Origin: Polyangium mundeleinium
Lineage (GTDB): Bacteria > Myxococcota_A > Polyangia > Polyangiales > Polyangiaceae
NCBI RefSeq assembly: GCF_028369105.1
Contig: NZ_JAQNDO010000001.1
Coordinates: forward strand, 868,001 to 932,000
Length of the DNA stretch: 64,000 nucleotides
Direction of reading: 5' to 3'
A program made the position numbers and the translations under genes. The first letter of the stretch is position 1; the number at the start of each line of letters is the position of its first letter. Below the pieces are notes generated by a model. It was not told the origin of the DNA. It saw only the letters and a program-made list of their open reading frames with translations, and did not search any database. Below are positions 1 through 64,000 of the stretch, piece by piece.

Positions 1-82
1 CGCCGACGAGATCCAATACCGTTTCGATATGGCTCACGCGGAGCGCTTGGATCCGGGCGCGAGTCGTGGTAGCGATCGTTGC

Positions 83-382
83 ATGAGCCTGGCGCAGCTC
101 AAGTACTTCGTGGCGGTGGCCGAGGAAGGGAACGTCACCCGCGCGGCGACGCGCCTCCGGATCGCGCAGCCGCCGCTCACCCGGCAGATCCGCAGCCTGG
201 AGGACGAGCTCGGCGTCGCGCTTTTCGAGCGGACGGCACGCGGCGTGCGCCTCTTGCCGTCGGGGGAGACGATGCTCGCGCACGCCCGCGCGATTCTGGC
301 GCAGGTCGACGCGGCCGTGGTGGCCGTGCAGACGGGCGCCCCGGTGCTCTCCGGAGCGTCCGCCGTGGATTCGCCGCGCTGA
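83..382 (+). CDS. HTH-only LysR-type regulator (99 aa)
   Basis: The protein starts [16 protein letters not shown] and continues through a complete LysR-type winged HTH (residues about 2-62, with ITRQIRSLE-like recognition helix text '[13 protein letters not shown]'). It then ends about 20 residues past the linker helix. Full LysR regulators are near 300 aa, so the whole effector-binding domain is absent and no remnant of it follows before the convergent GST gene. I chose the ATG at 83 because the family alignment begins there; an in-frame ATG at 29 would add 18 unsupported residues. It could bind DNA constitutively, act as an antagonist of a full-length paralogue, or be a decayed gene. Confidence 0.75.
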
Positions 383-385
383 CGT

Positions 386-1009
386 TCAGCCGGTCGAGAT
401 CCGCTTGAACGCCGGCCGCTCCATACAGCGGCCCGTCCACGCCTGGATGTGGGGCCAGCGGGCCAGCGAGGGCACGACCCCCATCTGGTACCACCAGAGA
501 TCGGCCGCGAGCAGCGCGTCCGCCAGCGTGAACGAGTCCCCGGTCACGTAGGGTTTGTCCTTGAGCTCCGCGTCCAGGAGGTCGAGCAGCCCTTCGAATT
601 CTTTGCGCGCGCTTTCGCCCTGCGCCGCGTTCTTCTGCTCGTCCGGGACCTCCGGGGACGTATTGATCATGACCCGCGTCCCGGCATTGAGGAGCGACGC
701 GGCGGCCCATACCGTCCACGACATCGCGCGCCCGTGCGCTTGCGTGCCGGCCTTCGGCCAGAGACCCTTCGCCACGCCGTATTTCTCCCCGAGGTAGATA
801 TTGATGGCCGCGGACTCGAAATACGGCACCCCGTCGTCGACGAGCGTCGGGACCTTGCCATTCGGGTTCAGTTTCAGGAACTCGGGCTTCTTCTGATCGC
901 CCGCTTTTAGATCCATCCGCACCCCTTCATACGGGATGCCGAGCTCTTCGAGCGCCCAATGGGTGCGGACCGCGCTGGAGTACGGCGAGAAATAAAACTT
1001 GATGGACAT
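386..1009 (-). CDS. Glutathione S-transferase family protein
   Basis: This 207-aa cytoplasmic protein has the N-terminal thioredoxin-fold domain of GSTs (about residues 1-80, 'FYFSPYSSAVRTHWALEELGIPY', then 'NGKVPTLVDDG' with the cis-Pro and 'FESAAINIYL' for the glutathione gamma-Glu contact). An all-helical C-terminal domain with the 'FTLADALLAADLWW' motif follows. Length is normal for the family. It conjugates glutathione or a similar thiol to electrophiles, or acts as a thiol peroxidase or isomerase; the substrate cannot be read from sequence. It converges on the LysR-like gene with only 3 bases between them and is transcribed away from the BlaI gene. Confidence 0.9.
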   Translation of the reverse strand: MSIKFYFSPYSSAVRTHWALEELGIPYEGVRMDLKAGDQKKPEFLKLNPNGKVPTLVDDGVPYFESAAINIYLGEKYGVAKGLWPKAGTQAHGRAMSWTVWAAASLLNAGTRVMINTSPEVPDEQKNAAQGESARKEFEGLLDLLDAELKDKPYVTGDSFTLADALLAADLWWYQMGVVPSLARWPHIQAWTGRCMERPAFKRISTG

Positions 1010-1300
1010 CTCTTTGAGTACCTCCCTGGGCCCCCGCTACTTGACATGAACGGATGATCAGTACAAGAGAAAAAAACGCCCGCGTCGACCGGGAAAAACC
1101 GGGGCCTGGTCGATCGGCGTGGGTCACGCCGTCGCGGCCCCGTGGTCCTCCGCCCGAAAGCCGTGGAGTTTGGCGGGGATTGCTCCGGCGGTGAACACGC
1201 CGCCGCCGGGGTGGACGGCGCACGGCCCGCGATGCGGCCCCGCGTGGTCGTGGGCATCGTGGACGGATTCTGACGTCCCGGAGAAAATACAGCGTGTCGC
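1010..1300. other. Non-coding interval between GST and the BlaI operon
   Basis: These 291 bases separate the divergent GST and BlaI genes. A minus-strand stretch (about 1267 down to 1124) reads as a short His/Gly-rich peptide with GC-rich third positions but has no credible start or ribosome site. I treat it as a possible gene remnant, not a gene. No RNA gene or repeat was recognised. Confidence 0.4.
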
Positions 1301-1330
1301 TTGACATCTACGAAGAGCTTCGTACATCAT
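1301..1330 (+). promoter_or_regulatory. BlaI-operon promoter with embedded operator
   Basis: A consensus -35 box TTGACA lies at 1301-1306. A perfect inverted repeat, TACGAAG-AG-CTTCGTA, occupies 1309-1324, and a weak -10 (TACATC, 1323-1328) follows at 16-bp spacing. The ATG of the repressor is at 1338, so the predicted start of transcription is within about four bases of the start codon and the mRNA would be almost leaderless; no Shine-Dalgarno is visible. A dyad placed between -35 and -10 is the expected position for autorepression by a BlaI/MecI dimer. The boxes are read directly; the binding is inference. Confidence 0.65.
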
Positions 1331-1337
1331 CGGGCCC

Positions 1338-1724
1338 ATGGTGAACAGGTCGCTCCCGACGGACGCGGAGCTTGCGATCCTGCGCGTCCTTTGGCGCCGC
1401 GGCCCCTCGACGGTGCGTGAGGTCCACGAGGATCTCACGCCCGTTCAGGGCACGGGGTACACGACGGTGCTCAAGCTCATGCAGATCATGGCCCAAAAAG
1501 GGCTTGTCGAGCGCGACGAGGCGGGCAAGAGCCACGTGTATCGAGCGATCATTCCCGAGGACCAGGCCCAGAAAGGGCTCGTGCACGACCTCGTGGAAAA
1601 GGCCTTCGGCGGCTCGGCGTCGCGGCTCGTGATGCGCGCGCTCTCGACCGAGCGTGCCTCCCGCGAGGAGCTCGCCGAGATTCGCGCGCTGCTCGACGAC
1701 ATCGAGCGAAAGAGGTCGAAATGA
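1338..1724 (+). CDS. BlaI/MecI/CopY-family transcriptional repressor
   Basis: This 128-aa protein has the BlaI winged-helix domain at the N terminus ('LPTDAELAILRVLWRRGPSTVREVHEDL', then 'GTGYTTVLKLMQIMAQKGLVERDEAGKSHVYRA' split by the wing) and a short helical dimerisation tail. Length matches the family (about 120-130 aa). BlaI proteins repress their own operon as dimers and are released when a partner M56 membrane protease senses its signal and cleaves them. The stop overlaps the start of the M56 fusion gene by ATGA, so the two are translationally coupled. A perfect operator-like dyad lies in its promoter. Confidence 0.93.
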   Translation: MVNRSLPTDAELAILRVLWRRGPSTVREVHEDLTPVQGTGYTTVLKLMQIMAQKGLVERDEAGKSHVYRAIIPEDQAQKGLVHDLVEKAFGGSASRLVMRALSTERASREELAEIRALLDDIERKRSK

Positions 1725-3667
1725 GCCTCGCACACCTCGCCTCCTCGCCGTTTGTCGCGGCGCTCGGGCTCGCGCTCCTGCATTTCCTCTGGCAAGGCGC
1801 GGTGATCGCCCTTTTTCTGGCCGCGACTCTCGCGAGCCTGCCACGCAGCCACGCCGCCGCGCGTTATACGGCCGCCTGTGCCGCGCTTGCGCTCATGGCG
1901 CTCGCGCCGCCGCTCACGTTCGCCTATTTCCACGCGGCCCTCGCCGTCGATCCGTTCGTCCCGCCGAACGCCTGGGCCATGCTCTCCGCGCCTGCGGAAG
2001 GCGGCCATCCGCCCCTCTGGCCCGCAATCGTCGTGATGGCGTGGGTCACCGGCGCGCTCTTCATGTCGGCCCGGATCGCCGTGGGGCTCGCGCGCCTCTC
2101 GTCCTTGATTCGCCATCACACGGTGCCCGTCTCCTCGGCGCTCACGGTTCGCTTCGACAAACTCGCCCGGCGCCTCGGCGTCCGGAGCGGCGTGCGGCTG
2201 CTCGGCTCCGATCGTGTCGACGTGCCCATGGTCATCGGCTGGCTCCGGCCCGTCGTGCTCGTGCCGCTCGCCGCGCTCACCGATCTTCCGCCGTCTTGCC
2301 TCACGGCCCTGCTCGCGCACGAGCTCGCGCACGTGCGCAGGTTCGATTTTATGACGAACATCCTACAATCGATCGTCGAGGCAGCGTTGTTCTATCACCC
2401 CGCCGTCCACTGGGTCTCCCGCGTCGCGCGGAGGGAGCGTGAGCACCTCTGCGACGACGACGCCGTGGCGGCCGTCGGAGACCCGGTTCGTTATGCCCGC
2501 GCTCTCGCCGCGCTGGAGGGGATGCGCGCACGCACGCCCGAGCTCGCGCTCGGATCGAATGGAGGTTCGCTCGTCATGAGGATTCGACGTCTGATCGATG
2601 GAACCACGCCCCAAGCGCCCACGGGCCGCGCCCTCGCCGCGCCCGCGCTCGCCCTCGCGAGCACGCTCGGGCTCGCCCTCGCGACGCTCGCCGCTTGTGG
2701 CGGAGAGCAACCGGCCGCCGTGGAGAACCACGGCCTCACCGAAGCCAAGGCCCAGGCCGCCGCGCTCGGCATTCCCTGGCTTCCACCCGCCATCGCGCGC
2801 TGGGAATCGGCCATCGCCGCGTCCGCCCGGAAGCACAACGTCGAGCCCGAGGCCATCGCGATCCTCACGATCGTCGAATCGTGCGGGGATCCGAAGGCGA
2901 AGAGCCCGAGCGGCGCCCTCGGCCTGATGCAGCTCATGCCCGGCACCGCGGTCACGGTCGCCAAGGAGCTCGGCATCGCCGATCATGCCGACGAGCGCCT
3001 GCTCGATCCGGCGTACAACCTCGAGCTCGGCGCCTCGTACTTCGGCAAGCAGTTCGTCGAGTTTGGCAAGAAAGACCCGACGCGCGCCTTCGAGCTCTCG
3101 GCCGCGGCGTACAACGGCGGCGAGGGTCGCGTGCGCGCGTGGCTCGACGGCAAGGCCGAGCTCTCCGAGGAGACCGAGAAATACCGCGCGCTCGCCACGG
3201 GCATGTGGAACGAGCGGCACGCGGCGCGCTCGACGACGTACGATACGTGGCGCGAGCGCGTGCGCGGCAAGATGGCCTCCCGCTCGGCGCACCCGCTGCC
3301 CGGCGCCCGCGTGACCTTGCATTTCGGCGGCGCGACGCCCGGACAAACCAGCGCGCCGCACGAAGGCGTGGACCTCGCGGCCGCGCCCGGGACCACCGTG
3401 CTCGTGCCGCTCGACGGCACGGTCGACCGCATCGAGAAGAACACGAAAGGTGAGCTCGTGCTGGTCCTCGCGCACGGCCGCGGCATCGAGACGCGGTATC
3501 GGCACCTCGCGAACGTGAAAGCAGAAGTGGGCAAGGCCGTGACGCGTGGGGATGTCCTCGGCGAGGTCGGCGCGCCTGAGGGCGGTCCGCACGTCCACTT
3601 CGAGGTGCGCGACAATGGCGAGGCGATCGACCCGGCGCGTTATCTCGGACAAACCGCGGCGCCCTGA
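1721..3667 (+). CDS. BlaR1-like M56 protease fused to SLT transglycosylase and M23 peptidase
   Basis: This 648-aa protein combines three catalytic modules. Residues 1-300 resemble the BlaR1/MecR1 M56 membrane protease, with hydrophobic segments near 10-35, 45-70 and 99-122, the zinc motif HELAH at 200-204 and the downstream 'HLCDDDAV'. A further helix (about 303-326) leads out of the membrane. Residues 350-500 form a lytic transglycosylase (SLT) domain with catalytic Glu386 in 'TIVESCGDP', 'SGALGLMQLMPGTA' and 'AAYNGG'. Residues 525-645 form a LytM/M23 metallopeptidase with H547 and D551 ('HEGVD'), H595 ('YRH') and the HVH motif at 624-626. The penicillin-binding sensor domain normal for BlaR1 is missing; two murein hydrolases take its place. 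The stop overlaps the convergent WD40 gene by 28 bases. It may sense wall damage and remodel murein while relieving BlaI repression (inference). Confidence 0.93.
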   Translation: MSLAHLASSPFVAALGLALLHFLWQGAVIALFLAATLASLPRSHAAARYTAACAALALMALAPPLTFAYFHAALAVDPFVPPNAWAMLSAPAEGGHPPLWPAIVVMAWVTGALFMSARIAVGLARLSSLIRHHTVPVSSALTVRFDKLARRLGVRSGVRLLGSDRVDVPMVIGWLRPVVLVPLAALTDLPPSCLTALLAHELAHVRRFDFMTNILQSIVEAALFYHPAVHWVSRVARREREHLCDDDAVAAVGDPVRYARALAALEGMRARTPELALGSNGGSLVMRIRRLIDGTTPQAPTGRALAAPALALASTLGLALATLAACGGEQPAAVENHGLTEAKAQAAALGIPWLPPAIARWESAIAASARKHNVEPEAIAILTIVESCGDPKAKSPSGALGLMQLMPGTAVTVAKELGIADHADERLLDPAYNLELGASYFGKQFVEFGKKDPTRAFELSAAAYNGGEGRVRAWLDGKAELSEETEKYRALATGMWNERHAARSTTYDTWRERVRGKMASRSAHPLPGARVTLHFGGATPGQTSAPHEGVDLAAAPGTTVLVPLDGTVDRIEKNTKGELVLVLAHGRGIETRYRHLANVKAEVGKAVTRGDVLGEVGAPEGGPHVHFEVRDNGEAIDPARYLGQTAAP

Positions 3668-5643
3668 GCACAAACCTCGTCGAGCACGCGTCCGAGCAGC
3701 CCCGGCGTCTCGACGAGGTCGCGGCAATGGGAGAACGGGTAGGTTCGTCCGCCTTTCCGGCATACGAAAAACTCGGCGGACGGGGTAGCCAGCGTGTCCA
3801 CTTGCCCGTGAGCTCTGACGAACGCCGCGCCGGGCTGATCAAGCACGCCGAAGCTTCCGAGGAGGAGGCGAGGCTCCGTGGCATCGGGCCCGTTCTCCTG
3901 CAACAGATGGCATTCCGCGTCCCAGCAGTCGACGTGGAACCACGGCCTCCAGGGCTCGGTCGGTGCATTCGGATCTCCGTCGAGCAAGTCGATGACGCCC
4001 TCGTTGCTGTCGGGCCTTAGCTTGCCCGTTTCGAGGTCGAGCACGAGGGCGCGCTCCGGAGCGACCCAGATCCGCACGGTTCCTTTGTATTCGGGTTCCA
4101 TCTCGGTGATGGCCTTGCCGCCGGTGCGTACGACACGCTTGGTTTTCCCGGTCGTGACATCGACCACGACGACCTCGCCGCGCCTCGTCCCAACGAGGAG
4201 CCGAAGTCCCAGGGCGTCGAACCTCACCACGCTCGCGGGCCCGTTCGTACGCAGGGAATGGCGCTGCTTCAACGTCGTGCCCTGCCGCTCCCACACGACC
4301 GCCGTGCCGTCCTTGCCGAGCGTGGCGACGGCGCCTAGGATGTGGAACTCCATCGAGACCAGGGGCGGGAGCGCGCCGTTTTCCGGGACGACCGGTTGTC
4401 CTGTCAGTACATTCCAGATCCGCGCCGTCCCGTCGTTCCACACCGCGCCGAGCAGAACGGCGCCGTCGGCGAGCGGGCCTATGCCACGCGGGGTGCCGCG
4501 GAGATGGCGACCGAACGTCGTCTCTTCGGCCGCATCGCCCGTCCGCCGCACGAAGACGTGCGAGCCCCGCGCCGCGACGACACGAGCGCCCTCGGGCGAC
4601 AGCGCGGCCACGGCATCGGCATGCGCCTCATCGCGCCGCCTCATGAGGTCGAACATATCGGGCGCGGTTCCGTGCCACGGCAGAGCATGGGCGCGTGGGC
4701 CCTCGGCGACGGTAGCCACTCCCTCCTTTTGCAAGACGTCGACCACCTGGCCGTTTGCGTTGACGCCGATGAACGTTGCGTCGGGACGAACCTTTCCGAT
4801 GAGCGACGGCGCGGCCCCGGAGACGGGGACGGCCCAGACCTCGCCATCTTTCGCCTCGTAGATCAGGCGATCTCCCTGGAAACGAAGGCTCCGCGGCGCT
4901 CCGGACGGGCTCGCGAGGTCGGAGGCGACGCGCCCCTCAGGCAAACGCTGCCATCGGATGCGGTTGTCTTTCGTGACGAGCGCCAGCATGCTCCCGTCCT
5001 CGGAGAGTGCCATGGCGACGGCGGAAGGATCACGGGTCGTCGTGAGCGGTTCGCCCGAGGGGACTTTCCATACGTGGACGTTTCCTTCCGGGAAGACGCC
5101 CACGGCCACCGCGCTGTTCGCGACGGAGAGCCGGAGGTGGCCAGTGGGTCCGGGCGGCTCGACCTCGAAGGTGTGGCCGTCGCCCGTGCGTGGGTTGAGG
5201 AGCGCGATCTCCGCGCGTGGATGTCCGAACCAGGGCTCTCCGTGCGCGAGGATGGCGAGGGTTTCGCCGGATGGCGTGAATGCCATTGCATCGAGCCACA
5301 GCTCGTGATGCCCGCGCAGCGAGGCGATCTCCTGCCGCGTCGCGCTTTCATACACTGCGACGCGGTAGTTCGAATAGGCGAAGCACCCGAAGGAGCCGTG
5401 GGTATGGTCCGCGACGGCCACGAGCGTGCCCCCGTGTGACATCGCCACCCCGGCAATTTCATTGAAATCGTGCAGGAACCCCGGGTTTCCGCGCCAGGGC
5501 GGCGCGTCCGGCATCGCCGGCGCGCTCTTCTTCGGCGCAGCCCGAGGCGAAAGCGCAGCGGCTTTTTGCGCATCCCGTCCCGCACATCCGACGGCGAGCA
5601 AGACAGCAGCGAGCGCTGGAAACAAAAGCGAACGAGGGCGCAT
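3640..5643 (-). CDS. WD40-like beta-propeller lipoprotein
   Basis: This 667-aa protein begins with a lipoprotein signal (hydrophobic LLFPALAAVLLAVGC, lipid Cys at 20). The rest consists of repeated propeller-type blades, each with a 'lal..dG..l...' strand set and WD-like ends, for example 'DGTARIWNVLTGQPV', 'DGTAVVWERQGT', 'GNVHVWKVPSGEP' and 'DNRIRWQRLPEG'. The last 80 residues carry several Cys (CWDAECHLL, CRKGG, CRDL, CAQGAAVC), probably a disulfide-stabilised cap. It is expected on the periplasmic or outer-membrane surface as a protein-interaction platform. It lies 47 bases downstream of the exported methyltransferase-like gene, likely in one operon. Its 3' end overlaps the convergent M56 fusion gene by 28 bases. 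Confidence 0.85.
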   Translation of the reverse strand: MRPRSLLFPALAAVLLAVGCAGRDAQKAAALSPRAAPKKSAPAMPDAPPWRGNPGFLHDFNEIAGVAMSHGGTLVAVADHTHGSFGCFAYSNYRVAVYESATRQEIASLRGHHELWLDAMAFTPSGETLAILAHGEPWFGHPRAEIALLNPRTGDGHTFEVEPPGPTGHLRLSVANSAVAVGVFPEGNVHVWKVPSGEPLTTTRDPSAVAMALSEDGSMLALVTKDNRIRWQRLPEGRVASDLASPSGAPRSLRFQGDRLIYEAKDGEVWAVPVSGAAPSLIGKVRPDATFIGVNANGQVVDVLQKEGVATVAEGPRAHALPWHGTAPDMFDLMRRRDEAHADAVAALSPEGARVVAARGSHVFVRRTGDAAEETTFGRHLRGTPRGIGPLADGAVLLGAVWNDGTARIWNVLTGQPVVPENGALPPLVSMEFHILGAVATLGKDGTAVVWERQGTTLKQRHSLRTNGPASVVRFDALGLRLLVGTRRGEVVVVDVTTGKTKRVVRTGGKAITEMEPEYKGTVRIWVAPERALVLDLETGKLRPDSNEGVIDLLDGDPNAPTEPWRPWFHVDCWDAECHLLQENGPDATEPRLLLGSFGVLDQPGAAFVRAHGQVDTLATPSAEFFVCRKGGRTYPFSHCRDLVETPGLLGRVLDEVCAQGAAVCPR

Positions 5644-5690
5644 GGTCCTTTTTGTCCGATGCGCCCCCGTTCTTGGGTCGTGCGAGGGAA

Positions 5691-6776
5691 TTACTTCTTC
5701 GGCTTCACGAACTTGAGCGTCATCCGATCGCTCTCGCCGATGGCCATGTACTTGTCCTTGTCCTTGTCGCCGAGCTCCAGCGTGGGCGGCAGGGTCCAGA
5801 CGCCTTCGGGGTAGTCCTTCGTGTCCTTCGGGTTCGCGTTGACCTCGGACTTGCCTTCGAGCTTGAAGCCCGCGGCCTCGGCCTGCTTGATCACGAACGC
5901 CTCGGGCAGGTAGCCCTGCTCCGCGCTCTTGTCCGGGTCCGCGTCGGCCTTGGCGCGGTGCTGCTCGATGCCGAGCACGCCGCCGGGCTTCAGCGCCTTG
6001 AACACCTCGCCGAGGAAGCCGGGCAGGAGTTTGTCGCGGTGCAGGCCGTGGAGCGAGCGCATCACGATCACCAGATCGACCTTGTTTTCCAGGCCGAATT
6101 TCGGGTTCTTCCCGTCGATCACGATGCGGTCGACCTTGCTGTAGAGCTCGGGCGCGCGATCGAGGAAGCGCGCGAGGCGCTGCCCGTAGAACGTGCTCCG
6201 CGCGTCGGCCGGGCCCTTCGGGTCGGTCGTCGTGACCAGGAGCTTGCCCTGCGTCGCCAGCGTGGGCGCGAGCAGCTCCGTCCACCAGCCCTCGCCGGGG
6301 CCGTATTCGAGCACCGTCAGCTTCGGCGTGAGGCCGAAGAACTTCAGCGTCTCCGTCGGGTGGCGGTACTTGTCGCGCTCGAGGTTCTTGGGCACGCGGT
6401 GTTTGCCCGCGAGCACGGCCTTGAGCGCGGCGTCGAGCGACGCGTACTTCGCCTCGGCGAGCTTCTTCGCCTCGGCGTGGATCTCCGGCGTGAAGCGCGT
6501 GTCCTCGGCCTTGGCCTCGGCCTCCCACTTCGCGCGGTCGGCGGCGAGCTCCTGGGCCGCCTTGGCCTTCTTGAGCTCCTCGGGCGAGGGCGCGGCCGCG
6601 GGCGCGGCCGTCGGCGTCGCCGTGGGCGCGGCTTCCGGCGTGGCCGTGGGAGCGGCGGTCGTCGCGGGGGGCGTCTCGGTGGTCGTCCCCTCGGGGGTTG
6701 CCGCCTCCGGCGTGGAGGGGCCACAAGCGAGCATCGGCATGGCCAGGAGGGCCAGCGCAAGCAGTCGTCGTTTCAT
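5691..6776 (-). CDS. Exported methyltransferase-fold lipoprotein (COG4798-like)
   Basis: This 361-aa protein has a lipoprotein signal (MKRRLLALALLAMPMLAC, Cys18), then a Thr/Ala/Pro-rich linker (about 20-65) and a charged helical stretch. A class I methyltransferase-like domain follows with the SAM loop 'VLEYGPGEGWW' near 155-165, 'VDLVIVMRSLHGL' and 'FKALKPGGVLGIEQHR'. The arrangement matches predicted exported methyltransferases of COG4798. Export is odd because SAM is not expected outside the cytoplasm; the fold may serve another purpose or bind a different cofactor. The ATG at 6776 gives the cleanest signal peptide; an in-frame ATG at 6785 is possible. It precedes the WD40-like lipoprotein, which could be its partner. 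Confidence 0.85.
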   Translation of the reverse strand: MKRRLLALALLAMPMLACGPSTPEAATPEGTTTETPPATTAAPTATPEAAPTATPTAAPAAAPSPEELKKAKAAQELAADRAKWEAEAKAEDTRFTPEIHAEAKKLAEAKYASLDAALKAVLAGKHRVPKNLERDKYRHPTETLKFFGLTPKLTVLEYGPGEGWWTELLAPTLATQGKLLVTTTDPKGPADARSTFYGQRLARFLDRAPELYSKVDRIVIDGKNPKFGLENKVDLVIVMRSLHGLHRDKLLPGFLGEVFKALKPGGVLGIEQHRAKADADPDKSAEQGYLPEAFVIKQAEAAGFKLEGKSEVNANPKDTKDYPEGVWTLPPTLELGDKDKDKYMAIGESDRMTLKFVKPKK

Positions 6777-6866
6777 GGGGCGCATCCTTGCCCCAACGGA
6801 AACAGGAAGGCAACGGGGCCGCAGTTTCGTGTTGCCACGTCGCGCCATCCCCGTAGAGTGGAAATT

Positions 6867-7226
6867 ATGTCCACACTTACAGATATGAAGACGCTTGTGT
6901 GCTTCCTGTCGTTCTCCCTGGCTGCGTTTGGCGCCCTCGCGGGTTGCGGCAGCGACAGCGAGGGGCTCGGTGCGTGCCCGACCGACTCGTCCGCACAACA
7001 GACGGCGGGCCTGAGCGTGCTCGCCAATTCCTGCACGGTATGCCACAATCCGAATTACGCGAACGGTACGCCGGCGGGGGGGATCGATTTCTCGTCGGCG
7101 GACGAGGTGAGGGCCGAGGCGGCGGAGATGTACAGCGAGGCCGCGGCAGGCGCGATGCCCCCGACCGGCAAGCTGAACGAGACCGATCTCGAAGCGCTGC
7201 GCGTCTATCTGGCCTGCACGCAGTAA
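6867..7226 (+). CDS. Small c-type cytochrome lipoprotein
   Basis: This 119-aa protein has a lipobox (ALAGC, Cys27) and one haem-binding site CTVCH at 56-60. A likely axial Met lies in 'AGAMPPTGKL', and the closing helix 'LEALRVYLAC' is typical of mono-haem cytochrome c domains. It would carry electrons in the periplasm, attached to a membrane. The ATG at 6867 has a weak purine-rich site upstream (GAGTGGAA); an in-frame ATG at 6885 is the alternative. It is divergent from the exported methyltransferase-like gene and converges on the hydrolase gene with 7 bases between, so it is a one-gene unit. Its redox partner is not identifiable here. Confidence 0.85.
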   Translation: MSTLTDMKTLVCFLSFSLAAFGALAGCGSDSEGLGACPTDSSAQQTAGLSVLANSCTVCHNPNYANGTPAGGIDFSSADEVRAEAAEMYSEAAAGAMPPTGKLNETDLEALRVYLACTQ

Positions 7227-7233
7227 GCAGCCC

Positions 7234-8391
7234 TCACTCCTTCGCCACGTCGAGCACGCCCGCCATGAACCGGACGAGCTCCCATTGCTGCGCGAGCGAC
7301 GGCTCCCCGCGGAGCTCGACATGCTCGACCGCCGGCGTCACGAGCGAGGCGCGGAGGAGCGCCGGCGGGACGTCGTGGGCGAGCCATTGGGTCTCCGACG
7401 CCGGAATCACCGAATCCGTCGCGCCGTGAAGCAAAAACACGGGGGCGTGCAGCTCGCCGAGGTGCCCCGCGGGCGAGACGGAGAGCGCTTGCTCGGGGTG
7501 TTTTGCAATCTCGTCGATGAGCGCCGGCACGTCGGCCTTTCCTTCGAGCAGAGCCTCCACCTTGGCCCGCGCCTCGGCGCTGAGCTCCGCGAGCTTCGCC
7601 TTCGAGGCCTCGCGATCATCCCAGAGCCAGAGCCGGATTGCGTCGCGCGCCGCGGCCGCGTCGGCCGGCGGCACCAGGGCCTCGACGTGCGAATAAAGCA
7701 GGACGAGCGCGCCATACGGGTGCGCGGTGAGCGCCTCCTTGTGCCCGTCCGGCCACGAGGTCTCGTTCTTCTTGAAAAACTCGAGCACGCGCCGCATGTC
7801 GTGGTGCGCCCCGATCGCCACGACAAACCCGATGTCCTTGGCAAACGCCCCATCCGACGCCGCGCGGAGCGCGAGCCCGCCCGCGAAGCTCATGCCCATG
7901 AGGCCCACGGGCCTGTCGCCGAGGCGCTCGCGCAGCGAATGCGCGGCTGCGCCGAGCGTCTCGATCGAGGCCGCATCGATGCGATAATCGGCGATCTCCT
8001 TCACCTCGGGCGTGAGCACGACGACGCCCGAGGCCGCGATCGCGCGGGCGAACCGCATGAGGCGCGGCTCGTCGATGGCGAGTCGATGGACGCCGTGCAC
8101 GATCACCACGCCCGGCGCATTCGCGACGCCCACGGGTGAATACACGCGCGCCCGCACCGGGCCACGCGCGGAGGGCACCTCGGTCAGGCTCTCGTCCAGC
8201 GTGTGTTTTCCGTACTCCGGCAAGAACCCTTGCGCGTGTTCGTCCGCGAAGCGCAAGAGGAGCGAGGCCGCGCGCAGGTGCCGATCCGCGGGACGCGCGA
8301 GGAGCACGATCGCCGCGAGCAGCACGAGGAGCACCCCTCGCCCGATTCGCCGCCGCTTGCGAGGCGCCTCCGCCGCCTTCGTCTCGGTCAT
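7234..8391 (-). CDS. Membrane-anchored alpha/beta hydrolase
   Basis: This 385-aa protein has a basic N terminus and one membrane helix (about residues 18-36), followed by an alpha/beta hydrolase domain. Visible elements are the oxyanion-hole strand 'GVVIVHGVH', the nucleophile elbow GMSFAGG (G-x-S-x-G), an acidic residue in 'LLHGATDSVIPASET' and the His in 'PAVEHVEL'. It resembles the dienelactone hydrolase/prolyl oligopeptidase-like group; substrate unknown. An inserted charged helical segment ('DDREASKAKLAELSAEARAKVEALLEG') forms a lid-like region. It stands alone between the cytochrome gene and the two-component pair. Confidence 0.8.
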   Translation of the reverse strand: MTETKAAEAPRKRRRIGRGVLLVLLAAIVLLARPADRHLRAASLLLRFADEHAQGFLPEYGKHTLDESLTEVPSARGPVRARVYSPVGVANAPGVVIVHGVHRLAIDEPRLMRFARAIAASGVVVLTPEVKEIADYRIDAASIETLGAAAHSLRERLGDRPVGLMGMSFAGGLALRAASDGAFAKDIGFVVAIGAHHDMRRVLEFFKKNETSWPDGHKEALTAHPYGALVLLYSHVEALVPPADAAAARDAIRLWLWDDREASKAKLAELSAEARAKVEALLEGKADVPALIDEIAKHPEQALSVSPAGHLGELHAPVFLLHGATDSVIPASETQWLAHDVPPALLRASLVTPAVEHVELRGEPSLAQQWELVRFMAGVLDVAKE

Positions 8392-8594
8392 CGCGCCGGC
8401 AGCGTAGCAGGGCGCGGCGCCGTCCGTGGTGTGGGGTTCGTTCGAGGTCGAGAGGAGCGAGGTGACGTTCGCCATGACCTCCATCGTGGGGCGCGAAAGA
8501 AGAGGGGGCCTGTGCCGCTGGTCATGGTCCTTGGTCGATTTCCACCATGACTTTCGGCACAGGCGAGCGTGGGAGGCGCTACGATGCCCCGCGC

Positions 8595-9743
8595 ATGGAC
8601 CGGCCGCCGCCCACCCGGATGCTGCTTTTCGTGGCGGGGACGCTGGCGTGGGCCGCGATCGCCCAGCCGTTCCTGCTGCCACTCGCGCGGGACCCGGCGA
8701 GCCTGGGCGATGCGACCGTGGCCGCGAGCTTCGTGGCGCACACGGCGTACCTCGGGGCGTTCGTGACGAGCGCGTCGCGGCTCGACAGGCTCGGGCCCAA
8801 GAGCCGGCTCGTGCTGCTCGCCGTGCAATCGATCTCCGCGCTCGTGCTCGTTCATCTACGGAACCTGTGGCTCGAAGCGGGCCTCTTGGCGATCGTCGCG
8901 GCGCAGGCGTCGCTCCTCTTGTCGCGAGGCGCGGCGCTCGGCTGGGTCGCGGTGCAGACCGTGGCGATCTTCCCCTTTTACGTCGGGCGTGCCGACGTGC
9001 CGCAGGCGGCGTTCTGGACGGCGGGCGTGCTCGGCTTTCAGCTTTTCGCGACCACGATCGGGACGGTGGCGCGGCACGAGGCGGCCGCGCGCGCCGAGCT
9101 TTCGCGGGTCAACGCCGAGCTTCGCGCCGCGCAGGTGATGCTCGCCGAGAGCGCGCGCACGGCCGAGCGGCTGCACATCGCGCGCGAGTTGCACGATGCC
9201 GTGGGCCATCACCTCACGGCGATGAGCATCCACCTGGAGCTCGCGCGCCGCACCTCGCCGGGCGAAGAGGCCCTCGCGCGGGCGCACGAGCTCGCGAAGA
9301 GCACGCTCTCCGAGGTGCGCGGCGTCGTGCGCGCGATGCGCGAGGAGCGCACGCTCGACCTGCCGCGCGCGATCGAGGCGCTCGCCGCGGGGGTGCCGCG
9401 TCCGCAGGTGCACGTCGATCTCGCCGAGGGGCTCGTGATTGACGACGACGCCCTGGCCCACGCGCTCTTCCGTGGCGTGCAGGAGGCGATCACCAATGCG
9501 GCGCGCCACGGCGGCGCGGAGAATTTGTGGATCCGGCTCGCCGCGGGGCCGGAGGGCCTCGTGCTCGAAGCGCGCGACGACGGGCGCGGCGCGGAGGGAG
9601 CCATCGAGGGCAGCGGCCTTTCGGGTTTGCGCGAGCGGATCGAGGCGCTCGGCGGGGCCTTGACCGTGACGCCCGGTCCGGGCAAAGGTTTTGAATGGCG
9701 CGCGGTCGTCCCGCCGCGCGCGGGGACGATGGCTGCGCCGTGA
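8595..9743 (+). CDS. NarL-type sensor histidine kinase
   Basis: This 382-aa kinase has five or six N-terminal membrane helices (about residues 8-155), a short helical linker, a HisKA_3 dimerisation domain and a HATPase domain. The phospho-acceptor lies in 'RELHDAVGHHLTAM' (His200). The ATPase part shows 'QEAITNAARHGGA' (N box), 'ARDDGRG' (G1) and 'GSGLSGLRERIEALGG' (G2). This is the DesK/NarX-like architecture whose membrane domain itself acts as sensor. The stop overlaps the GTG start of the response regulator. I chose the ATG at 8595 just before the first helix; an ATG at 8547 would add 16 polar residues. Confidence 0.92.
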   Translation: MDRPPPTRMLLFVAGTLAWAAIAQPFLLPLARDPASLGDATVAASFVAHTAYLGAFVTSASRLDRLGPKSRLVLLAVQSISALVLVHLRNLWLEAGLLAIVAAQASLLLSRGAALGWVAVQTVAIFPFYVGRADVPQAAFWTAGVLGFQLFATTIGTVARHEAAARAELSRVNAELRAAQVMLAESARTAERLHIARELHDAVGHHLTAMSIHLELARRTSPGEEALARAHELAKSTLSEVRGVVRAMREERTLDLPRAIEALAAGVPRPQVHVDLAEGLVIDDDALAHALFRGVQEAITNAARHGGAENLWIRLAAGPEGLVLEARDDGRGAEGAIEGSGLSGLRERIEALGGALTVTPGPGKGFEWRAVVPPRAGTMAAP

Positions 9744-10381
9744 TTCACGTTTTGCTCGCGGACGATCAAACGCTCGTGCGGCAGGGCATCAAGAGCCTGC
9801 TCGCGCTCACGCCCGACATCCGGGTCGCCGCCGAGGCGAGCGACGGGGAGGAGGCGCTCGCGATCGTGGCGACGACCGCGCTCGACGTGCTCCTGCTCGA
9901 CGTACGAATGCCGCGGAAGACAGGGCTCGACGTGCTCACGGCGCTCCGCGGAAAGCCCAAGGTGCCGCCCACGATCCTGCTCACGACGTTCGACGACGAC
10001 GCGGTCGCCGCCGCGGGGATCCGGCTCGGCGCGCGGGGATTTTTGCTGAAGGACATCGGCCTCGAGCAGCTCGCCGAGGCGATCCGCGCGGTCGCCTCGG
10101 GCGGGACGCTCTGGAACCCGGCGATCACCGAGCGCGTGCTGCGCGGGCTCGATCGCTTGAAGCCCGATGTCACCGTGATCGAGCCGCCCACCGCGCTCAC
10201 GGCGCGCGAGGTCGAGGTCCTGCGCCTCATGGCCTCGGGGGCGAGCAACCGCGAGATCGCCGAGATGCTGGGCACGGCCGAGGGGACCGTGAAAAACCAC
10301 GCGTCGAGCATCTTCTCGAAGCTCGGCGTGCGTGATCGGACGAAGGCCGTGCTCCGGGCGATCGAGCTCGGCTACATCTAG
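9740..10381 (+). CDS. NarL/FixJ-family response regulator
   Basis: This 213-aa protein has a receiver domain (residues 1-120, acidic pocket D8-D9, phospho-acceptor D54 in 'LLLDVRMP', switch Thr in 'LLTTFDD', Lys in 'LLKDIG') and a C-terminal LuxR-type HTH ('LTAREVEVLRLMASGASNRE' onward to 'GTVKNHASSIFSKLGV'). The GTG start shares bases with the TGA of the kinase (GTGA), so kinase and regulator are coupled. An earlier in-frame ATG at 9695 lies inside the kinase and is rejected. Targets are unknown; neighbours give no obvious candidate. Confidence 0.93.
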   Translation: MIHVLLADDQTLVRQGIKSLLALTPDIRVAAEASDGEEALAIVATTALDVLLLDVRMPRKTGLDVLTALRGKPKVPPTILLTTFDDDAVAAAGIRLGARGFLLKDIGLEQLAEAIRAVASGGTLWNPAITERVLRGLDRLKPDVTVIEPPTALTAREVEVLRLMASGASNREIAEMLGTAEGTVKNHASSIFSKLGVRDRTKAVLRAIELGYI

Positions 10382-10391
10382 CGGGAGCGCT

Positions 10392-11657
10392 TCAAGGCCG
10401 CGACAGGTACGCCACGAGGAAGCACATCTCCTGGTTCGTCCCCTCGCCCCAGGCGACGTCGAGCGGCGGGAAATGGGTTTGTCCTTTTCCAGTCGCCGAG
10501 TTGTCCCAGGTGCACTCGGTGACGAGCCGCTGCCCCGGCTGCCACTGCATTGGCTCGTCGAACACGTAAAGCGCCTGGTGGTGGAAATCGAAATCCCCAC
10601 GCGCGACGCACGCCCGCCCGCCCGCGTCGTCCTCGATCCATGCGTCGTACGAGCGACCGAGCAGGTGCATGTGTGGCAGGAGGCCGTAGATCGTGGTCGG
10701 CGCGCCCTCGTTCGTGATCACGCTCCGCTCGACGTGCTGCGAGACGCCCGCGGGGACCGTGAACGGTACCGGGCCGAAGACGTCCATGAAGACCTCCGCG
10801 GCGGGCGCCTCCGTCGCGAGGCGCATCCGGTACGCCGACCGATCGAGCGCGCCCGGTTTGGGGGCGTAATAATGCATCTGCATCACGATCTGCTCGCCGG
10901 GGTCGAGCCGGATGCCCGTGTCCTTCGGGAGCTCCATCACGGAGACGCCCGGCGCGAACGCATGCAGGAGCTGCCAATCGAGCTCCAGCACCGGATCCCG
11001 GCACGAAAATCCCTTCGTGCCCGGCGGCACGCCGTACCCCGCGCCCGCGTCGTGCCCCGCGTCCCGGTAGAGCCCGATGTGATGCACGACGAGCGGGTCG
11101 CCGGGCACAGCCTCGATCGCCTTGATCCACGTGGGCGTCGCGAGCGGATTGTCGAGCACCACGCACCAGTATTCGTTGCCGTCGTCGTCTGGGGCGACCT
11201 CGTGCGCCTCGGGCATTTCGAGCACGAGGTCCGGGTCGTCGATGTGCGCGACGTTTCCCGGCTTTGCCGTGGCCTCGCTCGGATCGCCGAGCGGCGCCCC
11301 CGCGTCGGCCCAGGCGCGAAAACGCGCGCGATCTTCCGCGCCGAGGTACATCCGCTCCGCGTCCGCATAAGGCCGGCACGAAGGGTCGAGCGCGGGGGGC
11401 GGCATCTCGCCTGCCTCCACGCGCGCGGCCATCGTGGGGGCGAGCGCCCGCGCCGTCGCAGCGTCCTGCAGGTTCAAACGGCCCACGCCGCTCCCGTCGT
11501 GGCACGCGGCGCACGATCGATCGACCAGCGGCTGGATGTCCCGATACCACGTGGGCGCGGGCGTCGGCTCGGCGCCGCATGCCGGCGCCAACGCGACCAC
11601 GGCTCCCAAAAAGACGATCCTCGATGCCTGCTTTTTCCAGGCGTTTCCTTCCCTCAT
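10392..11657 (-). CDS. Haem-c/copper type II ascorbate-dependent monooxygenase-like lipoprotein
   Basis: This 421-aa protein has a lipobox (ALAPAC, Cys27) and a mono-haem cytochrome c region with CAACH at 49-53. Two copper monooxygenase domains follow, as in peptidylglycine alpha-hydroxylating and dopamine beta-monooxygenases. The first copper site is suggested by 'VVHHIGLYRDAG' and a third His in 'QMHYYAPKP', the second by 'PHMHLLGRSYDAW'. Fusion with a haem domain suggests electrons arrive from a periplasmic c-type chain rather than ascorbate (inference). The upstream minus-strand sequence carries GGGAGAGG about 8 bases before the ATG. A TetR regulator is divergent, with a double operator in the shared gap. 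Confidence 0.87.
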   Translation of the reverse strand: MREGNAWKKQASRIVFLGAVVALAPACGAEPTPAPTWYRDIQPLVDRSCAACHDGSGVGRLNLQDAATARALAPTMAARVEAGEMPPPALDPSCRPYADAERMYLGAEDRARFRAWADAGAPLGDPSEATAKPGNVAHIDDPDLVLEMPEAHEVAPDDDGNEYWCVVLDNPLATPTWIKAIEAVPGDPLVVHHIGLYRDAGHDAGAGYGVPPGTKGFSCRDPVLELDWQLLHAFAPGVSVMELPKDTGIRLDPGEQIVMQMHYYAPKPGALDRSAYRMRLATEAPAAEVFMDVFGPVPFTVPAGVSQHVERSVITNEGAPTTIYGLLPHMHLLGRSYDAWIEDDAGGRACVARGDFDFHHQALYVFDEPMQWQPGQRLVTECTWDNSATGKGQTHFPPLDVAWGEGTNQEMCFLVAYLSRP

Positions 11658-11697
11658 GACGCACCTCTCCCGCCTGCGCGCTCCACGGCGCGGCGGT

Positions 11698-11726
11698 TCA
11701 AACGGTTGTTTCAAACAGTTGTTTGA
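11698..11726. promoter_or_regulatory. Overlapping double TetR-type operator
   Basis: Two inverted repeats overlap by three bases. The right one is perfect: TCAAACA-GT-TGTTTGA at 11711-11726. The left one is imperfect: TCAAACG-GT-TGTTTCA at 11698-11713. Their centres are 13 bases apart. They sit between the copper monooxygenase and the divergent TetR gene, where an autoregulating TetR dimer pair would control both directions. A related half-site-like GTTCAACGAG follows near 11740. Confidence 0.65.
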
Positions 11727-11819
11727 GGTGACCGGTTCGTTCAACGAGCAGCAGGATTTCGACGCCGACCGCGGGAGGGGACTCGACCGCCTCGCGGGAT
11801 CTGGGCTAAGACCAGGGCC

Positions 11820-12479
11820 GTGAGGGACGGCGAGCAAGGCGGCGCGCGTGAGCGGATCCTCGAGGCCGCGATCGAGGTCGTCGCGCGGGAAGGGATCGAG
11901 GCCCTCACGGTGCGCGCGATCGCCCTGGAAGCGGGCGTGAACGTTGCCGCGATCAACTACTATTTCGGGAGCAAAGAACGCCTCGTCGAGGAGGTGCTCG
12001 CGCGCACGCTGGAGAATGGCCTCGGCGAGCAGCTCCGCGAGCTCGACACCTTCGTCGAGGCCGAGGGCGGGGACGTTCGCGCGGCGCTCGAGCGCTTCGT
12101 GCCGGCGTTTTTCCCGGACGCCGTCCGGTACCCGCGCCTCAGCGCGGCGCACCTGCACGACGCCATCGTCCGCCAAGACTACACGGGCAAGGCCGTCCAG
12201 CAATATCGCGACTTCCTCGAAGGGTTTTTCCGTCGCGTACGCCCCGCCTTGCCGGCGGGCTCGGAGGAAGAGCAACGCCTCCGCGTCGCCGCATTCTGGT
12301 CCGCCATTCACATGGTTTGCCTCGCGCCGCGCCTTTGCGAGGGGTTCGTCCCCCACGCCCTTCACGCGCCTGCGGGGGCCGCGCCGTTCGCGCGCCTGCT
12401 CGTCCGGCAGCTCCTCGGCGATCGCCCCGAAGCGCAGAGCCGCCCCCGAGACCGCAAGCGGCGGCGCGACCCTGCCTGA
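11820..12479 (+). CDS. TetR/AcrR-family transcriptional regulator
   Basis: This 219-aa protein has an N-terminal TetR HTH ('RILEAAIEVVAREGIEALTV', 'AIALEAGVNVAAINYYFGSKE', residues about 10-57) and a helical ligand domain, with a basic C-terminal tail (RPRDRKRRRDPA). 'NVAAINYYFGSK' is typical of the CecR/YbiH-like subgroup. The start is GTG at 11820 with a weak CAGGG ahead; no upstream alternative is better. It is divergent from the copper monooxygenase and probably binds the double operator at 11698-11726. The inducing ligand is unknown. Confidence 0.9.
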   Translation: MRDGEQGGARERILEAAIEVVAREGIEALTVRAIALEAGVNVAAINYYFGSKERLVEEVLARTLENGLGEQLRELDTFVEAEGGDVRAALERFVPAFFPDAVRYPRLSAAHLHDAIVRQDYTGKAVQQYRDFLEGFFRRVRPALPAGSEEEQRLRVAAFWSAIHMVCLAPRLCEGFVPHALHAPAGAAPFARLLVRQLLGDRPEAQSRPRDRKRRRDPA

Positions 12480-12552
12480 AAGGCGAGGGAGGTCATCCGC
12501 GACGCGCACGAAGCGCTTCCCAACGGCGCTTCGAACCTCCATACTCGCGCTG

Positions 12553-13767
12553 ATGGCCGTGAAGAGCGACACCGGGAGAGTCTCGCGCCGCGCGCTCCTG
12601 GCCGGCGGCGCGCTCGCCGCCATCAGCGCAGGATGCAGCGTCGTACCGGCCGAGGCGCCTCGCGCGCCGCCCGCCCGCCGGAGGATCCGGGACCTCGGCA
12701 TCGCCATCGGCTCGCTCACGCCCGGCCGCTGGAATGCGATCACCGACGTGCCCGGCGTGCGCGTGGGGCACGTGACGCGTATCGAAGGCGAAGGCCCGCT
12801 CGTGCCCGGCCGCGGGCCGATCCGCACCGGCGTGACCGTGATCATGCCCGGCGACGACGTTTGGCGGGACAATGTCCCCGCGGCACGCTTCACGTTGAAC
12901 GGCAATGGTGAGCTCACGGGGGTCTCCACGCTTGATCGGCGTGGCCTTTTGGAGACGCCGATTTTCCTGACCGACACCTCGAACATCGGCCGCGTGATGG
13001 ACGGTGCGCTCGCGTGGATGCTCGACAGGTATCCGGAGATCGGCGACAGCGCGCCTGTGCCCACGCCGGTCGTGGGCGAGACCTGGGCGGCGTTTCTTCA
13101 TGACGCCGAGGGCCGACACCTCACGGAGGAGCACGTGCGTGAGGCGATCTCGGCGGCGCGCAGCGGGCCTGTCGAGGAGGGGGCCGTGGGCGGCGGCACG
13201 GGCATGTTGTGTTACGAGTTCAAGGGCGGGATCGGAACCGCGTCGCGGCGCCTGCCTGCCGCGATGGGGAATTACACGCTCGGCGTGCTCGTGCAGACGA
13301 ACCACGGCAGGAGGGCGCAGCTCCGGATCGACGGGGTGCCGGTGGGTCGTGAGATCACCGAGGGAATGCCGTACGAGGGACGGAAGTCGAAATCGATTTT
13401 GATCATCGGCGCCACCGACGCGCCGATGACACCGTTGCAGCTCGGCCGCCTCGCGAAGCGGATGGCGCTCGGGCTCGCGCGGACCGGAGCGGTCTCGATG
13501 CACGGATCGGGGGATCTCCTGCTTTTCTTTTCGACGGGCGTCCGCGTCCGGCGCGGAGCAGCCTCGACGGTGGCGTCCGTCTGGAACGACGAGCACATCA
13601 GCGTGGCGCACGAGGCGGCGGTCGAGGCCACGGAGGAGGCCGTGCTCAATGCCCTCGCGATGGCCCGGACGATGAACGGGATTCACGGAAACACGGCCCA
13701 CGCATTGCCGCTCGACCGGTTGCCGGAGATCATGCGCAAGTACGGGCGCCCGATTCCGGGGCGCTAG
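12553..13767 (+). CDS. P1-family (S58, DmpA-like) peptidase, exported
   Basis: This 404-aa protein has a twin-arginine-like signal with a lipobox (SRRALLAGGALAAISAGC, Cys28). The N-terminal nucleophile peptidase fold follows: 'AITDVPGVRVGHVT', 'GGGTGMLCYEFKGGIGTASR' near 213-232, 'VLVQTNHG' near 245-252 and 'SILIIGATDAP' at 281-291. By family knowledge these enzymes self-cleave to expose the Ser at the start of that last motif (here Ser281), then act as aminopeptidases or amidases. The residue before it is Lys, not the usual Gly. It is followed by a cytoplasmic paralogue that lacks this Ser. The ATG at 12553 places the Tat motif at the N terminus. Confidence 0.88.
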   Translation: MAVKSDTGRVSRRALLAGGALAAISAGCSVVPAEAPRAPPARRRIRDLGIAIGSLTPGRWNAITDVPGVRVGHVTRIEGEGPLVPGRGPIRTGVTVIMPGDDVWRDNVPAARFTLNGNGELTGVSTLDRRGLLETPIFLTDTSNIGRVMDGALAWMLDRYPEIGDSAPVPTPVVGETWAAFLHDAEGRHLTEEHVREAISAARSGPVEEGAVGGGTGMLCYEFKGGIGTASRRLPAAMGNYTLGVLVQTNHGRRAQLRIDGVPVGREITEGMPYEGRKSKSILIIGATDAPMTPLQLGRLAKRMALGLARTGAVSMHGSGDLLLFFSTGVRVRRGAASTVASVWNDEHISVAHEAAVEATEEAVLNALAMARTMNGIHGNTAHALPLDRLPEIMRKYGRPIPGR

Positions 13768-13783
13768 GAGCCACACGGAGACC

Positions 13784-14764
13784 ATGCCGGCCGAGCGCAC
13801 GTTACGCAATTCGATCACCGACGTCTCCGGCGTCGAGGTCGCGCACCTGACCGTGGCCGAGGGCGACGTGCAGACGGGCGTGACCGTGGTGATGCCGTGC
13901 CCGCCGTCCGTGTGGCATCGAAAGTTTTCCCTCGGCGCCTACGCGGCCGGCGGAGGGCTTTCGTGGACGGGCGTGGAGGTGGCGGAGGACTTCGGCACGT
14001 TCGCATCCCCGATCGTGCTTTGCAATGCGACGAGCGTGGGCGCGGCCTACGACGCGTTGATCACGCGGGGGCACAAGCGGGACCCGGAGCTGCCGGTCGA
14101 CGATGGATGGCCGCCCATCGTGGTGGGAATCGACGATGGGTATTTGAATGACCTCCGGCGCCGGCGGGTAAAACACGACGACGTGCTCGCGGCCTGCGAA
14201 GCGGCGCGAGGCGAACCGCCGGCCTGCGGGAGCGTGGGCGTGGGCCGCGGGCTCGTGGCCCTCGGGTTCAAGGGCGGCGTGGGGGACGCTGCGGCGGCGG
14301 CGCGCGTCGGGAGCGATGCATTCGTCGTGGGCGTGCTCCTCGCGGCGAATGGGGGGGCGCCACGCGGGACGAGCGCCGTGCGCGTGGTTTCGCCCGGATT
14401 CGTGGCGATCGTCGCGACGGACGCGCCGCTGTTTCCCGCGGAGCTTCGATTGCTTGGCGAAGCGGCCATTCGGGGGATCGACGCGGCCGTGACGATTGGC
14501 GGCGAGGAGGGGCGGCTCGCGCTCGCGTTTTCGGTGGCGAATACGATCGACGGATCACTCACGGCGCCGCCGGGGCGGCTTTACGAGGCGCGCAGGCTCG
14601 GGGACGACGGGCTCGGCCCGCTCTTCGACGCGGCGGCCCGCGCGTCGCGGGCGGCGCTGGGAAAGGCGCTCGGAGAAGCGACCGCGGTGACGGGGCGGAA
14701 GGGGCGCACGGTCGAAAAGGCGCATGCCGAGATCGTGGCGTCCCTTGCATTCGCTGGGCGTTGA
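13784..14764 (+). CDS. P1-family peptidase paralogue lacking the Ser nucleophile
   Basis: This 326-aa protein starts directly with the domain ('NSITDVSGVEVAHLTVAEG'), without a signal peptide, and keeps the P1 layout: 'GSVGVGRGLVALGFKGGVGD', 'GVLLAANGGAP' and 'VAIVATDAPL'. Aligned on ATDAP, the position of the catalytic Ser281 of the upstream paralogue is Gly205. No Ser or Thr sits there, so autoprocessing and classical catalysis look impossible. CGGAG lies about 5 bases before the ATG and the gap to the upstream gene is 16 bases, so the two are co-transcribed. It may be a non-catalytic partner, or use another residue; a structural alignment would decide. Confidence 0.85.
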   Translation: MPAERTLRNSITDVSGVEVAHLTVAEGDVQTGVTVVMPCPPSVWHRKFSLGAYAAGGGLSWTGVEVAEDFGTFASPIVLCNATSVGAAYDALITRGHKRDPELPVDDGWPPIVVGIDDGYLNDLRRRRVKHDDVLAACEAARGEPPACGSVGVGRGLVALGFKGGVGDAAAAARVGSDAFVVGVLLAANGGAPRGTSAVRVVSPGFVAIVATDAPLFPAELRLLGEAAIRGIDAAVTIGGEEGRLALAFSVANTIDGSLTAPPGRLYEARRLGDDGLGPLFDAAARASRAALGKALGEATAVTGRKGRTVEKAHAEIVASLAFAGR

Positions 14765-14811
14765 CCGGAAGCCGCGTGTAAGTCCGAGAGGTGATCGACA
14801 GTTCCCACGCC

Positions 14812-15264
14812 ATGGGCTACAAGGCGCACGTGCGCATCTTCTTCTCGACCGTCCTTCTCACCTTGATTTCGACCTTCACCGCCGTTGCTGTGGCCGACGT
14901 GGCGGGGCCCCACAACGTTTGCGACGTCGAAGGGCTCGGCTGTCAGCAATGCTACTGGTCCTATGGTCGGGACCCTGGTGATCAGCCGGAATTCGATCGG
15001 TGCGCTGGTCCCCTTCGCGAAAAAGGGCTCGCGGAGGCTTGTCGCCACAAGCAGGGAGCCGGCGATGTGGTCTTCTTCTGCCCGGCGGGCGCGAAGCCCG
15101 AGACACGCGTGGTCGGCGGCGGCTGCGGCGGGTGCACGACGGCGGGGGCCGCGGAGGGCGCTGGGATGCTCGTGTTCGCGGCCGGCTTGGGGATTGCGTG
15201 GACGCGGCGTCGTCGGATATCCAGGGCGACGGGCGCTTCGGGAGATTCAGAGCGGAGGCGGTGA
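14812..15264 (+). CDS. Secreted Cys-rich protein with MYXO-CTERM-like tail
   Basis: This 150-aa protein has a signal peptide (about residues 6-28, hydrophobic 'FFSTVLLTLISTFTAVAVA') and a short Cys-rich ectodomain ('CDVEGLGCQQCYW', 'DRCAG', 'EACRH', 'FFCPAG'). The tail carries the pattern of myxobacterial C-terminal sorting signals: GGGCGGCTTAG, a membrane helix 'GMLVFAAGLGIAW' and an Arg cluster TRRRR. It is probably surface-anchored. An in-frame GTG at 14791 would add 7 residues; neither start has a good ribosome site. Its stop overlaps the next gene's ATG (TGATG), so it is coupled to the IgGFc-binding-like protein. No known family recognised for the ectodomain. Confidence 0.75.
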   Translation: MGYKAHVRIFFSTVLLTLISTFTAVAVADVAGPHNVCDVEGLGCQQCYWSYGRDPGDQPEFDRCAGPLREKGLAEACRHKQGAGDVVFFCPAGAKPETRVVGGGCGGCTTAGAAEGAGMLVFAAGLGIAWTRRRRISRATGASGDSERRR

Positions 15265-17120
15265 TGAGGACGGTGTCGAAGATGCGGGCAGCGGGCGTGA
15301 CGGCGGTCCAGGGCACGCTCGCCCTCTGCGTCGCGTTCGCGACGTGGACGTGTGGCCAGGATACCCAGGGCAGCGGGGCCTCGGGCGGCGGCGCGAACGG
15401 CGGCGCGGGCGGCACCGGCGGTACGGGCGGCGAAGGGGCCGTGTTCTTCGACGGCGGGCCCGACGCGAACGGCGCCCTCGCTTGTAGCCCCGATCTGCGC
15501 TCGATCGTCGACGAGGCCGGGCAGGTCGTCTCGGTTTGTCCCGCCGATCAAGGTTGCCTCGATGGGGCGTGCGCGCCCGCCTGCGACGCCGCCGCCGAGA
15601 GCAAAGGCAACGTCGGCTGCAATTTCCGCGTCACGACCCCGGGCTCCTATCCACCGGCGCTCCCGCCCTGCTTTGCGGTTTTCTTGACGAACACCTGGCC
15701 TCGGCCCGCGAAGGTGTCCGTCACGCGCGGCGGGCAATCGTTCGACGTGACGGGCTTCGGCCGGATCCCCAAGAACGGCATGCCCGAATCGTCGTGGCCC
15801 GCGGTGCCCGCGGAGGGCATTCCGGAGGGCGAGGTCGCGGTGCTTTTCCTCTCGCACGATCCGAATTCGATCATGCCGGAGACGGGCAAATCGCTGACCT
15901 GCCCGGTTCCGCCCGCGATCGAGGCGCCGACGCTCGTCCCGGGCACGGGGCGCGGCGAGGCGTTCCACATCGTCTCTGACACGCCCGTGAGCGCGTACGA
16001 CATTCTCCCGTACGGCGGCGCCGAGTCCTTTTTCCCGAGCGCGCAGCTTCTTTTCCCGACCTCGGCGTGGGGCACGAACTACATCGTGATGGCCACGCCC
16101 AAGGGCACGGCCATGCCGCCGGGGCCGATCTTCGCGCACGTCCTCGCGACCGAGGACAATACGAAAGTTGACCTCCTCCCGACCGTCGACCTGCCCGCGG
16201 GCGCTGATTTCCCCGCGGCGCCGAAGGGAATGCCGGCGAGCTTCACGCTCTCGGCCGGGGAGTATTTGCAATGGGAGCTCCCGACGAGCTCGCCGGATCC
16301 GTCCGGGAGCGTGGTGCTCAGCGACAAACCCGTCGCCGTCATCACGGGAAACCGCTTCTTCCGGCTGCAGCCCGTGCCGGCGCCCGGCGGCGAGGCCACG
16401 CACCAGCAGATCTTGCCGGTCTCGGCGCTCGCGAACGAATACGTGGCCGCGCCTTACGAGACACGCAGGAAGGATCTCCAGCCTGAGAACATCCACTATC
16501 GCATCGTCGGCGTCGCGGACGGCACGACGCTCACGTTCGATCCGCCCGTGGCCGGCGCGCCCCAGGCGCTCGCGCAAGGCCAGATTGCCGATTTCCAGGC
16601 GACAGGCCCGTTCCGCGTGTCGAGCCAGGACGGGGCGCATCCCTTCTCGATCGCGCAGATCATGGATACCAGCAACATCCCGGGCGGCACACGCGAGGGC
16701 GCGACGGCGCCGAATTTCGAGAAGAACCTCGGCGACGAGGAATTCGTGATCATGCTGCCGCCGGAGCAGTTCCTCTCGAACTACGTCTTCTTCACGGACC
16801 CCGCCTATCCGACGACGAACCTCTCGCTCACGCGGGTGAAGACGAGCAAGGGTTTTTCCGAGGTCACCGTCGATTGCCTGGGCGCCATCTCCGGGTGGAA
16901 GCCGGCCGGTTCGGACGGCCGATTCGAGGTGACGACGGTGGATCTGATGCGCGCCGAGGTGGGCGTGAACGGCTGCCAGAACGGCCGGCACACGGCCAAG
17001 AGCGACGGGCCGTTCGGGCTCGTGGTATGGGGCCTCGACAGCTATTCGTCGTATGCGTATCCCGCCGGTGGATACGCCGTCACCATCACCGACGTGGTGA
17101 TCCCGCCCGTGCCCAAATGA
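15264..17120 (+). CDS. IgGFc-binding-like surface protein
   Basis: This 618-aa protein has an N-terminal hydrophobic segment ('TLALCVAFATWTCG') that may serve as a lipoprotein signal. A Gly-rich linker follows ('GGGANGGAGGTGGTGG'), then a short Cys-containing region ('ADQGCLDGACAPAC') and the IgGFc-binding protein N-terminal type domain (about residues 150-610). That domain shows 'SDTPVSAYDILPYG', 'TSAWGTNYIVMAT', 'VVLSDKPVAVITGN' and 'FGLVVWGLDSYSSYAYPAG'. These domains are common on myxobacterial surfaces and are probably adhesive; real IgG binding is not implied. GGAGG lies 6-10 bases before the ATG, which overlaps the preceding stop, so both surface proteins are made together. Confidence 0.87.
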   Translation: MRTVSKMRAAGVTAVQGTLALCVAFATWTCGQDTQGSGASGGGANGGAGGTGGTGGEGAVFFDGGPDANGALACSPDLRSIVDEAGQVVSVCPADQGCLDGACAPACDAAAESKGNVGCNFRVTTPGSYPPALPPCFAVFLTNTWPRPAKVSVTRGGQSFDVTGFGRIPKNGMPESSWPAVPAEGIPEGEVAVLFLSHDPNSIMPETGKSLTCPVPPAIEAPTLVPGTGRGEAFHIVSDTPVSAYDILPYGGAESFFPSAQLLFPTSAWGTNYIVMATPKGTAMPPGPIFAHVLATEDNTKVDLLPTVDLPAGADFPAAPKGMPASFTLSAGEYLQWELPTSSPDPSGSVVLSDKPVAVITGNRFFRLQPVPAPGGEATHQQILPVSALANEYVAAPYETRRKDLQPENIHYRIVGVADGTTLTFDPPVAGAPQALAQGQIADFQATGPFRVSSQDGAHPFSIAQIMDTSNIPGGTREGATAPNFEKNLGDEEFVIMLPPEQFLSNYVFFTDPAYPTTNLSLTRVKTSKGFSEVTVDCLGAISGWKPAGSDGRFEVTTVDLMRAEVGVNGCQNGRHTAKSDGPFGLVVWGLDSYSSYAYPAGGYAVTITDVVIPPVPK

Positions 17121-17244
17121 ACGAACGCGCAGAGCGTTCGTCCGGCCCCGACGACCGGCAAGGGCGGGCCCGCCCGCGTCCTCGCGCGCGCGTGGTGCGT
17201 ATTGGTTATGGCGCGCCGCACGCCCGCGTGGGTATGCTCATCGT

Positions 17245-17871
17245 ATGAGCAAGGACGATCGTCGTCGTGACGAGGGAGGTGAGCTTTCGGCCGCAGCACT
17301 TTCCCTGGAGCAGGAGCTGCGGCGCTTCGAGGAGCTCGCCGCGGGCGTCGGGCGGGCGCCGCTGAACTCGCAGAAGGGGCTCGAGCAGGCGGCGCGGGCC
17401 ACGAGTGACGCCGCGGCTTCGCAAGCGCGCTTCGCCGAGCACCTGAAGTCGCTCGTCGAGGCCGTGAACGCCGCGCGCGACCGGCAGGCCGCGGCGGCGG
17501 CGACGATCAACGCCCGCGTGGTCGAGATCGACGCGCGTGCCGCGAAGTTCCTGGAGCTGCGTGAGCGGTTCGCGCAGCTCGGCGCGCGGGCGGCCGAGGT
17601 CAACGTGATCATGCAGCGCGCCGCGGGGGTCAAACGCGAGCCCGGGGACGGCTCCGATCGCACGGAGCTCCGGGCCTCGATTGCGCAGGCGCTCGAAGGG
17701 CTCGGCGCGGTGGTCGAGGGCGCGCAGCAGCTTATGCACGACGCCCGCGAGGCCGAAGCGCACGACCTCTCGCGCGAGGCGGAGTCGCTGCGACAGCAGG
17801 TCCTCTCTGCGCGGAACAAGCTCGGGCTCTTGCAGAAGCACCTCGAGAACGAGGGCCCGCCGCCGAGCTGA
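17245..17871 (+). CDS. Coiled-coil protein of unknown function
   Basis: This 208-aa protein has no signal peptide and no recognised domain. It is almost entirely helical and rich in Ala, Glu, Arg and Gln, with long heptad-like stretches ('LEQELRRFEELAAG', 'SQARFAEHLKSLVEAVNAAR', 'RVVEIDARAAKFLELRERF', 'LSREAESLRQQVLSARNKL'), suggesting two antiparallel or dimeric coiled coils separated by a Gly/Asp hinge near residue 135. It is likely cytoplasmic. It converges on the AraC gene with four bases between. High third-position GC in this frame and a clean start support it as real. Confidence 0.75.
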   Translation: MSKDDRRRDEGGELSAAALSLEQELRRFEELAAGVGRAPLNSQKGLEQAARATSDAAASQARFAEHLKSLVEAVNAARDRQAAAAATINARVVEIDARAAKFLELRERFAQLGARAAEVNVIMQRAAGVKREPGDGSDRTELRASIAQALEGLGAVVEGAQQLMHDAREAEAHDLSREAESLRQQVLSARNKLGLLQKHLENEGPPPS

Positions 17872-17875
17872 GCCC

Positions 17876-18925
17876 TCAGCGCGACGTTTCACGCGTGTTC
17901 GCCGCCCGCCACGTTTCGGGGGACATGCCCGTCCACCGCTTGAATGCGCGGTGAAACACGCTCGGCTCCGCATACCCCAGGAGATAGGCGACCTCCGCAA
18001 GGGAGACGCGCGCGTCGAGGTAGGCCATGGCGCGTGCGCGGCGGACGCCGTCGACGAGGTCTTCGAACGACGTGCCCTCCGCGCGCAAACGCCGCTGCAG
18101 CGTACGTCCGCTCATGCCGAGAGAGGCCGCGGCCGCGGCGAGGGATGCGCCGCCTTCGGGCAGGCGATCGGCGACGAACGTACGCAATCGAGAGAGGAGC
18201 GAAGTCTCGGGGCCAAGCCGCGCGAGCGCCGCGTCGGCATGGCGCTGGAAGTACGCGTGCATGGCCTCGTTGGCGAGCGGCATGGCCCTCTCGAAAAGGT
18301 CCGCGGGCAGGACCACCTCGTCGATCGGGGAGCCGAAGGTCACGGGCGCATGGAATACGGCTCTATAGGCTGCGTGGTCGGGAGGTGGTTCGCCTCGAAA
18401 TCGTATGACCTCGGGGGAGACGGGCTCGGCGACGAGCTTGGGCGCATTCACGCCGACGTCGAAGGCAAACATCTCGGCCATGAGGCGGTGCGCCGGTCGT
18501 GCTGCGCCGAAGGGCTCGTACCGCAGATGCGCGCGCCCCGCCGCGACGACGAGCGAATACCGTTCGCCGTCGTTCCAGAGGCGCTGGTACCGCAGGATGC
18601 GCTCCATGGCCACGCCGAACGTGGGGCTCGTGAGCACGAGGAAGCCGAGCACGTCGAAGATTTCGACATCGACGCCGGACGCGACCTTCACGCCGAAGAG
18701 CGGCTCGCCGACCGCGACGGCGGCGTTCTCCACGAGCGTGTAGATCGAGGTGAGGGGCACGCGCGTCTCCGGCGACCCGAGGTCCACGCCCGACAGACCT
18801 GCCGCGCGGCAGAGGGCCGCGGTATCTGCCCCGCTCGCCGCGGCGACGTCGACGATGCGGCCTGCGAGGCGCGCGTTGTGGGTCGGTTGTCGCGCGAAGT
18901 CAGCGTTTTTGGCGTCCGATGTCAC
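17876..18925 (-). CDS. AraC-family regulator (OruR/arabinose-binding-2 type)
   Basis: This 349-aa protein has an N-terminal sensory domain of the type found in OruR-like AraC proteins (about residues 20-200, 'ALCRAAGLSGVDLGSPETRVPL', 'FGVKVASGVDVEIFDVLGF') and a C-terminal double HTH ('LAAAAASLGMSGRTLQRRLR' and 'LAEVAYLLGYAEPSVFHRAFKRWTGMSP'). The start is GTG at 18925; the minus-strand frame stays open further upstream but would run into the divergent Rieske gene. Only 45 bases separate it from that gene's ATG, so a shared regulatory region for the oxygenase locus is likely. The effector is unknown. Confidence 0.9.
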   Translation of the reverse strand: MTSDAKNADFARQPTHNARLAGRIVDVAAASGADTAALCRAAGLSGVDLGSPETRVPLTSIYTLVENAAVAVGEPLFGVKVASGVDVEIFDVLGFLVLTSPTFGVAMERILRYQRLWNDGERYSLVVAAGRAHLRYEPFGAARPAHRLMAEMFAFDVGVNAPKLVAEPVSPEVIRFRGEPPPDHAAYRAVFHAPVTFGSPIDEVVLPADLFERAMPLANEAMHAYFQRHADAALARLGPETSLLSRLRTFVADRLPEGGASLAAAAASLGMSGRTLQRRLRAEGTSFEDLVDGVRRARAMAYLDARVSLAEVAYLLGYAEPSVFHRAFKRWTGMSPETWRAANTRETSR

Positions 18926-18970
18926 TGACGAGGGGCCTCGGCGTGCGCATCCTCGACCATCGAGGAGCTC

Positions 18971-20005
18971 ATGAACATGCCACAACGGACGCGCGGCGAA
19001 AGACACTCGCTTCCGATGCTCGAAGGCGGGGAGCCTCCGCTCCCGCGTGATTGCTGGTATCCCATCGCGTCCGCGCGCCTCGTCCGCGAGCGACCGCAGA
19101 CCGTGCGGCGGCTGGGCCGGTTCGTCGTCCTCTGGCGCGACGCGAGCGGCAAAATCGTGGCCCACGACGCGCGGTGCCCCCATCGCGGGGCGGACCTCGG
19201 CCTTGGCTGCGTGATCTCGGGCGAGCTCGCATGCCCGTATCATGGGTTTCGTTTCGGGACCGACGGCGAATGCACGGCGATGCCCTGCGAGCCCGAAGGC
19301 AAGCCGAGCCGACGTGATCTTTCCATTCGTCGATACGAGGTGCGTGAGCACCGCGGCCTGGTGTGGCTATGGCATGGGGATGGCGCTTCGGACCGGCCTC
19401 CGCTGCCTTGGTTCGAGGACCTACCCGAAACGGATCGACATGCGTGGGACCACGAGACCGTGTGGCCGCTGCCGCAGCTCCGCGTGATGGAGGGGATGCT
19501 CGACCTGCACCACGTGCCCTTCGCGCACGGCCGGTATCTGCGTGGCATTGGAACGCGGCTCGACCCGTACGAGGTAAAAGTCGAGGGGGGCACGGTAAGC
19601 ACGTTCGGCGCGCTGCGGAGACCCGGAGACGGCCCGGAGCGTGGCTTCAGCGCTCGGATCGATGCGCGGCTGCCTGGGCTCGTGTTCCTCCGCTTCGGAC
19701 CGCGTTTGTCCGGTATCGTCGCGTGCACGCCGGTCGATCGCGAGGCGACGTGGATCTTCGCGCGATACTTCGTGGAGCTGCCCGTCGTGGGAAAACTCCT
19801 CGCGGCGCTCTCCTTGTGGGCCGAGTTCGCGCTGGTGCAGCCGGATGATCAACGCATGCTGATGTCGACGACGCCCCGCGAGCCGGACGTTCGTGATCAA
19901 AAACTCGTTCGCGCGGACCTCGGCATCGCGCAATGGCACAAGCTGTTTTTCCGCGCCGTGCGCGGTACGGATGCGGCGCGCGTCCCGGGTGAGGGGCAGG
20001 GGTAG
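18971..20005 (+). CDS. Rieske non-haem iron oxygenase (alpha-subunit type)
   Basis: This 344-aa protein has a Rieske [2Fe-2S] domain with ligands C69/H71 and C88/H91 (CPHRGADLGLG, CPYHGF). A catalytic domain follows with the mononuclear iron motif D178-x-x-H181-x4-H186 ('LDLHHVPFAH'). Such enzymes hydroxylate, demethylate or desaturate aromatic or polycyclic substrates using a reductase encoded elsewhere. GAGGAG lies four bases before the ATG at 18971. It faces a P450 gene convergently (3-base gap), beside an O-methyltransferase, and is divergent from an AraC regulator. This grouping suggests oxidative tailoring of a natural product or steroid-like compound (inference). Confidence 0.9.
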   Translation: MNMPQRTRGERHSLPMLEGGEPPLPRDCWYPIASARLVRERPQTVRRLGRFVVLWRDASGKIVAHDARCPHRGADLGLGCVISGELACPYHGFRFGTDGECTAMPCEPEGKPSRRDLSIRRYEVREHRGLVWLWHGDGASDRPPLPWFEDLPETDRHAWDHETVWPLPQLRVMEGMLDLHHVPFAHGRYLRGIGTRLDPYEVKVEGGTVSTFGALRRPGDGPERGFSARIDARLPGLVFLRFGPRLSGIVACTPVDREATWIFARYFVELPVVGKLLAALSLWAEFALVQPDDQRMLMSTTPREPDVRDQKLVRADLGIAQWHKLFFRAVRGTDAARVPGEGQG

Positions 20006-20008
20006 CGT

Positions 20009-21250
20009 TCAAGGTTTTGGTGCAGGGGTTCGTCGCGCGAAACGCATGGGGAGCTGGTCGACCCCGCGCACCACGAAAGCGTCCCGCCACACGAGCTTCG
20101 ATGTGGTCAGCTCGGGCCCGAGCAGGCGCTCGAGCAGGCGTGGGAAGGCGACGCGCGCCTCCAGGCGGGCGAGCGGTGCTCCAATGCAAAAATGAATGCC
20201 GTTGCCGAAGGCGATGTGCCGGTTGTCTTGCCGGTGGATGTCGAAGCGATCCGGATCCGGGAACACCCGTGGATCGCGGTTTGCCGCGGCAATCATGAGG
20301 AAGATGCGCGAGCCAGCGAGGATGCGCTTGCCCAAGAGCTCGACGTCTTCCGCGGCGACGCGCGCCATCATGAGCAGCGGCCCGTCCCAGCGCAGCATCT
20401 CCTCGACGGCAGAGCTCATCAGCGTGGTGTCGGCGCGCCGATCCCGGAGCTCGGTAAGCGCCTCGGGATGGCGGAGGAGCGCGATCATGCCGTTGCCGAT
20501 CAGGTGTGTCGTGGTCTCGTGCCCAGCGAAGAAGAGGAGCGCGCAGCAAGCGAAAAGCTCCTCTGCGCTCAGGAAATCGCCCTTCTCTTCGGCCGCGATG
20601 AGGCGCGAGAGCATGTCCTCTCGGGGGCGCCGTCGCCGCTCCGCGACGACGCTTTCGAAATAGGATGTCATGGCGTGGAGCCCGTCGGCGGCGATTGCAT
20701 ATTTATTGGCGAGCGTGCGCGACTGGACGATGAACGCGCCCAGCTCGTCGGACCACTTCTTCAGCAAGGGGACGTCTGCGCGCGGTACGCCGAAGAGCTC
20801 GGCGATCATCGTCGCGGAGAGGGGATAAGCGAAGTCGGCGATCATGTCCAATTCACCACGCTCGAGCGCCGCATCGATCAGCTCATCGGCGAGCGCGCGC
20901 ACGCGTGGCTCCAGCGCCAGGACCGATTGCAACGTCATGGCTTTGTTCATGAGGCTGCGGAGCCTGGTGTGCACCGGCGGCTCGTTGAACGAGGCCCACA
21001 TCGAGAGACACTCGACGAGGTCCTGCACCACCCTGCGCTCCGGACCCTTGTAATGGGCGAGGAACGGGCGCACGCGATCGGCCGACAGCCGCGGATCGCG
21101 CAGCGACGCGCGCACGTGGTCATGCCGCGTGAGCACCCATCCATGGAGCTTCTCGCTCCAGAAGACGGGCTCGTGCTCCCGGAGGTGGAGGAGCGCTGGG
21201 AAAGGATTTTCAATGAAGTCCGGATGACGCGGGTCGAAGGATAGGTCCAC
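20009..21250 (-). CDS. Cytochrome P450
   Basis: This 413-aa soluble bacterial P450 shows all family marks: I-helix AGHETT at 242-247 (with His where many have a variable residue), K-helix E284-x-x-R287, and the haem loop 'FGNGIHFCIGAPLAR' with Cys355. I chose the GTG at 21250 because GGAGG sits about 6 bases ahead; the GTG at 21265 lies before that site. It is 61 bases downstream of the O-methyltransferase and probably co-transcribed with it. It needs ferredoxin and reductase from elsewhere. Similar P450s hydroxylate polyketides, terpenes or fatty acids; the substrate is not predictable. Confidence 0.94.
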   Translation of the reverse strand: MDLSFDPRHPDFIENPFPALLHLREHEPVFWSEKLHGWVLTRHDHVRASLRDPRLSADRVRPFLAHYKGPERRVVQDLVECLSMWASFNEPPVHTRLRSLMNKAMTLQSVLALEPRVRALADELIDAALERGELDMIADFAYPLSATMIAELFGVPRADVPLLKKWSDELGAFIVQSRTLANKYAIAADGLHAMTSYFESVVAERRRRPREDMLSRLIAAEEKGDFLSAEELFACCALLFFAGHETTTHLIGNGMIALLRHPEALTELRDRRADTTLMSSAVEEMLRWDGPLLMMARVAAEDVELLGKRILAGSRIFLMIAAANRDPRVFPDPDRFDIHRQDNRHIAFGNGIHFCIGAPLARLEARVAFPRLLERLLGPELTTSKLVWRDAFVVRGVDQLPMRFARRTPAPKP

Positions 21251-21311
21251 GGTCCCTCCTCGCACGTACAGGGTTTCTCTCGTGATGTTCCCCCTTCGCC
21301 GCGCGGCCGGT

Positions 21312-22334
21312 TTATGGCTCGCGTGTCCCCTCGACGACGACGTGCTGCAAGCCGACGTCGGTGGGGAGCAGGCGCGTCAGACGGAAGCCCGCCGCGGCCA
21401 TCAGAGCCCGGTGCTCTTGCTCGGTGCGCATACGCCCTCCGACCACCGTGAGCAGGTGGACGTCGAGCAGCTCGGCGGGCGCAGAGAGGCCAATCACGGA
21501 CTCGATGATCAGGAGCCGCCCGCCCGGCGGGAGCGCGCGGTGGCAGCACTTCAGGATTTGGATCGCCGCGTCGTCGTCCCAGTTGCAGATGATGTGCTTG
21601 AGCATGTGGACGTCGCCGCTGGGGACAGCCTCGAAGAAATCACCGGCGACCACCTCGCAACGCGCCGCGCTCGTGCTCGCGGCGATCCGCGCCCGCGCCC
21701 CTTCGATGATGTGCGGCTGATCGAAAAGGATACCCCGAAGCCCCGGGTTGTTCTCGATGACCGCGACGAGGAGGCTGCCATGACCGCCGCCGACGTCGAC
21801 CACCGCGCGAAACGCAGAGAAGTCATAACGGGCGGCGACCGCGTTGGTATCGACGTAGGTGAAGCTCGTCATCGCCTTGTCGAAGAGCTCGGCGTCCTCG
21901 GGGTGGCTTGCGAGATAAGGATAAAGCGGGGCACCGAAGACGTGCTCGACGGCCGTTTTTCCGGACTTCACGCTGGAGAGCAAATCGAGCCAAGCGCGCG
22001 CGTAGACGTCGCCGCCGAACAGCAGGATGAAGTCGCGCATGGAGCCGGGGGCGCCGGTGCGCAGGGTCGCGCCGAGGGGCGTCGAGCCAAACCGCCTCTC
22101 CGGTAGCTCGGTGAAAACCCCTGCCCCGGAGAGGGCCCGGAGCATCCGATGGAGCGCGCCCGCGTCGACCCCCAAGGAGGCCGCGAGATCATCGCTGCTC
22201 CGCGGACCCTCCTCGATCAGGTCGGCGATTCCCAGCTTGGCCGCGACGTAGATCATCCGCGAGATCCACATGTTGTAGACGCTCAAGGCGCGCATGTGCA
22301 TCGACAGGTCGTTCATTCCTAAAGAATTGTTCAT
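21312..22334 (-). CDS. SAM-dependent O-methyltransferase (methyltransferase family 2)
   Basis: This 340-aa protein has an N-terminal winged-helix dimerisation domain (about residues 25-105) and the catalytic Rossmann domain with 'VVDVGGGHGSLLVAVIENNP' (SAM loop), 'FDQPHII', 'GDFFEAVPSGDVHMLKHIICNWDD' (with the His-Asn/Asp pocket) and 'LIIESVI'. It matches plant- and polyketide-type small-molecule O-methyltransferases such as those in bacterial natural-product clusters. It is the first gene of a likely O-methyltransferase-P450 operon. An IS element ends 96 bases upstream of its ATG. A second enzyme of the same family lies at 53391-54401. Confidence 0.92.
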   Translation of the reverse strand: MNNSLGMNDLSMHMRALSVYNMWISRMIYVAAKLGIADLIEEGPRSSDDLAASLGVDAGALHRMLRALSGAGVFTELPERRFGSTPLGATLRTGAPGSMRDFILLFGGDVYARAWLDLLSSVKSGKTAVEHVFGAPLYPYLASHPEDAELFDKAMTSFTYVDTNAVAARYDFSAFRAVVDVGGGHGSLLVAVIENNPGLRGILFDQPHIIEGARARIAASTSAARCEVVAGDFFEAVPSGDVHMLKHIICNWDDDAAIQILKCCHRALPPGGRLLIIESVIGLSAPAELLDVHLLTVVGGRMRTEQEHRALMAAAGFRLTRLLPTDVGLQHVVVEGTREP

Positions 22335-22417
22335 GGCTGACTCGTAGGGAGGCGCTGGAGCTTTGCGGTAGCGCGGCTGTCATCCGCAATAACGGAGGAG
22401 CTAAGCGGAAAACCAAG

Positions 22418-22428
22418 TTGACTGTCAA
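22418..22428 (-). promoter_or_regulatory. Possible -35/operator of the O-methyltransferase operon
   Basis: On the minus strand TTGACAGTCAA is both a consensus -35 (TTGACA) and a perfect 5-bp inverted repeat around one base. It lies about 85 bases upstream of the O-methyltransferase ATG and only a few bases from the IS insertion site. No good -10 is visible 17 bases downstream (CTTAGC), so an activator may be needed, or the element may be fortuitous. Confidence 0.35.
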
Positions 22429-22433
22429 GCTAG

Positions 22434-24190
22434 AGCGCCGATCAGTTCCAGTTCCCCGATCATTTCAAGTACTTGCGCGAGGGGGATCGACAAGCACCGT
22501 CGGGCATGATCCACTGCACGCGGCTCGCCCAGCCGACGGAGTGGCTCCCTGTGTCGACGACCGTACCTCGCTGGACCCTGAGCACGATTATCACTGCCGA
22601 GGAGCAGGAGATGCTGGACCGACTTGGCAAACGCCGTCGGTTGTTCGCTTTCCTGCGCCTTCACGGCGCGGAGCTGTTCGACGAGGCCTTCCAGGCCGAG
22701 CTCGCCGGGATGTATCGCGATACCGGGGAGGGCAAAGCGCCCGTGCCACCCGCGCTCGTGTGCATGGTATTGCTCCTGCAAGCGTATACGGGCGCGTCGG
22801 ATGCCGAAGCCATCGACTCGATGGTCGACGACCGCCGGTGGCAGCTCGTGCTGGGCATGCTTGGCGCCAAGAAGCCCGCCTTCGCTCAGGGTACCCTGCC
22901 GAGCTTTCGTCAGCGGCTGATTCGTCATGACATGGATCTCCGTCTCCTCGAGCGCACCGTCGAGCTCGCCAAGAAGACGAAAGCCTTCGACTGGAAACAG
23001 TTGCCAAAGACGCTACGGTTGGGAGTCGATTCGCGGCCGCTGGTGGGCGCCGGGCGCGTCGAGGACACCTTCAACTTGCTCGGTCACGCCGCAGCCAAGT
23101 TGCTTTCTGCCACCGCTATGGTGCTCGGACGCAAAGCCGAAGAGATTGCAGCTTGTGCGGGGGCATCCGTGTTTCTGGCGCCAAGCATCAAGGCGGGACT
23201 CGACATCGACTGGACAGATCCCGAGCAGAAGGCGGACGCGATTGGCGAACTCGTGCGGCAAATCGATGCGCTCGAGGCCTGGATTCGCGCACAGGCCGGC
23301 AAGGCCGCCGAGGAGCCGCCGCTCAAGGATCTGCTCGAGCTCATCGCGCAGCTCCGCAAGCAAGACCTGGATCCGGAGCCGCCGGACGGCGGTAAACCGC
23401 GCATCCGCAAAGGAGTCGCCGAGGATCGCCGCGTTTCCATCGAGGACCCCGATATACGTCACGGGCGCAAGAGCAAGAGCAAGCGATTCAACGGCTACAA
23501 GCAGCATATCGCCGCGGACCTCGACACCGAGCTGATCCTGGCGTGCGCCGTCACGCCGGCAAACCGCCCCGAGGGAGAAGGCGCGGTTGACCTGCAAGAA
23601 GACCTCGCGCGCTCCCCACGGCAAGAGGCCATCGGCGAGGTGTTCGTCGACCGAGCGTACGTGAACAGCGAGCTTGTCGAAGCCTCGATGGAGAACGGCG
23701 CGACGGTCTTCTGCAAGCCGTGGAACGCGACGAACGGCGAGCTTTTCAAGAAGACCGATTTCAAGCTGAATTTCCGCCTCCGGACCATCACGTGCCCGGC
23801 AGGCCAGACCAAGGGATTCTCCCCCGGTGAGACTGTTGAATTCGACCCCGCGAAGTGCAGCGTATGCCCTCTGCGGTCGCGCTGCACGAGAGCTAGTAAT
23901 GACGCGGGGCGGACCGTGCGGATCGCGCCGGACGAGCAAAAGCAGCAGAGATTCCGCAGGCTCGTCAGGACGACCAAAGGGCGCGAAGCCCTTCGGCAGC
24001 GCGTAGGTGTGGAGCACCGCCTCGCCCACCTTGCGTCCAAACAGGGGCAGCGAGCGCGCTTCCGAGGCCTACGCAAGAACCTCTTCGATCTGCGGCGCCA
24101 CGCCGTCGTGCTGAATCTGGAGACGATCCTGCGTCACAGCGGCTTGGCCAAGGCCGCGTAATTCATGGGTGGCTCGAACTGTTCGGCGCT
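22434..24190 (+). mobile_element. IS1182-type insertion sequence, intact
   Basis: This 1757-bp element has imperfect terminal inverted repeats: AGCGCCGATCAGTTCCAG at the left (22434-22451) and, read inward from 24190 on the minus strand, AGCGCCGAACAGTTCGAG, 16 of 18 identical. It carries one transposase gene. The left end is flanked by CTAG (22430-22433). The right end has no matching CTAG and abuts an inverted partial copy of the same element, whose outer end is followed by CTAG. Confidence 0.85.
22506..24161 (+). CDS. IS1182-family transposase
   Basis: This 551-aa transposase has the N-terminal helical domain of IS1182/IS5-like enzymes ('PALVCMVLLLQAYTGASDAEAI', 'GTLPSFRQRLIRHDMD'), a central DDE catalytic core with Asp in 'LGVDSRP', Asp in 'VFVDRAYVN' and Glu in 'VEHRLAHLAS', and a Cys cluster 'CSVCPLRSRC' typical of the C-terminal part. 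The frame is open throughout, so it may be active. I chose the ATG at 22506; a TTG at 22473 would add 11 residues and lacks a ribosome site. Codon use is slightly less GC-biased than neighbouring genes, consistent with transfer. Confidence 0.88.
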   Translation: MIHCTRLAQPTEWLPVSTTVPRWTLSTIITAEEQEMLDRLGKRRRLFAFLRLHGAELFDEAFQAELAGMYRDTGEGKAPVPPALVCMVLLLQAYTGASDAEAIDSMVDDRRWQLVLGMLGAKKPAFAQGTLPSFRQRLIRHDMDLRLLERTVELAKKTKAFDWKQLPKTLRLGVDSRPLVGAGRVEDTFNLLGHAAAKLLSATAMVLGRKAEEIAACAGASVFLAPSIKAGLDIDWTDPEQKADAIGELVRQIDALEAWIRAQAGKAAEEPPLKDLLELIAQLRKQDLDPEPPDGGKPRIRKGVAEDRRVSIEDPDIRHGRKSKSKRFNGYKQHIAADLDTELILACAVTPANRPEGEGAVDLQEDLARSPRQEAIGEVFVDRAYVNSELVEASMENGATVFCKPWNATNGELFKKTDFKLNFRLRTITCPAGQTKGFSPGETVEFDPAKCSVCPLRSRCTRASNDAGRTVRIAPDEQKQQRFRRLVRTTKGREALRQRVGVEHRLAHLASKQGQRARFRGLRKNLFDLRRHAVVLNLETILRHSGLAKAA

Positions 24191-24748
24191 CTCGACGCGC
24201 CCGGCGCCCACCAGCGGCCGCGAATCGACTCCCAACCGCAGCGTCTTTGGCAACTGTTTCCAGTCGAAGGCTTTCGTCTTCTTGGCGAGCTCGACGGTGC
24301 GCTCGAGGAGACGGAGATCCATGTCATGACGAATCAGCCGCTGACGAAAGCTCGGCAGGGTACCCTGAGCGAAGGCGGGCTTCCTGGCGTCAAGCATGCC
24401 CAGCACGAGCTGCCACCGGCGGTCGTCGACCATCGAGTCGATAGCTTCGGCATCCGACGCGCCCGTATACGCTTGCAGGAGCAATACCATGCACACGAGC
24501 GCGGGTGGCACGGGCGCTTTGCCCTCCCCGGTATCGCGATACATCCCGGCGAGCTCGGCCTGGAAGGCCTCGTCGAACAGCTCCGCGCCGTGAAGGCGCA
24601 GGAAAGCGAACAACCGACGGCGTTTGCCAAGTCGGTCCAGCATCTCCTGCTCCTCGGCAGTGATAATCGTGCTCAGGGTCCAGCGAGGTACGGTCGTCGA
24701 CACAGGGATCCACTCCGTCGGCTGGGCGAGCCGCGTGCAGTGGATCAT
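24191..24748 (-). pseudogene. Truncated IS1182 transposase fragment
   Basis: The fragment encodes about the first 186 residues of the transposase (from the ATG at 24748 to 'LVGAGRVE') and then runs through the neighbour's terminal repeat into meaningless antisense sequence, stopping at 24134. It keeps the N-terminal helical domain and only the first catalytic Asp. It differs from the intact copy at a few residues (WIPV for WLPV, DAR for GAK). It cannot catalyse transposition but could act as a DNA-binding inhibitor if expressed. Confidence 0.8.
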
Positions 24749-24820
24749 GCCCGACGGTGCTTGTCGATCCCCCTCGCGCAAGTACTTGAAATGATCGGGG
24801 AACTGGAACTGATCGGCGCT
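24191..24820 (-). mobile_element. Inverted 3'-truncated copy of the same IS
   Basis: These 630 bases are the reverse complement of 22434-23063, covering the left end and the first third of the element. I see four base differences over that length. It abuts the right end of the intact copy without any spacer. Its outer end at 24820 is followed by CTAG (24821-24824), equal to the CTAG left of the intact copy. Confidence 0.85.
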
Positions 24821-24987
24821 CTAGGAAACGCCGCATGCGGCCAGCATGTGGACCCTGGGAACACCTGCACCCGCGTACCCCCTCGGTGTCCTCCACCCTC
24901 GCTCATACCTTCGTTGCCGCGGCGCTCCCTGTTCCCATCGGGGTGGCTTTCTGTGATAAGTACCGCTCGACGAACGAGGAGCAGCGT

Positions 24988-25815
24988 ATGGCGGAGTCGA
25001 AGTCATCATCGGACGTGGGCATTGTCGGGCTCTTGGGGATCCTCATCGGCGGAGCCTGCGTGCTCATCGCCCTGGTCGGCGTGCTCAACACCGCGTTCGA
25101 CCTCAATCTCGCGCTCTCGGTGTATGGCACGAGCACGCCGCTGCCGAAGCACTGGGACGAGGTCATCGGCCTCGCGGCGGCCGGCGTGCTCATCGTCGCG
25201 CTCACGGTCTTCGGCGGGTTCGTGCGCCGCAAGTTTACCGAGGCCCAAGGCAAGCCGCTCGTGCGGGCCGGCATCCTCCTCGGCGCGCTCGCCTTGCTCG
25301 TTATGGTCGGCCGCGGCCTTCAGATCGTCATACTTACCATGACCTACGGGAGCATGCTCGCGTATTATTCGACCGACGGCGATCTCGACGACGTCAAAGC
25401 CGAGCTCGCCGGGAAGCCTGATCGTTCTGCGCTCGACGAGGCCGTCAGCCGCGCTGCGCAATACAACAATGCTGCCGCCCTGGCCCTGCTGCTCGAAGCG
25501 GGTGCCGACATGCGCGAATCGACCCGGCCCGAGGCCCACCGCCGTTGTCCGCTCGTCGGTCGGAGCTACGAATTCACCAAGACGGCGATCGACCACGGGA
25601 TCAAGCCCGACGCGTGCCCCCGCGGCGAGCTCGCGGTATGGGAGGCCGTGCACTTCGGCAAGAGTGACGACGAGGCGGCCAAGAACGTCACGCTCCTGAT
25701 GAGCGCGGGCTGGTCCGGGTCCGCGACACCGGACTACGACAAGCGGTCGCCGAAGAAGATCGCGGCCGAAAAGAAGTGGAGCAAAACGCTCCAGTCGCTC
25801 GGCGGCGCGGAATGA
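24988..25815 (+). CDS. Membrane protein with ankyrin-like C-terminal repeats
   Basis: This 275-aa protein has three or four N-terminal membrane helices (about residues 10-32, 58-78, 93-118). A soluble C-terminal half resembles degenerate ankyrin repeats ('DLDDVKAELAGKPDRSALDEAVSRAAQYNNAAALALLLEAGADM' and 'TLLMSAGW' are the clearest, here broken for length). GAGGAG lies 8 bases before the ATG at 24988. Ankyrin domains bind other proteins, so a membrane-tethered scaffold is plausible. It is transcribed away from the IS fragment and converges on the DUF421 gene. Third-position GC is as high as in neighbours; no exact family is recognised. Confidence 0.78.
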   Translation: MAESKSSSDVGIVGLLGILIGGACVLIALVGVLNTAFDLNLALSVYGTSTPLPKHWDEVIGLAAAGVLIVALTVFGGFVRRKFTEAQGKPLVRAGILLGALALLVMVGRGLQIVILTMTYGSMLAYYSTDGDLDDVKAELAGKPDRSALDEAVSRAAQYNNAAALALLLEAGADMRESTRPEAHRRCPLVGRSYEFTKTAIDHGIKPDACPRGELAVWEAVHFGKSDDEAAKNVTLLMSAGWSGSATPDYDKRSPKKIAAEKKWSKTLQSLGGAE

Positions 25816-25840
25816 GCCTGTGGGACGTCAGGTTTGAGCT

Positions 25841-26293
25841 CTAACGCCCTTCCTTCCAGGGGATGATGGCGATCTCGCCGTTGCGCTCGACGATCGCGTA
25901 GCGGATCTGATCGAGGCGCAAAATGCCGTGCTGCACGTGCGCCGCCTCCAGGATGTCCTCCTCGTCGACGCTCAGCCAGGCCAGACGCTCGCGCAGAATG
26001 CGGCCGTCCTCGATGATGACGAGCGGCGTGCCGTCGAGCCAGCGCTCGAACCTCGTGCTCCTGCACTTGAGCCATGACAAACCTAGTTCCAGGCTCACGA
26101 GCGTCCCCACGAGGATGATGGCGCCCGTGATGGAATAGTCCTGCCCGAGCAGCGCTTGCTGCGTGCATTCGCTGATGATGAGCAGGAGCAGGAAATCGAA
26201 GGTCGTCACGGTCACGAGCGCGCGTTTGCCCGCGATGCGGAAGACGACCAGGAGGGCCATGTAGACGCAGACGGCGCGCACGACGAGGTTCAT
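25841..26293 (-). CDS. DUF421 (YetF-like) membrane protein
   Basis: This 150-aa protein matches DUF421: two or three membrane helices (residues 3-20, 31-47, 55-75), the conserved 'RIAGKRAL', then a small cytoplasmic domain with 'TRFERWLDGTPLVIIEDGRI' and 'IRYAIVERNGEIAIIP'. The function of this family is unknown; YetF proteins are linked to membrane and spore germination processes in Bacillus. The ATG at 26293 has GAGG 8 bases upstream; a GTG at 26299 is an alternative. If the upstream gene is read with a single-base correction, its stop overlaps this ATG by ATGA, making a coupled pair. Confidence 0.85.
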   Translation of the reverse strand: MNLVVRAVCVYMALLVVFRIAGKRALVTVTTFDFLLLLIISECTQQALLGQDYSITGAIILVGTLVSLELGLSWLKCRSTRFERWLDGTPLVIIEDGRILRERLAWLSVDEEDILEAAHVQHGILRLDQIRYAIVERNGEIAIIPWKEGR

Positions 26294-26303
26294 GGCCACG
26301 GCC

Positions 26304-26801
26304 TCACGGGTACACGAACAGCGAGAGCGACCGCAGAGCTGCCCTCCTCACCGAGGGAGAAGCGGAGGAGACCGGGGCGCGTGGGGCGCAGGACGAACAC
26401 GACGAGGCCCCCGCCTCGACGCGCGGGAACGTGATGGCGCTTCGATCTGCGTGAATTTCGACCAACGAGGGTTCGGGCACGAAATGCTCGATGTGACCGC
26501 GCTCGAAGAGGGACGCCGAGAGGAAGAGGCGGCGCGGGGCGGCGGAGCTCTGCGCGCGCGGGCGGATCTCGAAGCGAGTCGCGCCGTCCACGCGGGTGAA
26601 ACGCTCGTACCGGACGAAAAACCCGGATGCGTCGCCGGCGGTGGCGTGGCTCAACGGACCTTCCCCGAAGAGACCGAGCGCGGCGAGCAGCACGAACAGG
26701 AAGAGCACGGCCCTGCCGACGCGACGGACGCGCATGCTCGTGCGCTCGAATGCGAGGTCCTCGCTCGTTTCGAGATCGCCCGTCCGCTTGATTTCGACCA
26801 C
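26304..26801 (-). CDS. Membrane-anchored protein with probable frameshift near 26408
   Basis: As sequenced this is 165 aa: a signal-anchor helix (about residues 28-46) and an extracytoplasmic beta-rich domain. After 'ITFPRVEAG' the frame becomes Ser/Cys/Ala-rich and implausible. If the five-G run on the minus strand (26408-26412) had one more G, the reading would continue as GLVVFVLRPTRPGLLRFSLG and end in TGA at 26290, overlapping the DUF421 start by ATGA. So the true gene probably spans 26290-26801. The start is GTG at 26801 with GGGGGAG ahead. The cause may be a sequencing error or a real frameshift. No family recognised. Confidence 0.7.
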   Translation of the reverse strand: MVEIKRTGDLETSEDLAFERTSMRVRRVGRAVLFLFVLLAALGLFGEGPLSHATAGDASGFFVRYERFTRVDGATRFEIRPRAQSSAAPRRLFLSASLFERGHIEHFVPEPSLVEIHADRSAITFPRVEAGASSCSSCAPRAPVSSASPSVRRAALRSLSLFVYP

Positions 26802-26927
26802 GACTCCCCCTGCGGCTGAACCTTGGACCCGGACGCGCGCGCGTCAGTCGTGTGGTTTGTCCGGGGGGGTCCTCGACGTACGCCGGCGCGGGAATGCGGC
26901 GCGGGCTTCGTGCGTTCGTCGCGGATC

Positions 26928-27929
26928 ATGCAACGTTTGACGCTCCTCTCCGCCGCTGTCCTCCTCAGTGCTTGCGCTGCGCCGCCCCGCGCGCTCGACG
27001 TGACGCGCCTCGAACGGGACGTCGCCGCGGCCGAAGCGCGTTCGGGGGGCCGGCTCGGCGTCGCCGTGGTCGAGCCGAGCTCGGGGCAGCGCTGGGTGCA
27101 TCACGCCGGCGAGCGATTTCCTCTGCAAAGCACGTTCAAGGCGCCGCTCGCCGCGGCGGTGCTCGCGCGCGTGGACGCGGGCGCGCTCTCGCTCGACAAG
27201 AAGATCGAGGTGCGTCGCGACGAACTGAGCGTCTGCTGGAGCCCGCTCGCGGAGGCGTTTCAGGGCGAAGCGCAATCGTTCTCGGTGCTCGACCTTCTCA
27301 CGCAATCCGTGGCCGTGAGCGACAATACGGCCGCGGACGTCCTCATGCACGAGATCGGCGGCCCCGAGAGCGTCAATGCCCTGCTCGCCCGATCGGGCGT
27401 GACCGCGATGCACGTCGATCGCTACGAGCGGGACTTGCAGCTCCAGTTCCACGGGCTCGCCGCGTACGAGCCAGCCATGTCCACCTGCAAGGGGATGGAC
27501 GCCGCGGTCGAGCGGTTGCCGAAGGACGAACACGTGCGCGCCTTCGACGCCTATCTGCGAGATCCCCGTGATACGACCACGCCCGAGGCCGCCGCGGATT
27601 TCCTTCTGAAGCTCGAGCGCGGGGAGATGCTCACGCCGGCCTCGACGCGCGTCCTGCTCGACATCATGCACGGCACGAAAACCGGTCCTCGCCGGCTTCG
27701 CGCCGGTCTGCCGCCGGACGCGCGTTTGGCGCATAAAACCGGGTCGTCTGACGATACCGAGGGACGTAATGGCGCGACGAACGACATCGGGATCGCCACG
27801 CTGCCGGACGGGCGAAAGCTCGTGATCGTGGCCCTCTTGACGGATTCGAGCGCGCCGCAGGAGACGCGCGAGGCGGCCCTGGCCGACGTCGCGCGGGCCG
27901 CCGTGGGGGCCATGGCGAGCCCACGATGA
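26928..27929 (+). CDS. Class A beta-lactamase lipoprotein
   Basis: This 333-aa serine beta-lactamase has a lipobox (LLSAC, Cys16), the S68-T-F-K71 nucleophile motif, S131-D-N133, the omega-loop Glu167 in 'DRYERDLQ' and K270-T-G272. The omega-loop motif is normally R-x-E-x-x-L-N; here the last residue is Gln171, a change at the position that helps hold the deacylating water. Length is about 35 residues longer than typical, including 'AYLRDPRDTTTPEAAADFLLKLERG', which is the usual helix region. It hydrolyses penicillin-type beta-lactams in the periplasm if active. No BlaI-type dyad is visible upstream, and the BlaI gene lies 25 kb away. Confidence 0.92.
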   Translation: MQRLTLLSAAVLLSACAAPPRALDVTRLERDVAAAEARSGGRLGVAVVEPSSGQRWVHHAGERFPLQSTFKAPLAAAVLARVDAGALSLDKKIEVRRDELSVCWSPLAEAFQGEAQSFSVLDLLTQSVAVSDNTAADVLMHEIGGPESVNALLARSGVTAMHVDRYERDLQLQFHGLAAYEPAMSTCKGMDAAVERLPKDEHVRAFDAYLRDPRDTTTPEAAADFLLKLERGEMLTPASTRVLLDIMHGTKTGPRRLRAGLPPDARLAHKTGSSDDTEGRNGATNDIGIATLPDGRKLVIVALLTDSSAPQETREAALADVARAAVGAMASPR

Positions 27930-27968
27930 GGCGGTCCTGCTCGGGCCCAACGTCCGTCGCTCCAGGAA

Positions 27969-27982
27969 GTACGATTTCGTAC
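27969..27982. promoter_or_regulatory. Inverted repeat upstream of the CLC gene
   Basis: GTACGA-TT-TCGTAC is a perfect 6-bp inverted repeat in the 150-base gap between the beta-lactamase and the CLC channel, about 100 bases before the CLC ATG. Its core TACGA/TCGTA resembles the half-sites of the BlaI-operon dyad at 1309-1324 but with different spacing. It could be an operator for the CLC gene; the regulator is unknown. Confidence 0.35.
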
Positions 27983-28079
27983 GATGTTCGTTTGAGTGCA
28001 TATATGTCTGGTACGAAGGCGCGGACGCTTCGTGGCCCTCGTGCTAGACTCGGCCGCACTCCAGGCGAACTGCTGCGAA

Positions 28080-29993
28080 ATGGATCCATCTCCGGAAAAA
28101 CCAGGCGTTTCCGCCACACGGACGCCCCTCCCGTCGCAGCGCGCGCAGGGCCTGCTCTCCGCGCTCCTCGTCGACGCCTCGCCCATCGACCTTCGCCTCG
28201 TCGGCCGCACCTTGCTCCACGCGGCGCTCGTTGGGGTCGGGGCGGGCGTCGTCGCGGTCGTGTTTTTCGCGGCGATCGAGCTTTTGGATCGATTCTTTCT
28301 CTCGGGCCTCGCCGGCTACCGTGCGCTCCGCGCCGCGGGGGAGTCCTTTTTGGGCGAGCACGGCATGGGGGCCTTTCGTCCCTGGCTCCTCATGATACTG
28401 CCCGCGCTCGGCGGCCTCGCGAGCGGCCTGCTCACGCGCCTCGCGCCCGAATGCCGCGGCGGCGGCGGCGACGCGATGATCGAGGCCTTCCATCGCCACG
28501 GCGGGATCATCCGGCGGCGCGTCGTATGGGTGAAGGCGCTAGCCTCCGCGCTCACGCTCGGGACCGGCGGCGCGGGTGGGCGCGAGGGGCCCACGATGCA
28601 GATCGGCGCGGCCTTCGGCTCGTTCGTCGCGGGGACCTTGAAGGTCTCCGCGCGCGAGCGGCGGCTCCTCATGATCGCGGGCGTCGCGGCCGGCATGAGC
28701 GCGATCTTCCGGACCCCGCTCGGCGCAGCCCTGCTCGCCACCGAGGTCCTTTATCGCGACGACGTGGAGAGCGACGCGCTCATCCCCGCGCTGCTCGCGA
28801 GCGTCCTCTCATATTCGGTCTTCATTTCCGTCTTCGGCGAGGCCACGCTCTTCGCGCACGCGCCGCGGTATCCGTTTGTCCCGGCGCACCTTCCGCTGTA
28901 TGCGCTCCTCGCGATCTTCGTCGCGCTTTGCGCCATCGTTTTTCTCAAGGTGATGGCGTTCGTGAAGCGCACGTCCGCGCGCCTGCCGGTCCCGGATTGG
29001 GCGCGCCCCGGCGTTGGTGGCCTCGCGCTCGGGCTCGTGGCCGTGCCCTTGCTCTTGTTCCTCAGCGGGCGGCACCTCGTGCCCGAGGGGCAGGGGATTG
29101 GCGTGCTCGGCGGTGGTTATGGCGCCGCGCAGGTGGCCATCACGGGCGCGTCGTGGTTGCCCGACGGATGGCAGGCCGTCGAGCTGCTCGTGGCGCTCGC
29201 GGCGATCAAAATCGTCGCGGCCTCGCTCACCATCGGCACGGGCGGCAGCGCGGGTGATTTCGCCCCCTCGCTGGCGATCGGCGGGCTCGTCGGGGGCGCG
29301 TTCGGCCGCATCGCGGCGCTCTCGATCGGCGACCCGCGTATCGATCCCGGCGCGTTCGCGCTCGTCGGCATGGGCACGTTTTACGGGGGCGTCGCGCACG
29401 TGCCGCTCGGCTCGCTCGTCATGGTCTGCGAGCTTGCCGGCAGCTACGACTTGCTCGTCCCGCTCATGCTCGCCGAGGGCATTGCATTCGTGGCGCTGCG
29501 CGATCGCTCGCTTTATTCGGCGCAGGTCCCCACGCAGCGCGACTCCCCCGCGCATCCGCCGGGCGTGCTCGACGTGCTCGGCTCCCTCAAGGTCGCCGAC
29601 GTGATGATCGCCGGCCGGCCTTACGTGCAGTTCGCCCTCGCGACGCCGGTGCCCGAGGTCCTTCGCCTCGCTTCGGACACGGGCTGGCAGGACGTGTTTC
29701 CTGTGCTCGACGGGCAGGGGAAAATGGCTGGGGTCATCACGAGCGATGTCGTGCGCCTGCTCGCGACGGAGCGGGACCTCGAACCATTCGCCCTCGCCGC
29801 CGACGCCATGCAGCCGCCGGTGACCGTGCGGCCGGACGACGATTTGAGGAAGGCGACCGAGGTGCTGCTCGCGCAAGGCGTGCGGGAAGTGCCCGTCGTC
29901 GACGACGCGGGCAGGATCGTGGGTTTTCTCGATGAATCCGAGGTAGGGCGCGCCTATCTCGACGCGACCGCGCGCGAGGAGCGGGCGGCTTGA
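28080..29993 (+). CDS. CLC-family chloride channel/antiporter with CBS pair
   Basis: This 637-aa membrane protein has about ten to twelve hydrophobic helices (residues about 40-490) and two C-terminal CBS domains (about 500-630, 'VADVMIAGRPYVQFALATPV', 'AADAMQPPVTVRPDDD'). CLC signatures are 'GGAGGREGPTMQIGA' with the gating Glu169 and 'TIGTGGSAGDFAPSLAIGG' with the GxFxP loop. Retention of the gating Glu fits either a channel or a Cl-/H+ exchanger. CBS domains usually bind adenine nucleotides and adjust transport. The ATG at 28080 lacks a good ribosome site; upstream in-frame extension to 27996 is not protein-like. It is a single-gene unit. Confidence 0.93.
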   Translation: MDPSPEKPGVSATRTPLPSQRAQGLLSALLVDASPIDLRLVGRTLLHAALVGVGAGVVAVVFFAAIELLDRFFLSGLAGYRALRAAGESFLGEHGMGAFRPWLLMILPALGGLASGLLTRLAPECRGGGGDAMIEAFHRHGGIIRRRVVWVKALASALTLGTGGAGGREGPTMQIGAAFGSFVAGTLKVSARERRLLMIAGVAAGMSAIFRTPLGAALLATEVLYRDDVESDALIPALLASVLSYSVFISVFGEATLFAHAPRYPFVPAHLPLYALLAIFVALCAIVFLKVMAFVKRTSARLPVPDWARPGVGGLALGLVAVPLLLFLSGRHLVPEGQGIGVLGGGYGAAQVAITGASWLPDGWQAVELLVALAAIKIVAASLTIGTGGSAGDFAPSLAIGGLVGGAFGRIAALSIGDPRIDPGAFALVGMGTFYGGVAHVPLGSLVMVCELAGSYDLLVPLMLAEGIAFVALRDRSLYSAQVPTQRDSPAHPPGVLDVLGSLKVADVMIAGRPYVQFALATPVPEVLRLASDTGWQDVFPVLDGQGKMAGVITSDVVRLLATERDLEPFALAADAMQPPVTVRPDDDLRKATEVLLAQGVREVPVVDDAGRIVGFLDESEVGRAYLDATAREERAA

Positions 29994-30015
29994 GCCTGGT
30001 TTGACCGGGGATGCG

Positions 30016-30038
30016 GCGAGGCCCGAGGGGGCCCTCGC
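30016..30038 (+). terminator. Possible hairpin terminator after the CLC gene
   Basis: GCGAGGCCC pairs with GGGCCCTCGC around a five-base loop with one bulged C. It starts 22 bases past the CLC stop. There is no strong T-run, though CCCCTTTCGTT follows, so termination efficiency is uncertain. Confidence 0.35.
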
Positions 30039-30183
30039 TCCGCTCCCCTTTCGTTCCCCGAGCTTTGCGGGGACGCGATTGCTGCGCGTCACGTTCACGC
30101 GGCAAACGGCATCGGACTCGCATGTGCGGGGCGGGTGCCTTCCGCGGAGACCGCGGCAGGCATTCAACCGGAAGGAGACGATC

Positions 30184-30516
30184 ATGAAGCGTATGTTCCG
30201 GGCCCTGCTCGCCTCGCTCGCGATCGGGCTGATCGCGTCGCCCGCCCTTGCGGTCGACGAGCACGCACAGAAGACGCTCAGCGAGCAATACAAGGACGCC
30301 AAGAAGACCGAGGTCGCGTTCGCGAACCTGCCGACCGCGGCGCAGAACGCCATACGAACCTGGGCGGAGGGCGGCGAGATCAAGAAGGTCGAGCAGCTCA
30401 CGCTGAAGGACGGCCAGATCCACTACAAGGCCGAGATCAAAAAAGGGAAAGAGAAGCTGCAGGTCGCCGTGACAGCGGACGGCAAGACCGTGGCTCGCGG
30501 CGAGAAGATCGACTGA
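30184..30516 (+). CDS. Secreted PepSY-like small protein
   Basis: This 110-aa protein has a clear signal peptide (MKRMFRALLASLAIGLIASPALA) and a single PepSY-like domain of about 80 residues ('FANLPTAAQNAIRTWAEGGEIKKVEQL', given here in part, then 'HYKAEIKKGKEKLQVAVTADGKTVA'). It is periplasmic. PepSY-like proteins often inhibit proteases or bind peptidoglycan-associated partners; the role here is unknown. AAGGAG lies 6 bases before the ATG. It is a single-gene unit, followed by a strong hairpin at 30539-30567. Confidence 0.85.
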   Translation: MKRMFRALLASLAIGLIASPALAVDEHAQKTLSEQYKDAKKTEVAFANLPTAAQNAIRTWAEGGEIKKVEQLTLKDGQIHYKAEIKKGKEKLQVAVTADGKTVARGEKID

Positions 30517-30538
30517 GCGGAGCCCCAGCGCCCCGCGA

Positions 30539-30567
30539 AGCGAGCTCGCGGGACCCGCGGGCTCGCT
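30539..30567 (+). terminator. Hairpin terminator after the PepSY-like gene
   Basis: AGCGAGCTCGCG and CGCGGGCTCGCT form a 12-bp stem with one G-U wobble around the loop GGACC. It starts 22 bases past the stop and is followed by CTCGCATGTTCG rather than a T-run. Stem strength makes it a likely factor-independent or attenuating structure in a high-GC genome. Confidence 0.55.
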
Positions 30568-30581
30568 CTCGCATGTTCGAA

Positions 30582-30609
30582 GTTGACTCATACGACCAGA
30601 TGAGTCAAC
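30582..30609. promoter_or_regulatory. Operator of the TetR-ABC operon
   Basis: GTTGACTCAT and ATGAGTCAAC are a perfect 10-bp inverted repeat around 8 bases (ACGACCAG). The repeat ends nine bases before the ATG of the TetR gene. Its left arm contains TTGACT, which may double as the -35. Position and symmetry fit autorepression of the operon by the TetR dimer. Confidence 0.7.
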
Positions 30610-30618
30610 CTGGTCTTG

Positions 30619-31290
30619 ATGGTCGCACGACGTAGCCAAAAGCCCCGCGATCCTGCGCGACGCCAGCGCATCCTCGAAGCGGCGCGACGGCATTTCACCC
30701 AGCACGGCTTCAAGGGGACGAACCTCGACGCGGTCGCGGCCGAGGCGGGCTGCGCGAAAGGCGCGCTTTACCTCGAGTTCGCCGACAAGGAGTCGCTCCT
30801 GCGCGAGGTCGTCGAGCAGTCGTTCGCGGCGATCGGCGCTCGTTATGCCGAGGAGGTCATGTCGATCGCGTCACCGCTCGAGCGCCTCGTGGCCACGCTG
30901 CGTTTCGCGTATCGCCAGCTCCTCGCCGACCCGATGTTCGGCAAGCTGCTCCGCGAGGACCCGGATTTCCGCGCGCTCGGGCTCACCTCCGATTCGCAAA
31001 AGGTCGAGGAAGGCAAGGCGCAGCTCGCCATGATCCGCGGCTGGGTCGATGAGGGAATCGCGCGCGGCGAGATTCGCGCCGACATCGATCGCGACGCGGT
31101 GCCAATCGTGATCGGGGTCCTGCGCTTCGCGCCGCAGCACCTCGGCATGATAGCCGAGCTCGGCCTCTTTTCGACCGAGCGCGCGCTCGACGCGATCGTC
31201 GACGTCTTCCGCGCGGGGCTCGCCGCGCCGAAAAGCCCGCCGCCCGCGAAACGCGCCGGGCCCACACCCCAAAGGAGATCCAAGCGATGA
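30619..31290 (+). CDS. TetR-family repressor of an ABC transporter operon
   Basis: This 223-aa protein has the N-terminal TetR HTH ('RQRILEAARRHFTQHGFKGT', 'NLDAVAAEAGCAKGALYLEFADKESLL' split, residues about 15-62), a helical ligand domain and a basic Pro-rich tail (PPPAKRAGPTPQRRSKR). The ATG at 30619 is chosen over the TTG at 30616. Its TGA overlaps the ATG of the ATPase gene (ATGA). A perfect 10-bp inverted repeat lies immediately upstream and is its probable binding site, making a self-regulated drug- or lipid-export type operon. Confidence 0.92.
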   Translation: MVARRSQKPRDPARRQRILEAARRHFTQHGFKGTNLDAVAAEAGCAKGALYLEFADKESLLREVVEQSFAAIGARYAEEVMSIASPLERLVATLRFAYRQLLADPMFGKLLREDPDFRALGLTSDSQKVEEGKAQLAMIRGWVDEGIARGEIRADIDRDAVPIVIGVLRFAPQHLGMIAELGLFSTERALDAIVDVFRAGLAAPKSPPPAKRAGPTPQRRSKR

Positions 31291-32030
31291 CCACCACGCA
31301 TGCAATCGACGTCGAGGGCTTGACGAAGCGGTTTGGAGAGGTCACGGCCGTCGACGAGATCACGTTCGCGGTCGAGCCCGGCGAGGTCTTCGGGTTCATG
31401 GGCCACAACGGCGCGGGCAAAACGACGACGCTGCGCATGCTCCTCGGCTTGACGCCGCTCACGTCCGGCTCAGCGCGCGTGCTCGGCCGCGAGGTCGGGC
31501 GCGAGACGATCGAGATTCGCCGCACCGCCGGGTATTTGCCAGCCCATTACACGCTGCCGCCGGACATGACGCCCCGTCAGTTCTTGCATTACGTCGGCGC
31601 CATGTTCGGCCTCCCGCGCGGCGTCGTCGCGGCGCGGGCCGAGGCGCTCCTCCAGCGCTTCGACCTCGTGCGTGCCGCGGATCGAGCGCTGCGCGGCTTC
31701 TCCACGGGCATGACGCAAAAAGTGGGGCTCGCTCAGGCTCTCCTCAACGAGCCGCGCGTGCTCTTGCTCGACGAGCCGACCTCGGGCCTCGATCCGCTCG
31801 GCCGCCACGAGCTGCTCGAACTGCTCCGCGAGCTCGCGCGTGACAAGGGCGTTACCGTCGTCTTTTCGTCGCACATCCTCTCCGACGTCGAGGCGCTTTG
31901 CCGTCGCGTCGCGGTCCTGCATCGCGCACGACTCGTCGCATTCGGCGACGTCGAGCACCTCAAAGCGCAGCACGGCGTACGCACGATGGATGACCTCTAC
32001 CTCGCGCTCGTGCGCAAGGAGGCGGCATGA
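31287..32030 (+). CDS. ABC transporter ATP-binding protein (CcmA/NosF type)
   Basis: This 247-aa ATPase has Walker A 'GHNGAGKTT', Q-loop region 'AGYLPAHYTLPPDMTP', signature 'STGMTQKVGLAQAL', Walker B with 'LLLDEPTSGLDPLG' and the H-loop His in 'VVFSSHILSDVE'. The last feature and the 'ALCRRVAVLHRARLVAFGDVEHL' tail place it with ABC-2 exporters such as NosF and DrrA-like proteins. Starts overlap both the TetR gene and the first permease gene by ATGA, so three proteins are made in step. NosF-like systems also handle copper-enzyme maturation, but no nos genes are seen. Confidence 0.95.
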   Translation: MTTTHAIDVEGLTKRFGEVTAVDEITFAVEPGEVFGFMGHNGAGKTTTLRMLLGLTPLTSGSARVLGREVGRETIEIRRTAGYLPAHYTLPPDMTPRQFLHYVGAMFGLPRGVVAARAEALLQRFDLVRAADRALRGFSTGMTQKVGLAQALLNEPRVLLLDEPTSGLDPLGRHELLELLRELARDKGVTVVFSSHILSDVEALCRRVAVLHRARLVAFGDVEHLKAQHGVRTMDDLYLALVRKEAA

Positions 32031-32794
32031 TCCGGCTCCAGTGGCTCGACTATCTCGCGACGCTGCGCGAGCGCAAGACGTGGCTCTGCGGGGCCATGCT
32101 CCTCTATGCGGTGCTTTCCATTCCGGTCCTCCTCGCGCGCCCGCCCGCGCACGTGCGGGAAGCGATCGCTACGTGGTTCGGCCACGGCGGCCCGTTCGTG
32201 ATCTTCATGTACGTGTGGATCGACCTCGCGATGAACAAGGTGATCGCGTTTCTCCCGGTCGTCCTCGCGAGCGGGATCGTCCTGCGCGAGCGTGACGTCG
32301 GCGTGCTCTCGATCCTCGCGGCCAAACCCCTCTCCATGCCGAGGTATTTCGCGCTTCGCGCCGTCAGCGCGTGCGCCGTCATGGCCACGCTCCACGTGGG
32401 CGCGCAGCTCCTCGGCCTCGTGTACTTTTTCGTGCGCGTGCCGGGCTTCCGGCCCTTGGCCTTCCTCGCCGCGATGACCCCGCACCTCTTCGCGGCGATC
32501 TTCGCGACCTGTTTTTCTGCGGCGATCGCCGGCTGGGTCAAGCACCGCGGCGCCTCCGCGTTGATCGGGCTCGCCGTGCTCGGCCTGCTCCTCGGTTTGT
32601 CGCTCATCGGGTTTTACCAGCCCGCGTGGCGGAACCTGACGCTCGTGAACCCGATGTCGCTCGGCGCGCTTGCCCTCGGAAACCTCGATCACCTCGGCCC
32701 GAAGGACCTCGCGCCCCCGATGCTCGCGCTCTCGCTCCTCTCGCTCGCCGCGATCGCGATCGGCGCCGCCGGCGTGCGCCGCATGGAGGCTTGA
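32027..32794 (+). CDS. ABC-2 type permease subunit (NosY-like), first
   Basis: This 255-aa membrane protein has six hydrophobic segments. It carries the ABC-2/NosY pattern of 'VVLASGIVLRERDVGVLSILAAKPLSMPRY' (here quoted in parts: 'GIVLRERDVGVLSILAAKPL'), a coupling region that contacts the ATPase. The ATG overlaps the ATPase stop by ATGA, and the second permease begins two bases after this stop. With the ATPase and second permease it probably forms a heterodimeric exporter in the cytoplasmic membrane. Substrate unknown. Confidence 0.87.
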   Translation: MIRLQWLDYLATLRERKTWLCGAMLLYAVLSIPVLLARPPAHVREAIATWFGHGGPFVIFMYVWIDLAMNKVIAFLPVVLASGIVLRERDVGVLSILAAKPLSMPRYFALRAVSACAVMATLHVGAQLLGLVYFFVRVPGFRPLAFLAAMTPHLFAAIFATCFSAAIAGWVKHRGASALIGLAVLGLLLGLSLIGFYQPAWRNLTLVNPMSLGALALGNLDHLGPKDLAPPMLALSLLSLAAIAIGAAGVRRMEA

Positions 32795-32796
32795 CC

Positions 32797-33588
32797 ATGA
32801 CCGAGACAGCTTCGCTCCGAGATTATTTTCTCCTCGAAGCACGGCACGCGCCGCGCCGCGCGCCGATCGTGGCGGCGCTCGTCGGCGGCCTCGGCGTGCT
32901 CGGGACCCACGCCCTCCTCGTGCGTTTCCCCCCGCGCGCGCTTCACTTTCTTGAACAAGCCTTCGACCTCCGGGGCCTCGCGGCGGTCCTGCTCATCAAC
33001 GATCTGATGGCCGCCTATTTCGCGCCATATTTCGTGGGGCTCGCAGGCCTACTCGGTGCCATCGTCACGGCACGGGAAGAGGCGCAACTCGAAGTCCTGC
33101 TCGCCAAGCCGATCCACGCCCGCGTGCTCCTCGCCGCCCGCGTAGGGCCCATTCTCGGCGCCGCGGCGCTCACCGGCACGGCCGTCGCGATCGTCACGGG
33201 GCTCTCGATCCTCCCGCACCTCGCGTCGGGCGACATGGTCAGCGCCGCCGGCGCGCTCGGCGGAGGGCTCTTCCTCACCGCGCTCGCGCTGCTCCTCCTC
33301 GCGCTGCTCCTGCCGCTTCTCGTGCGTATGCGCGACGCCTTCCACGCGCTTCTCGTCGGCTCCCTCGTCTGGCTTCTGCCTCTCACGCCGACGGCCGTCA
33401 TGATCTATCGGCCCGACGTCTACGAGGGCCGCGCGGCCCTGCGATCCGCGATCACGTTGCCGAGTCTCGTCTGGCACGACGCGGCGGCTGCGTGGGTCGG
33501 ACCTTTGGTGCTCATACTGGCGGCCCCGCTCTGCGCGCTTTTCGTGCGGATCGCAGGACGCGTGCTCGAACGGACCGACACCCGGTGA
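32797..33588 (+). CDS. ABC-2 type permease subunit, second
   Basis: This 263-aa protein has six or seven membrane helices and a coupling region 'TAREEAQLEVLLAKPIHARVLLAAR' (NosY-like 'E..G.L..LL..P'; quoted in part as 'EEAQLEVLLAKPIHARVLL'). It parallels the first permease, consistent with a heterodimer. The ATG at 32797 is chosen because the domain begins there; the frame is open upstream only through the overlapping first permease. It ends the four-gene operon that starts with the TetR repressor. No terminator is obvious in the next 60 bases. Confidence 0.85.
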   Translation: MTETASLRDYFLLEARHAPRRAPIVAALVGGLGVLGTHALLVRFPPRALHFLEQAFDLRGLAAVLLINDLMAAYFAPYFVGLAGLLGAIVTAREEAQLEVLLAKPIHARVLLAARVGPILGAAALTGTAVAIVTGLSILPHLASGDMVSAAGALGGGLFLTALALLLLALLLPLLVRMRDAFHALLVGSLVWLLPLTPTAVMIYRPDVYEGRAALRSAITLPSLVWHDAAAAWVGPLVLILAAPLCALFVRIAGRVLERTDTR

Positions 33589-33724
33589 CGTGACGCAAAA
33601 GAATGCCTTTCCGCGTCCTTGACGTGCGCCGTCCGGTGCTGTCCGATGCGGCCGCCCCGGACGGTCCCGGCTTGTTCGAGCCGCGGCAATGTATCGCGGG
33701 GCGAGCATTCACCTGGTGGGAAGC

Positions 33725-36700
33725 ATGCAATCTCGATCCGTTCCATTCACGCGCGCCGTGCGCCAAAGGCTCCGCGGCGCGACGATCGGCTGGTTTTGTC
33801 ACGGCCTGATCCTCGCCGCGCTTGCAGGGTGTAGCAGCGAAGCGAGCAACGCGGGCCCGCAGGAGAACGCGGGCGCGACGGCGCCGGCTGCAGCCGCGAC
33901 AAACCAGACCGAGGCGATCGACCTCGACACGGTCATGCGGCGGACGCACTTCGGGTATCGCGCCGAGGGCGGCGTATTCTCGGCGGGGCACGCGACGTAC
34001 GCCGTCAAGGCGAGCCCCGAGGCGCTCACGGTGTGGCCGAGCGAGAGTGACCTCGCCGCGCCGGAGGAGGGCGCGACGGCGCCGTTCGTCGCGTCGCTGG
34101 AGAGCATCACCCGCGGCGGAAGGTCGATCGCGGAGGGGCGCTCCGGAAAGGCCGCGGTCCGGCCCGACGCGAGCCTCGGCATCCAGCGCGGCGCCGTGGT
34201 CGAGCACCTCGAAAACGACGAAGAGGGCGTCGAGCAGAGCTTTGAGTTCGCCGAGCGTCCGGCGGGCGAGGGCGATCTCGAGGTCAAGATCGCAGTGACG
34301 GGCGAGGCGTTCCTCGGCGAGACCGAGGGCGGCTTGCACTTCGCGGATCCCGCGACAGGGCTCGGCGTGCGGTACGGCGTGGCCACGTGGGTCGACGCGA
34401 ACGGCGTGCGCACCCACATCGACGCGGATTTCGTGGACGGGCGCATCGTGCTGCGCGTGCCTGCGTCGGTGCTCGACGCGAGCGCGTATCCGGCTGTGCT
34501 CGATCCCGTGATCGGGCCCGAGATCGCGATCGACACGCCGGCGTATGCGGCGGCGAACCGACTCCAGTACGATACCGTGGTCTCGTTCGCGGGCGGCACC
34601 TTCCTCGTCGTCTGGACGGACGAGCGTTATCAGGGCACGGCGGACGTGTACGGCGTACGCGTGTCGCAGGCTGGCACCGTGCTCGATACGTCGGGCATCC
34701 CGATCGCGGTCGCGAAGTCCACCCAATCGCAGCCGGCCGTGGCGAACAACGGCACGGATTGGATGGTCGTCTGGGTCGACAGCCGGAACAACGCGGACGA
34801 CATCTACGCCGCGCGCGTCACCGCGGCCGGTGTCTTGCAGGATCCGAACGGGATCGCTGTCACGAGCGGCGGCGGCAAGAGCTACCCGTCGATCGCATTC
34901 GACGGCACGAACTACTTCGTCGTGCACACGCTCTCGAACCAGATTCGCGGCAACTTCGTGGGGACGAACGGCACGGTGAACTCATCGACCGTGGCCATCG
35001 CGCAGCCGTCGTACAGTCCGAACGACACGGTGGTCTCCTGGAACGGCACGAACTACCTCGTCGCGTTCAACACCTACACGGGGGCGACCTATTACCGCGT
35101 TGCCGCGCGGCGCGTATCTCCGGCCGGCACCGTGCTCGACGCGAGTGACATCGTCGCCTGCAACGGCTCGTCGGTTTGCCCCTACTCGCAGCTCGGGATC
35201 GCGTCGGATGGGGTGAACTGGCTGCTCGCGTGGGACAACTACAGCAGCGCGAACAGCATCTTTGGCCAGCGCATCTCGTCGGCCGGCGCGCCCATGGACG
35301 CGGGGAACGGCTTCACCATCGGCAACGGCGTCGCTTCGACCGACCCCATGAAGGTCACCGTCACCTTCGCGGGCAACGGCTATGGCGTGTTCTGGGACGA
35401 TTCGAACCAGGTCTATGGCGCTCGCGTGAGCTCGGGCGGCGCGGTGCTCGTCTCGGCCACGCCGCTGACGAACGAGATGGGCACCCGCAGCTCCGTCGGG
35501 GCGGCGCACGACGGGACGAATTTCTACGCGGCCTTCAGCGATACGCGCGGCGTCGCAGGGAACAACCTGGACGACATCTACGGGCTCCGCTTGTCGAACG
35601 CGCTCGTCAAGATCGACGCCACGAGCACGTTGCTCTCCCGCGCGGCGAACGATGAGCGTTCTCCGCGCGCCGCCTTCAACGGGACGAACTGGCTCGTCGT
35701 CTGGGAAGACGCGCGCCCAGGATCCACGAACGACATCTGGGGCGCGCGCCTCTCCAGCACGGGCGCCGTGCTCGATGCTGCGGGCTTCGCGATCTCGGAG
35801 GGGACGAACTCGCAGTTCGTGCCTGTGGTCGCGGCGAACGGCGTCGACTGGCTCGTCGCTTGGCAGGACCGGCGTAATGGCAGCAGCAACGACGACATCT
35901 TTGCCGCGCGCGTCTCCAGTACCGGCGCCGTGCTCGACGCCGGCGGCATCCCAGTGAACACGGCGGCCGGCCACCAGACGAACCCCGCCGTCGCCGCGGA
36001 CGGGACGAACTGGCTCGTCACGTGGCGCGACGCCACGAGCACGGAGATCTTCGCGGCTCGCGTCGCGCCGTCATCGAACGTGCTCGATCCCGCGGGCATC
36101 AAGCTCTCGACCGGCGGCGGCTCGCTGCCCGCGATCGCGTACAACGGCACGAACTACCTCGTCGCTTGGACCAAGCCGACGAACGCGAACGACATCTTCG
36201 CCTCGCGCGTGACGCCCGCCGGCGCGGTCCTCGACGCGGGCGCGCTCGCGATCCCCGTGTCGGCTGTCGTGGGCGCGGCGGAGACGAACGCCTCGGTCGC
36301 GTCGAACGGGGTGGACTGGTTCGTCGCCTGGAACGACGTCTCCGACGTGCGCGGCGCCCGCGTCAACGCCGCGGGCACGGTGCTCGACGTCGTAGGTATC
36401 AGCGTGAGCAGCGCGGCGAACACCCAGAACTTCCCCGCCACAGCTTGGGACGGCACGCAGTACTGGGTCGTTTGGCAGGACGATCGTACGATCGTGAACT
36501 ATCAAGACGTCTACGGCGCGCGCATCTCGAGCAGCGGCACGAACAAGGATCCGAGCGGGTTCGTCGTGGCGAACGACGCGCTCCAGCTCGAGCTCCGGCC
36601 GCAGCTCGCGGCGGGCAAGTCGCAGGAGGTCCTCGGAGTGTACTACCGGTTCGATCCGCAGCAGCCGTACGGCTCGGAGCGGGCCCGCGCGCGTGTCCTC

Positions 36701-38431
36701 TCGGACGCCTCGCCGGGCGCGAACGGCGTGGCGTGCTCGGTCGGCGGGCAATGCGTGAGCGGCTTCTGCGTGGACGGCGTCTGCTGCGACGCGGCCTGCA
36801 CGAGCACCTGCCAGGCGTGCTCCGCGGCGAAGAAGGGCGCGGGCACCGACGGCGTCTGCGGCCCGATCAAGGTCGACACCGATCCGGACAACGAGTGCTC
36901 CGACCAGGGCGCGAGCTCGTGCGGCACGAACGGGAGCTGCAACGGCGCGGCCGCGTGCAAGCTCTACGCTTCGGGCACGAGCTGCGGCGCGACCTGCAAT
37001 GGCGGCGCGCTCCAGCCGCAGACCTGCGACGGCGCCGGGACGTGCGCGGCGAGCGGCATGCCGACGAACTGCGCGCCGTACGCGTGCGCCGGAAACATGT
37101 GCAAGTCGTCGTGCACGACGGGCGCGGATTGCGCGTCCGGCTTCTCGTGCGTCAACGGCGCGTGCGTGGGCCTGCTTGGCAACGGCGAGTCGTGCACGGC
37201 GAACTCCGATTGCCAGTCGGGGAGCTGCGTCGACGGCGTCTGCTGCAACACGGCGTGCGGCGGCCTTTGCCAGGCGTGCACCGTGTCGAAAAAGGGCAAC
37301 GGTACGGACGGCGTGTGCGGGCCGATCGCCCTCGGCGTCGATCCGGACAACGAGTGCGCGACGCAGGCGGCGTCGAGCTGCGGACAAACGGGCGTTTGCA
37401 ATGGCACGGGTGCCTGCCAGCTCCACCCGCAGGGCACCTCCTGCGGGGTGAGCACCTGCCAGGGTAGCGTGGTCACGGGCCAGATCTGCAATGGGTCGGG
37501 CCAGTGCGTGAATGACGCGATGGGGCAGGACTGCGCGCCGTACGTCTGCTCGGCTGGCACGTGCAAGAACCCCTGCACGAACAGCAACGAATGCTTGCCG
37601 GGCAACGTCTGCACGGCGGGCGCTTGCAAGCCGGCGGGCTCGCCGGGCACGCCTTGTGCGAATGCGTCGGAGTGCGGCTCGGGCTTCTGCGTCGACGGCG
37701 TGTGCTGCGACGCGGCGTGCAACGGCGGCTGCGTGGCTTGCTCCACGGCGAAGAAGGGCCAGGGCGCGGACGGCACGTGTGGCCCGATCAAGAACGGCAC
37801 GGATCCGGACAACGAGTGCGCGGCCCAGGTGCCCTCGACCTGCGGCCAGAATGGCCAGTGCAATGGCAATGGCGCGTGCGCGCTCCACGCGAGCGGCACG
37901 GAATGCGCACCGGGCAAGTGCACGGGAACCTTGCAGACGAACCCGTCCCAGTGCGACGGCAGCGGGACGTGCGTCGTCGGCACGGAGACGCAGTGCGTGC
38001 CCGGGTATGCGTGCGACGGGACGAAGTGCGCCACGAGCTGCACGGACGACAGCATGTGCGCCCCGGCGTACGAGTGTGATCCGGCCATGCAGTGGTGTGT
38101 GCCCTCCATGGGCGCGGGCGGCAATGGCGGTGCTGGTGGTGCCGGTGGCAATGGTGGCGCCGGTGGCGCGGGCGGCAATGGCGGCGCTGGTGGTGCGGGT
38201 GGCAATGGCGGCGCCGGTGGTGCGGGTGGCAATGGTGGCGCCGGTGGTGCCGGTGGTGCCGGCGGCGCGGGTGGCAATGGCGGCGCCGGTGGCAGCGCGG
38301 GCGGCGGACAAACGACCGACAGCGGCGGCTGCGGCTGCCGGACGGCGCCGGAATCGTCCACGGCCGGCGGCATGGGCGCCCTGATTGTCGTGGCGGCCTT
38401 CGGGCTGCGCCGTCGCCGTCGGTCGGCCTGA
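33725..38431 (+). CDS. Giant repetitive surface lipoprotein with MYXO-CTERM tail
   Basis: This 1568-aa protein starts with a lipoprotein signal (LILAALAGC, Cys36). Residues about 265-980 hold roughly a dozen repeats of about 50-60 residues with a core like 'NGTNWLVVWEDAR...DIWGARLSSTGAVLD', a beta-propeller-type pattern. Residues about 1000-1450 hold three Cys-rich modules of about 145 residues, each containing 'SGFCVDGVCCDAAC' and 'DPDNEC'-like motifs. A Gly/Ala/Asn linker (9-residue units) and a tail of GGCGCR, membrane helix and RRRRR follow. I chose the ATG at 33725 for its GGGAAGC site; an ATG at 33689 is in frame. It carries two membrane-attachment signals, an N-terminal lipid and a C-terminal sorting tail, which is unusual. 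Confidence 0.9.
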   Translation: MQSRSVPFTRAVRQRLRGATIGWFCHGLILAALAGCSSEASNAGPQENAGATAPAAAATNQTEAIDLDTVMRRTHFGYRAEGGVFSAGHATYAVKASPEALTVWPSESDLAAPEEGATAPFVASLESITRGGRSIAEGRSGKAAVRPDASLGIQRGAVVEHLENDEEGVEQSFEFAERPAGEGDLEVKIAVTGEAFLGETEGGLHFADPATGLGVRYGVATWVDANGVRTHIDADFVDGRIVLRVPASVLDASAYPAVLDPVIGPEIAIDTPAYAAANRLQYDTVVSFAGGTFLVVWTDERYQGTADVYGVRVSQAGTVLDTSGIPIAVAKSTQSQPAVANNGTDWMVVWVDSRNNADDIYAARVTAAGVLQDPNGIAVTSGGGKSYPSIAFDGTNYFVVHTLSNQIRGNFVGTNGTVNSSTVAIAQPSYSPNDTVVSWNGTNYLVAFNTYTGATYYRVAARRVSPAGTVLDASDIVACNGSSVCPYSQLGIASDGVNWLLAWDNYSSANSIFGQRISSAGAPMDAGNGFTIGNGVASTDPMKVTVTFAGNGYGVFWDDSNQVYGARVSSGGAVLVSATPLTNEMGTRSSVGAAHDGTNFYAAFSDTRGVAGNNLDDIYGLRLSNALVKIDATSTLLSRAANDERSPRAAFNGTNWLVVWEDARPGSTNDIWGARLSSTGAVLDAAGFAISEGTNSQFVPVVAANGVDWLVAWQDRRNGSSNDDIFAARVSSTGAVLDAGGIPVNTAAGHQTNPAVAADGTNWLVTWRDATSTEIFAARVAPSSNVLDPAGIKLSTGGGSLPAIAYNGTNYLVAWTKPTNANDIFASRVTPAGAVLDAGALAIPVSAVVGAAETNASVASNGVDWFVAWNDVSDVRGARVNAAGTVLDVVGISVSSAANTQNFPATAWDGTQYWVVWQDDRTIVNYQDVYGARISSSGTNKDPSGFVVANDALQLELRPQLAAGKSQEVLGVYYRFDPQQPYGSERARARVLSDASPGANGVACSVGGQCVSGFCVDGVCCDAACTSTCQACSAAKKGAGTDGVCGPIKVDTDPDNECSDQGASSCGTNGSCNGAAACKLYASGTSCGATCNGGALQPQTCDGAGTCAASGMPTNCAPYACAGNMCKSSCTTGADCASGFSCVNGACVGLLGNGESCTANSDCQSGSCVDGVCCNTACGGLCQACTVSKKGNGTDGVCGPIALGVDPDNECATQAASSCGQTGVCNGTGACQLHPQGTSCGVSTCQGSVVTGQICNGSGQCVNDAMGQDCAPYVCSAGTCKNPCTNSNECLPGNVCTAGACKPAGSPGTPCANASECGSGFCVDGVCCDAACNGGCVACSTAKKGQGADGTCGPIKNGTDPDNECAAQVPSTCGQNGQCNGNGACALHASGTECAPGKCTGTLQTNPSQCDGSGTCVVGTETQCVPGYACDGTKCATSCTDDSMCAPAYECDPAMQWCVPSMGAGGNGGAGGAGGNGGAGGAGGNGGAGGAGGNGGAGGAGGNGGAGGAGGAGGAGGNGGAGGSAGGGQTTDSGGCGCRTAPESSTAGGMGALIVVAAFGLRRRRRSA
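38108..38310 (+). repeat. 27-bp coding tandem repeat (Gly/Ala/Asn linker)
   Basis: Seven or so copies of a 27-base unit encode GAGGAGGNG within the giant surface lipoprotein. Copies differ mainly at third positions and in one three-residue expansion near 38247-38270. The tract is a candidate for slippage-driven length variation between strains. Confidence 0.7.
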
Positions 38432-38457
38432 TTCTCTCCCTCTCGTTTTCCCTCCCC

Positions 38458-38481
38458 GCCGCGCCCTGACCGGGGCGCGGC
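38458..38481 (+). terminator. Hairpin after the giant surface protein gene
   Basis: GCCGCGCCC and GGGCGCGGC form a perfect 9-bp stem around TGACCG. It starts 27 bases past the stop and is preceded by a pyrimidine-rich run. No T-tract follows, as is common in very GC-rich genomes. Confidence 0.5.
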
Positions 38482-38549
38482 ATCCCCCAGCCGAACCGGA
38501 ACCCGAGGTCCCGCCCGACCCGATCGTCGCGATCTTTTGTTCCTCACGA

Positions 38550-38584
38550 GTAACATTAGGTAACATCCGACCACCTTGGGTAAC
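38550..38584 (+). promoter_or_regulatory. Phased GTAAC direct repeats at the regulator start
   Basis: GTAACAT occurs at 38550-38556 and 38560-38566, and GTAAC again at 38580-38584. Starts are 10 and 20 bases apart, so all three face the same side of the helix. This fits an operator for a winged or excisionase-type HTH protein such as the adjacent gene product. The third copy would fall inside the gene if translation began at the TTG at 38576. Confidence 0.55.
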
Positions 38585-39463
38585 GACGCACCTCCCCGAC
38601 GGCCTACAGCCTTGCTCACGACCCACGAGGTCGCGGCGCTGCTTCGCGTGCATCCGAAGCACGTCTACCGTCTCCTCAAACGAGGGCTTCCCGCGCGCCG
38701 CGTCGGCGACGAGTGGCGTTACGACGAGGCCGACGTGCTCGCATGGAGCCGGGGCGCGCCTGTCGCCGCGTCGGCGGAGGCGCCCGAGACCTCACCTCCG
38801 CCCCTGCTCGCGGCGAACGGAGATCTCGCGATCGAGGCCTTGTTCGACGAGGCCCGTGATCGAGCCGCCCCGCTCGTAGGCCTCATCCTCGCCGATCATG
38901 CGACCGGCCTCGTACGGCTGGAGCGTGGCGCCGTGCTCGGCGCGGGCTGCCACGGGGACCATGTTCCTGCGTCGCTCGGGGGGGAGAAGCTCGCATGGAT
39001 CCACCTCGCCGTCCGTGAGCTCGGGCTCGCGCATCGCAAGGGCCTGCGGTTGCGCAGGCTCTCCAGCATCGCGGGGCGCAGGCTCGCGTCGCGGCCGCGG
39101 ACCGCGGGCATTCGCCACCATATCGACGAGGCTTTGTCCCGCGAGGGGGTCGAGCCCGAGCGCGCCTATGCGCACGCCGAGGAATATCGCTCCCACAGGG
39201 ACGCGGTCATGGCCGTCGCACGTGGGGACGCCGAGGTCGCGCTCGCCTCCCGCGCGTGGGCCGCGCACGCCGGGCTCGGGTTCACGCCCGTCGTGACGGA
39301 GGCGTATGGCCTCGTGTTTCGCGCCGAGCACCTCGGCGACCCCCGCGTCCTCGCGCTCTGCGAGCTCGTCCAGAGCGGGAAATTCCGCGCGCGGCTCGCT
39401 TGCCACGCGGGGTACGACGCGACGAGCGCTGGGCATCTGCAGTTTGGAAGGAGTATCGCTTGA
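38576..39463 (+). CDS. HTH/periplasmic-binding-fold one-component regulator
   Basis: This protein of up to 295 aa has an excisionase/MerR-like HTH ('LLTTHEVAALLRVHPKHVYR', then 'GLPARRVGDEWRYDEADVLAW', residues about 13-58). A PBP-like domain of the kind found in molybdate-type regulators follows (about 95-290, 'VGLILADHATGLVRLERGAV', 'HVPASLGGEKLAWIHLAVRELG', quoted in parts, 'DAVMAVARGDAEVALASRAWAAHAGLGF' region, 'VTEAYGLVF'). Such proteins sense a small ligand directly. The start is uncertain: TTG at 38576 or TTG at 38612, neither with a clear ribosome site. It heads a seven-gene operon; its stop overlaps the start of the next gene. Confidence 0.85.
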   Translation: MGNDAPPRRPTALLTTHEVAALLRVHPKHVYRLLKRGLPARRVGDEWRYDEADVLAWSRGAPVAASAEAPETSPPPLLAANGDLAIEALFDEARDRAAPLVGLILADHATGLVRLERGAVLGAGCHGDHVPASLGGEKLAWIHLAVRELGLAHRKGLRLRRLSSIAGRRLASRPRTAGIRHHIDEALSREGVEPERAYAHAEEYRSHRDAVMAVARGDAEVALASRAWAAHAGLGFTPVVTEAYGLVFRAEHLGDPRVLALCELVQSGKFRARLACHAGYDATSAGHLQFGRSIA

Positions 39464-40659
39464 AATTGATCCGACAAACCATGATGTTGGGAGCGCTCGC
39501 GGCGCTCCTTTCCCCGCGCGCGGCGCTCGCCCTGGATTGCAGCGCTTTGCCAAACCCTGTCTACATCCAGAGCGGGGACACGCAGGAGCCGCTCCTCAAG
39601 GGGCTCGGCCAGAAGCTCCGCGCCTCGCAGACGACCCCGATGACGCTCATCTACCAGACGAGCGGCTCGTGCACGAACATCGAAGCGATGTACCAGGGCA
39701 CGAAGCTCGCGACGAATCCGCGTTACATCCCCTCGGCCGCCGAGGATCCGACGTGGGACCCGAGCAAGCCCGCGCCTCAGTGCACGATTGATCCGAACGG
39801 TGTCCCCCTCGACCTCGCCATCTCGGCGCTCTTCGTGAGCTCCTGCGATCCCTCGCCGCCGCCCGCCGGGATCGGCCTGTTCCAGGGGCCCGTGCAGCCG
39901 TATGTCTTCATCGTCCCGGAGGCGAGCTCGCAGCGCGCCATCACAGCGGAGGAGGCGTATTTCGTTTTCGGCTTCGGCGCGCAGGGGAAGGTCGAGCCCT
40001 GGACGGACGAGTCGCTCTATTTCATCCGCACGACGACAAAGAGCACGCTGCTCACGATGGCTGCGGCCATCGGCGTGCCAGGGGCGAAATGGAAAGGGGC
40101 GATGCTCGACAAATCCTCCGAGGTCTTGAACGGCGTCGCCACCTCGCCGAGCCCCGAGAAGACGATCGGCATCCTCGGCGCCGAGATTTACGACGGCAAC
40201 CGGGACAAGGTCGAAGCGCTCGCGTTCCAGGCGTTCAAGCAGAAACACGCCTATTACCCCGACTCCACGGCGACCTCCTTCGACAAACGCAACGTGCGGG
40301 ACGGTCATTACACGATCTGGTCCCCCACGGTGTATCTCGCGCACGTCGACGCGCAGGGGACCGTGACGAACGCGCGCGTTCGTTCCCTCGTCGACATGAT
40401 CCTCGCGAAGACCGTCACTCCCGCGCCGGATTTCGATCCGCTCGACATCGTCATCTCGAAGGGGCTCGTCCCCGATTGCGCAATGACGGTCACGCGGTCC
40501 TTCGAGGGCGGTGACCTCTCGCTCTATAGCCCGCCCGAGCCGTGTGGCTGCTTTTTCGAGAGCCGCGTGGGACAACCCAGCGCGACGTGCACGACATGCG
40601 GCGGGGATGGCGAATGTGGCGGTGGCAAGTGCCGGCACGGCTTCTGCGAGGCGAAATGA
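39460..40659 (+). CDS. Exported PstS-like substrate-binding protein with Cys-rich tail
   Basis: This 399-aa protein starts at a TTG that overlaps the preceding TGA (TTGA), with AAGGAG 7 bases before. It has a signal peptide ('MMLGALAALLSPRAALA') and a phosphate-binding-protein-like fold: 'YIQSGDTQEPLLKGLGQKL' and 'TLIYQTSGSCTNIEAMYQG' recall the PstS anion-binding loops. The last 45 residues are Cys-rich ('PCGCFFES', 'CTTCGGDGECGGGKCRHGFC'). No ABC permease or ATPase is nearby, so it may deliver ligand to the porin/TonB proteins encoded downstream or serve in sensing. Ligand unknown; an oxyanion is plausible by family. Confidence 0.85.
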   Translation: MKLIRQTMMLGALAALLSPRAALALDCSALPNPVYIQSGDTQEPLLKGLGQKLRASQTTPMTLIYQTSGSCTNIEAMYQGTKLATNPRYIPSAAEDPTWDPSKPAPQCTIDPNGVPLDLAISALFVSSCDPSPPPAGIGLFQGPVQPYVFIVPEASSQRAITAEEAYFVFGFGAQGKVEPWTDESLYFIRTTTKSTLLTMAAAIGVPGAKWKGAMLDKSSEVLNGVATSPSPEKTIGILGAEIYDGNRDKVEALAFQAFKQKHAYYPDSTATSFDKRNVRDGHYTIWSPTVYLAHVDAQGTVTNARVRSLVDMILAKTVTPAPDFDPLDIVISKGLVPDCAMTVTRSFEGGDLSLYSPPEPCGCFFESRVGQPSATCTTCGGDGECGGGKCRHGFCEAK

Positions 40660-40937
40660 ACACGCGATACTTCTTCAAGGGTCTTTTCGTCCTCGTCCTG
40701 CTCGCGAGCGCGTGCGGCGAGGAGAATCCGCCGGCAAACCCCTCGGGTAGCTCGTCGAGCAGCGGCGCGGGCGGCATGGGCGGAGCTGGCGGAGCCGGCG
40801 GGAGCGGGCCCGGATGTTTCTCCGACCCCACGAGCCACGTGGAGATCATCAACGCCTGCACCGACGCGGAGAAGGTGGACAAGGTCGTGAACCTGCCGCT
40901 CCTGAATGCCGATGGCTCGCTCCCACCGCTGCCCTGA
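40656..40937 (+). CDS. Small Gly/Ser-linker lipoprotein
   Basis: This 93-aa protein has a lipobox (LASAC, Cys20), a Ser/Gly linker ('SGSSSSSGAGGMGGAGGAGG') and a short C-terminal segment with two Cys ('GCFSDPTSHVEIINACTDAEKVDK'; quoted in part as 'HVEIINACTDAEKVDK'). The ATG overlaps the stop of the binding-protein gene by ATGA. No family recognised. Such lipoproteins in TonB-type operons often help the receptor or binding protein; here this is only inference. The next gene starts 32 bases inside it. Confidence 0.8.
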   Translation: MNTRYFFKGLFVLVLLASACGEENPPANPSGSSSSSGAGGMGGAGGAGGSGPGCFSDPTSHVEIINACTDAEKVDKVVNLPLLNADGSLPPLP

Positions 40938-42240
40938 CCGGGCATTTCGGCGGCTCGTCGTGCTCGCGAGCCTGCTCGCCGGGAGCGCGATCGGGTCTGC
41001 GCGGGCCGAGACCAAGCCCAAGCCACCCGAGCCCCCCGTGCGCCTCCGCCTCTCGGGCTATGTGCAGGCCGACGCTGTGGCGTATCGGCAATCGTCGCAA
41101 GACGAAATCAACCCGGCGACCGGCGCGCCGCTCAACGAGGATCGATTCACGATCACGCGGGCGCGCCTCCGCGCCGATGTGAGCGCGCACATCGTGAGCG
41201 GCGCGCTCGAGCTCGACGCAAACACCGTGGAGGGGCCCGCCGCGCGTGTCATCGAGGCCGAGGTCTCGGCGCGCTGGCAAGGCGCGAATGCCGAGGCGCC
41301 GCCCTACGTCATGGCCACGCTCGGCCTCTTCAAAATTCCTTTTGGCGTCGAAGGACCGGAGCGTGAGCGGAGCCGCCTCTTCCTCGAACGAACCACGACG
41401 AGCCGCGCGCTGTTTCCGGGCAACTATGACCTCGGCCTGCGCCTCTCCGGCGGGTATCGTGTCCTCCGGTATGCCGTGGCCCTCATGAACGGCGAGCCGG
41501 TCGGGCAGGTGTTTTTCCCGGCGCGGGATCCGAACGGAGGCAAGGACGTCCTCGGTCGCATCGGCGTCGATACGAGGCCGCTCGCGAGGCTGCGCGTGCA
41601 GGGCGGGTTTTCCGCCCTTTCCGGCACGGGGCTACACCGGGGCACGCCGAGCACGAAGGACGTACTCGTGTGGCGCGACGAGAACGAGAATGGCCTTGTG
41701 GAGGGGACCGAGATCCGCGCGATTCCGGGGACCGCGGCCACGCCGTCCGAGAACTTTGACCGCTTCGCGCTCGGCGCCGACCTGCGCGTCACGGCGAAGC
41801 TGCCCGTCGTCGGCGAATCGTGCCTCTTCGGAGAAATCGTGCGCGCGCAAAACATCGATCGTGGCGTCGAGCCTGCCGACCCGATCGGCGCAGGCCGTGA
41901 TCTCCGAGAACTCGGCTTTCACGTCGGAATCACCCAGGAGCTCAGCCGATATGTGATGATTGGCGTGCGTTACGATCGGTACAACCCCGACCAGGACGCG
42001 AGCGAGCAACGCGGCAAGGACCTCGTGCCCCGCGACAGCACGTACTCCACCGTCTCCATCGCCGCTGCGCTCCGGTACACGCCCCCAACGCGGACGTTCG
42101 CCCGTGACAACCCCTTTCCCGCCCTGCGCGTCGTCCTTGAATACGATCACCGGAACAACGCGCTCGGCCGCACCGCGGGCGGTCTGCCGACCACGCTCGG
42201 GGACGACTCGTTCGCGATTCGCGGGGAGGTGTCGTTTTGA
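40906..42240 (+). CDS. Outer-membrane porin of the OprO/OprP type
   Basis: This 444-aa protein has a signal peptide ('LVVLASLLAGSAIGSARA') and a beta-barrel pattern. Strand-like segments include 'RLRLSGYVQADAVAYRQSSQ', 'FTITRARLRADVSAHIVSGA', 'MATLGLFKIPFGVEGPERER' and 'VMIGVRYDRYNPD', ending in the terminal Phe (VSF) typical of outer-membrane proteins. 'GLFKIPFG' and 'RARL' are characteristic of the phosphate/polyphosphate-selective porins O and P. The gene starts at ATG 40906 (or 40912), overlapping the lipoprotein gene by 32 bases, and its stop overlaps the next start by TTGA. It probably lets anions cross the outer membrane. Confidence 0.85.
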   Translation: MPMARSHRCPDRAFRRLVVLASLLAGSAIGSARAETKPKPPEPPVRLRLSGYVQADAVAYRQSSQDEINPATGAPLNEDRFTITRARLRADVSAHIVSGALELDANTVEGPAARVIEAEVSARWQGANAEAPPYVMATLGLFKIPFGVEGPERERSRLFLERTTTSRALFPGNYDLGLRLSGGYRVLRYAVALMNGEPVGQVFFPARDPNGGKDVLGRIGVDTRPLARLRVQGGFSALSGTGLHRGTPSTKDVLVWRDENENGLVEGTEIRAIPGTAATPSENFDRFALGADLRVTAKLPVVGESCLFGEIVRAQNIDRGVEPADPIGAGRDLRELGFHVGITQELSRYVMIGVRYDRYNPDQDASEQRGKDLVPRDSTYSTVSIAAALRYTPPTRTFARDNPFPALRVVLEYDHRNNALGRTAGGLPTTLGDDSFAIRGEVSF

Positions 42241-43124
42241 GGCGGCCTGCGCTCTTGCTTATGTTTTCGGTATTCACCGGCTGCGGCGGCGTATCGTCCG
42301 ATCCGGGGCTCTTTGCGGACATGCGTGTCGCGCCCGGCGTGTACGTGAAGGGGCCGATGCCGCAGGAGAATGGCGGGCCCGGCGTCGTCGCCGTGGACCT
42401 CGGCACGAATCGCGTGCGAACGGGGCAGATCGACAAACCCATGCGGGGGGCCCTCGCGCCGGATGCGACCGCGGTCGCGCTCGGCCTCTCCGGGGATGCA
42501 GGATACTGGATCGTCCCTGCGGGCCTGCCCGACGTGCAATCGCCGGCATTTCCCACCTTCGACGTATCGCTTTCGTTTTCGCCCGACATGCGCGCGGGGT
42601 CGTACGAGCTCCTCGTGCACGCCGTCGATGTGGATGGGCATTTCGGCACCACGAGCCGTCATGCGCTCGAGGCCACGACCATCACCGCGCCCGAGGGAAA
42701 CCTCGTCGTCTCGCTTCGCTGGGATCGCGAGGCCGACCTCGACCTGCACGTCGTCGATCCGCGCGGGGTCGAGATCTACAAGCGCAACATTAATTCGTAC
42801 GAGTTGCCGCCGTCCGGGCAGCCAGTGAATCCCACGGCGTGGCAGTCCGGCGCGCTCCTCGATTTCGACTCCAATGCGGGATGCGTCATCGACGGCAAGC
42901 GCATGGAAAACGTCATCTGGAAGAACGACCCGCCGCCCGGCCATTACATCGTCCGTGTCGATACGTTTTCCCTTTGCGGCGAGGGCTTCGCGAACTGGTC
43001 GGTGGACGTGCTCCGGAGCGGCGTCTCCCTGGCGCGGTCCGCGGGACAGGGCGGGCCCACGGACGAGGCGATGCCGCACGACAGGGGCGCCGGCGTCCTC
43101 GCGGTGGAGTTCGATCTTCCGTGA
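42237..43124 (+). CDS. DUF2135-like lipoprotein
   Basis: This 295-aa protein starts at TTG 42237 (TTGA overlap, GGGGAGG 8 bases ahead). It has a lipobox (SVFTGC, Cys16), an N-terminal domain of unknown type and a C-terminal beta domain (about residues 155-290). That domain carries 'VVSLRWDREADLDLHVVDPRG' (quoted as 'LRWDREADLDLHVVDPRG'), 'LLDFDSNAGC' and 'PPGHYIVRVDTFS', as in YfaP/DUF2135 domains that bind Ca2+ or other ligands via the W-D-x-D-x-D-L-H motif. It sits between porin and receptor genes and is probably a surface or periplasmic partner of them. Confidence 0.82.
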   Translation: MRRPALLLMFSVFTGCGGVSSDPGLFADMRVAPGVYVKGPMPQENGGPGVVAVDLGTNRVRTGQIDKPMRGALAPDATAVALGLSGDAGYWIVPAGLPDVQSPAFPTFDVSLSFSPDMRAGSYELLVHAVDVDGHFGTTSRHALEATTITAPEGNLVVSLRWDREADLDLHVVDPRGVEIYKRNINSYELPPSGQPVNPTAWQSGALLDFDSNAGCVIDGKRMENVIWKNDPPPGHYIVRVDTFSLCGEGFANWSVDVLRSGVSLARSAGQGGPTDEAMPHDRGAGVLAVEFDLP

Positions 43125-45178
43125 GGGGCCGCGCGGTGTGTATGGCCGTGGTGCTGGCCGCGTACTCGTTTTCCACGGTGGCCCATTCCGACGAACCACG
43201 ACCCGCGGAGGTGACCGTCCGCGCGGCGCCACGCAAGCGTGATCCGGGGCGTGCGACCGTTCGCGCCGACGAGGCCCGGCGCGTGGCAGGGACACGGGAC
43301 GATGCGCTTCGAATCGTGGAGAGCCTGCCGGGCGTCGCGCGGGGCGGGTTTTTCGGGGGAGGGCTCGTTCTTTGGGGCGCCGCGCCGGGCGACAGCCGTG
43401 TCACCGTGGACGGCGTCGAGATTCCGGTACTTTATCACGGAAATGGCCTTCGTGGTGTGCTTCCCTCGGGCCTCGTGCAGGCGATCGACCTCGCGCCCGG
43501 CGCGTATGGCGCCGAATACGGCCGCGCGCTCGGCGGCCTCGTCCGCGTGACCACGCGAGAGCTCCCGGCAAAGGGCATTCACGGATCGATCGGCGCAGAT
43601 TTCCTCGATGCCGCGGGCATGGTGAGCGCTGCCGTGGGGGATCGCGTGCGCGTCGCAGCCGCGGCCCGCGCGAGCCATTTCGATCGGCTCGTCGCCGCCG
43701 TGGCCCCGCCGAGCGTCCTCGACGTCGTGCCCATTCCGCGGTATCACGATTATCAGCTCAAGGTCTCCCTCGCGCTCCGGGAGGACGAGGCGATCTCGGC
43801 GGTGCTCCTCGGTGCGGGGGACGCGCTCACGCGCACGCAGCCATCGTCCGACCCCGCGAACACGCGTGTCGAATCGACCGAGAGCTCGTTTCAAAGATTT
43901 TATTTGCGTTATACGCGCGCCCTGCCCGACGGCGCGAACGTCGCCATCGTTCCGTTTTTCGGGCGGGATCGTGATCGGCGGGATGCCTCGTTCGGCGGGG
44001 TGCCGCAGGCGCGGGACACGCTCACGTGGCGGTATGGGCTGCGTGCCTCGTATCGCGCGCCGCTCACGCGCGACATCGTCGTGACGGCCGGCGTGGATGC
44101 CCTCGCGTCCCGCGCGAGCTTGTTCCGCCAGGGTTCGCTCACGTTGCCTCCGAGGGAAGGGGATCTTTACGTCTTTGGCCAGCCCCCAGGAAGCGACGTC
44201 AATGCGGACGAGTGGACTACGAACATCGTCGACGTCGGCCCCTTCCTCGTCTCGGAGTTGCGGCTCGGCCCCTTTCTCGTCACGCCGGGGCTGCGCGCCG
44301 ACCTGTTTCTGGTGGAGGGATCCCGAAGCACGCCGCGCGTGGGACAAACTCCCGGCATCGGCTCGTCCCGGCTCTTGCCAGCGCTGGATCCACGGCTCTC
44401 GGTGAGCGTTTCCCCCGTGGACCATGTGACGATCTCCGCGAGCGGCGGCCTCTACCACCAGCCGCCGTCGGCGGAGGATCTCGGACCGGTGTTCGGCGCG
44501 CCAAACCTTATGCTCTCCCGCGCGGCGCACGCGAGCGCAGGCGCGTCCGTGCGCTTGCCCGCGGGCCTCGACGTTGAAGTGACCGGTTTTTTCGTGGCGC
44601 TCGACGACCTCGTGGTCCGCAGCCGGCTCCCCACCCCGAAGCTCGCTGCCGCCCTCACGCAGGAAGGCGAGGGCGAGAGTTTCGGCGTGCAGGTCCTCGC
44701 GCGAAGGCAGCTCTGCAATGGGCTTTACGGCTGGATCGCCTACACCGCGAGCCGTAGCGAACGGCGTTATGTGGAGGATCCGTCGACGCGGCTTTTTGAT
44801 CACGATCAGACGCACGTGCTCACAGCGATGGCCGGCTACGAATGGCGTGGATGGAATTTCGGCGTTCGGTTCCGTCACGCCACGGGCGCGCCGCGCACGC
44901 CTGTCGTGGGCTCTTTTTATGATACGACGGCCGGCCGTTTCCAGCCGATCTTCGGCGCGCCAAATGGAACACGCCTCCCGAGCTTCCAGGCCCTCGACCT
45001 CCGCGTGCAGAAGGCGATTTCCGTGCGCAGCGCCTCGGTGGTCCTTTCGCTCGACGTCACGAACGCGACGAACCAGGACAACCCCGAGGAGTTCGTTTAC
45101 AACTACGATTTCAGCCGCAAGAGCTTCATTTCAGGGTTGCCGGTGCTGGCCATTCTGGGTGCGAGGGTCGAGCTGTGA
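43121..45178 (+). CDS. Short TonB-dependent receptor-like outer-membrane protein
   Basis: This 685-aa protein starts at GTG 43121 (GTGA overlap; ATG 43142 is an alternative) and has a signal peptide. The plug domain follows ('LRIVESLPGVARGGFFGGGL' and 'GDSRVTVDGVEIPVLYHGNG', 'YGAEYGRALGGLVRVTTREL'), then a beta-barrel of about 500 residues ending near 'LPVLAILGARVEL'. The plug matches TonB receptors, but the chain is shorter than most (700-1000 aa) and no clear TonB box is visible at the N terminus. It is likely to take up a scarce ligand together with the porin and lipoproteins of the operon. Confidence 0.88.
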   Translation: MRGRAVCMAVVLAAYSFSTVAHSDEPRPAEVTVRAAPRKRDPGRATVRADEARRVAGTRDDALRIVESLPGVARGGFFGGGLVLWGAAPGDSRVTVDGVEIPVLYHGNGLRGVLPSGLVQAIDLAPGAYGAEYGRALGGLVRVTTRELPAKGIHGSIGADFLDAAGMVSAAVGDRVRVAAAARASHFDRLVAAVAPPSVLDVVPIPRYHDYQLKVSLALREDEAISAVLLGAGDALTRTQPSSDPANTRVESTESSFQRFYLRYTRALPDGANVAIVPFFGRDRDRRDASFGGVPQARDTLTWRYGLRASYRAPLTRDIVVTAGVDALASRASLFRQGSLTLPPREGDLYVFGQPPGSDVNADEWTTNIVDVGPFLVSELRLGPFLVTPGLRADLFLVEGSRSTPRVGQTPGIGSSRLLPALDPRLSVSVSPVDHVTISASGGLYHQPPSAEDLGPVFGAPNLMLSRAAHASAGASVRLPAGLDVEVTGFFVALDDLVVRSRLPTPKLAAALTQEGEGESFGVQVLARRQLCNGLYGWIAYTASRSERRYVEDPSTRLFDHDQTHVLTAMAGYEWRGWNFGVRFRHATGAPRTPVVGSFYDTTAGRFQPIFGAPNGTRLPSFQALDLRVQKAISVRSASVVLSLDVTNATNQDNPEEFVYNYDFSRKSFISGLPVLAILGARVEL

Positions 45179-46080
45179 AGGGCAGCATTTCGTGGGCAAC
45201 GATGTTCCTCGTCGTGGCGGGTTGCCTCCCTGCCGAGGCCGAGCGGGAGTCGCTCGTGACGGGCCCGCGTATCCTCGCGGTGCGCAGCGAGCCGCCCGAA
45301 TCGAAGCCCGGTGCGTCCGTCGTATACAAGGCGCTTGTGGTGACACCGGACGGTGAACTCCAGGGCACCGCCGTGCGCTGGGCCTTTTGCGCGGCGCCGA
45401 AGCCGTTCACGGAAAACAGCCCTATCAGCGCCGCGTGTCTCGAAGGCGCCGTGCGGCCCATCGTGGGCACTACCGTGAGCGTGACAGCGCCGACGCCGAC
45501 CGATACCTGTTCGCTCTTCGGCCCCGAGACGCCCCCCGGTGATTTCCGCCCGAGGGACCCAGATGGGACAGGCGGGTTTTACCAGCCAGTCCGCGTGGAA
45601 GCCACAGGGCAGACCGCGTTCGTCCTGGAGCGGATCACGTGCAACTTGCCGAATGCGCCCCTCGACGTCGCAGTGGAGTTCGCAGAGCGGCGCGCCCTAA
45701 ATCGAAACCCGACGCTCGTCCCGCTGCGTGCGTTCGTGAACGGCGCGCCCGCGTCGCTCGACGCCTTGCCCGCGGGCGGAGACGTGCGATTCGAGGTCGG
45801 CTGGAGCGCCTATGACGCCGAGGCGTACCCTGCGTTCGATCCAAGAAAGCAGGCGCTTGTGGACCAACGCGAGGCGTTGCGGGTCTCCTGGTATGCGACC
45901 GCCGGGGCCTTCGAGAGCGACGTGACGGGGCGGGCGAGCGAGGACCTGGCGCCGACGGTGTCGAACGGATGGCGCGCGCCCGACGAGCCTTCGCGGGTGT
46001 TCGTGTGGCTCGTGTTGCGGGATGGGCGTGGCGGGACCGATTTCGCGAGGTATACCCTCGACGTGAAGTCTCCGCCTTAG
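45175..46080 (+). CDS. Lipoprotein of the porin/TonB operon, unknown family
   Basis: This 301-aa protein starts at GTG 45175 overlapping the receptor stop (GTGA). It has a lipobox (VVAGC, Cys17) and beta-rich repeats of an Ig-like kind ('SKPGASVVYKALVVTPDGEL', 'DALPAGGDVRFEVGWSAYDA', 'LVLRDGRGGTDFARYTLDV') with four or five Cys. It is the last gene of the operon. It may cap the receptor on the cell surface, as SusD- or HmuY-like partners do, but no homology to those is visible. It converges on the unknown gene at 46090 with 9 bases between. Confidence 0.78.
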   Translation: MKGSISWATMFLVVAGCLPAEAERESLVTGPRILAVRSEPPESKPGASVVYKALVVTPDGELQGTAVRWAFCAAPKPFTENSPISAACLEGAVRPIVGTTVSVTAPTPTDTCSLFGPETPPGDFRPRDPDGTGGFYQPVRVEATGQTAFVLERITCNLPNAPLDVAVEFAERRALNRNPTLVPLRAFVNGAPASLDALPAGGDVRFEVGWSAYDAEAYPAFDPRKQALVDQREALRVSWYATAGAFESDVTGRASEDLAPTVSNGWRAPDEPSRVFVWLVLRDGRGGTDFARYTLDVKSPP

Positions 46081-46089
46081 GGCGGGCGC

Positions 46090-46836
46090 CTACTCCTCGA
46101 TCGTGGGCCCGCGAAGCAAAGTGAACGGATCGGGGACTCCATGGGGGCATTCCCATATCTTGAAACGGAGCTCCACCGCCATGTCCCGCGCGAGGGTTCG
46201 CACGCCCTGCACGCCCTCGACCAGATCATCGAAGACCACGGCCACGTGCCGGCTGCCCCACTCCCCGTGATACCACGCCGGCTCGATCTGCGGGCGGGGA
46301 TCAGCTTCGCTACGCGTCGTCCAGGCGGGGAGCTCCTTTTCGAGCCGCATCTCGAAGGCGTCGAGTTTCTCCCGCCGAGCGTCCTTGTCCTTGAATTGTC
46401 CGTGCGGGAGCCAGAAATCGAACTCCACCGCGATCTCCGCGTGCGCATGGTCGAGTTCCATCTGGACGCGGCCGCCTCGCGCATAAAAAAGCTCTCCGAG
46501 GGCGGCCGGCATCGTCAGTGTGTGCGTGCTGTGAAAGAGCACCTGCAGGCCTGCGGCAACGACTCGAGGGGCGTCATCGTAATAGGGCCAGTCATCGTTG
46601 CGGCCTTGTTTGTTCCCCCGCAAGCCCTCGCGCTTCACCAGCTCGTCGAGGGGGGAAGGACCGTCGTCGACCCCGCCGGTACGCTCGAGCCACGCGGAAT
46701 GCGCCGCGCTCACCTCGGCGAGTAGGCGCGCGACCTCCTCGGCCGTGGCCTCGTCTTTGAACGTGCCGACCAGGGTGTAGCTGCCGCTGTTGTTGCTGGC
46801 GAATGCCTGGTAAAGGTAGATGCGCATCGGAGTCAT
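46090..46836 (-). CDS. Unknown protein coupled to a radical SAM enzyme
   Basis: This 248-aa protein has no signal peptide or recognised domain. The N terminus ('RIYLYQAFASNNSGSYTLVG', 'EATAEEVARLLAEVSAAHSAW') looks like a small alpha/beta domain. The middle has 'FYARGGRVQMELDHAHAEIAVEFDFWL', quoted here as two overlapping strands, and the C terminus 'VAVVFDDLVEGVQGVRTLAR'. The ATG at 46836 overlaps the stop of the radical SAM gene (ATGA), which decides the start over the ATG at 46827. The pair suggests that this protein is a substrate, a recognition partner or a sensor of the enzyme product; evidence is only the linkage. Confidence 0.75.
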   Translation of the reverse strand: MTPMRIYLYQAFASNNSGSYTLVGTFKDEATAEEVARLLAEVSAAHSAWLERTGGVDDGPSPLDELVKREGLRGNKQGRNDDWPYYDDAPRVVAAGLQVLFHSTHTLTMPAALGELFYARGGRVQMELDHAHAEIAVEFDFWLPHGQFKDKDARREKLDAFEMRLEKELPAWTTRSEADPRPQIEPAWYHGEWGSRHVAVVFDDLVEGVQGVRTLARDMAVELRFKIWECPHGVPDPFTLLRGPTIEE

Positions 46837-47852
46837 CCCATCATCGGTAATCGTTTTGGGGAGCCGTCGAGGCCGAATCCCTGCGTCCGCGCGCACCCAA
46901 GCTCGCGCGCTGGCGCGGCGAGCGCGTCTCCGTGGGTTTCCCACACGCGGAGAACGTCCTCGGCGGTCTCCGCGGGGAAACGCAGGTGATGGAAGCTGCA
47001 AGGGCTTACCTGCTTTTCACTCGTTATTACCATGAATTCACGGCCCGCGGAGCAGGGACGCCCGCCGAAGAGGCGCGGAACGGTCGCCATGCGCTCGCCC
47101 CAGCAGATGTCGAGCTTGAGCGTCGCGCGCCCCGCGAGTCCGCGCCCGAGCACGCGCGCGACGCGGGCGAACTCCGACGCCTCGGCCGGATCGAGGTGCA
47201 AGGTGTGATCCGGGCCATTGTAGGAGAGGAGGAGGATGTCCCGACAACCCGATTCCACGAGGTCGAGGACGAACGCCGTGAGCCCCGGGAGGCGCGCGGG
47301 TGTCACGAGCCAGTTCACGCCGAAACGCACGCCGCTATGGGCGAGTCGTGCCAGGATGGGTCGATGGTCGACGTCATCGTAGACCGAAAGCCGAATTTGC
47401 CCCACGTGGGGCGCGAGCGCCGCGATCGTCGTGTCGTCGAGGCGCGTACCGTTGGTCGTCAAACTGACGGAGAGCCGCGTCTCCAGGTCGAGGCGCCGCA
47501 CGAGCGCTGGGAATCCCTTGAACACGAGCGGCTCGCCGCCCCCGAACGCGACCTCCAGCACGCCGGCCCGATCGAGGTCGTGCAAGAGGACGAACGCCTC
47601 CTCCGCGGTCCAGGCGCTTCGTGCCGTGACGTCGCGCGAGCAGAACGTGCAGGAGAGATTGCAAGCGTTCGTGATCGAGAACTGCACGACGCGCGGCGTG
47701 CGCATGCGAAGATGCTCCGTCTCGGGCCCCTCGCAGACGGCCGTGAGCCCCGTGCGTCGATCGAAGCAAAGGAGCGCGCCGTCGAGCGCAAAACGCCGCA
47801 TCGGCGCGAGCGCCATCGGTAGCGGGATCTCGTCTTCGGGGCGCGGGAGCAC
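46833..47852 (-). CDS. Radical SAM/SPASM-like enzyme
   Basis: This 339-aa protein has the radical SAM motif C64-x3-C68-x2-C71 (CNLSCTFC), 'EVAFGGGEPLVFKGF' (SAM-binding GGGEP at 104-108), 'SLTTNGTRLDD' and 'IRLSVYDD'. A C-terminal region with Cys in 'GRPCSAG', 'VSPCSFHH' and 'ELGCARTQG' may hold an auxiliary cluster as in SPASM/Twitch proteins. Such enzymes often modify peptides or proteins. The start is GTG 47852; an internal ATG at 47816 is possible. It is coupled to the unknown protein at 46090-46836 and divergent from the lipid kinase. No short precursor-peptide gene is evident. Confidence 0.88.
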   Translation of the reverse strand: MLPRPEDEIPLPMALAPMRRFALDGALLCFDRRTGLTAVCEGPETEHLRMRTPRVVQFSITNACNLSCTFCSRDVTARSAWTAEEAFVLLHDLDRAGVLEVAFGGGEPLVFKGFPALVRRLDLETRLSVSLTTNGTRLDDTTIAALAPHVGQIRLSVYDDVDHRPILARLAHSGVRFGVNWLVTPARLPGLTAFVLDLVESGCRDILLLSYNGPDHTLHLDPAEASEFARVARVLGRGLAGRATLKLDICWGERMATVPRLFGGRPCSAGREFMVITSEKQVSPCSFHHLRFPAETAEDVLRVWETHGDALAAPARELGCARTQGFGLDGSPKRLPMMG

Positions 47853-47939
47853 ACCCCGAGGCTATCCGAACGCAGGCGCCAGGGGAAGGGGACCTGGGCG
47901 CGTGAAACACCCGTGCGCTTCGGGTAAACTCGGCCTCGC

Positions 47940-48956
47940 ATGATGGCGCCCACGCACCTCCTCGTCGCGAACCCCATGGCTCAGAGCGGGCGCAATGCGA
48001 CGCGCATCGACGTCGCATTGGGCTTGCTTCGCGCGGCGGGGCTTCCCGCCCGCCTCTTGCCGACGGAGCCCGGCGGACGAACCGTGCAGGCGGTGCGGGA
48101 TGCGCTCGCGGAAGAGCCTTATCGATGCGTCATTGCCATGGGCGGTGACGGTACGTTCCGCGAGGTCGCCGAAGGGCTGCTCGAAAGCCCGCGCCGGGAT
48201 TCGGTTGCGCTCGGAATGCTGCCCGCGGGCACCGCAAACAACCATGGTCGGAGCTTCGGTCTGCGCGCCGGGGAGCGCGCGCTCGAGCGGAACGTGCGCG
48301 TCCTCGGGGCTGGGCGGGAGACGCGGCTCGACGCGGGGAAGCTCCATGCGATGGACGGCGCCGGCAGGACGGTCGCGCGCGCGACGTTTTTTGATTCGGT
48401 GGGCTTTGGCATCGGCGCCGCGGTGATTGCGGCGCGCAACGTGGACCGGGATCGGGTGCAGCGGCGTGGGAAGGCGTTCGCGCTGTATCGCGACGAGCTC
48501 GTGTACGCCGGTGCCCTGATTCGCACGCTCGTCGCATCGCAGAGCCCGGACGTCGATTTCGTGGCCGAGGTCGTCGCCGACGGCGCCCGCTCGGAGGCGC
48601 GGCTCACGGAACTCTTGATTCGAGGGACACGCGTCTACGCAGGGGGATGGGTGGTCGATCCGACGTCACGCCACGATGACGGCCTGTTCGAGGTGTTCCC
48701 ATTTCCCACGCGACGTGATTGGCTCCGGCGCGCCACGGTGGGCCTCTCCGTCGGACCGCTCGCGCGCGCCAGGCTCATCGCGCCTACCGCGCCTCCCGGT
48801 ACGCGCAGGGCTTCTCGGATCGACGTCCACTTCCGCGTCTTCGAAGGCGGCGCGCCTCCGCCTTGCCAGCTCGATGGCGAGGAGTTCCCGCGCGTTGAGC
48901 GCGCTTCGATCGAGGTCATCGCCCGCGCCTTGCGGCTGATCGTTCCGGACAAATGA
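47940..48956 (+). CDS. Diacylglycerol kinase-family lipid kinase
   Basis: This 338-aa protein has the DAGK catalytic domain ('HLLVANPMAQSGRNATRIDV', 'VIAMGGDGTFREVAEGLL' with the GGDGT nucleotide loop, 'LGMLPAGTANNHGRSFGL') and the C-terminal beta sandwich common to YegS/DgkB-like and sphingosine-type kinases ('VVDPTSRHDDGLFEV', 'CQLDGEEFPR'). The last motif normally contains D-G-E, which is kept. It phosphorylates a lipid at the cytoplasmic membrane. Two ATG codons stand in tandem at 47940 and 47943. It is divergent from the radical SAM gene with 87 bases between. Confidence 0.9.
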   Translation: MMAPTHLLVANPMAQSGRNATRIDVALGLLRAAGLPARLLPTEPGGRTVQAVRDALAEEPYRCVIAMGGDGTFREVAEGLLESPRRDSVALGMLPAGTANNHGRSFGLRAGERALERNVRVLGAGRETRLDAGKLHAMDGAGRTVARATFFDSVGFGIGAAVIAARNVDRDRVQRRGKAFALYRDELVYAGALIRTLVASQSPDVDFVAEVVADGARSEARLTELLIRGTRVYAGGWVVDPTSRHDDGLFEVFPFPTRRDWLRRATVGLSVGPLARARLIAPTAPPGTRRASRIDVHFRVFEGGAPPPCQLDGEEFPRVERASIEVIARALRLIVPDK

Positions 48957-49019
48957 GCGATCAATCCGTTTGAGGACAAAATATTTGACGCCGCTGCCCG
49001 ATCAGGGAACGATGTCGTC

Positions 49020-50372
49020 ATGTCCATGGGAGGAGGCGAGCAGACCCGACGTTCGTTCCTCGCGGCCGCGGCCGTTCTCCCGCTCTCTGCGCTGATCCCC
49101 GGCTGTCGTCGCGCGCCGTCCGCGGAGGACATGGCCGAAGACCTCCCCGAGGTGCGCACGCCTCCGCCGCGCGTGCCCAGGGCTGAGCGGCATGCGGGTG
49201 CGCGGCTCGTGTTTTACGCGGAGTCGGTCGGTATCGGCGCCGCCATCGACCGCGCGCTCGCGCGGCGGTTTGCGCTGGACACGGGCGCCATCGTGGACGT
49301 CGTCCTGCGCCCGCGTGACGCGACTGAGACATATGCGAGTTACCAGCGCCTCTTTCAGGCGCGCTCCGCCGACGTGGACGTCCTTTCGCTCGACATCGTG
49401 TGGCCCGGCATTTTCGCCCCGCATTTGCTCGATCTCGGCGCGGCGCTCGGGGACCTCGCTGCGACACACCTCGAAGCCGCGATCAAGAACGACACCGTGC
49501 AAGGACGGCTCGTGGCCATGCCCTATTTTACCGATTTTGGCATGCTTTATTACCGGAGTGATCTGCTCCAGAAGTACGGATACAGCGCACCCCCAACGAC
49601 GTGGGACGAGCTCGAAGAGATGGCGCGGATGATTCAGGGAGGAGAGCGCGCGCGGAGCCGCTCGTTTGCCGGGTTCGTCTGGCAGGGCAAGGCGTACGAG
49701 GGGCTCACGTGCAATGCGCTCGAATGGATTCATTCGTACGGCGGGGGCGCGATCCTGGAGGGCCGTGAGCCTACGGTGGAGAATCCCCGGGCCGCGCAGG
49801 CGCTCGCGCGCTTTCACAGATTCGTCGGGACGATCTCGCCGATCGGCGTGACGGGATACGAGGAGGAGGACGCGCGCAACGTGTTTCAGGGCGGAAACGC
49901 GGCCTTCATGCGCAACTGGCCGTATGCGTACGCGGCCGGCAACACGAAGGGGTCGCGCATCGAGGGGCGCTTCGACGTCGCGCCGCTCCCGCACGAGCCC
50001 GGGTACGAGAGCAGCGCAACCCTGGGCGGGTGGACCCTCGGCGTTTCGAGATATTCGCGGTTTCCCGACGCGGCTGTGGCGTTCGTCGGGTATCTCTGCT
50101 CGCCCGAGGTGCAGCGCTTCCGGGCGCTCGTCGGCGGATACATCCCCACGATTCCCGCCGTGCAGAGCGATCCGGACGTCGCGCGGGTGTTGCCTTTCCT
50201 CGAGCGGGTGCGGGGAGCGACGCTGGTCGCGAGGCCGTCGAACCAGGCGGGCGCGAGGTACAACGAGGTCTCGATCGCATTTTACCAGGGCGTGAGCAAG
50301 GCGCTTTACGGGACAGACCCCAAGAAGGCGCTGGAGCAGATCGCTCGGCGTATCCGGCGCTCGTTGTGGTGA
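49020..50372 (+). CDS. Sugar ABC transporter solute-binding lipoprotein
   Basis: This 450-aa protein has a twin-arginine motif with a lipobox (TRRSFLAAAAVLPLSALIPGC, quoted as 'TRRSFLAAAAVLPLSA' then 'LIPGC'). A family 1 solute-binding fold follows: 'VDVLSLDIVWPGIFAPHLLD', 'AMPYFTDFGMLYYRSDLLQK', 'PPTTWDELEEMA', 'GGWTLGVSRYSRFPDAA'. This resembles trehalose/maltose-binding proteins such as ThuE. It delivers a sugar or oligosaccharide to the two permeases encoded downstream. ATG codons at 49020 and 49026 are both possible. The first permease gene begins 11 bases after the stop. Confidence 0.92.
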   Translation: MSMGGGEQTRRSFLAAAAVLPLSALIPGCRRAPSAEDMAEDLPEVRTPPPRVPRAERHAGARLVFYAESVGIGAAIDRALARRFALDTGAIVDVVLRPRDATETYASYQRLFQARSADVDVLSLDIVWPGIFAPHLLDLGAALGDLAATHLEAAIKNDTVQGRLVAMPYFTDFGMLYYRSDLLQKYGYSAPPTTWDELEEMARMIQGGERARSRSFAGFVWQGKAYEGLTCNALEWIHSYGGGAILEGREPTVENPRAAQALARFHRFVGTISPIGVTGYEEEDARNVFQGGNAAFMRNWPYAYAAGNTKGSRIEGRFDVAPLPHEPGYESSATLGGWTLGVSRYSRFPDAAVAFVGYLCSPEVQRFRALVGGYIPTIPAVQSDPDVARVLPFLERVRGATLVARPSNQAGARYNEVSIAFYQGVSKALYGTDPKKALEQIARRIRRSLW

Positions 50373-50383
50373 GGGGACACGGG

Positions 50384-51307
50384 ATGAGCACGACGACGGG
50401 CGAGGCGGAGAAGCAAGCGGAGGTCGCAGGGATCCGCGCGAAGAGGCGCGCCAGGGTCGCGTGGGCGTTCCTCACACCGGCGCTGATCGTGACGGCGTTC
50501 GTGGCGCTTTATCCGCTCTGCGACACCCTGTATTTGAGCCTCACGAATACCCGGCTCGGCAGCGAGGAGCCCGCGCGCTTTGTGGGGTTGTCGAATTACG
50601 TGGAGCTTGCCCACGACGGGTTTTTCCTCGACGCGTTGCTTCTCACCGTCTTCTTCGCCGTGATCACCGTCGTGCTCGAGCTCGCCCTCGGTCTCGGCAT
50701 TGCACTGCTCCTCGATGCACGTTTCAAGGGGCGCTCCGCCGTGCGCGCCGCCATGCTCGTCCCCTGGGCCATCCCCACGGCCGTGTCCACGCAGATGTGG
50801 AAATGGATGTACAATGACGTGTATGGCGTCTTCAACGATGTCCTCGTGAATCGACTGGGCCTGCTTTCCGAGCCAATCGCATTCACTGCGGACCCGAGGA
50901 CCTCGCTCCCCGCGGCCGTCCTCGTCGACGTCTGGAAGACGACGCCCTTCGTCGCGTTGCTCCTGCTCGCCGGCCTGCAGCTTATCCCGCGCGAGCTTTA
51001 TGAGGCCGCGCGCGTGGACGGCGCGACGCGCCTGCAAGCGTTCACGCGGATCACCCTGCCGCTCCTTCGGCCGGCCCTCCTCGTCGCGCTCGTGTTCCGG
51101 ACGCTCGACGCATTGCGTGTCTTCGACGTCTTTTACGTGATGTTCGGGAGCCGGCCCGACATGCAGACCCTGGCCACGTATGCCCACGAGATCCTCGTCA
51201 GCATCTCCGACGTGGGATACGGATCGGCCGTTTCCACCGCGATTTTCCTGGTCATCGCCGTCTTCATCATGATCTACGTTGCGCTTTTCCAGCGGAGGGA
51301 GACATGA
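50384..51307 (+). CDS. Sugar ABC transporter permease (MalF-like)
   Basis: This 307-aa protein has six membrane helices and the binding-protein-dependent permease domain with the EAA loop 'YEAARVDGATRLQAFTRITL' (about residues 206-225), which docks onto the ATPase. 'LVPWAIPTAVSTQMWKWMYN' is typical of MalF/UgpA-like subunits. GAGGGG lies 8 bases before the ATG. The stop overlaps the next ATG (ATGA). With the second permease it forms the channel of a carbohydrate importer. No ATPase gene lies in this operon, so a shared MsmK/MalK-type ATPase elsewhere is needed. Confidence 0.93.
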   Translation: MSTTTGEAEKQAEVAGIRAKRRARVAWAFLTPALIVTAFVALYPLCDTLYLSLTNTRLGSEEPARFVGLSNYVELAHDGFFLDALLLTVFFAVITVVLELALGLGIALLLDARFKGRSAVRAAMLVPWAIPTAVSTQMWKWMYNDVYGVFNDVLVNRLGLLSEPIAFTADPRTSLPAAVLVDVWKTTPFVALLLLAGLQLIPRELYEAARVDGATRLQAFTRITLPLLRPALLVALVFRTLDALRVFDVFYVMFGSRPDMQTLATYAHEILVSISDVGYGSAVSTAIFLVIAVFIMIYVALFQRRET

Positions 51308-52149
51308 AGGTCCGGGGCGTGGCGCGGCGAGCGGCCTTCGGGATGGCCGTGGTTCTCCTCGTCGTGTATCTCGTTTTTCCATTCGGCTGGGCGCTCGTGT
51401 CCTCGTTCAAGACGAACGCCGAGCTCTTCTCGACGCCCACGCGATTCTGGCCCGAGCACCCGACGCTCGAACATTATCGTCAGGTCCTCGCGAACGACGA
51501 CTTCCTCCGCGCTGCGCTGAACAGCGTCCTCGTGGCGAGTTCGGTGACGCTCGTCTCCCTCGCCATCGGCGCGCTCGCGGCGTTCGCGCTCGGCCGGTAC
51601 CGCTTTCGCGGCCGGAGCATCGTGCTCTATGTGATCCTCTCGATGACCCTGTTTCCTCAGATTGCCGTCCTGGGCGCGCTTTTCCAGCTCGTCAATGCGC
51701 TCGGCCTCTACAACCGGCTGCCAGCCCTGACGCTGACGTATCTCGTCTTCACGTTGCCCTTCACCATATGGGTGCTCACCGGGTTTCTCGAAGCCGTGCC
51801 CGTCGAGATCGAAGAGGCGGCCTACATGGATGGCGCTTCCCCGTTGCAGCTCTTTGCGAAAATCATGCTGCCACTCGCGGCCCCCGGGATGGTCACGACG
51901 GGATTGCTCTCCTTCATCGCCGCATGGAACGAGCTCCTGTTCGCGCTCTCGTTCATGCAGACCCCGGACAAACGGACCGTGACCCATGCGATTCTCTCGT
52001 TCTCTGCGACGACGAGCTCGGCCTTCGAGGTGCCCTGGGGGCAGATGATGGCCGCTTCCGTGCTGGTGACGACGCCGCTCGTGCTGCTCGCGCTCGTCTT
52101 CCAGAGGCGGATCATCGCAGGGCTCACGGCGGGGGCCGTGAAGGGGTGA
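51304..52149 (+). CDS. Sugar ABC transporter permease (MalG-like)
   Basis: This 281-aa protein has six membrane helices and the EAA loop 'EEAAYMDGASPLQLFAKIML' near residues 176-195. 'PFGWALVSSFKTNAELFSTP' at the N terminus and 'PDKRTVTHAI' are typical of MalG/UgpE-like subunits. The ATG overlaps the first permease stop (ATGA). It ends the three-gene importer operon, converging on the acyltransferase gene with six bases between. The set lacks an ATPase and a sugar-active enzyme, so the transported sugar cannot be named. Confidence 0.93.
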   Translation: MKVRGVARRAAFGMAVVLLVVYLVFPFGWALVSSFKTNAELFSTPTRFWPEHPTLEHYRQVLANDDFLRAALNSVLVASSVTLVSLAIGALAAFALGRYRFRGRSIVLYVILSMTLFPQIAVLGALFQLVNALGLYNRLPALTLTYLVFTLPFTIWVLTGFLEAVPVEIEEAAYMDGASPLQLFAKIMLPLAAPGMVTTGLLSFIAAWNELLFALSFMQTPDKRTVTHAILSFSATTSSAFEVPWGQMMAASVLVTTPLVLLALVFQRRIIAGLTAGAVKG

Positions 52150-52155
52150 GCGGGC

Positions 52156-53322
52156 TCATTCGCTCTGCGCGAAGACTTCTCGTTCGGACCGTGGCTTCTC
52201 GTTGCCGAACCACCGGTCCTTCAATCGCAGGAACCGGAGCTCGAAGACGTGATAGGACACACTCGCGCTCGCCAGGGTACACACGAGCTGCACGGCCATC
52301 CGTACGAGGACGGACGAAGCCGGGAGGACGCGCTCGACCATGGCCTGCACGGGAAAATGCAGGACGTAGACGCCATAGGAGATACGGCCCAGGTAGGCGA
52401 GGGCGGGGTGCTCGAAGAATCGGGGTAGAAAAACGCCGCGCACCAGGCATTCGATGAGGAGCACGCTCGACACGTTGATGAGCGAGTAGCCCCAGATGTA
52501 GGCATACCCGTGTTTCAGGCCTATCGGGTATCCAATCGAGGAGCGCAGCCCTGCCGGACCGTAAACGACGAGGATCAAAAGGCCGAGGGCCAGCGTGAGC
52601 CCGAGACCCACGAGCAGCGCCCTCCGGCCGGTTCCGAAGGGAAAGAGCGACGCGAGCGCGCCGAGCGCGAAGGCGTCGACGTGCGAAGGGGTGCAGACGT
52701 AGAGCGCGATCTCGGTGTCCGAGAGAATGGACGTGCCCGACAGACGGAGGCCCTGAAAAAGAAGCGCGCGAATGAGAGGACCCGCGAGGACGAGGCCCCA
52801 GAGGACCCGGCGCAGTTTGTTCGGCTCGAGGAAATACAGAAACAGCGGCCAGACGAGATAAAACTGCTCTTCCACCGAGAGGGACCACAGGTGGGTCAAG
52901 AGCTTTGAATGCACGAACCCGGAGCCCGCATGATAAAAATTGTACGTGTAGGTCACCGCGAACGGCAGGCCGGATCGGAGATCGGGAGGAGCGACGCCGA
53001 ACGCGGCCGCGAGCCCGAGCGCGAGCAGATAGGCGTAGTAGAGGGGGAAAATCCGGAGCGCCCGGCGTCCATAAAAGTTGCGGAGGTACTGCGAGAGCGG
53101 AGCCGATCGCGTGCGGTGGAGGATCTTCGTGATGAGATACCCGGAGAGCACGAAGAAGATCTGAACGCCTGCCCATCCAAAGCCCACGAGCTGCTGGTGA
53201 TAAAGCAGGACCAGGACGACGGCAACGGCACGAAGCCCGTCGAGCCCGGGCAACGCCGAGCCATCGGAGCCGGGACGGTTTTTATCCAGATGCACGGCCA
53301 ACGTCCGCACGGTATCCGGCAT
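52156..53322 (-). CDS. Acyltransferase 3 family membrane protein (OafA-like)
   Basis: This 388-aa protein has about ten membrane helices and the acyltransferase-3 signatures: 'LDGLRAVAVVLVLLYHQ' with the catalytic His near residue 42, 'FFVLSGYLITKIL', 'YGRRALRIFPLYY' and 'HLWSLSVEEQFYLVWPL'. It transfers acetyl or other acyl groups from the cytoplasm to extracytoplasmic glycans or lipids, such as O-antigen or a glycosylated natural product. Length is normal for the domain without a fused SGNH part. It is divergent from the O-methyltransferase gene at 53391 with 68 bases between. Confidence 0.92.
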   Translation of the reverse strand: MPDTVRTLAVHLDKNRPGSDGSALPGLDGLRAVAVVLVLLYHQQLVGFGWAGVQIFFVLSGYLITKILHRTRSAPLSQYLRNFYGRRALRIFPLYYAYLLALGLAAAFGVAPPDLRSGLPFAVTYTYNFYHAGSGFVHSKLLTHLWSLSVEEQFYLVWPLFLYFLEPNKLRRVLWGLVLAGPLIRALLFQGLRLSGTSILSDTEIALYVCTPSHVDAFALGALASLFPFGTGRRALLVGLGLTLALGLLILVVYGPAGLRSSIGYPIGLKHGYAYIWGYSLINVSSVLLIECLVRGVFLPRFFEHPALAYLGRISYGVYVLHFPVQAMVERVLPASSVLVRMAVQLVCTLASASVSYHVFELRFLRLKDRWFGNEKPRSEREVFAQSE

Positions 53323-53390
53323 CGCGCGAGGGTGTCAACCGTCGGCTGCGTTCCTTGCTCGGGTCCGACGCGCTTGATACGCTGAATGCC

Positions 53391-54401
53391 ATGGAATCCA
53401 CGCAATCTCCTGTTGGAATCATCATGGATCTCAGTTGGGGATGCTTTTATGCCGGCGCCCTCAACGCCGTCATGCAGCTCGGAATCGCTGACCGGCTCGT
53501 GTCGGGACCGAAGACGGCGGAGGAGCTCGCGGTCGAGGCGAACGCCCATTCCTTGTCGCTTTACCGCGTCCTCCGCGTGCTCGCGTCGAAGGGCGTCTTC
53601 GCCGAGGACGATGACGGGCGATTCCACCTCACGCCGGCCGCCGATCTCCTTCGCACGGGCGTGCCTTTCTCCCTGCAAGGCACAGTGCAGCTCGGCACGC
53701 TCCCACCCACGATGGAGGCCGCGCTCCATATCCCTCATACCGTGAAGACCGGCGAGTGCGCGTTCGACGCTCGCCACGGCGTGGGGTTTTTCGAGTACAT
53801 GAGCAAGCATCCGTTGATCGGCGAGGTCTTCGACAAGGCGATGGCCGGCGTCTCGGACGCGGACAACCGGGCGATCGCCGAGGCCTACGATTTCGGTGCT
53901 GCTTCGCGCGTCGTGGACGTGGGCGGGGGCCTCGGCGGGTTGCTCGTCGAGGTGCTGCGAAAATATCCCTCGGTGCGCGGCGTGCTTTACGATCGACCCG
54001 AGGTCGTCGGGCAGCCGGGGCGTATCGCGGCGGCAGGGCTCGACAAGCGCGTCGATCGCATGGCTGGCGATTTCTTCACCTCCGTGCCGGACGGCGCGGA
54101 CGTCTACGTGCTGAAGCGGATCATGCACGATTGGGCAGATGATACGTGCGTGAACATCCTGATGCATTGCCGACGCGCAATGGCCGCCGGAGGGCGCGTG
54201 CTCGTCGTCGATGCGCTCGTGCCTCCAGGAAACACGGATCACCCGAGCAAAGCGCTCGATCTCTGCATGCTGACCGTCGTGCCCGGCCGCGAGCGCACCG
54301 AGGCCGAATTCGCAGCGCTTTTTCTGGCCGCCGGGCTGAAGATCGCCCGCGTGATCCCGACCGCGAACTCCATCGCCATCGTGGAGGGCGTCGCGGCCTG
54401 A
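53391..54401 (+). CDS. SAM-dependent O-methyltransferase, second copy in window
   Basis: This 336-aa protein belongs to methyltransferase family 2, like the one at 21312-22334. It has an N-terminal winged-helix dimer domain and 'VVDVGGGLGGLLVEVLRKYP', 'YDRPEVV', 'GDFFTSVPDGADVYVLKRIM' and 'HDWADDTCVNILMHCRRAM'. The HDW motif carries the usual catalytic His. ATG 53391 is chosen over a TTG at 53355. No other biosynthetic gene is adjacent, except perhaps the divergent acyltransferase. Its substrate is probably a phenolic or polyketide hydroxyl group. Confidence 0.9.
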   Translation: MESTQSPVGIIMDLSWGCFYAGALNAVMQLGIADRLVSGPKTAEELAVEANAHSLSLYRVLRVLASKGVFAEDDDGRFHLTPAADLLRTGVPFSLQGTVQLGTLPPTMEAALHIPHTVKTGECAFDARHGVGFFEYMSKHPLIGEVFDKAMAGVSDADNRAIAEAYDFGAASRVVDVGGGLGGLLVEVLRKYPSVRGVLYDRPEVVGQPGRIAAAGLDKRVDRMAGDFFTSVPDGADVYVLKRIMHDWADDTCVNILMHCRRAMAAGGRVLVVDALVPPGNTDHPSKALDLCMLTVVPGRERTEAEFAALFLAAGLKIARVIPTANSIAIVEGVAA

Positions 54402-54514
54402 CGTCGTACGCGCGCTTGTGTGTCGACGCACGGGCCATGGGACCTTGGTCTCATGGCCGGCCTGTATGGGGCGGGCTACAACGGGCGTCACGGGGCCCGA
54501 GCGCCCCGGATCCC

Positions 54515-55021
54515 ATGAATGATACCAAACGCGTTTCACGTAGCTTCACCCCGAGCGGTTTTGCGAGCGTCCTCCCGTCGTACAGCCGGTCCGAGGAGGA
54601 GGGCGCCCCGCGCTCGGGAAGGGGCAGCAGCGGCCTCATGAGGCGTACGCGTGTCCTCGTCATCGACGACGACACGAGGTTCGGCGAGAGCGCCGTGCAG
54701 AGGCTCGCGGAGATGGGCTTCGAGGCTCGATTTCACAACGGGCCCGTGGGCGTCCTTCAGGCCATACGCGACATGCGCTGCGACCTCGTGCTGCTCGACG
54801 TGAACATGCCGAAGCTCGACGGTTCGATCGTGATCCGCATGATCCGCGATTCGATTGGGCTCGGCGAGGTCCGCGTCCTGTTTTGCAGCAACATGGAGGC
54901 GAACGTGCTCGCTCGGATGGCGCGATCGCTGGGTGCCCATGGGTCGGTGCCGAAAGACGTCACCGACGAGGGCTTCGTCGTCGAGCTACGCGCGGCGCTC
55001 CAGAGGCGCTCCTTCGTGTAG
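54515..55021 (+). CDS. Stand-alone response regulator receiver protein
   Basis: This 168-aa protein is a single receiver domain (about residues 43-165) after a Ser/Arg/Gly-rich, probably disordered 40-residue extension. Key residues are 'VLVIDDDTRFG' (acidic pocket), phospho-acceptor D95 in 'LVLLDVNMPKLDG', Ser in 'LFCSNME' at the Thr/Ser position and Lys146 in 'SVPKDV'. No output domain is present, as in CheY-like and many myxobacterial regulators. The ATG at 54515 gives the extension; an ATG at 54638 would remove it. No kinase gene is adjacent. Confidence 0.85.
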   Translation: MNDTKRVSRSFTPSGFASVLPSYSRSEEEGAPRSGRGSSGLMRRTRVLVIDDDTRFGESAVQRLAEMGFEARFHNGPVGVLQAIRDMRCDLVLLDVNMPKLDGSIVIRMIRDSIGLGEVRVLFCSNMEANVLARMARSLGAHGSVPKDVTDEGFVVELRAALQRRSFV

Positions 55022-55370
55022 GTGTCGTGATCAGGTCGCGCCGCGCTTCGAGCGCGTGGAGGCGCGCCGGAGCACCATCACCACCGCAGTCGCCACGGCT
55101 CCGAAGCTCGTTTCGAGGCCATCCCGCGAGCTCGCCGTCGTGCAACTCGCACAGCCGCCCTTGTGCACCCCGCCGCCCGCGACCTTCGCGTCTCCGTCGC
55201 CGACCGACACGAATGCAGCCGGGCCGCCGCCCGCGCCGCCGCAGGGCGGATGCGCGGGGGGTCGCGTGGGCGAAGCAGGCGACGAGCCGGGGCCCATCGG
55301 CGCTGGGGTTGTGGTGGCGATGGGGTTCCTCGCGCTGCGGCTCGTCCGGCGGCGAACGGGGCGTTGAACG
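55022..55370. other. Interval with two rival MYXO-CTERM-like reading frames
   Basis: This 349-base gap between the receiver and dienelactone hydrolase genes holds two overlapping frames, both ending like surface-sorting tails. The minus frame (55297 to 55031, 88 aa) ends GGCASCTTASS, a helix 'FGAVATAVVMVL' and RRASTRSKR, close to the tail of the protein at 14812-15264 (GGCGGCTTAG). The plus frame (to 55367) ends GGCAGG, 'IGAGVVVAMGFLALRLV' and RRRTGR. Neither has a signal peptide or ribosome site. One may be the remnant of a small surface protein. Confidence 0.4.
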
Positions 55371-56159
55371 TTACCCGCGCAGGCGCTCGCCGAAGAAGGC
55401 GAGCACGCGGTCGAGCGCCTGCCGCGTGGGGTGACCGGCTTCGTCGACGAGGTCGTTCGTCACGACCGAATGGGCGAGCCGCTGGATGCCCCAAGTGTTG
55501 CCCGGGCCCGAGTCGATTTCAATGGATTCGAGCGCGGGGCCGAGCTCCTTGCGCAGGGACACGAAGCGCTCGCCCGGGCAAAGAGGGTCGTGCGTGAATC
55601 GCATCGCGAGGACCTGCGCGCCGGACGCGCATCGCTCCTTCACGGTGGCGAGATCACGCTCCGAGATGTGCATGCCCGCGCGTCGCGCCGCGCCGAGGCC
55701 GAGCGGGAGCGACGGCTGGCTGAGCACGGGCGCCGCGACCGACGGATCGACCATGAGCGCGAGCGCGAAATTGCCGGTGATGCACATGCCGATCGCGCCG
55801 ACGCCCTTGCCGCCGAGCTCGGCGTGCACGTGGCGGCAGAGCGCGCGCAGCCAATCGACGAGGGGGCTCGATTCGTTCGCCGCGAGTACCGCGAACTCGC
55901 GCGAGATGCACGCGCGCGCGAGCTGAGAGGCCGCGTAGGCGGGGGTGGGCGGTTTTCCGGGCGTGCCAAAGAGCTGCGGCATGAAGACCGTGAATCCCTC
56001 GGTGGCGACGCGCTCGGCGAAACGAATGACCTGGGGCGTGATGCCGGGAATCTCGCTCATGACGACCACGCCGGGCCCGCTGCCGCGGCGGTAGACGTCC
56101 CGCTCGGCGCCGTCGTGGGTGAAGGATCCGCGCTTGAAACCGTCGAGCTCGATGGACAT
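55371..56159 (-). CDS. Dienelactone hydrolase family protein
   Basis: This 262-aa cytoplasmic alpha/beta hydrolase has 'GVVVMSEIPGITPQVIRFAE' (oxyanion region with the conserved Glu), the Cys nucleophile elbow GMCITGN, an acidic residue in 'RFTHDPLCPGERF' and the catalytic His in 'QRLAHSVV'. The Cys-Asp-His triad and the SEIxG motif are those of dienelactone hydrolases, which open lactone rings in chloroaromatic breakdown; many members act on other esters. It ends 13 bases before nothing but the short interval above and follows the VWA gene on the same strand, 67 bases away. Confidence 0.9.
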   Translation of the reverse strand: MSIELDGFKRGSFTHDGAERDVYRRGSGPGVVVMSEIPGITPQVIRFAERVATEGFTVFMPQLFGTPGKPPTPAYAASQLARACISREFAVLAANESSPLVDWLRALCRHVHAELGGKGVGAIGMCITGNFALALMVDPSVAAPVLSQPSLPLGLGAARRAGMHISERDLATVKERCASGAQVLAMRFTHDPLCPGERFVSLRKELGPALESIEIDSGPGNTWGIQRLAHSVVTNDLVDEAGHPTRQALDRVLAFFGERLRG

Positions 56160-56226
56160 GGCCGCGGATGGTAGCGCGAGCCTCGGCCCGCCGACAAGCG
56201 AAAGGCCTCGTCGGCCCGAGCACTGC

Positions 56227-57660
56227 TCAATGGAGGGCCTTGACCGCCTTCTGGTGCACCTCTTTGCGATTGCGAACGACGGACGGTGATTCCGAGGGCA
56301 TGGGGGTGGCCATGCTGTCGTCCGAGAATTCGTACTCGTAGCCCGAGGGCGAGGGCGACGGAGGGGCTGGGCGATCGGCCTCCGGCATGTCCTTGGCCAC
56401 GGACGTCATGTTCGCCGCGAGTTTTTCGAGCTCGGAGCTCGGCGTGCGCTTCGATTGCGCGAGCGCCGCCGCGGCGCCTTTTTCGAGGAGCCCGCGCGCG
56501 TGCACGTACGAGCCCTGCTTGCCGAACTCCAGCGCCTGGAGCGTCGTCGCGGAGGCCTCGGCAAGCGCGGCCGAGAGGTCGACCGCGGGGTTCTTCGCCT
56601 TCGCGACCTCGCCCTCGTCGAGCGTGGTCCGCGCGCCGAAGTAAAGGCGGCGTTCGAGGCGGCCGGCCTGTTCGAGCGCGTCGTCGAAGGTGAGCACCGC
56701 GTCGAGCAGCTCGATCGGCACGTTCGCCTTTCGAGGCGTCACCGTCATTCGAACGACGACGTCGCGGGTGTCGCCGCGCACGATGTCGCCGAGCGGCATG
56801 GAGGCGGCGCTCCCAGGCGACATCATCTGCGTCCCGACGATCGCGTCGATCCGCACGCCGGGGCCGGGGTTCAGGGTCACGGAGGCCTGGCGGCCGTACA
56901 CCGTGTCGAGGCGATCGAGCTCCTCCCGGAAGAAGCCGGCGAGTTTGTCTGCGCTCTCGATGTAGCTGTATCGCCCGCCGGAGAGGTCCGCGAGTCTCCC
57001 CATGAGCGTCTCGTCGTAATCGAGCCCGAGCCCGAGGGTCGTGACGGCGACGCCGCGGTCGGCCGCGCGCTTTGCGGTGTATTCGAGGTTTGCCGCCCGG
57101 TTCGGGATCCCATCGCCGAGGAGCACGACACGGTTCACGCCATTCGGATTGTGATTCGCCAGCACCTGGTCGAGCGCGGTCTGGAGCCCGTCCGCCATTT
57201 CGGTCGTGCCGCGCGCCTCCATGGCCGCGATGCGCTGCCGCGCCTCTTCGCGCACCTCGGCGTCGAGCTCGGTCGACGGGACGAGCAGCTCGGCCTTCGA
57301 ATGAAATACGACGACCGCGAGCCGATCGCCGTCCTTCAGCGCGTCGATCACCTGGAGGCTCGCGCGGCGCGCGGCCACGATGGCTTCGCCCTCCATCGAG
57401 CCCGAGGTGTCGATGGCGAGCGCGACGTTCACGGGGCCACGCTCGCGCGCGGGACGCGCGGCCGTGGAAATACGAAGCACGGCGTAGACCGTGCTGTCCC
57501 CGTTCGCGAGGAGCAGGGGCGAACCGAGGAGCGCCTCCACGCGGACGGCATTGGGGTCGCGCGCGCCGGTAGGCGACGCGGCCGGCCCGCAGCCGAGGAC
57601 GAAGAGGACGGCGGCAACGAGGAGGAGGGGTATCGACGTGCGAAACGCGAGATCTCTCAT
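56227..57660 (-). CDS. VWA-domain lipoprotein
   Basis: This 477-aa protein has a lipobox (LFVLGC, Cys24), then a von Willebrand A domain (about residues 75-250) with a complete metal-ion site: 'LAIDTSGSMEGE' (D-x-S-x-S), Thr in 'GTTEMADG' and Asp in 'LLGDGIPNRA'. A beta-rich and helical C-terminal part follows, ending in a Ser/Pro-rich segment and 'RKEVHQKAVKAL'. It resembles bacterial VWA lipoproteins of the YfbK group. It probably binds a protein partner in the periplasm or on the surface. CGGAG lies 7 bases before the ATG. Confidence 0.9.
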   Translation of the reverse strand: MRDLAFRTSIPLLLVAAVLFVLGCGPAASPTGARDPNAVRVEALLGSPLLLANGDSTVYAVLRISTAARPARERGPVNVALAIDTSGSMEGEAIVAARRASLQVIDALKDGDRLAVVVFHSKAELLVPSTELDAEVREEARQRIAAMEARGTTEMADGLQTALDQVLANHNPNGVNRVVLLGDGIPNRAANLEYTAKRAADRGVAVTTLGLGLDYDETLMGRLADLSGGRYSYIESADKLAGFFREELDRLDTVYGRQASVTLNPGPGVRIDAIVGTQMMSPGSAASMPLGDIVRGDTRDVVVRMTVTPRKANVPIELLDAVLTFDDALEQAGRLERRLYFGARTTLDEGEVAKAKNPAVDLSAALAEASATTLQALEFGKQGSYVHARGLLEKGAAAALAQSKRTPSSELEKLAANMTSVAKDMPEADRPAPPSPSPSGYEYEFSDDSMATPMPSESPSVVRNRKEVHQKAVKALH

Positions 57661-57819
57661 GGCGGACTCCGAAGACTGCCTAAGACGTGCGAAGCCCCGG
57701 GAAGATTTGGCGGCGTGATCGAGGCGCTGCGCTCCGTCGTGACAGGCAGGCCCGCGCGGCGTGTGTGCTGGGACGTACTCCGCCTCGTGCCCTCCGCGCA
57801 AATCGGGTAGGCTTTCGCC

Positions 57820-58095
57820 ATGGTCTCCACCGTTCATTGCCCGAACTGCGGGGCGCCTGCGCAGGCAGGCAGCGCCACCTGTTCTTATTGCCGCGCCGTC
57901 CTCGCCTGGCCCGGCGCGCCCGCCGGCGCGGCGCAGGCGAGCGGGCCCAGCGGGATGCCGGCCGGGGTCGTCGAGGCGCTGCGCGCCGGCAACAAGTTCG
58001 AGGCGATCCGGCTCTACCGAGAAGCGCGAAAATCCTCGCTCCTCGACGCGAAAAACGCCGTGGATGCGCTGGAAAAGCAGCTTGGCCTCGGCTGA
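57820..58095 (+). CDS. Zinc-ribbon/L7-L12-tail-like small protein
   Basis: This 91-aa protein has an N-terminal zinc ribbon (CPNCGAP and CSYC, residues 7-24), an Ala/Gly/Pro linker and a C-terminal 45-residue domain. That domain ('VVEALRAGNKFEAIRLYREA', 'SLLDAKNAVDALEKQLG') resembles the C-terminal domain of ribosomal protein L7/L12. Such stand-alone domains occur in small bacterial proteins of unknown role, possibly in protein interaction. It is a single gene with a start supported by the zinc ribbon position. Confidence 0.85.
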   Translation: MVSTVHCPNCGAPAQAGSATCSYCRAVLAWPGAPAGAAQASGPSGMPAGVVEALRAGNKFEAIRLYREARKSSLLDAKNAVDALEKQLGLG

Positions 58096-58189
58096 GCTCG
58101 GCTTTGGCGCTAGATCCTCCGTGGGGCTTGATCGAACGGATGACGTCCGTTATGTTGGACGACGTCACGCTTTGTTGGAGGGTCGTTCG

Positions 58190-58336
58190 ATGAACCAGCG
58201 CAGCGCTCGTGTGATCGATCTCGACGAGGTGCGAAGGAGGCGCGCAGACGAGCAGCGCCAGAAGGCGCAGTCGGAGTCGGTCGTGCTCGTCTGGGTGCCC
58301 GTCTGGTTCTGGGTGCCCGTCTGGCCCGCGATGTGA
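58190..58336 (+). CDS. 48-aa protein with a Val-Trp-Pro repeat tail
   Basis: This very small protein has GGAGGG 7 bases before its ATG. The first 30 residues are charged and basic ('VIDLDEVRRRRADEQRQKAQ'). The last 15 are VLVWVPVWFWVPVWPAM, in which VWVPVWFWVPVW is an aromatic near-repeat encoded by two copies of CTGGGTGCCCGTCTGG. The tail is too short for a normal membrane helix but could insert into a membrane interface. It is followed by a strong two-way hairpin. No family recognised. Confidence 0.65.
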   Translation: MNQRSARVIDLDEVRRRRADEQRQKAQSESVVLVWVPVWFWVPVWPAM

Positions 58337-58341
58337 CCGGG

Positions 58342-58360
58342 AAGTGACCCGCCGGGCGGG

Positions 58361-58366
<6 letters not shown>
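58342..58366. terminator. Two-way hairpin between convergent genes
   Basis: AAGTGACCCG and CGGGTTACTT form a 10-bp stem with one G-U wobble around a five-base loop. It lies between the stop of the 48-aa gene and the stop of the Met-rich gene, overlapping the latter's TAA, so it can serve both strands. Confidence 0.6.
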
Positions 58367-58816
<450 letters not shown>

Positions 58817-58965
58817 GGCGTGGTCTCCTTTTCCGTCGTTCTCAGGCTCATACCCGGCCTGCGCGTGGACCGCAATGCGGGAATTCCCGCTTTTTTGCGG
58901 TGCGCCCGGAACGGACTGAAAAATATCTTTTCGCTCCGTCCCGGTTGCGCGTAGGATTCCGGCCC

Positions 58966-61128
58966 ATGCTTCGATACTCTCCACGCCAGATTCTCGCCTC
59001 TTCCCTGTTTCTGCTCGTCGCCGGGAGCGCCGGTCCCGCCCGCGCCGCGGATACGTCGACCCTCGGGAGCCTCACGCTCCGGCCCACGATTCACGCTGTG
59101 GGCGTCACGGCCGCGGTCACGGGGGACGACGATGGGGATGCCACCGTCAAGCTCGCGTTCCGCAAGGTCGGGGATGCGAGCTTCACCCCCGGTCATCCGC
59201 TCCTCCGCACGTCCGGCGGGCGCCGAGGGAGCGCGCTGTTCCTGGAGCCCGCGACCGAATACGAGGTGCGCGTCACGCTCGACGATCCCGACAACGGCGG
59301 GCCTCTGGAGGCGACCGGGACGATCCGCACGCGCGAGGACGCGCCTCCGCCGCAGGGAAGCAAGCAGCTTTACGTCGATGCAAAAAACGGCTCGGATGGA
59401 AACGACGGCTCGAAAGCCTCGCCCTTCAAGAGCATCGGCGCCGCCGCGGCGGCCGCCGGGCCGGGGACGGTCGTGCACGTCGCAGCCGGCGTTTATCGCG
59501 AGACCGTGACGGTCCAGGGCAATCACGGCGGCGCCGCGGGAAACCCCGTCTGGTTCGTCGCCGAGCCTGGCGCGATCATCGACGGCTCCGATCCTGCGCT
59601 CGAGGATGGCTCGGTGTTTCAATCGGAAGGCAATGGGATCTACTCGGCGCCGTTCTCCGGCGCGTCCCAGTATGTGGCCGTGGATGATACGCGCATCTAC
59701 GATTACAGCTCCCTCGCGGACCTACAATCCGCCGCCGCGGGCCTCGCCGGCGGCTTTTACGTGGACGCCGCCGCAGGGCGGATTTACTTGAAGCTGCCCG
59801 ACGGCGGATCCCCTACCGGGCATGTGATTCACGTGGCCATCCGGAACGTCGGCATTCTGCTCGACACCGTCACCGACGTCGTCGTCGAGGGCTTCGAGAT
59901 CCGTCATCTCGGCGCCGACGCCGAGGGCGCGGGCATCGACGTGCGCGACACGGCGCGCGCGTGGGTCCGGAAAAACAACATCCACCACATGAACGCCGGC
60001 GTCCGGGTGCGCAGGCCCCTCGCGGCGGAGAACGTCATCGAGGACAACGTCGTCCGTGACACGAGCATCTGGTCGTGGCCCTGGAGCTCCGTCAAAAACC
60101 ATACCCCCGAGGCGAGCGCCATCAGCATCACCGGCGGCGGCGCGAACGTCGTCCGGAGAAATCAGCTCACCGGCACGTTCAATGGGGTGTACATCGGCAG
60201 CTTCGACGATTCCTCGGAGTCGGTCGCCCCGGATACGGACGTGTACGAGAACGTGCTCGTCGAGCACGGCGATGACGGGCTCGAACCCGAGGGCGCCTGC
60301 GTGAACGTGCGTTTCTGGAACAACCACATGCGCGGGGTGCTGAACGGCGTGTCGCTCGCGCCGATCGAGGTCGGTCCGCTCTTCGTGGTGCGCAACGTCA
60401 TCGACGGCTTCAAGGAGCACGCGCTCAAGGTGAACAACGGCTCGCAAGGATTCATGCTCGTGTATCACACGACGAGCCGACCGGCCGCGGGTGTGGCAGA
60501 GGCGCAGGCGATCGCCCCCACGATTCCTTTTGCAAACCTGATCACGCGAAACAACATCTGGACCTCGCACCGCTACGTCATCGAGAGCAGCATCACGCCG
60601 AGCGGGCCCGTGGACCTCGACTGGGACGATCTGTTCACGGACATCCTCGACGGGACGCCGCGGTTCGTGAAATGGCTCGACGTGAAGTACACGAGCATCG
60701 CGGAGCTCGCGGCCTCGGGGACGATCGAGAGCCACGGCTTTCAGATCGAGCCGAAATACGAGGACGCGGAGGGTGGCGATTTCACGCCGGTGGAGGGGAG
60801 CGGGCTCGTCGACGTCGGCGTCGTGATCGAGGGCATCAACGATCGATTCGTGGTCGGCGCGGCGCCCGATCTCGGCGCGTTCGAGCGAGGAGGCGTGGGG
60901 CCGCTGCCGGACGGCGGATTGCCCGACGGCGGATCCGGGGCTTCGTCGAGCGGCGTGGGCGGGGGCGGTGGGGATGGCCAGGGCGCCGGCGGCAATGGCG
61001 GAGGCGGTTCCGCCGAGGATGACGGCGGTTGTGGGTGCCGGCTCGGGGACGGCGCTGCGCCGGGGCTCGGGCTTTATGCCTTCGGCGCGCTCGCGTGGGG
61101 GCTTTCGCGTCGGCGGCGCAGAGGCTGA
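58966..61128 (+). CDS. Secreted right-handed beta-helix surface protein with MYXO-CTERM tail
   Basis: This 720-aa protein has a signal peptide (ending ARA-ADT near residue 28), an N-terminal fibronectin-like segment (about 35-125), a DUF1565-type start ('LYVDAKNGSDGNDGSKASPF', 'IGAAAAAAGPGTVVHVAAGVY') and parallel beta-helix coils to about residue 640 ('VEGFEIRHLGAD', 'NIHHMNAGVRV', 'NVVRRNQLTGTFNGVYIG'). It ends with a Gly-rich linker, GGCGCR, a helix and RRRRR. Beta-helix proteins of this kind bind or cleave polysaccharides; no catalytic set is recognised. AGGA lies about 10 bases before the ATG. Confidence 0.88.
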   Translation: MLRYSPRQILASSLFLLVAGSAGPARAADTSTLGSLTLRPTIHAVGVTAAVTGDDDGDATVKLAFRKVGDASFTPGHPLLRTSGGRRGSALFLEPATEYEVRVTLDDPDNGGPLEATGTIRTREDAPPPQGSKQLYVDAKNGSDGNDGSKASPFKSIGAAAAAAGPGTVVHVAAGVYRETVTVQGNHGGAAGNPVWFVAEPGAIIDGSDPALEDGSVFQSEGNGIYSAPFSGASQYVAVDDTRIYDYSSLADLQSAAAGLAGGFYVDAAAGRIYLKLPDGGSPTGHVIHVAIRNVGILLDTVTDVVVEGFEIRHLGADAEGAGIDVRDTARAWVRKNNIHHMNAGVRVRRPLAAENVIEDNVVRDTSIWSWPWSSVKNHTPEASAISITGGGANVVRRNQLTGTFNGVYIGSFDDSSESVAPDTDVYENVLVEHGDDGLEPEGACVNVRFWNNHMRGVLNGVSLAPIEVGPLFVVRNVIDGFKEHALKVNNGSQGFMLVYHTTSRPAAGVAEAQAIAPTIPFANLITRNNIWTSHRYVIESSITPSGPVDLDWDDLFTDILDGTPRFVKWLDVKYTSIAELAASGTIESHGFQIEPKYEDAEGGDFTPVEGSGLVDVGVVIEGINDRFVVGAAPDLGAFERGGVGPLPDGGLPDGGSGASSSGVGGGGGDGQGAGGNGGGGSAEDDGGCGCRLGDGAAPGLGLYAFGALAWGLSRRRRRG

Positions 61129-61137
61129 CGCGAAAGA

Positions 61138-61989
61138 CTAACGAGCCACGACCACGACGACGGTGGCGTCGTCGCCGTCCGGTCCGTTGACGGCCTGGAG
61201 CAAGGCCTCGGCCACGCTGTCGGGGGAGGGGGTTTTTGGGGCGACGATGTCCCGGATTCGCTCCTCGTCGAGGAAGGACCAGAGGCCATCGGTGCATACC
61301 ACGAAGCAATCCCCGGGCTCGACCTCGACGGTCCGGGTGTCGATTTGCTCGGGCCCCTGGAGGTATCCGAGCATTCGGGTGGAAACGCCGCCGTGGATCT
61401 CAAGCAACTCCGTCGGACCGCCCTGCGCCTCCACCTGGCTGCGCAGGGTGTGGTCGCGGAGGAGCCTCTCGATCGTATGACCTCGAAGAAGGTAAGCCCG
61501 GCAAACGCCGACCTGCGCGACGCTCACGCGATCTCCACGCCATGTATACAGCGCCGTACACGAGGCCGCGTGGTGCGAAAAGACGCGATGGGGCCAGCGG
61601 CGGCGATCCCGCAGCGCATCCGAGGCGTCGAGAGATGCATCCAGCCGGGCGCCGCCGCGCGTTTGCTGCATGGCTTTGGATAGCTCCGCCTGCCGGTCCT
61701 CCATGGACCGCATCTTCGAATGCGCCGCCCACAAAGCCGCCCGGAGCCGGGCCTCGCCGTCCTCGCCGGTTTCGCCGTCGAGCGCCTCGGCGAGGGCCGC
61801 GAGGCCGGGGTCCACGCCGAACGGCGCGTAATAACCGCCGTAGGTCGGGCCCGAGGCGTCCGCGACGAGGAACAGGCCCCGGCGCTCGTCGATTCGCCAT
61901 CGATCGTCGTTCTCGCCGTGCGCGCTCGCAAACGAGCGCGTGCTCATCCGTGTGCGCGCAGCGGCGTGGAACGCGAGCGAGGGCGACAT
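61138..61989 (-). CDS. PP2C-type protein phosphatase
   Basis: This 283-aa protein has the PP2C metal ligands: 'GENDDRWRIDERRGLFLVAD' (N27-D28-D29 and D44, where the usual DGMGG is DASGPTYGG), 'GVCRAYLLRGHTIERLLRDHT', 'CFVVCTDGLWSFLDEE' and 'GDDATVVVVV'. These bind two metal ions and dephosphorylate Ser/Thr in cytoplasmic proteins, countering Hanks-type kinases, which are abundant in myxobacteria. The changed DGMGG motif is atypical but keeps the first Asp. It starts three bases after the stop of the upstream gene on the same strand. Confidence 0.9.
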   Translation of the reverse strand: MSPSLAFHAAARTRMSTRSFASAHGENDDRWRIDERRGLFLVADASGPTYGGYYAPFGVDPGLAALAEALDGETGEDGEARLRAALWAAHSKMRSMEDRQAELSKAMQQTRGGARLDASLDASDALRDRRRWPHRVFSHHAASCTALYTWRGDRVSVAQVGVCRAYLLRGHTIERLLRDHTLRSQVEAQGGPTELLEIHGGVSTRMLGYLQGPEQIDTRTVEVEPGDCFVVCTDGLWSFLDEERIRDIVAPKTPSPDSVAEALLQAVNGPDGDDATVVVVVAR

Positions 61990-61992
61990 CCC

Positions 61993-62730
61993 TCAGAAGC
62001 TCATTTTCATTCCCACGGACCGCGGCCCCACAAAAAACTCGGGACGCGCGGCGAGGTCTTCCCGCACGAGGACCTTTTGCTTGGCGACGATCCCCGCGAT
62101 CAACATGGCCGCGCCGCCGGCCTGGATGAGGCCGTCGAGCACGAGCAGGGGCCTCGCGATTTCGTCGCTCCCGCTGAAATTGCCCGCTCCGGCGACGATG
62201 AAGGGGCCGACGACGGGCACGAACAGCGCCGGCCAGGGGGCCCGATTCGACTCGGCCGCCGACGCGCCGATCGCCGTGAAGAGATAAAACGTCCCGAAGA
62301 CCACGCTGCCCGCGATGACGAGGCCCTTCCGCATGCGCTCTTCGAGCACGTATCCCGGGGGAACGACGCCTCCCTTGTACGGCATGACGGGCTTCATCTC
62401 CGTCGTGTCGACGGGGGGAGGCCCATACCCGGGAGGAGGCGGATACGGATACCCCGGTTGCCCGTACGGATAAGGATAGGGGTACGGGTATGGGTACGGG
62501 CCCGGCTGCACGCCCGGCGGCGGCGTCCCGGGCGGGAGCGGCGCCGCCGCACCGGGGGGCGGGGGGGCCGGCGGCGCCGGCGCTGCCATGGCCGGGGGAG
62601 GCGGCGCAGCGGGCGCCTTTTGCGACTGCGCCGCCGACGTGGCCGGCGCGGCGAGCAATCCGACGCCGAGCGACACGGCGCCGAGGTGCCTCGTGTATCT
62701 GTATTGGGGCCTCGTGAAATGCGAGCTCAA
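61993..62730 (-). CDS. Pro/Tyr-rich membrane protein
   Basis: This 245-aa protein starts at TTG 62730, supported by GGGAGGG about 7 bases ahead; no ATG is available. It has a signal peptide ('LGAVSLGVGLLAAPATSAAQ'), a long Pro/Ala/Gly and PYPYPYPYPYPYG-type segment (about residues 35-110) and two or three membrane helices near the end ('GLVIAGSVVFGTFYLFTAIG', 'LFVPVVGPFIVAGAG', 'AAMLIAGIVA'). Proline/tyrosine repeats of this kind occur in many myxobacterial envelope proteins. It is probably co-transcribed with the PP2C gene three bases downstream. Confidence 0.78.
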   Translation of the reverse strand: MSSHFTRPQYRYTRHLGAVSLGVGLLAAPATSAAQSQKAPAAPPPPAMAAPAPPAPPPPGAAAPLPPGTPPPGVQPGPYPYPYPYPYPYGQPGYPYPPPPGYGPPPVDTTEMKPVMPYKGGVVPPGYVLEERMRKGLVIAGSVVFGTFYLFTAIGASAAESNRAPWPALFVPVVGPFIVAGAGNFSGSDEIARPLLVLDGLIQAGGAAMLIAGIVAKQKVLVREDLAARPEFFVGPRSVGMKMSF

Positions 62731-62844
62731 TGTCGTTCCCTCCCGCCCGGGGCGCGTGATCCGCGCACCGTGCAGGCATCGTATCCCGGGCTTGTCACGG
62801 GCTGCAAGCCGAATACGTCTACGCATCCCGGCGGACGCGCCGCG

Positions 62845-64000
62845 TCACGGTGCTGCGCCGGGCCCGAGCTCCTGGCGAATGCGGAGCGATTCGGCCTCGA
62901 TCTGCTCCGTCTCGACGCCGATCTCTGTCAGGAGCATTTCCGCCAGCCGGACGGCGACCTCGGCCTCTTCGTAACAAACCGCCGTCGCGCGGTGCGTCTC
63001 CAGCGCTTGACGCTCGCTGATGTAATGGGCCCGCACAAAGATCGGCAGGTCGGGCTGGAGGCTGCGCGCCACGTTGACCACCGCAGCCCGCGTTTCCGGG
63101 TTCGGCGTGGTCACGACGAGGTAGTCGGCGGTACCAATGCCCGCCGCATGAAGGACCTCGGACCTGCGTGCGTCGCCGTACACGGCGATTCGGCCGATGT
63201 TCGTCAGTTCGGTGACGGTGTCGATGCTCAATTCCACGATGACCGAGCAGACGTTGAATCGATCCAGGATGTCCACGGCCGTACGGCCGACGGGGCCATA
63301 CCCCACGACGATCGCGCGGACGTCGCATGCGCGGGTCGGCTCTTTCTGGACCTGCTCCCGGAGCGCTTCCCCGCGCGCTTCTGCGCGGCGGTTGAGCCCT
63401 CGCCAGAGCGTCGGGCGGCCGCGCAGCCATTCTTCGAGGGGATCGATGAACCGGAAGAGCAATGGATTCAGGCCAATCGAGGCGATCGCGCACGCCACGA
63501 GCACGCTGCGCCCCTCCGTGGGGAAGAGGTCGACCTTGTTCGCCGCGTCCGCGAGGATGAACGAAAATTCGCCGATCTGCGCGAGCCCGATCGCCACCGT
63601 GAGCGCCGTCCGGACCGAATACCCGAGCACCACGACGACGACGAGCGCGGCGAGGGGTTTGGCGAGGAGGATGATTCCGAGCACCGAAAGGACGAGCCCG
63701 GGCTGCGCGATGAGCGTGCGAGGGTCGAACTGCATGCCGACGGTGACGAAGAAGAGCACCGCGAAGGCGTCCCGCATCGGGAGCGCATCCGCGGCGGCCT
63801 GGTGGCTGACCTTCGATTGTCCGACGACCATGCCCGCGAGGAACGCGCCGAGCGCCATCGACGCCCCGAAAATGACGGCGGAGCCCGTGGCGACGGCGAG
63901 CGCGACCGCGAGGACGGCGAGCGTGAAGAGCTCGCGGCTGCGTGATTGCGCGACACGCGTGAGAAACCAGGGGACGGCGCGCGCGCCGAAGACGAGGACG
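62845..64000 (-). CDS. Kef-type K+/H+ antiporter (CPA2), N-terminally cut by the window
   Basis: The visible 384 or so residues lack the N terminus, which lies past the window end. The membrane part ends with 'GAFLAGMVVGQSKVSHQAAA', 'DAFAVLFFVTVGMQFDPRTL' and 'GLAQIGEFSFILADAANK', as in CPA2 antiporters such as KefB/KefC and RosB. A C-terminal RCK/TrkA-N domain ('RAIVVGYGPVGRTAVDILDR', 'IAVYGDARRSEVLHAAGIGT', 'DYLVVTTPNPETRAAVV') binds nucleotide and gates the transporter. It is separate from the Pro/Tyr-rich gene by 114 bases. Confidence 0.93.
   Translation of the reverse strand, partial: VLVFGARAVPWFLTRVAQSRSRELFTLAVLAVALAVATGSAVIFGASMALGAFLAGMVVGQSKVSHQAAADALPMRDAFAVLFFVTVGMQFDPRTLIAQPGLVLSVLGIILLAKPLAALVVVVVLGYSVRTALTVAIGLAQIGEFSFILADAANKVDLFPTEGRSVLVACAIASIGLNPLLFRFIDPLEEWLRGRPTLWRGLNRRAEARGEALREQVQKEPTRACDVRAIVVGYGPVGRTAVDILDRFNVCSVIVELSIDTVTELTNIGRIAVYGDARRSEVLHAAGIGTADYLVVTTPNPETRAAVVNVARSLQPDLPIFVRAHYISERQALETHRATAVCYEEAEVAVRLAEMLLTEIGVETEQIEAESLRIRQELGPGAAP

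Follow-up and report, generated by a model that had tools for sequence, protein, structure and literature searches.

Seven overlapping genes on the + strand at 38576-46080 of the window (the whole stretch of 64,000 nucleotides analysed here, positions 868001-932000 of the 13.25 Mb genome of Polyangium mundeleinium) form an operon that probably acquires molybdate and/or tungstate at the outer membrane, feeding a ModABC transporter encoded elsewhere and borrowing its TonB energy. Capture of an oxyanion at the outer membrane, which a sequence-only reading had proposed, is well supported by gene context, and molybdate or tungstate now stands ahead of phosphate for the window's copy. The features are as follows.

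38550..38566, + strand: 17-base direct repeat GTAACATTAGGTAACAT, putative operator of the regulator (exact match here)
38576..39463, + strand: regulator P0001, HTH_17 and PBP_like domains in a TaoR-type build (both above the Pfam cut-off; relatives adjoin class C operons)
39460..40659, + strand: binding protein P0002, PstS fold, class C anion site and Cys-rich tail (profile, motifs and model)
40656..40937, + strand: small lipoprotein P0003, possible anchor of P0002 (lipobox by eye; pairing with P0002 relatives)
40906..42240, + strand: porin P0004, distant Porin_O_P family (family matches and model; P0004 alone has no Pfam match)
42237..43124, + strand: lipoprotein P0005
43121..45178, + strand: TonB-dependent receptor P0006, short form (Plug domain)
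45175..46080, + strand: lipoprotein P0007

All seven genes are present and every proposed junction is borne out: TTGA at 39460, ATGA at 40656, TTGA at 42237, GTGA at 43121 and 45175, and a 32-base overlap of P0003 and P0004 (40906-40937). P0001 (HTH_17, PBP_like) and P0006 (Plug) match Pfam models above the cut-off, the other five proteins match none above it, and none of the seven matches the SusD family in Pfam. The HTH/PBP build proposed for the regulator stands, but its start is more likely TTG 38612 than 38576, given the gene caller's choice in the window and in relatives and the conserved repeat just before it. An additional GTAAC lies after the repeat, at 38580-38584.

Recurrence of the gene order in Myxococcota

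Relatives of P0002 are present in 27 of 59 related genomes, and a family profile search places them in at least 100 of 371 Myxococcota genomes. A named species collection yielded 130 confirmed stretches with such relatives; the titles of the best 80 of these 130 name Myxococcota groups or unplaced bins given as Deltaproteobacteria, Proteobacteria or 'bacterium', and because the scan used two short peptide patterns, absence elsewhere does not follow. We compared 220 loci, among them 98 further regions taken from among the matches listed by the profile search rather than from every match. These gave 216 binding proteins of at least 300 residues and, after removal of near-copies (95% identity), 160; shorter binding proteins and four loci with no gene-called binding protein (L034, L075, L135 and L209) were left out.

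A porin gene lies downstream on the same strand within 11 kb in 103 of the 160 non-redundant relatives. The longer order of binding protein, small lipoprotein, porin, lipoprotein, receptor and lipoprotein also recurs, which together with the porin count points to more than chance. Conservation of the gene order had been set beforehand as a point on which the proposal would stand or fall, and the order does recur in Myxococcota.

The operon is whole in the window, L073 and L080. In Polyangium fumosum (L039/L084) the binding protein and the receptor are each split into two frames, and Polyangium sp. y55x31 (L034/L075) lacks the small lipoprotein, porin and lipoprotein that elsewhere separate the binding protein from the receptor; either case may reflect decay, a deletion or an assembly error.

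The binding protein also has solo copies, accompanied by a small lipoprotein and in many cases close to a Ser/Thr-kinase-like gene; one of them is at 7.76 Mb of this genome. Stand-alone pairs of the SGT type lie by Ser/Thr-kinase-like and PEGA/TPR-like genes (by eye) in L032 (7752000-7768000), L042, L059, L061-L063, L133 and L148, and are possibly surface phosphate sensors.

Anion-site classes and neighbouring transporter genes

The model of P0002 (pLDDT 94) has phosphate-binding or phosphate-type proteins as its top 21 PDB matches, and ModA structures begin at rank 22, so the ligand cannot be told from the fold. Among PDB sequences the family profile matches PstS (best E 5.3e-05); P0002 itself scores 12.9 bits against the curated PstS model, below the cut-off of 206.6, and has no match to the TIGR01256 modA model at E up to 1. 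The earlier description of P0002 as PstS-like thus stands for the fold, in both model and family profile, and fails at the curated cut-off. Its site comprises GDTQ at 39-42, A123, R190 and K194-S195-T196, where A123 takes the place of the site Asp of PstS in a column mapped by HMMER alignment to 4exl. As regards an anion site, the model has a PstS-like fold and the Arg of the site is invariant, but the site departs from PstS at three other positions. Because a global hhalign of the family against two PstS proteins aligned poorly, the site was mapped from local profile alignments and motif likeness. The site Asp of PstS, which we take to be Asp56 of E. coli, accepts the phosphate proton and keeps sulfate out; one PDB match of the P0002 model, 1ixi, has a title that concerns Asp56.

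Lipoproteins of the P0003 type are paired with P0002 relatives and, in L065, fused to the binding protein, which suggests that P0003 anchors P0002. The P0003 profile drifted onto P0002 and was left out of counts. In L203 (6593-8284), the N terminus of the class C binding protein is extended by a long lipoprotein-like stretch rich in Ala and Asp, and gene calling gave no separate small lipoprotein.

Relatives were classed by two anion-site motifs, SGT defining class A, GGSA class B and [GAD]DTQ class C, to which the window belongs (GDTQ). Members with a porin downstream number 25 in class A, 36 in class B, 34 in class C and eight unclassed. A third site column ('.DV'), which played no part in the classing, holds Asp in 25 of 25 class A, 0 of 36 class B and 0 of 34 class C operon members. 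The class A figure rests on the aligned column, in which the script counted 21 as SD and the other four read TDV, LDV, ADV and ADV in printed rows; a check of raw strings found the Asp segment in 12 of the 25, and L101 reads ISIVF there. A FastTree tree of 83 receptor rows, with the binding protein left out, needs nine class changes, whereas shuffled labels need 41.8. On this tree the classes do not form single clades (five changes for C, four for B and five for A), and it carries program warnings of long branches and uneven composition.

Neighbouring genes, found by tblastn with reference genes over the 220 loci and counted on the 160, differ between the classes. ModA or ModB lies near four of 39 class C members and none of 121 others (Fisher p 0.003), or three of 34 compared with none of 69 when only full operons are taken (Fisher p 0.034). 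P0001-like regulators lie near 11 of 39 class C members and none of the 121 others (p 5e-8), five of the 11 being weak (56-62 bits). Class B adjoins Sbp, CysT or CysW in seven of 40 members, compared with none of 120 others (p 4e-5), and TauD- or YeeE-like genes in ten of 40, compared with one of 120. Pst or Pit genes occur near two of 57 class A members, one of them a solo copy, and near none of 103 others, which is not significant (p 0.13). In reading these statistics, note that related loci are not independent, that flank lengths differ and that the first Mod and sulfate neighbours were already known when the classes were defined. The loci fetched after classing are a fair if small test of the classes: sulfate genes appear in six, all class B (L157, L158, L174, L197, L236 and L245), and Mod genes in L203, which is class C.

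Several of these neighbours are confirmed by NCBIfam models. ModA, ModB and ModC score above cut-off in L104; ModA and ModB do so in L077 and L209, with ModC below, and ModA in L203. Sbp is above cut-off in L157, L245 and L056, the last also with CysW above and CysA below, and PstS is above it in L119 and L201, with PhoB below in L119. CysT, the TauD-, YeeE- and TauE-like genes and the other Pst, Pho and Pit genes of L119/L043 were named by eye. In L203 and L209, from two genomes of one genus, the regulator, ModA, ModB, ModC, binding protein, porin, lipoprotein, receptor and lipoprotein follow each other on one strand; the binding protein of L209 was placed by profile search and assigned to no class, and the regulators of both loci seem by eye to have a different kind of HTH from P0001. 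Two loci sit less well with molybdate: in L077 the binding protein is fused and tail-less, and ModABC comes after it with no porin or receptor, and tblastn found solely a ModA-like gene at 36% identity in L085.

The sequence-only reading had stressed the lack of an inner-membrane transporter, an emphasis that we abandon, since relatives' operons adjoin ModABC, Sbp-CysTW or Pst genes and the window's genome encodes ModB at 3.65 Mb (217 bits, cut-off 182.6), followed by a ModC-like gene (by eye). The part truly absent from the window's type is an ExbB-ExbD-TonB module that sister types carry.

The regulator points the same way as the neighbours. P0001 matches PF12728 at 43.7 bits and PF12727 at 100.8 bits (cut-off 27 for each), and this combination of HTH_17 and a PBP-like domain in one protein is that of the TaoR/TupR type; excerpts of one paper describe TaoR as an HTH and PBP-like protein that regulates tungsten aldehyde oxidoreductase (PMC11980592). 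The longest NCBIfam match of P0001 (81 bits, cut-off 534) is to the final, PBP portion of a protein of molybdopterin biosynthesis. A stronger PBP_like match (155.7 bits) lies at 11745541-11746074 of the genome contig, in a 644-residue open frame that is perhaps a MoeA-type fusion.

The repeat GTAACATTAGGTAACAT occurs exactly once in the genome, with one more site at up to three mismatches compared with two for a backwards control. At zero to two mismatches it lies upstream of six of 39 non-redundant class C members, all with a P0001-like regulator, and of none of 121 others; the single sites with three mismatches in classes A and B are near chance level. It is exact before the regulator in other Polyangium loci and has one or two mismatches before related regulators in L076/L112/L169, L074 (Minicystis) and L104. 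The L104 copy separates regulator-ModABC from the outer-membrane operon, a position that ties the window's operon to a regulator-ModABC locus. The repeat was looked for and not found before modABC of the window's genome, which counts against molybdate.

The case for molybdate or tungstate is drawn from the ModA/ModB genes and P0001-like regulators near class C and near none of the 121 others, the TaoR-like build and molybdopterin-protein match of P0001, the repeat in L104, the Asp that no class C operon member has and the ModB gene of this genome. That the operon captures phosphate instead would fit the phosphate-binding proteins that best match the P0002 model, the match of the family profile to PstS sequences, the kinship with Porin_O_P and the genes beside sister class A: L119/L043 has PhoB-like, PhoR, PstB, PhoU, PstS, PstC and PstA genes before the operon and DUF47 and Pit after it, and L201 has upstream PstS and PhoR-like genes that the Pst count missed. 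However, the Asp common to all class A operon members is absent in 34 of 34 class C members, SGT is replaced by KST, no Pst or Pit gene was found near the 39 class C members, and the regulator is of the molybdate/tungstate type. Phosphate was thus ranked second as ligand of the window's copy, whose site residues and neighbours are those of another class, and we consider it distinctly unlikely.

PhoB-like regulators were dropped as a sign of phosphate, as they lie near classes A, B and C alike; at 120 bits or more they occur near class A in L103, L114, L119, L149, L190, L201 and L244, near class C in L037, L040, L183, L185 and L219, and near class B in L154. Class C operons in L090, L097, L105 and L106 adjoin a divergent heme-biosynthesis-like cluster (HemE-, HemH- and HemG-like, by eye).

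Outer-membrane proteins and their energy supply

The proposed likeness of P0004 to OprO/P porins holds at the family level only. P0004 itself has no Pfam match to Porin_O_P, which ten of 21 family members match at E up to 0.1 (best E 4.6e-05), and its family profile did not find OprO/OprP among PDB sequences. Its model is a porin (pLDDT 82), nearest to OmpT, OmpM1 and DcaP, with Omp32 at rank 9 and OprO at rank 22. The DUF2135 likeness proposed for the lipoprotein P0005 is weak, with one of 20 family members matching at E 0.038. The Plug domain of P0006, which had been called a TonB-type receptor, lies narrowly above the Pfam cut-off (25.2 bits compared with 23.9). Plug is matched in all 16 aligned members of the receptor family; 12 of the 16 match the receptor beta-barrel (PF00593), P0006 not being among the matches listed. 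TonB_C and CarboxypepD_reg domains are found in 12 and ten of the 16 aligned receptors, respectively, and P0006 is without both. In these 12 receptors, among them those of L037, L043 and L064, the TonB C-terminal-type domain lies at the N-terminal end of the receptor itself.

Many relatives have ExbB-, ExbD- and TonB-like genes between the fifth and sixth genes of the operon. Among loci with more than 6.5 kb downstream, ExbB or ExbD occurs in 20 of 22 class A and 26 of 27 class B operons, none of 30 class C operons and two of six unclassed ones. The contrast between class C and the 46 of 49 class A and B operons could mean that the class C receptor is not energised and that a once TonB-powered operon survives there as a remnant, in decay or passive, for which the split genes of Polyangium fumosum and the three missing middle genes of Polyangium sp. 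y55x31 also speak. But the operon is whole in the window, L073 and L080, a TonB-box-like stretch before the plug of P0006 is kept (by eye), and the genome has 12 ExbD matches elsewhere, 11 of them above cut-off and none near the operon; we hold a remnant to be highly improbable.

With 685 residues, a full receptor looks oversized for a small ion, and TonB receptors mostly take large or chelated ligands. P0006 might accordingly import a molybdate or tungstate complex, such as a molybdophore-like chelate, from which P0002 takes the released anion; in part of a review, metallophores are said to be possible carriers of metals across rhizobial outer membranes (PMC4965479). No chelator biosynthesis gene was recognised by eye among the genes listed near the window, however, and receptors of this one family also occur in the classes linked with phosphate and sulfate genes, so that we regard chelate import as unlikely.

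For molybdate and tungstate acquisition, we infer the following sequence of events. P0001 would read the cytoplasmic anion level and control the operon at the GTAACAT repeat. P0006, with the porin P0004 and the lipoproteins P0005 and P0007, would admit molybdate or tungstate, free or complexed, and P0002, held by the lipoprotein P0003, would bind the admitted anion. ModABC elsewhere in the genome would complete uptake, and TonB energy would be borrowed from another ExbBD-TonB set. The window's operon would then belong, as one branch, to a Myxococcota family with further branches that take phosphate and sulfur oxyanions and have their own ExbB-ExbD-TonB. The chances are about even that such a family of TonB-powered outer-membrane uptake systems exists in full, with phosphate, sulfate or other sulfur oxyanions, and molybdate or tungstate as small inorganic ligands, the anion site of one tethered PstS-fold binding protein rewritten for each ligand together with the receptor, and active capture or import as its function.

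Relation to described systems

The arrangement had been put forward as one not known to be described, and searches of open-access papers, which leave out most subscription papers, gave no account of the operon. TaoR/TupR-type HTH-PBP regulators reportedly accompany ModABC molybdate transport (Rajeev et al. 2019, as cited in PMC10102598). The regulator build is shared with the window, and ModABC genes adjoin the operon in L104, L203 and L209; those regulators control inner-membrane transport or tungsten enzymes, whereas the window's type adds an outer-membrane operon of receptor and porin.

Pseudomonas OprO/OprP porins are stand-alone channels. They share a distant Pfam family with ten of the 21 P0004 family members, but P0004 misses the Pfam model and the family profile matched no OprO/P sequence in the PDB.

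The nearest described ideas, judged from portions of the respective papers, are PusCD of Flavobacterium and ElpS/Cc0171 of Caulobacter. PusCD, which resembles the class A branch, is a phosphate-regulated outer-membrane receptor system that has a partner at the cell surface, but as portrayed in those portions the partner is of the SusD type, there is no PstS-fold binding protein and the phylum is another (PMC8812569). ElpS is an outer-membrane lipoprotein of phosphate starvation encoded beside the TonB receptor Cc0171; the pair, likened here by description, adjoins type II secretion genes, and the same portions describe no porin, ExbBD or regulator with it (PMC2996285). By term search, a 2024 review of TonB-dependent substrates contains no word beginning with molybd-, sulfate, oxyanion or tungst-; of its three uses of phosphate, one concerns an unrelated vitamin-like cofactor (PMC11658791).

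The proposal bears on a general view of oxyanion uptake. The usual view is that phosphate, sulfate and molybdate diffuse through porins in the outer membrane and that selectivity is confined to the inner membrane. If the proposal is true, ions thought to enter by diffusion alone would be actively captured or imported, and a receptor, a porin and a binding protein whose site matches the neighbouring transporter would move selectivity outward. The classes would also constitute a natural set of variants with changed oxyanion specificity in one fold, each making a testable binding prediction.

A further site type, reading TTDVKP and PASSTQ and lacking ExbBD, is found in L132 (1898-3634), L137 and L222. 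YeeE/YedE- and TauE-like genes lie upstream of it in L132, which suggests that its ligand is perhaps another sulfur anion.
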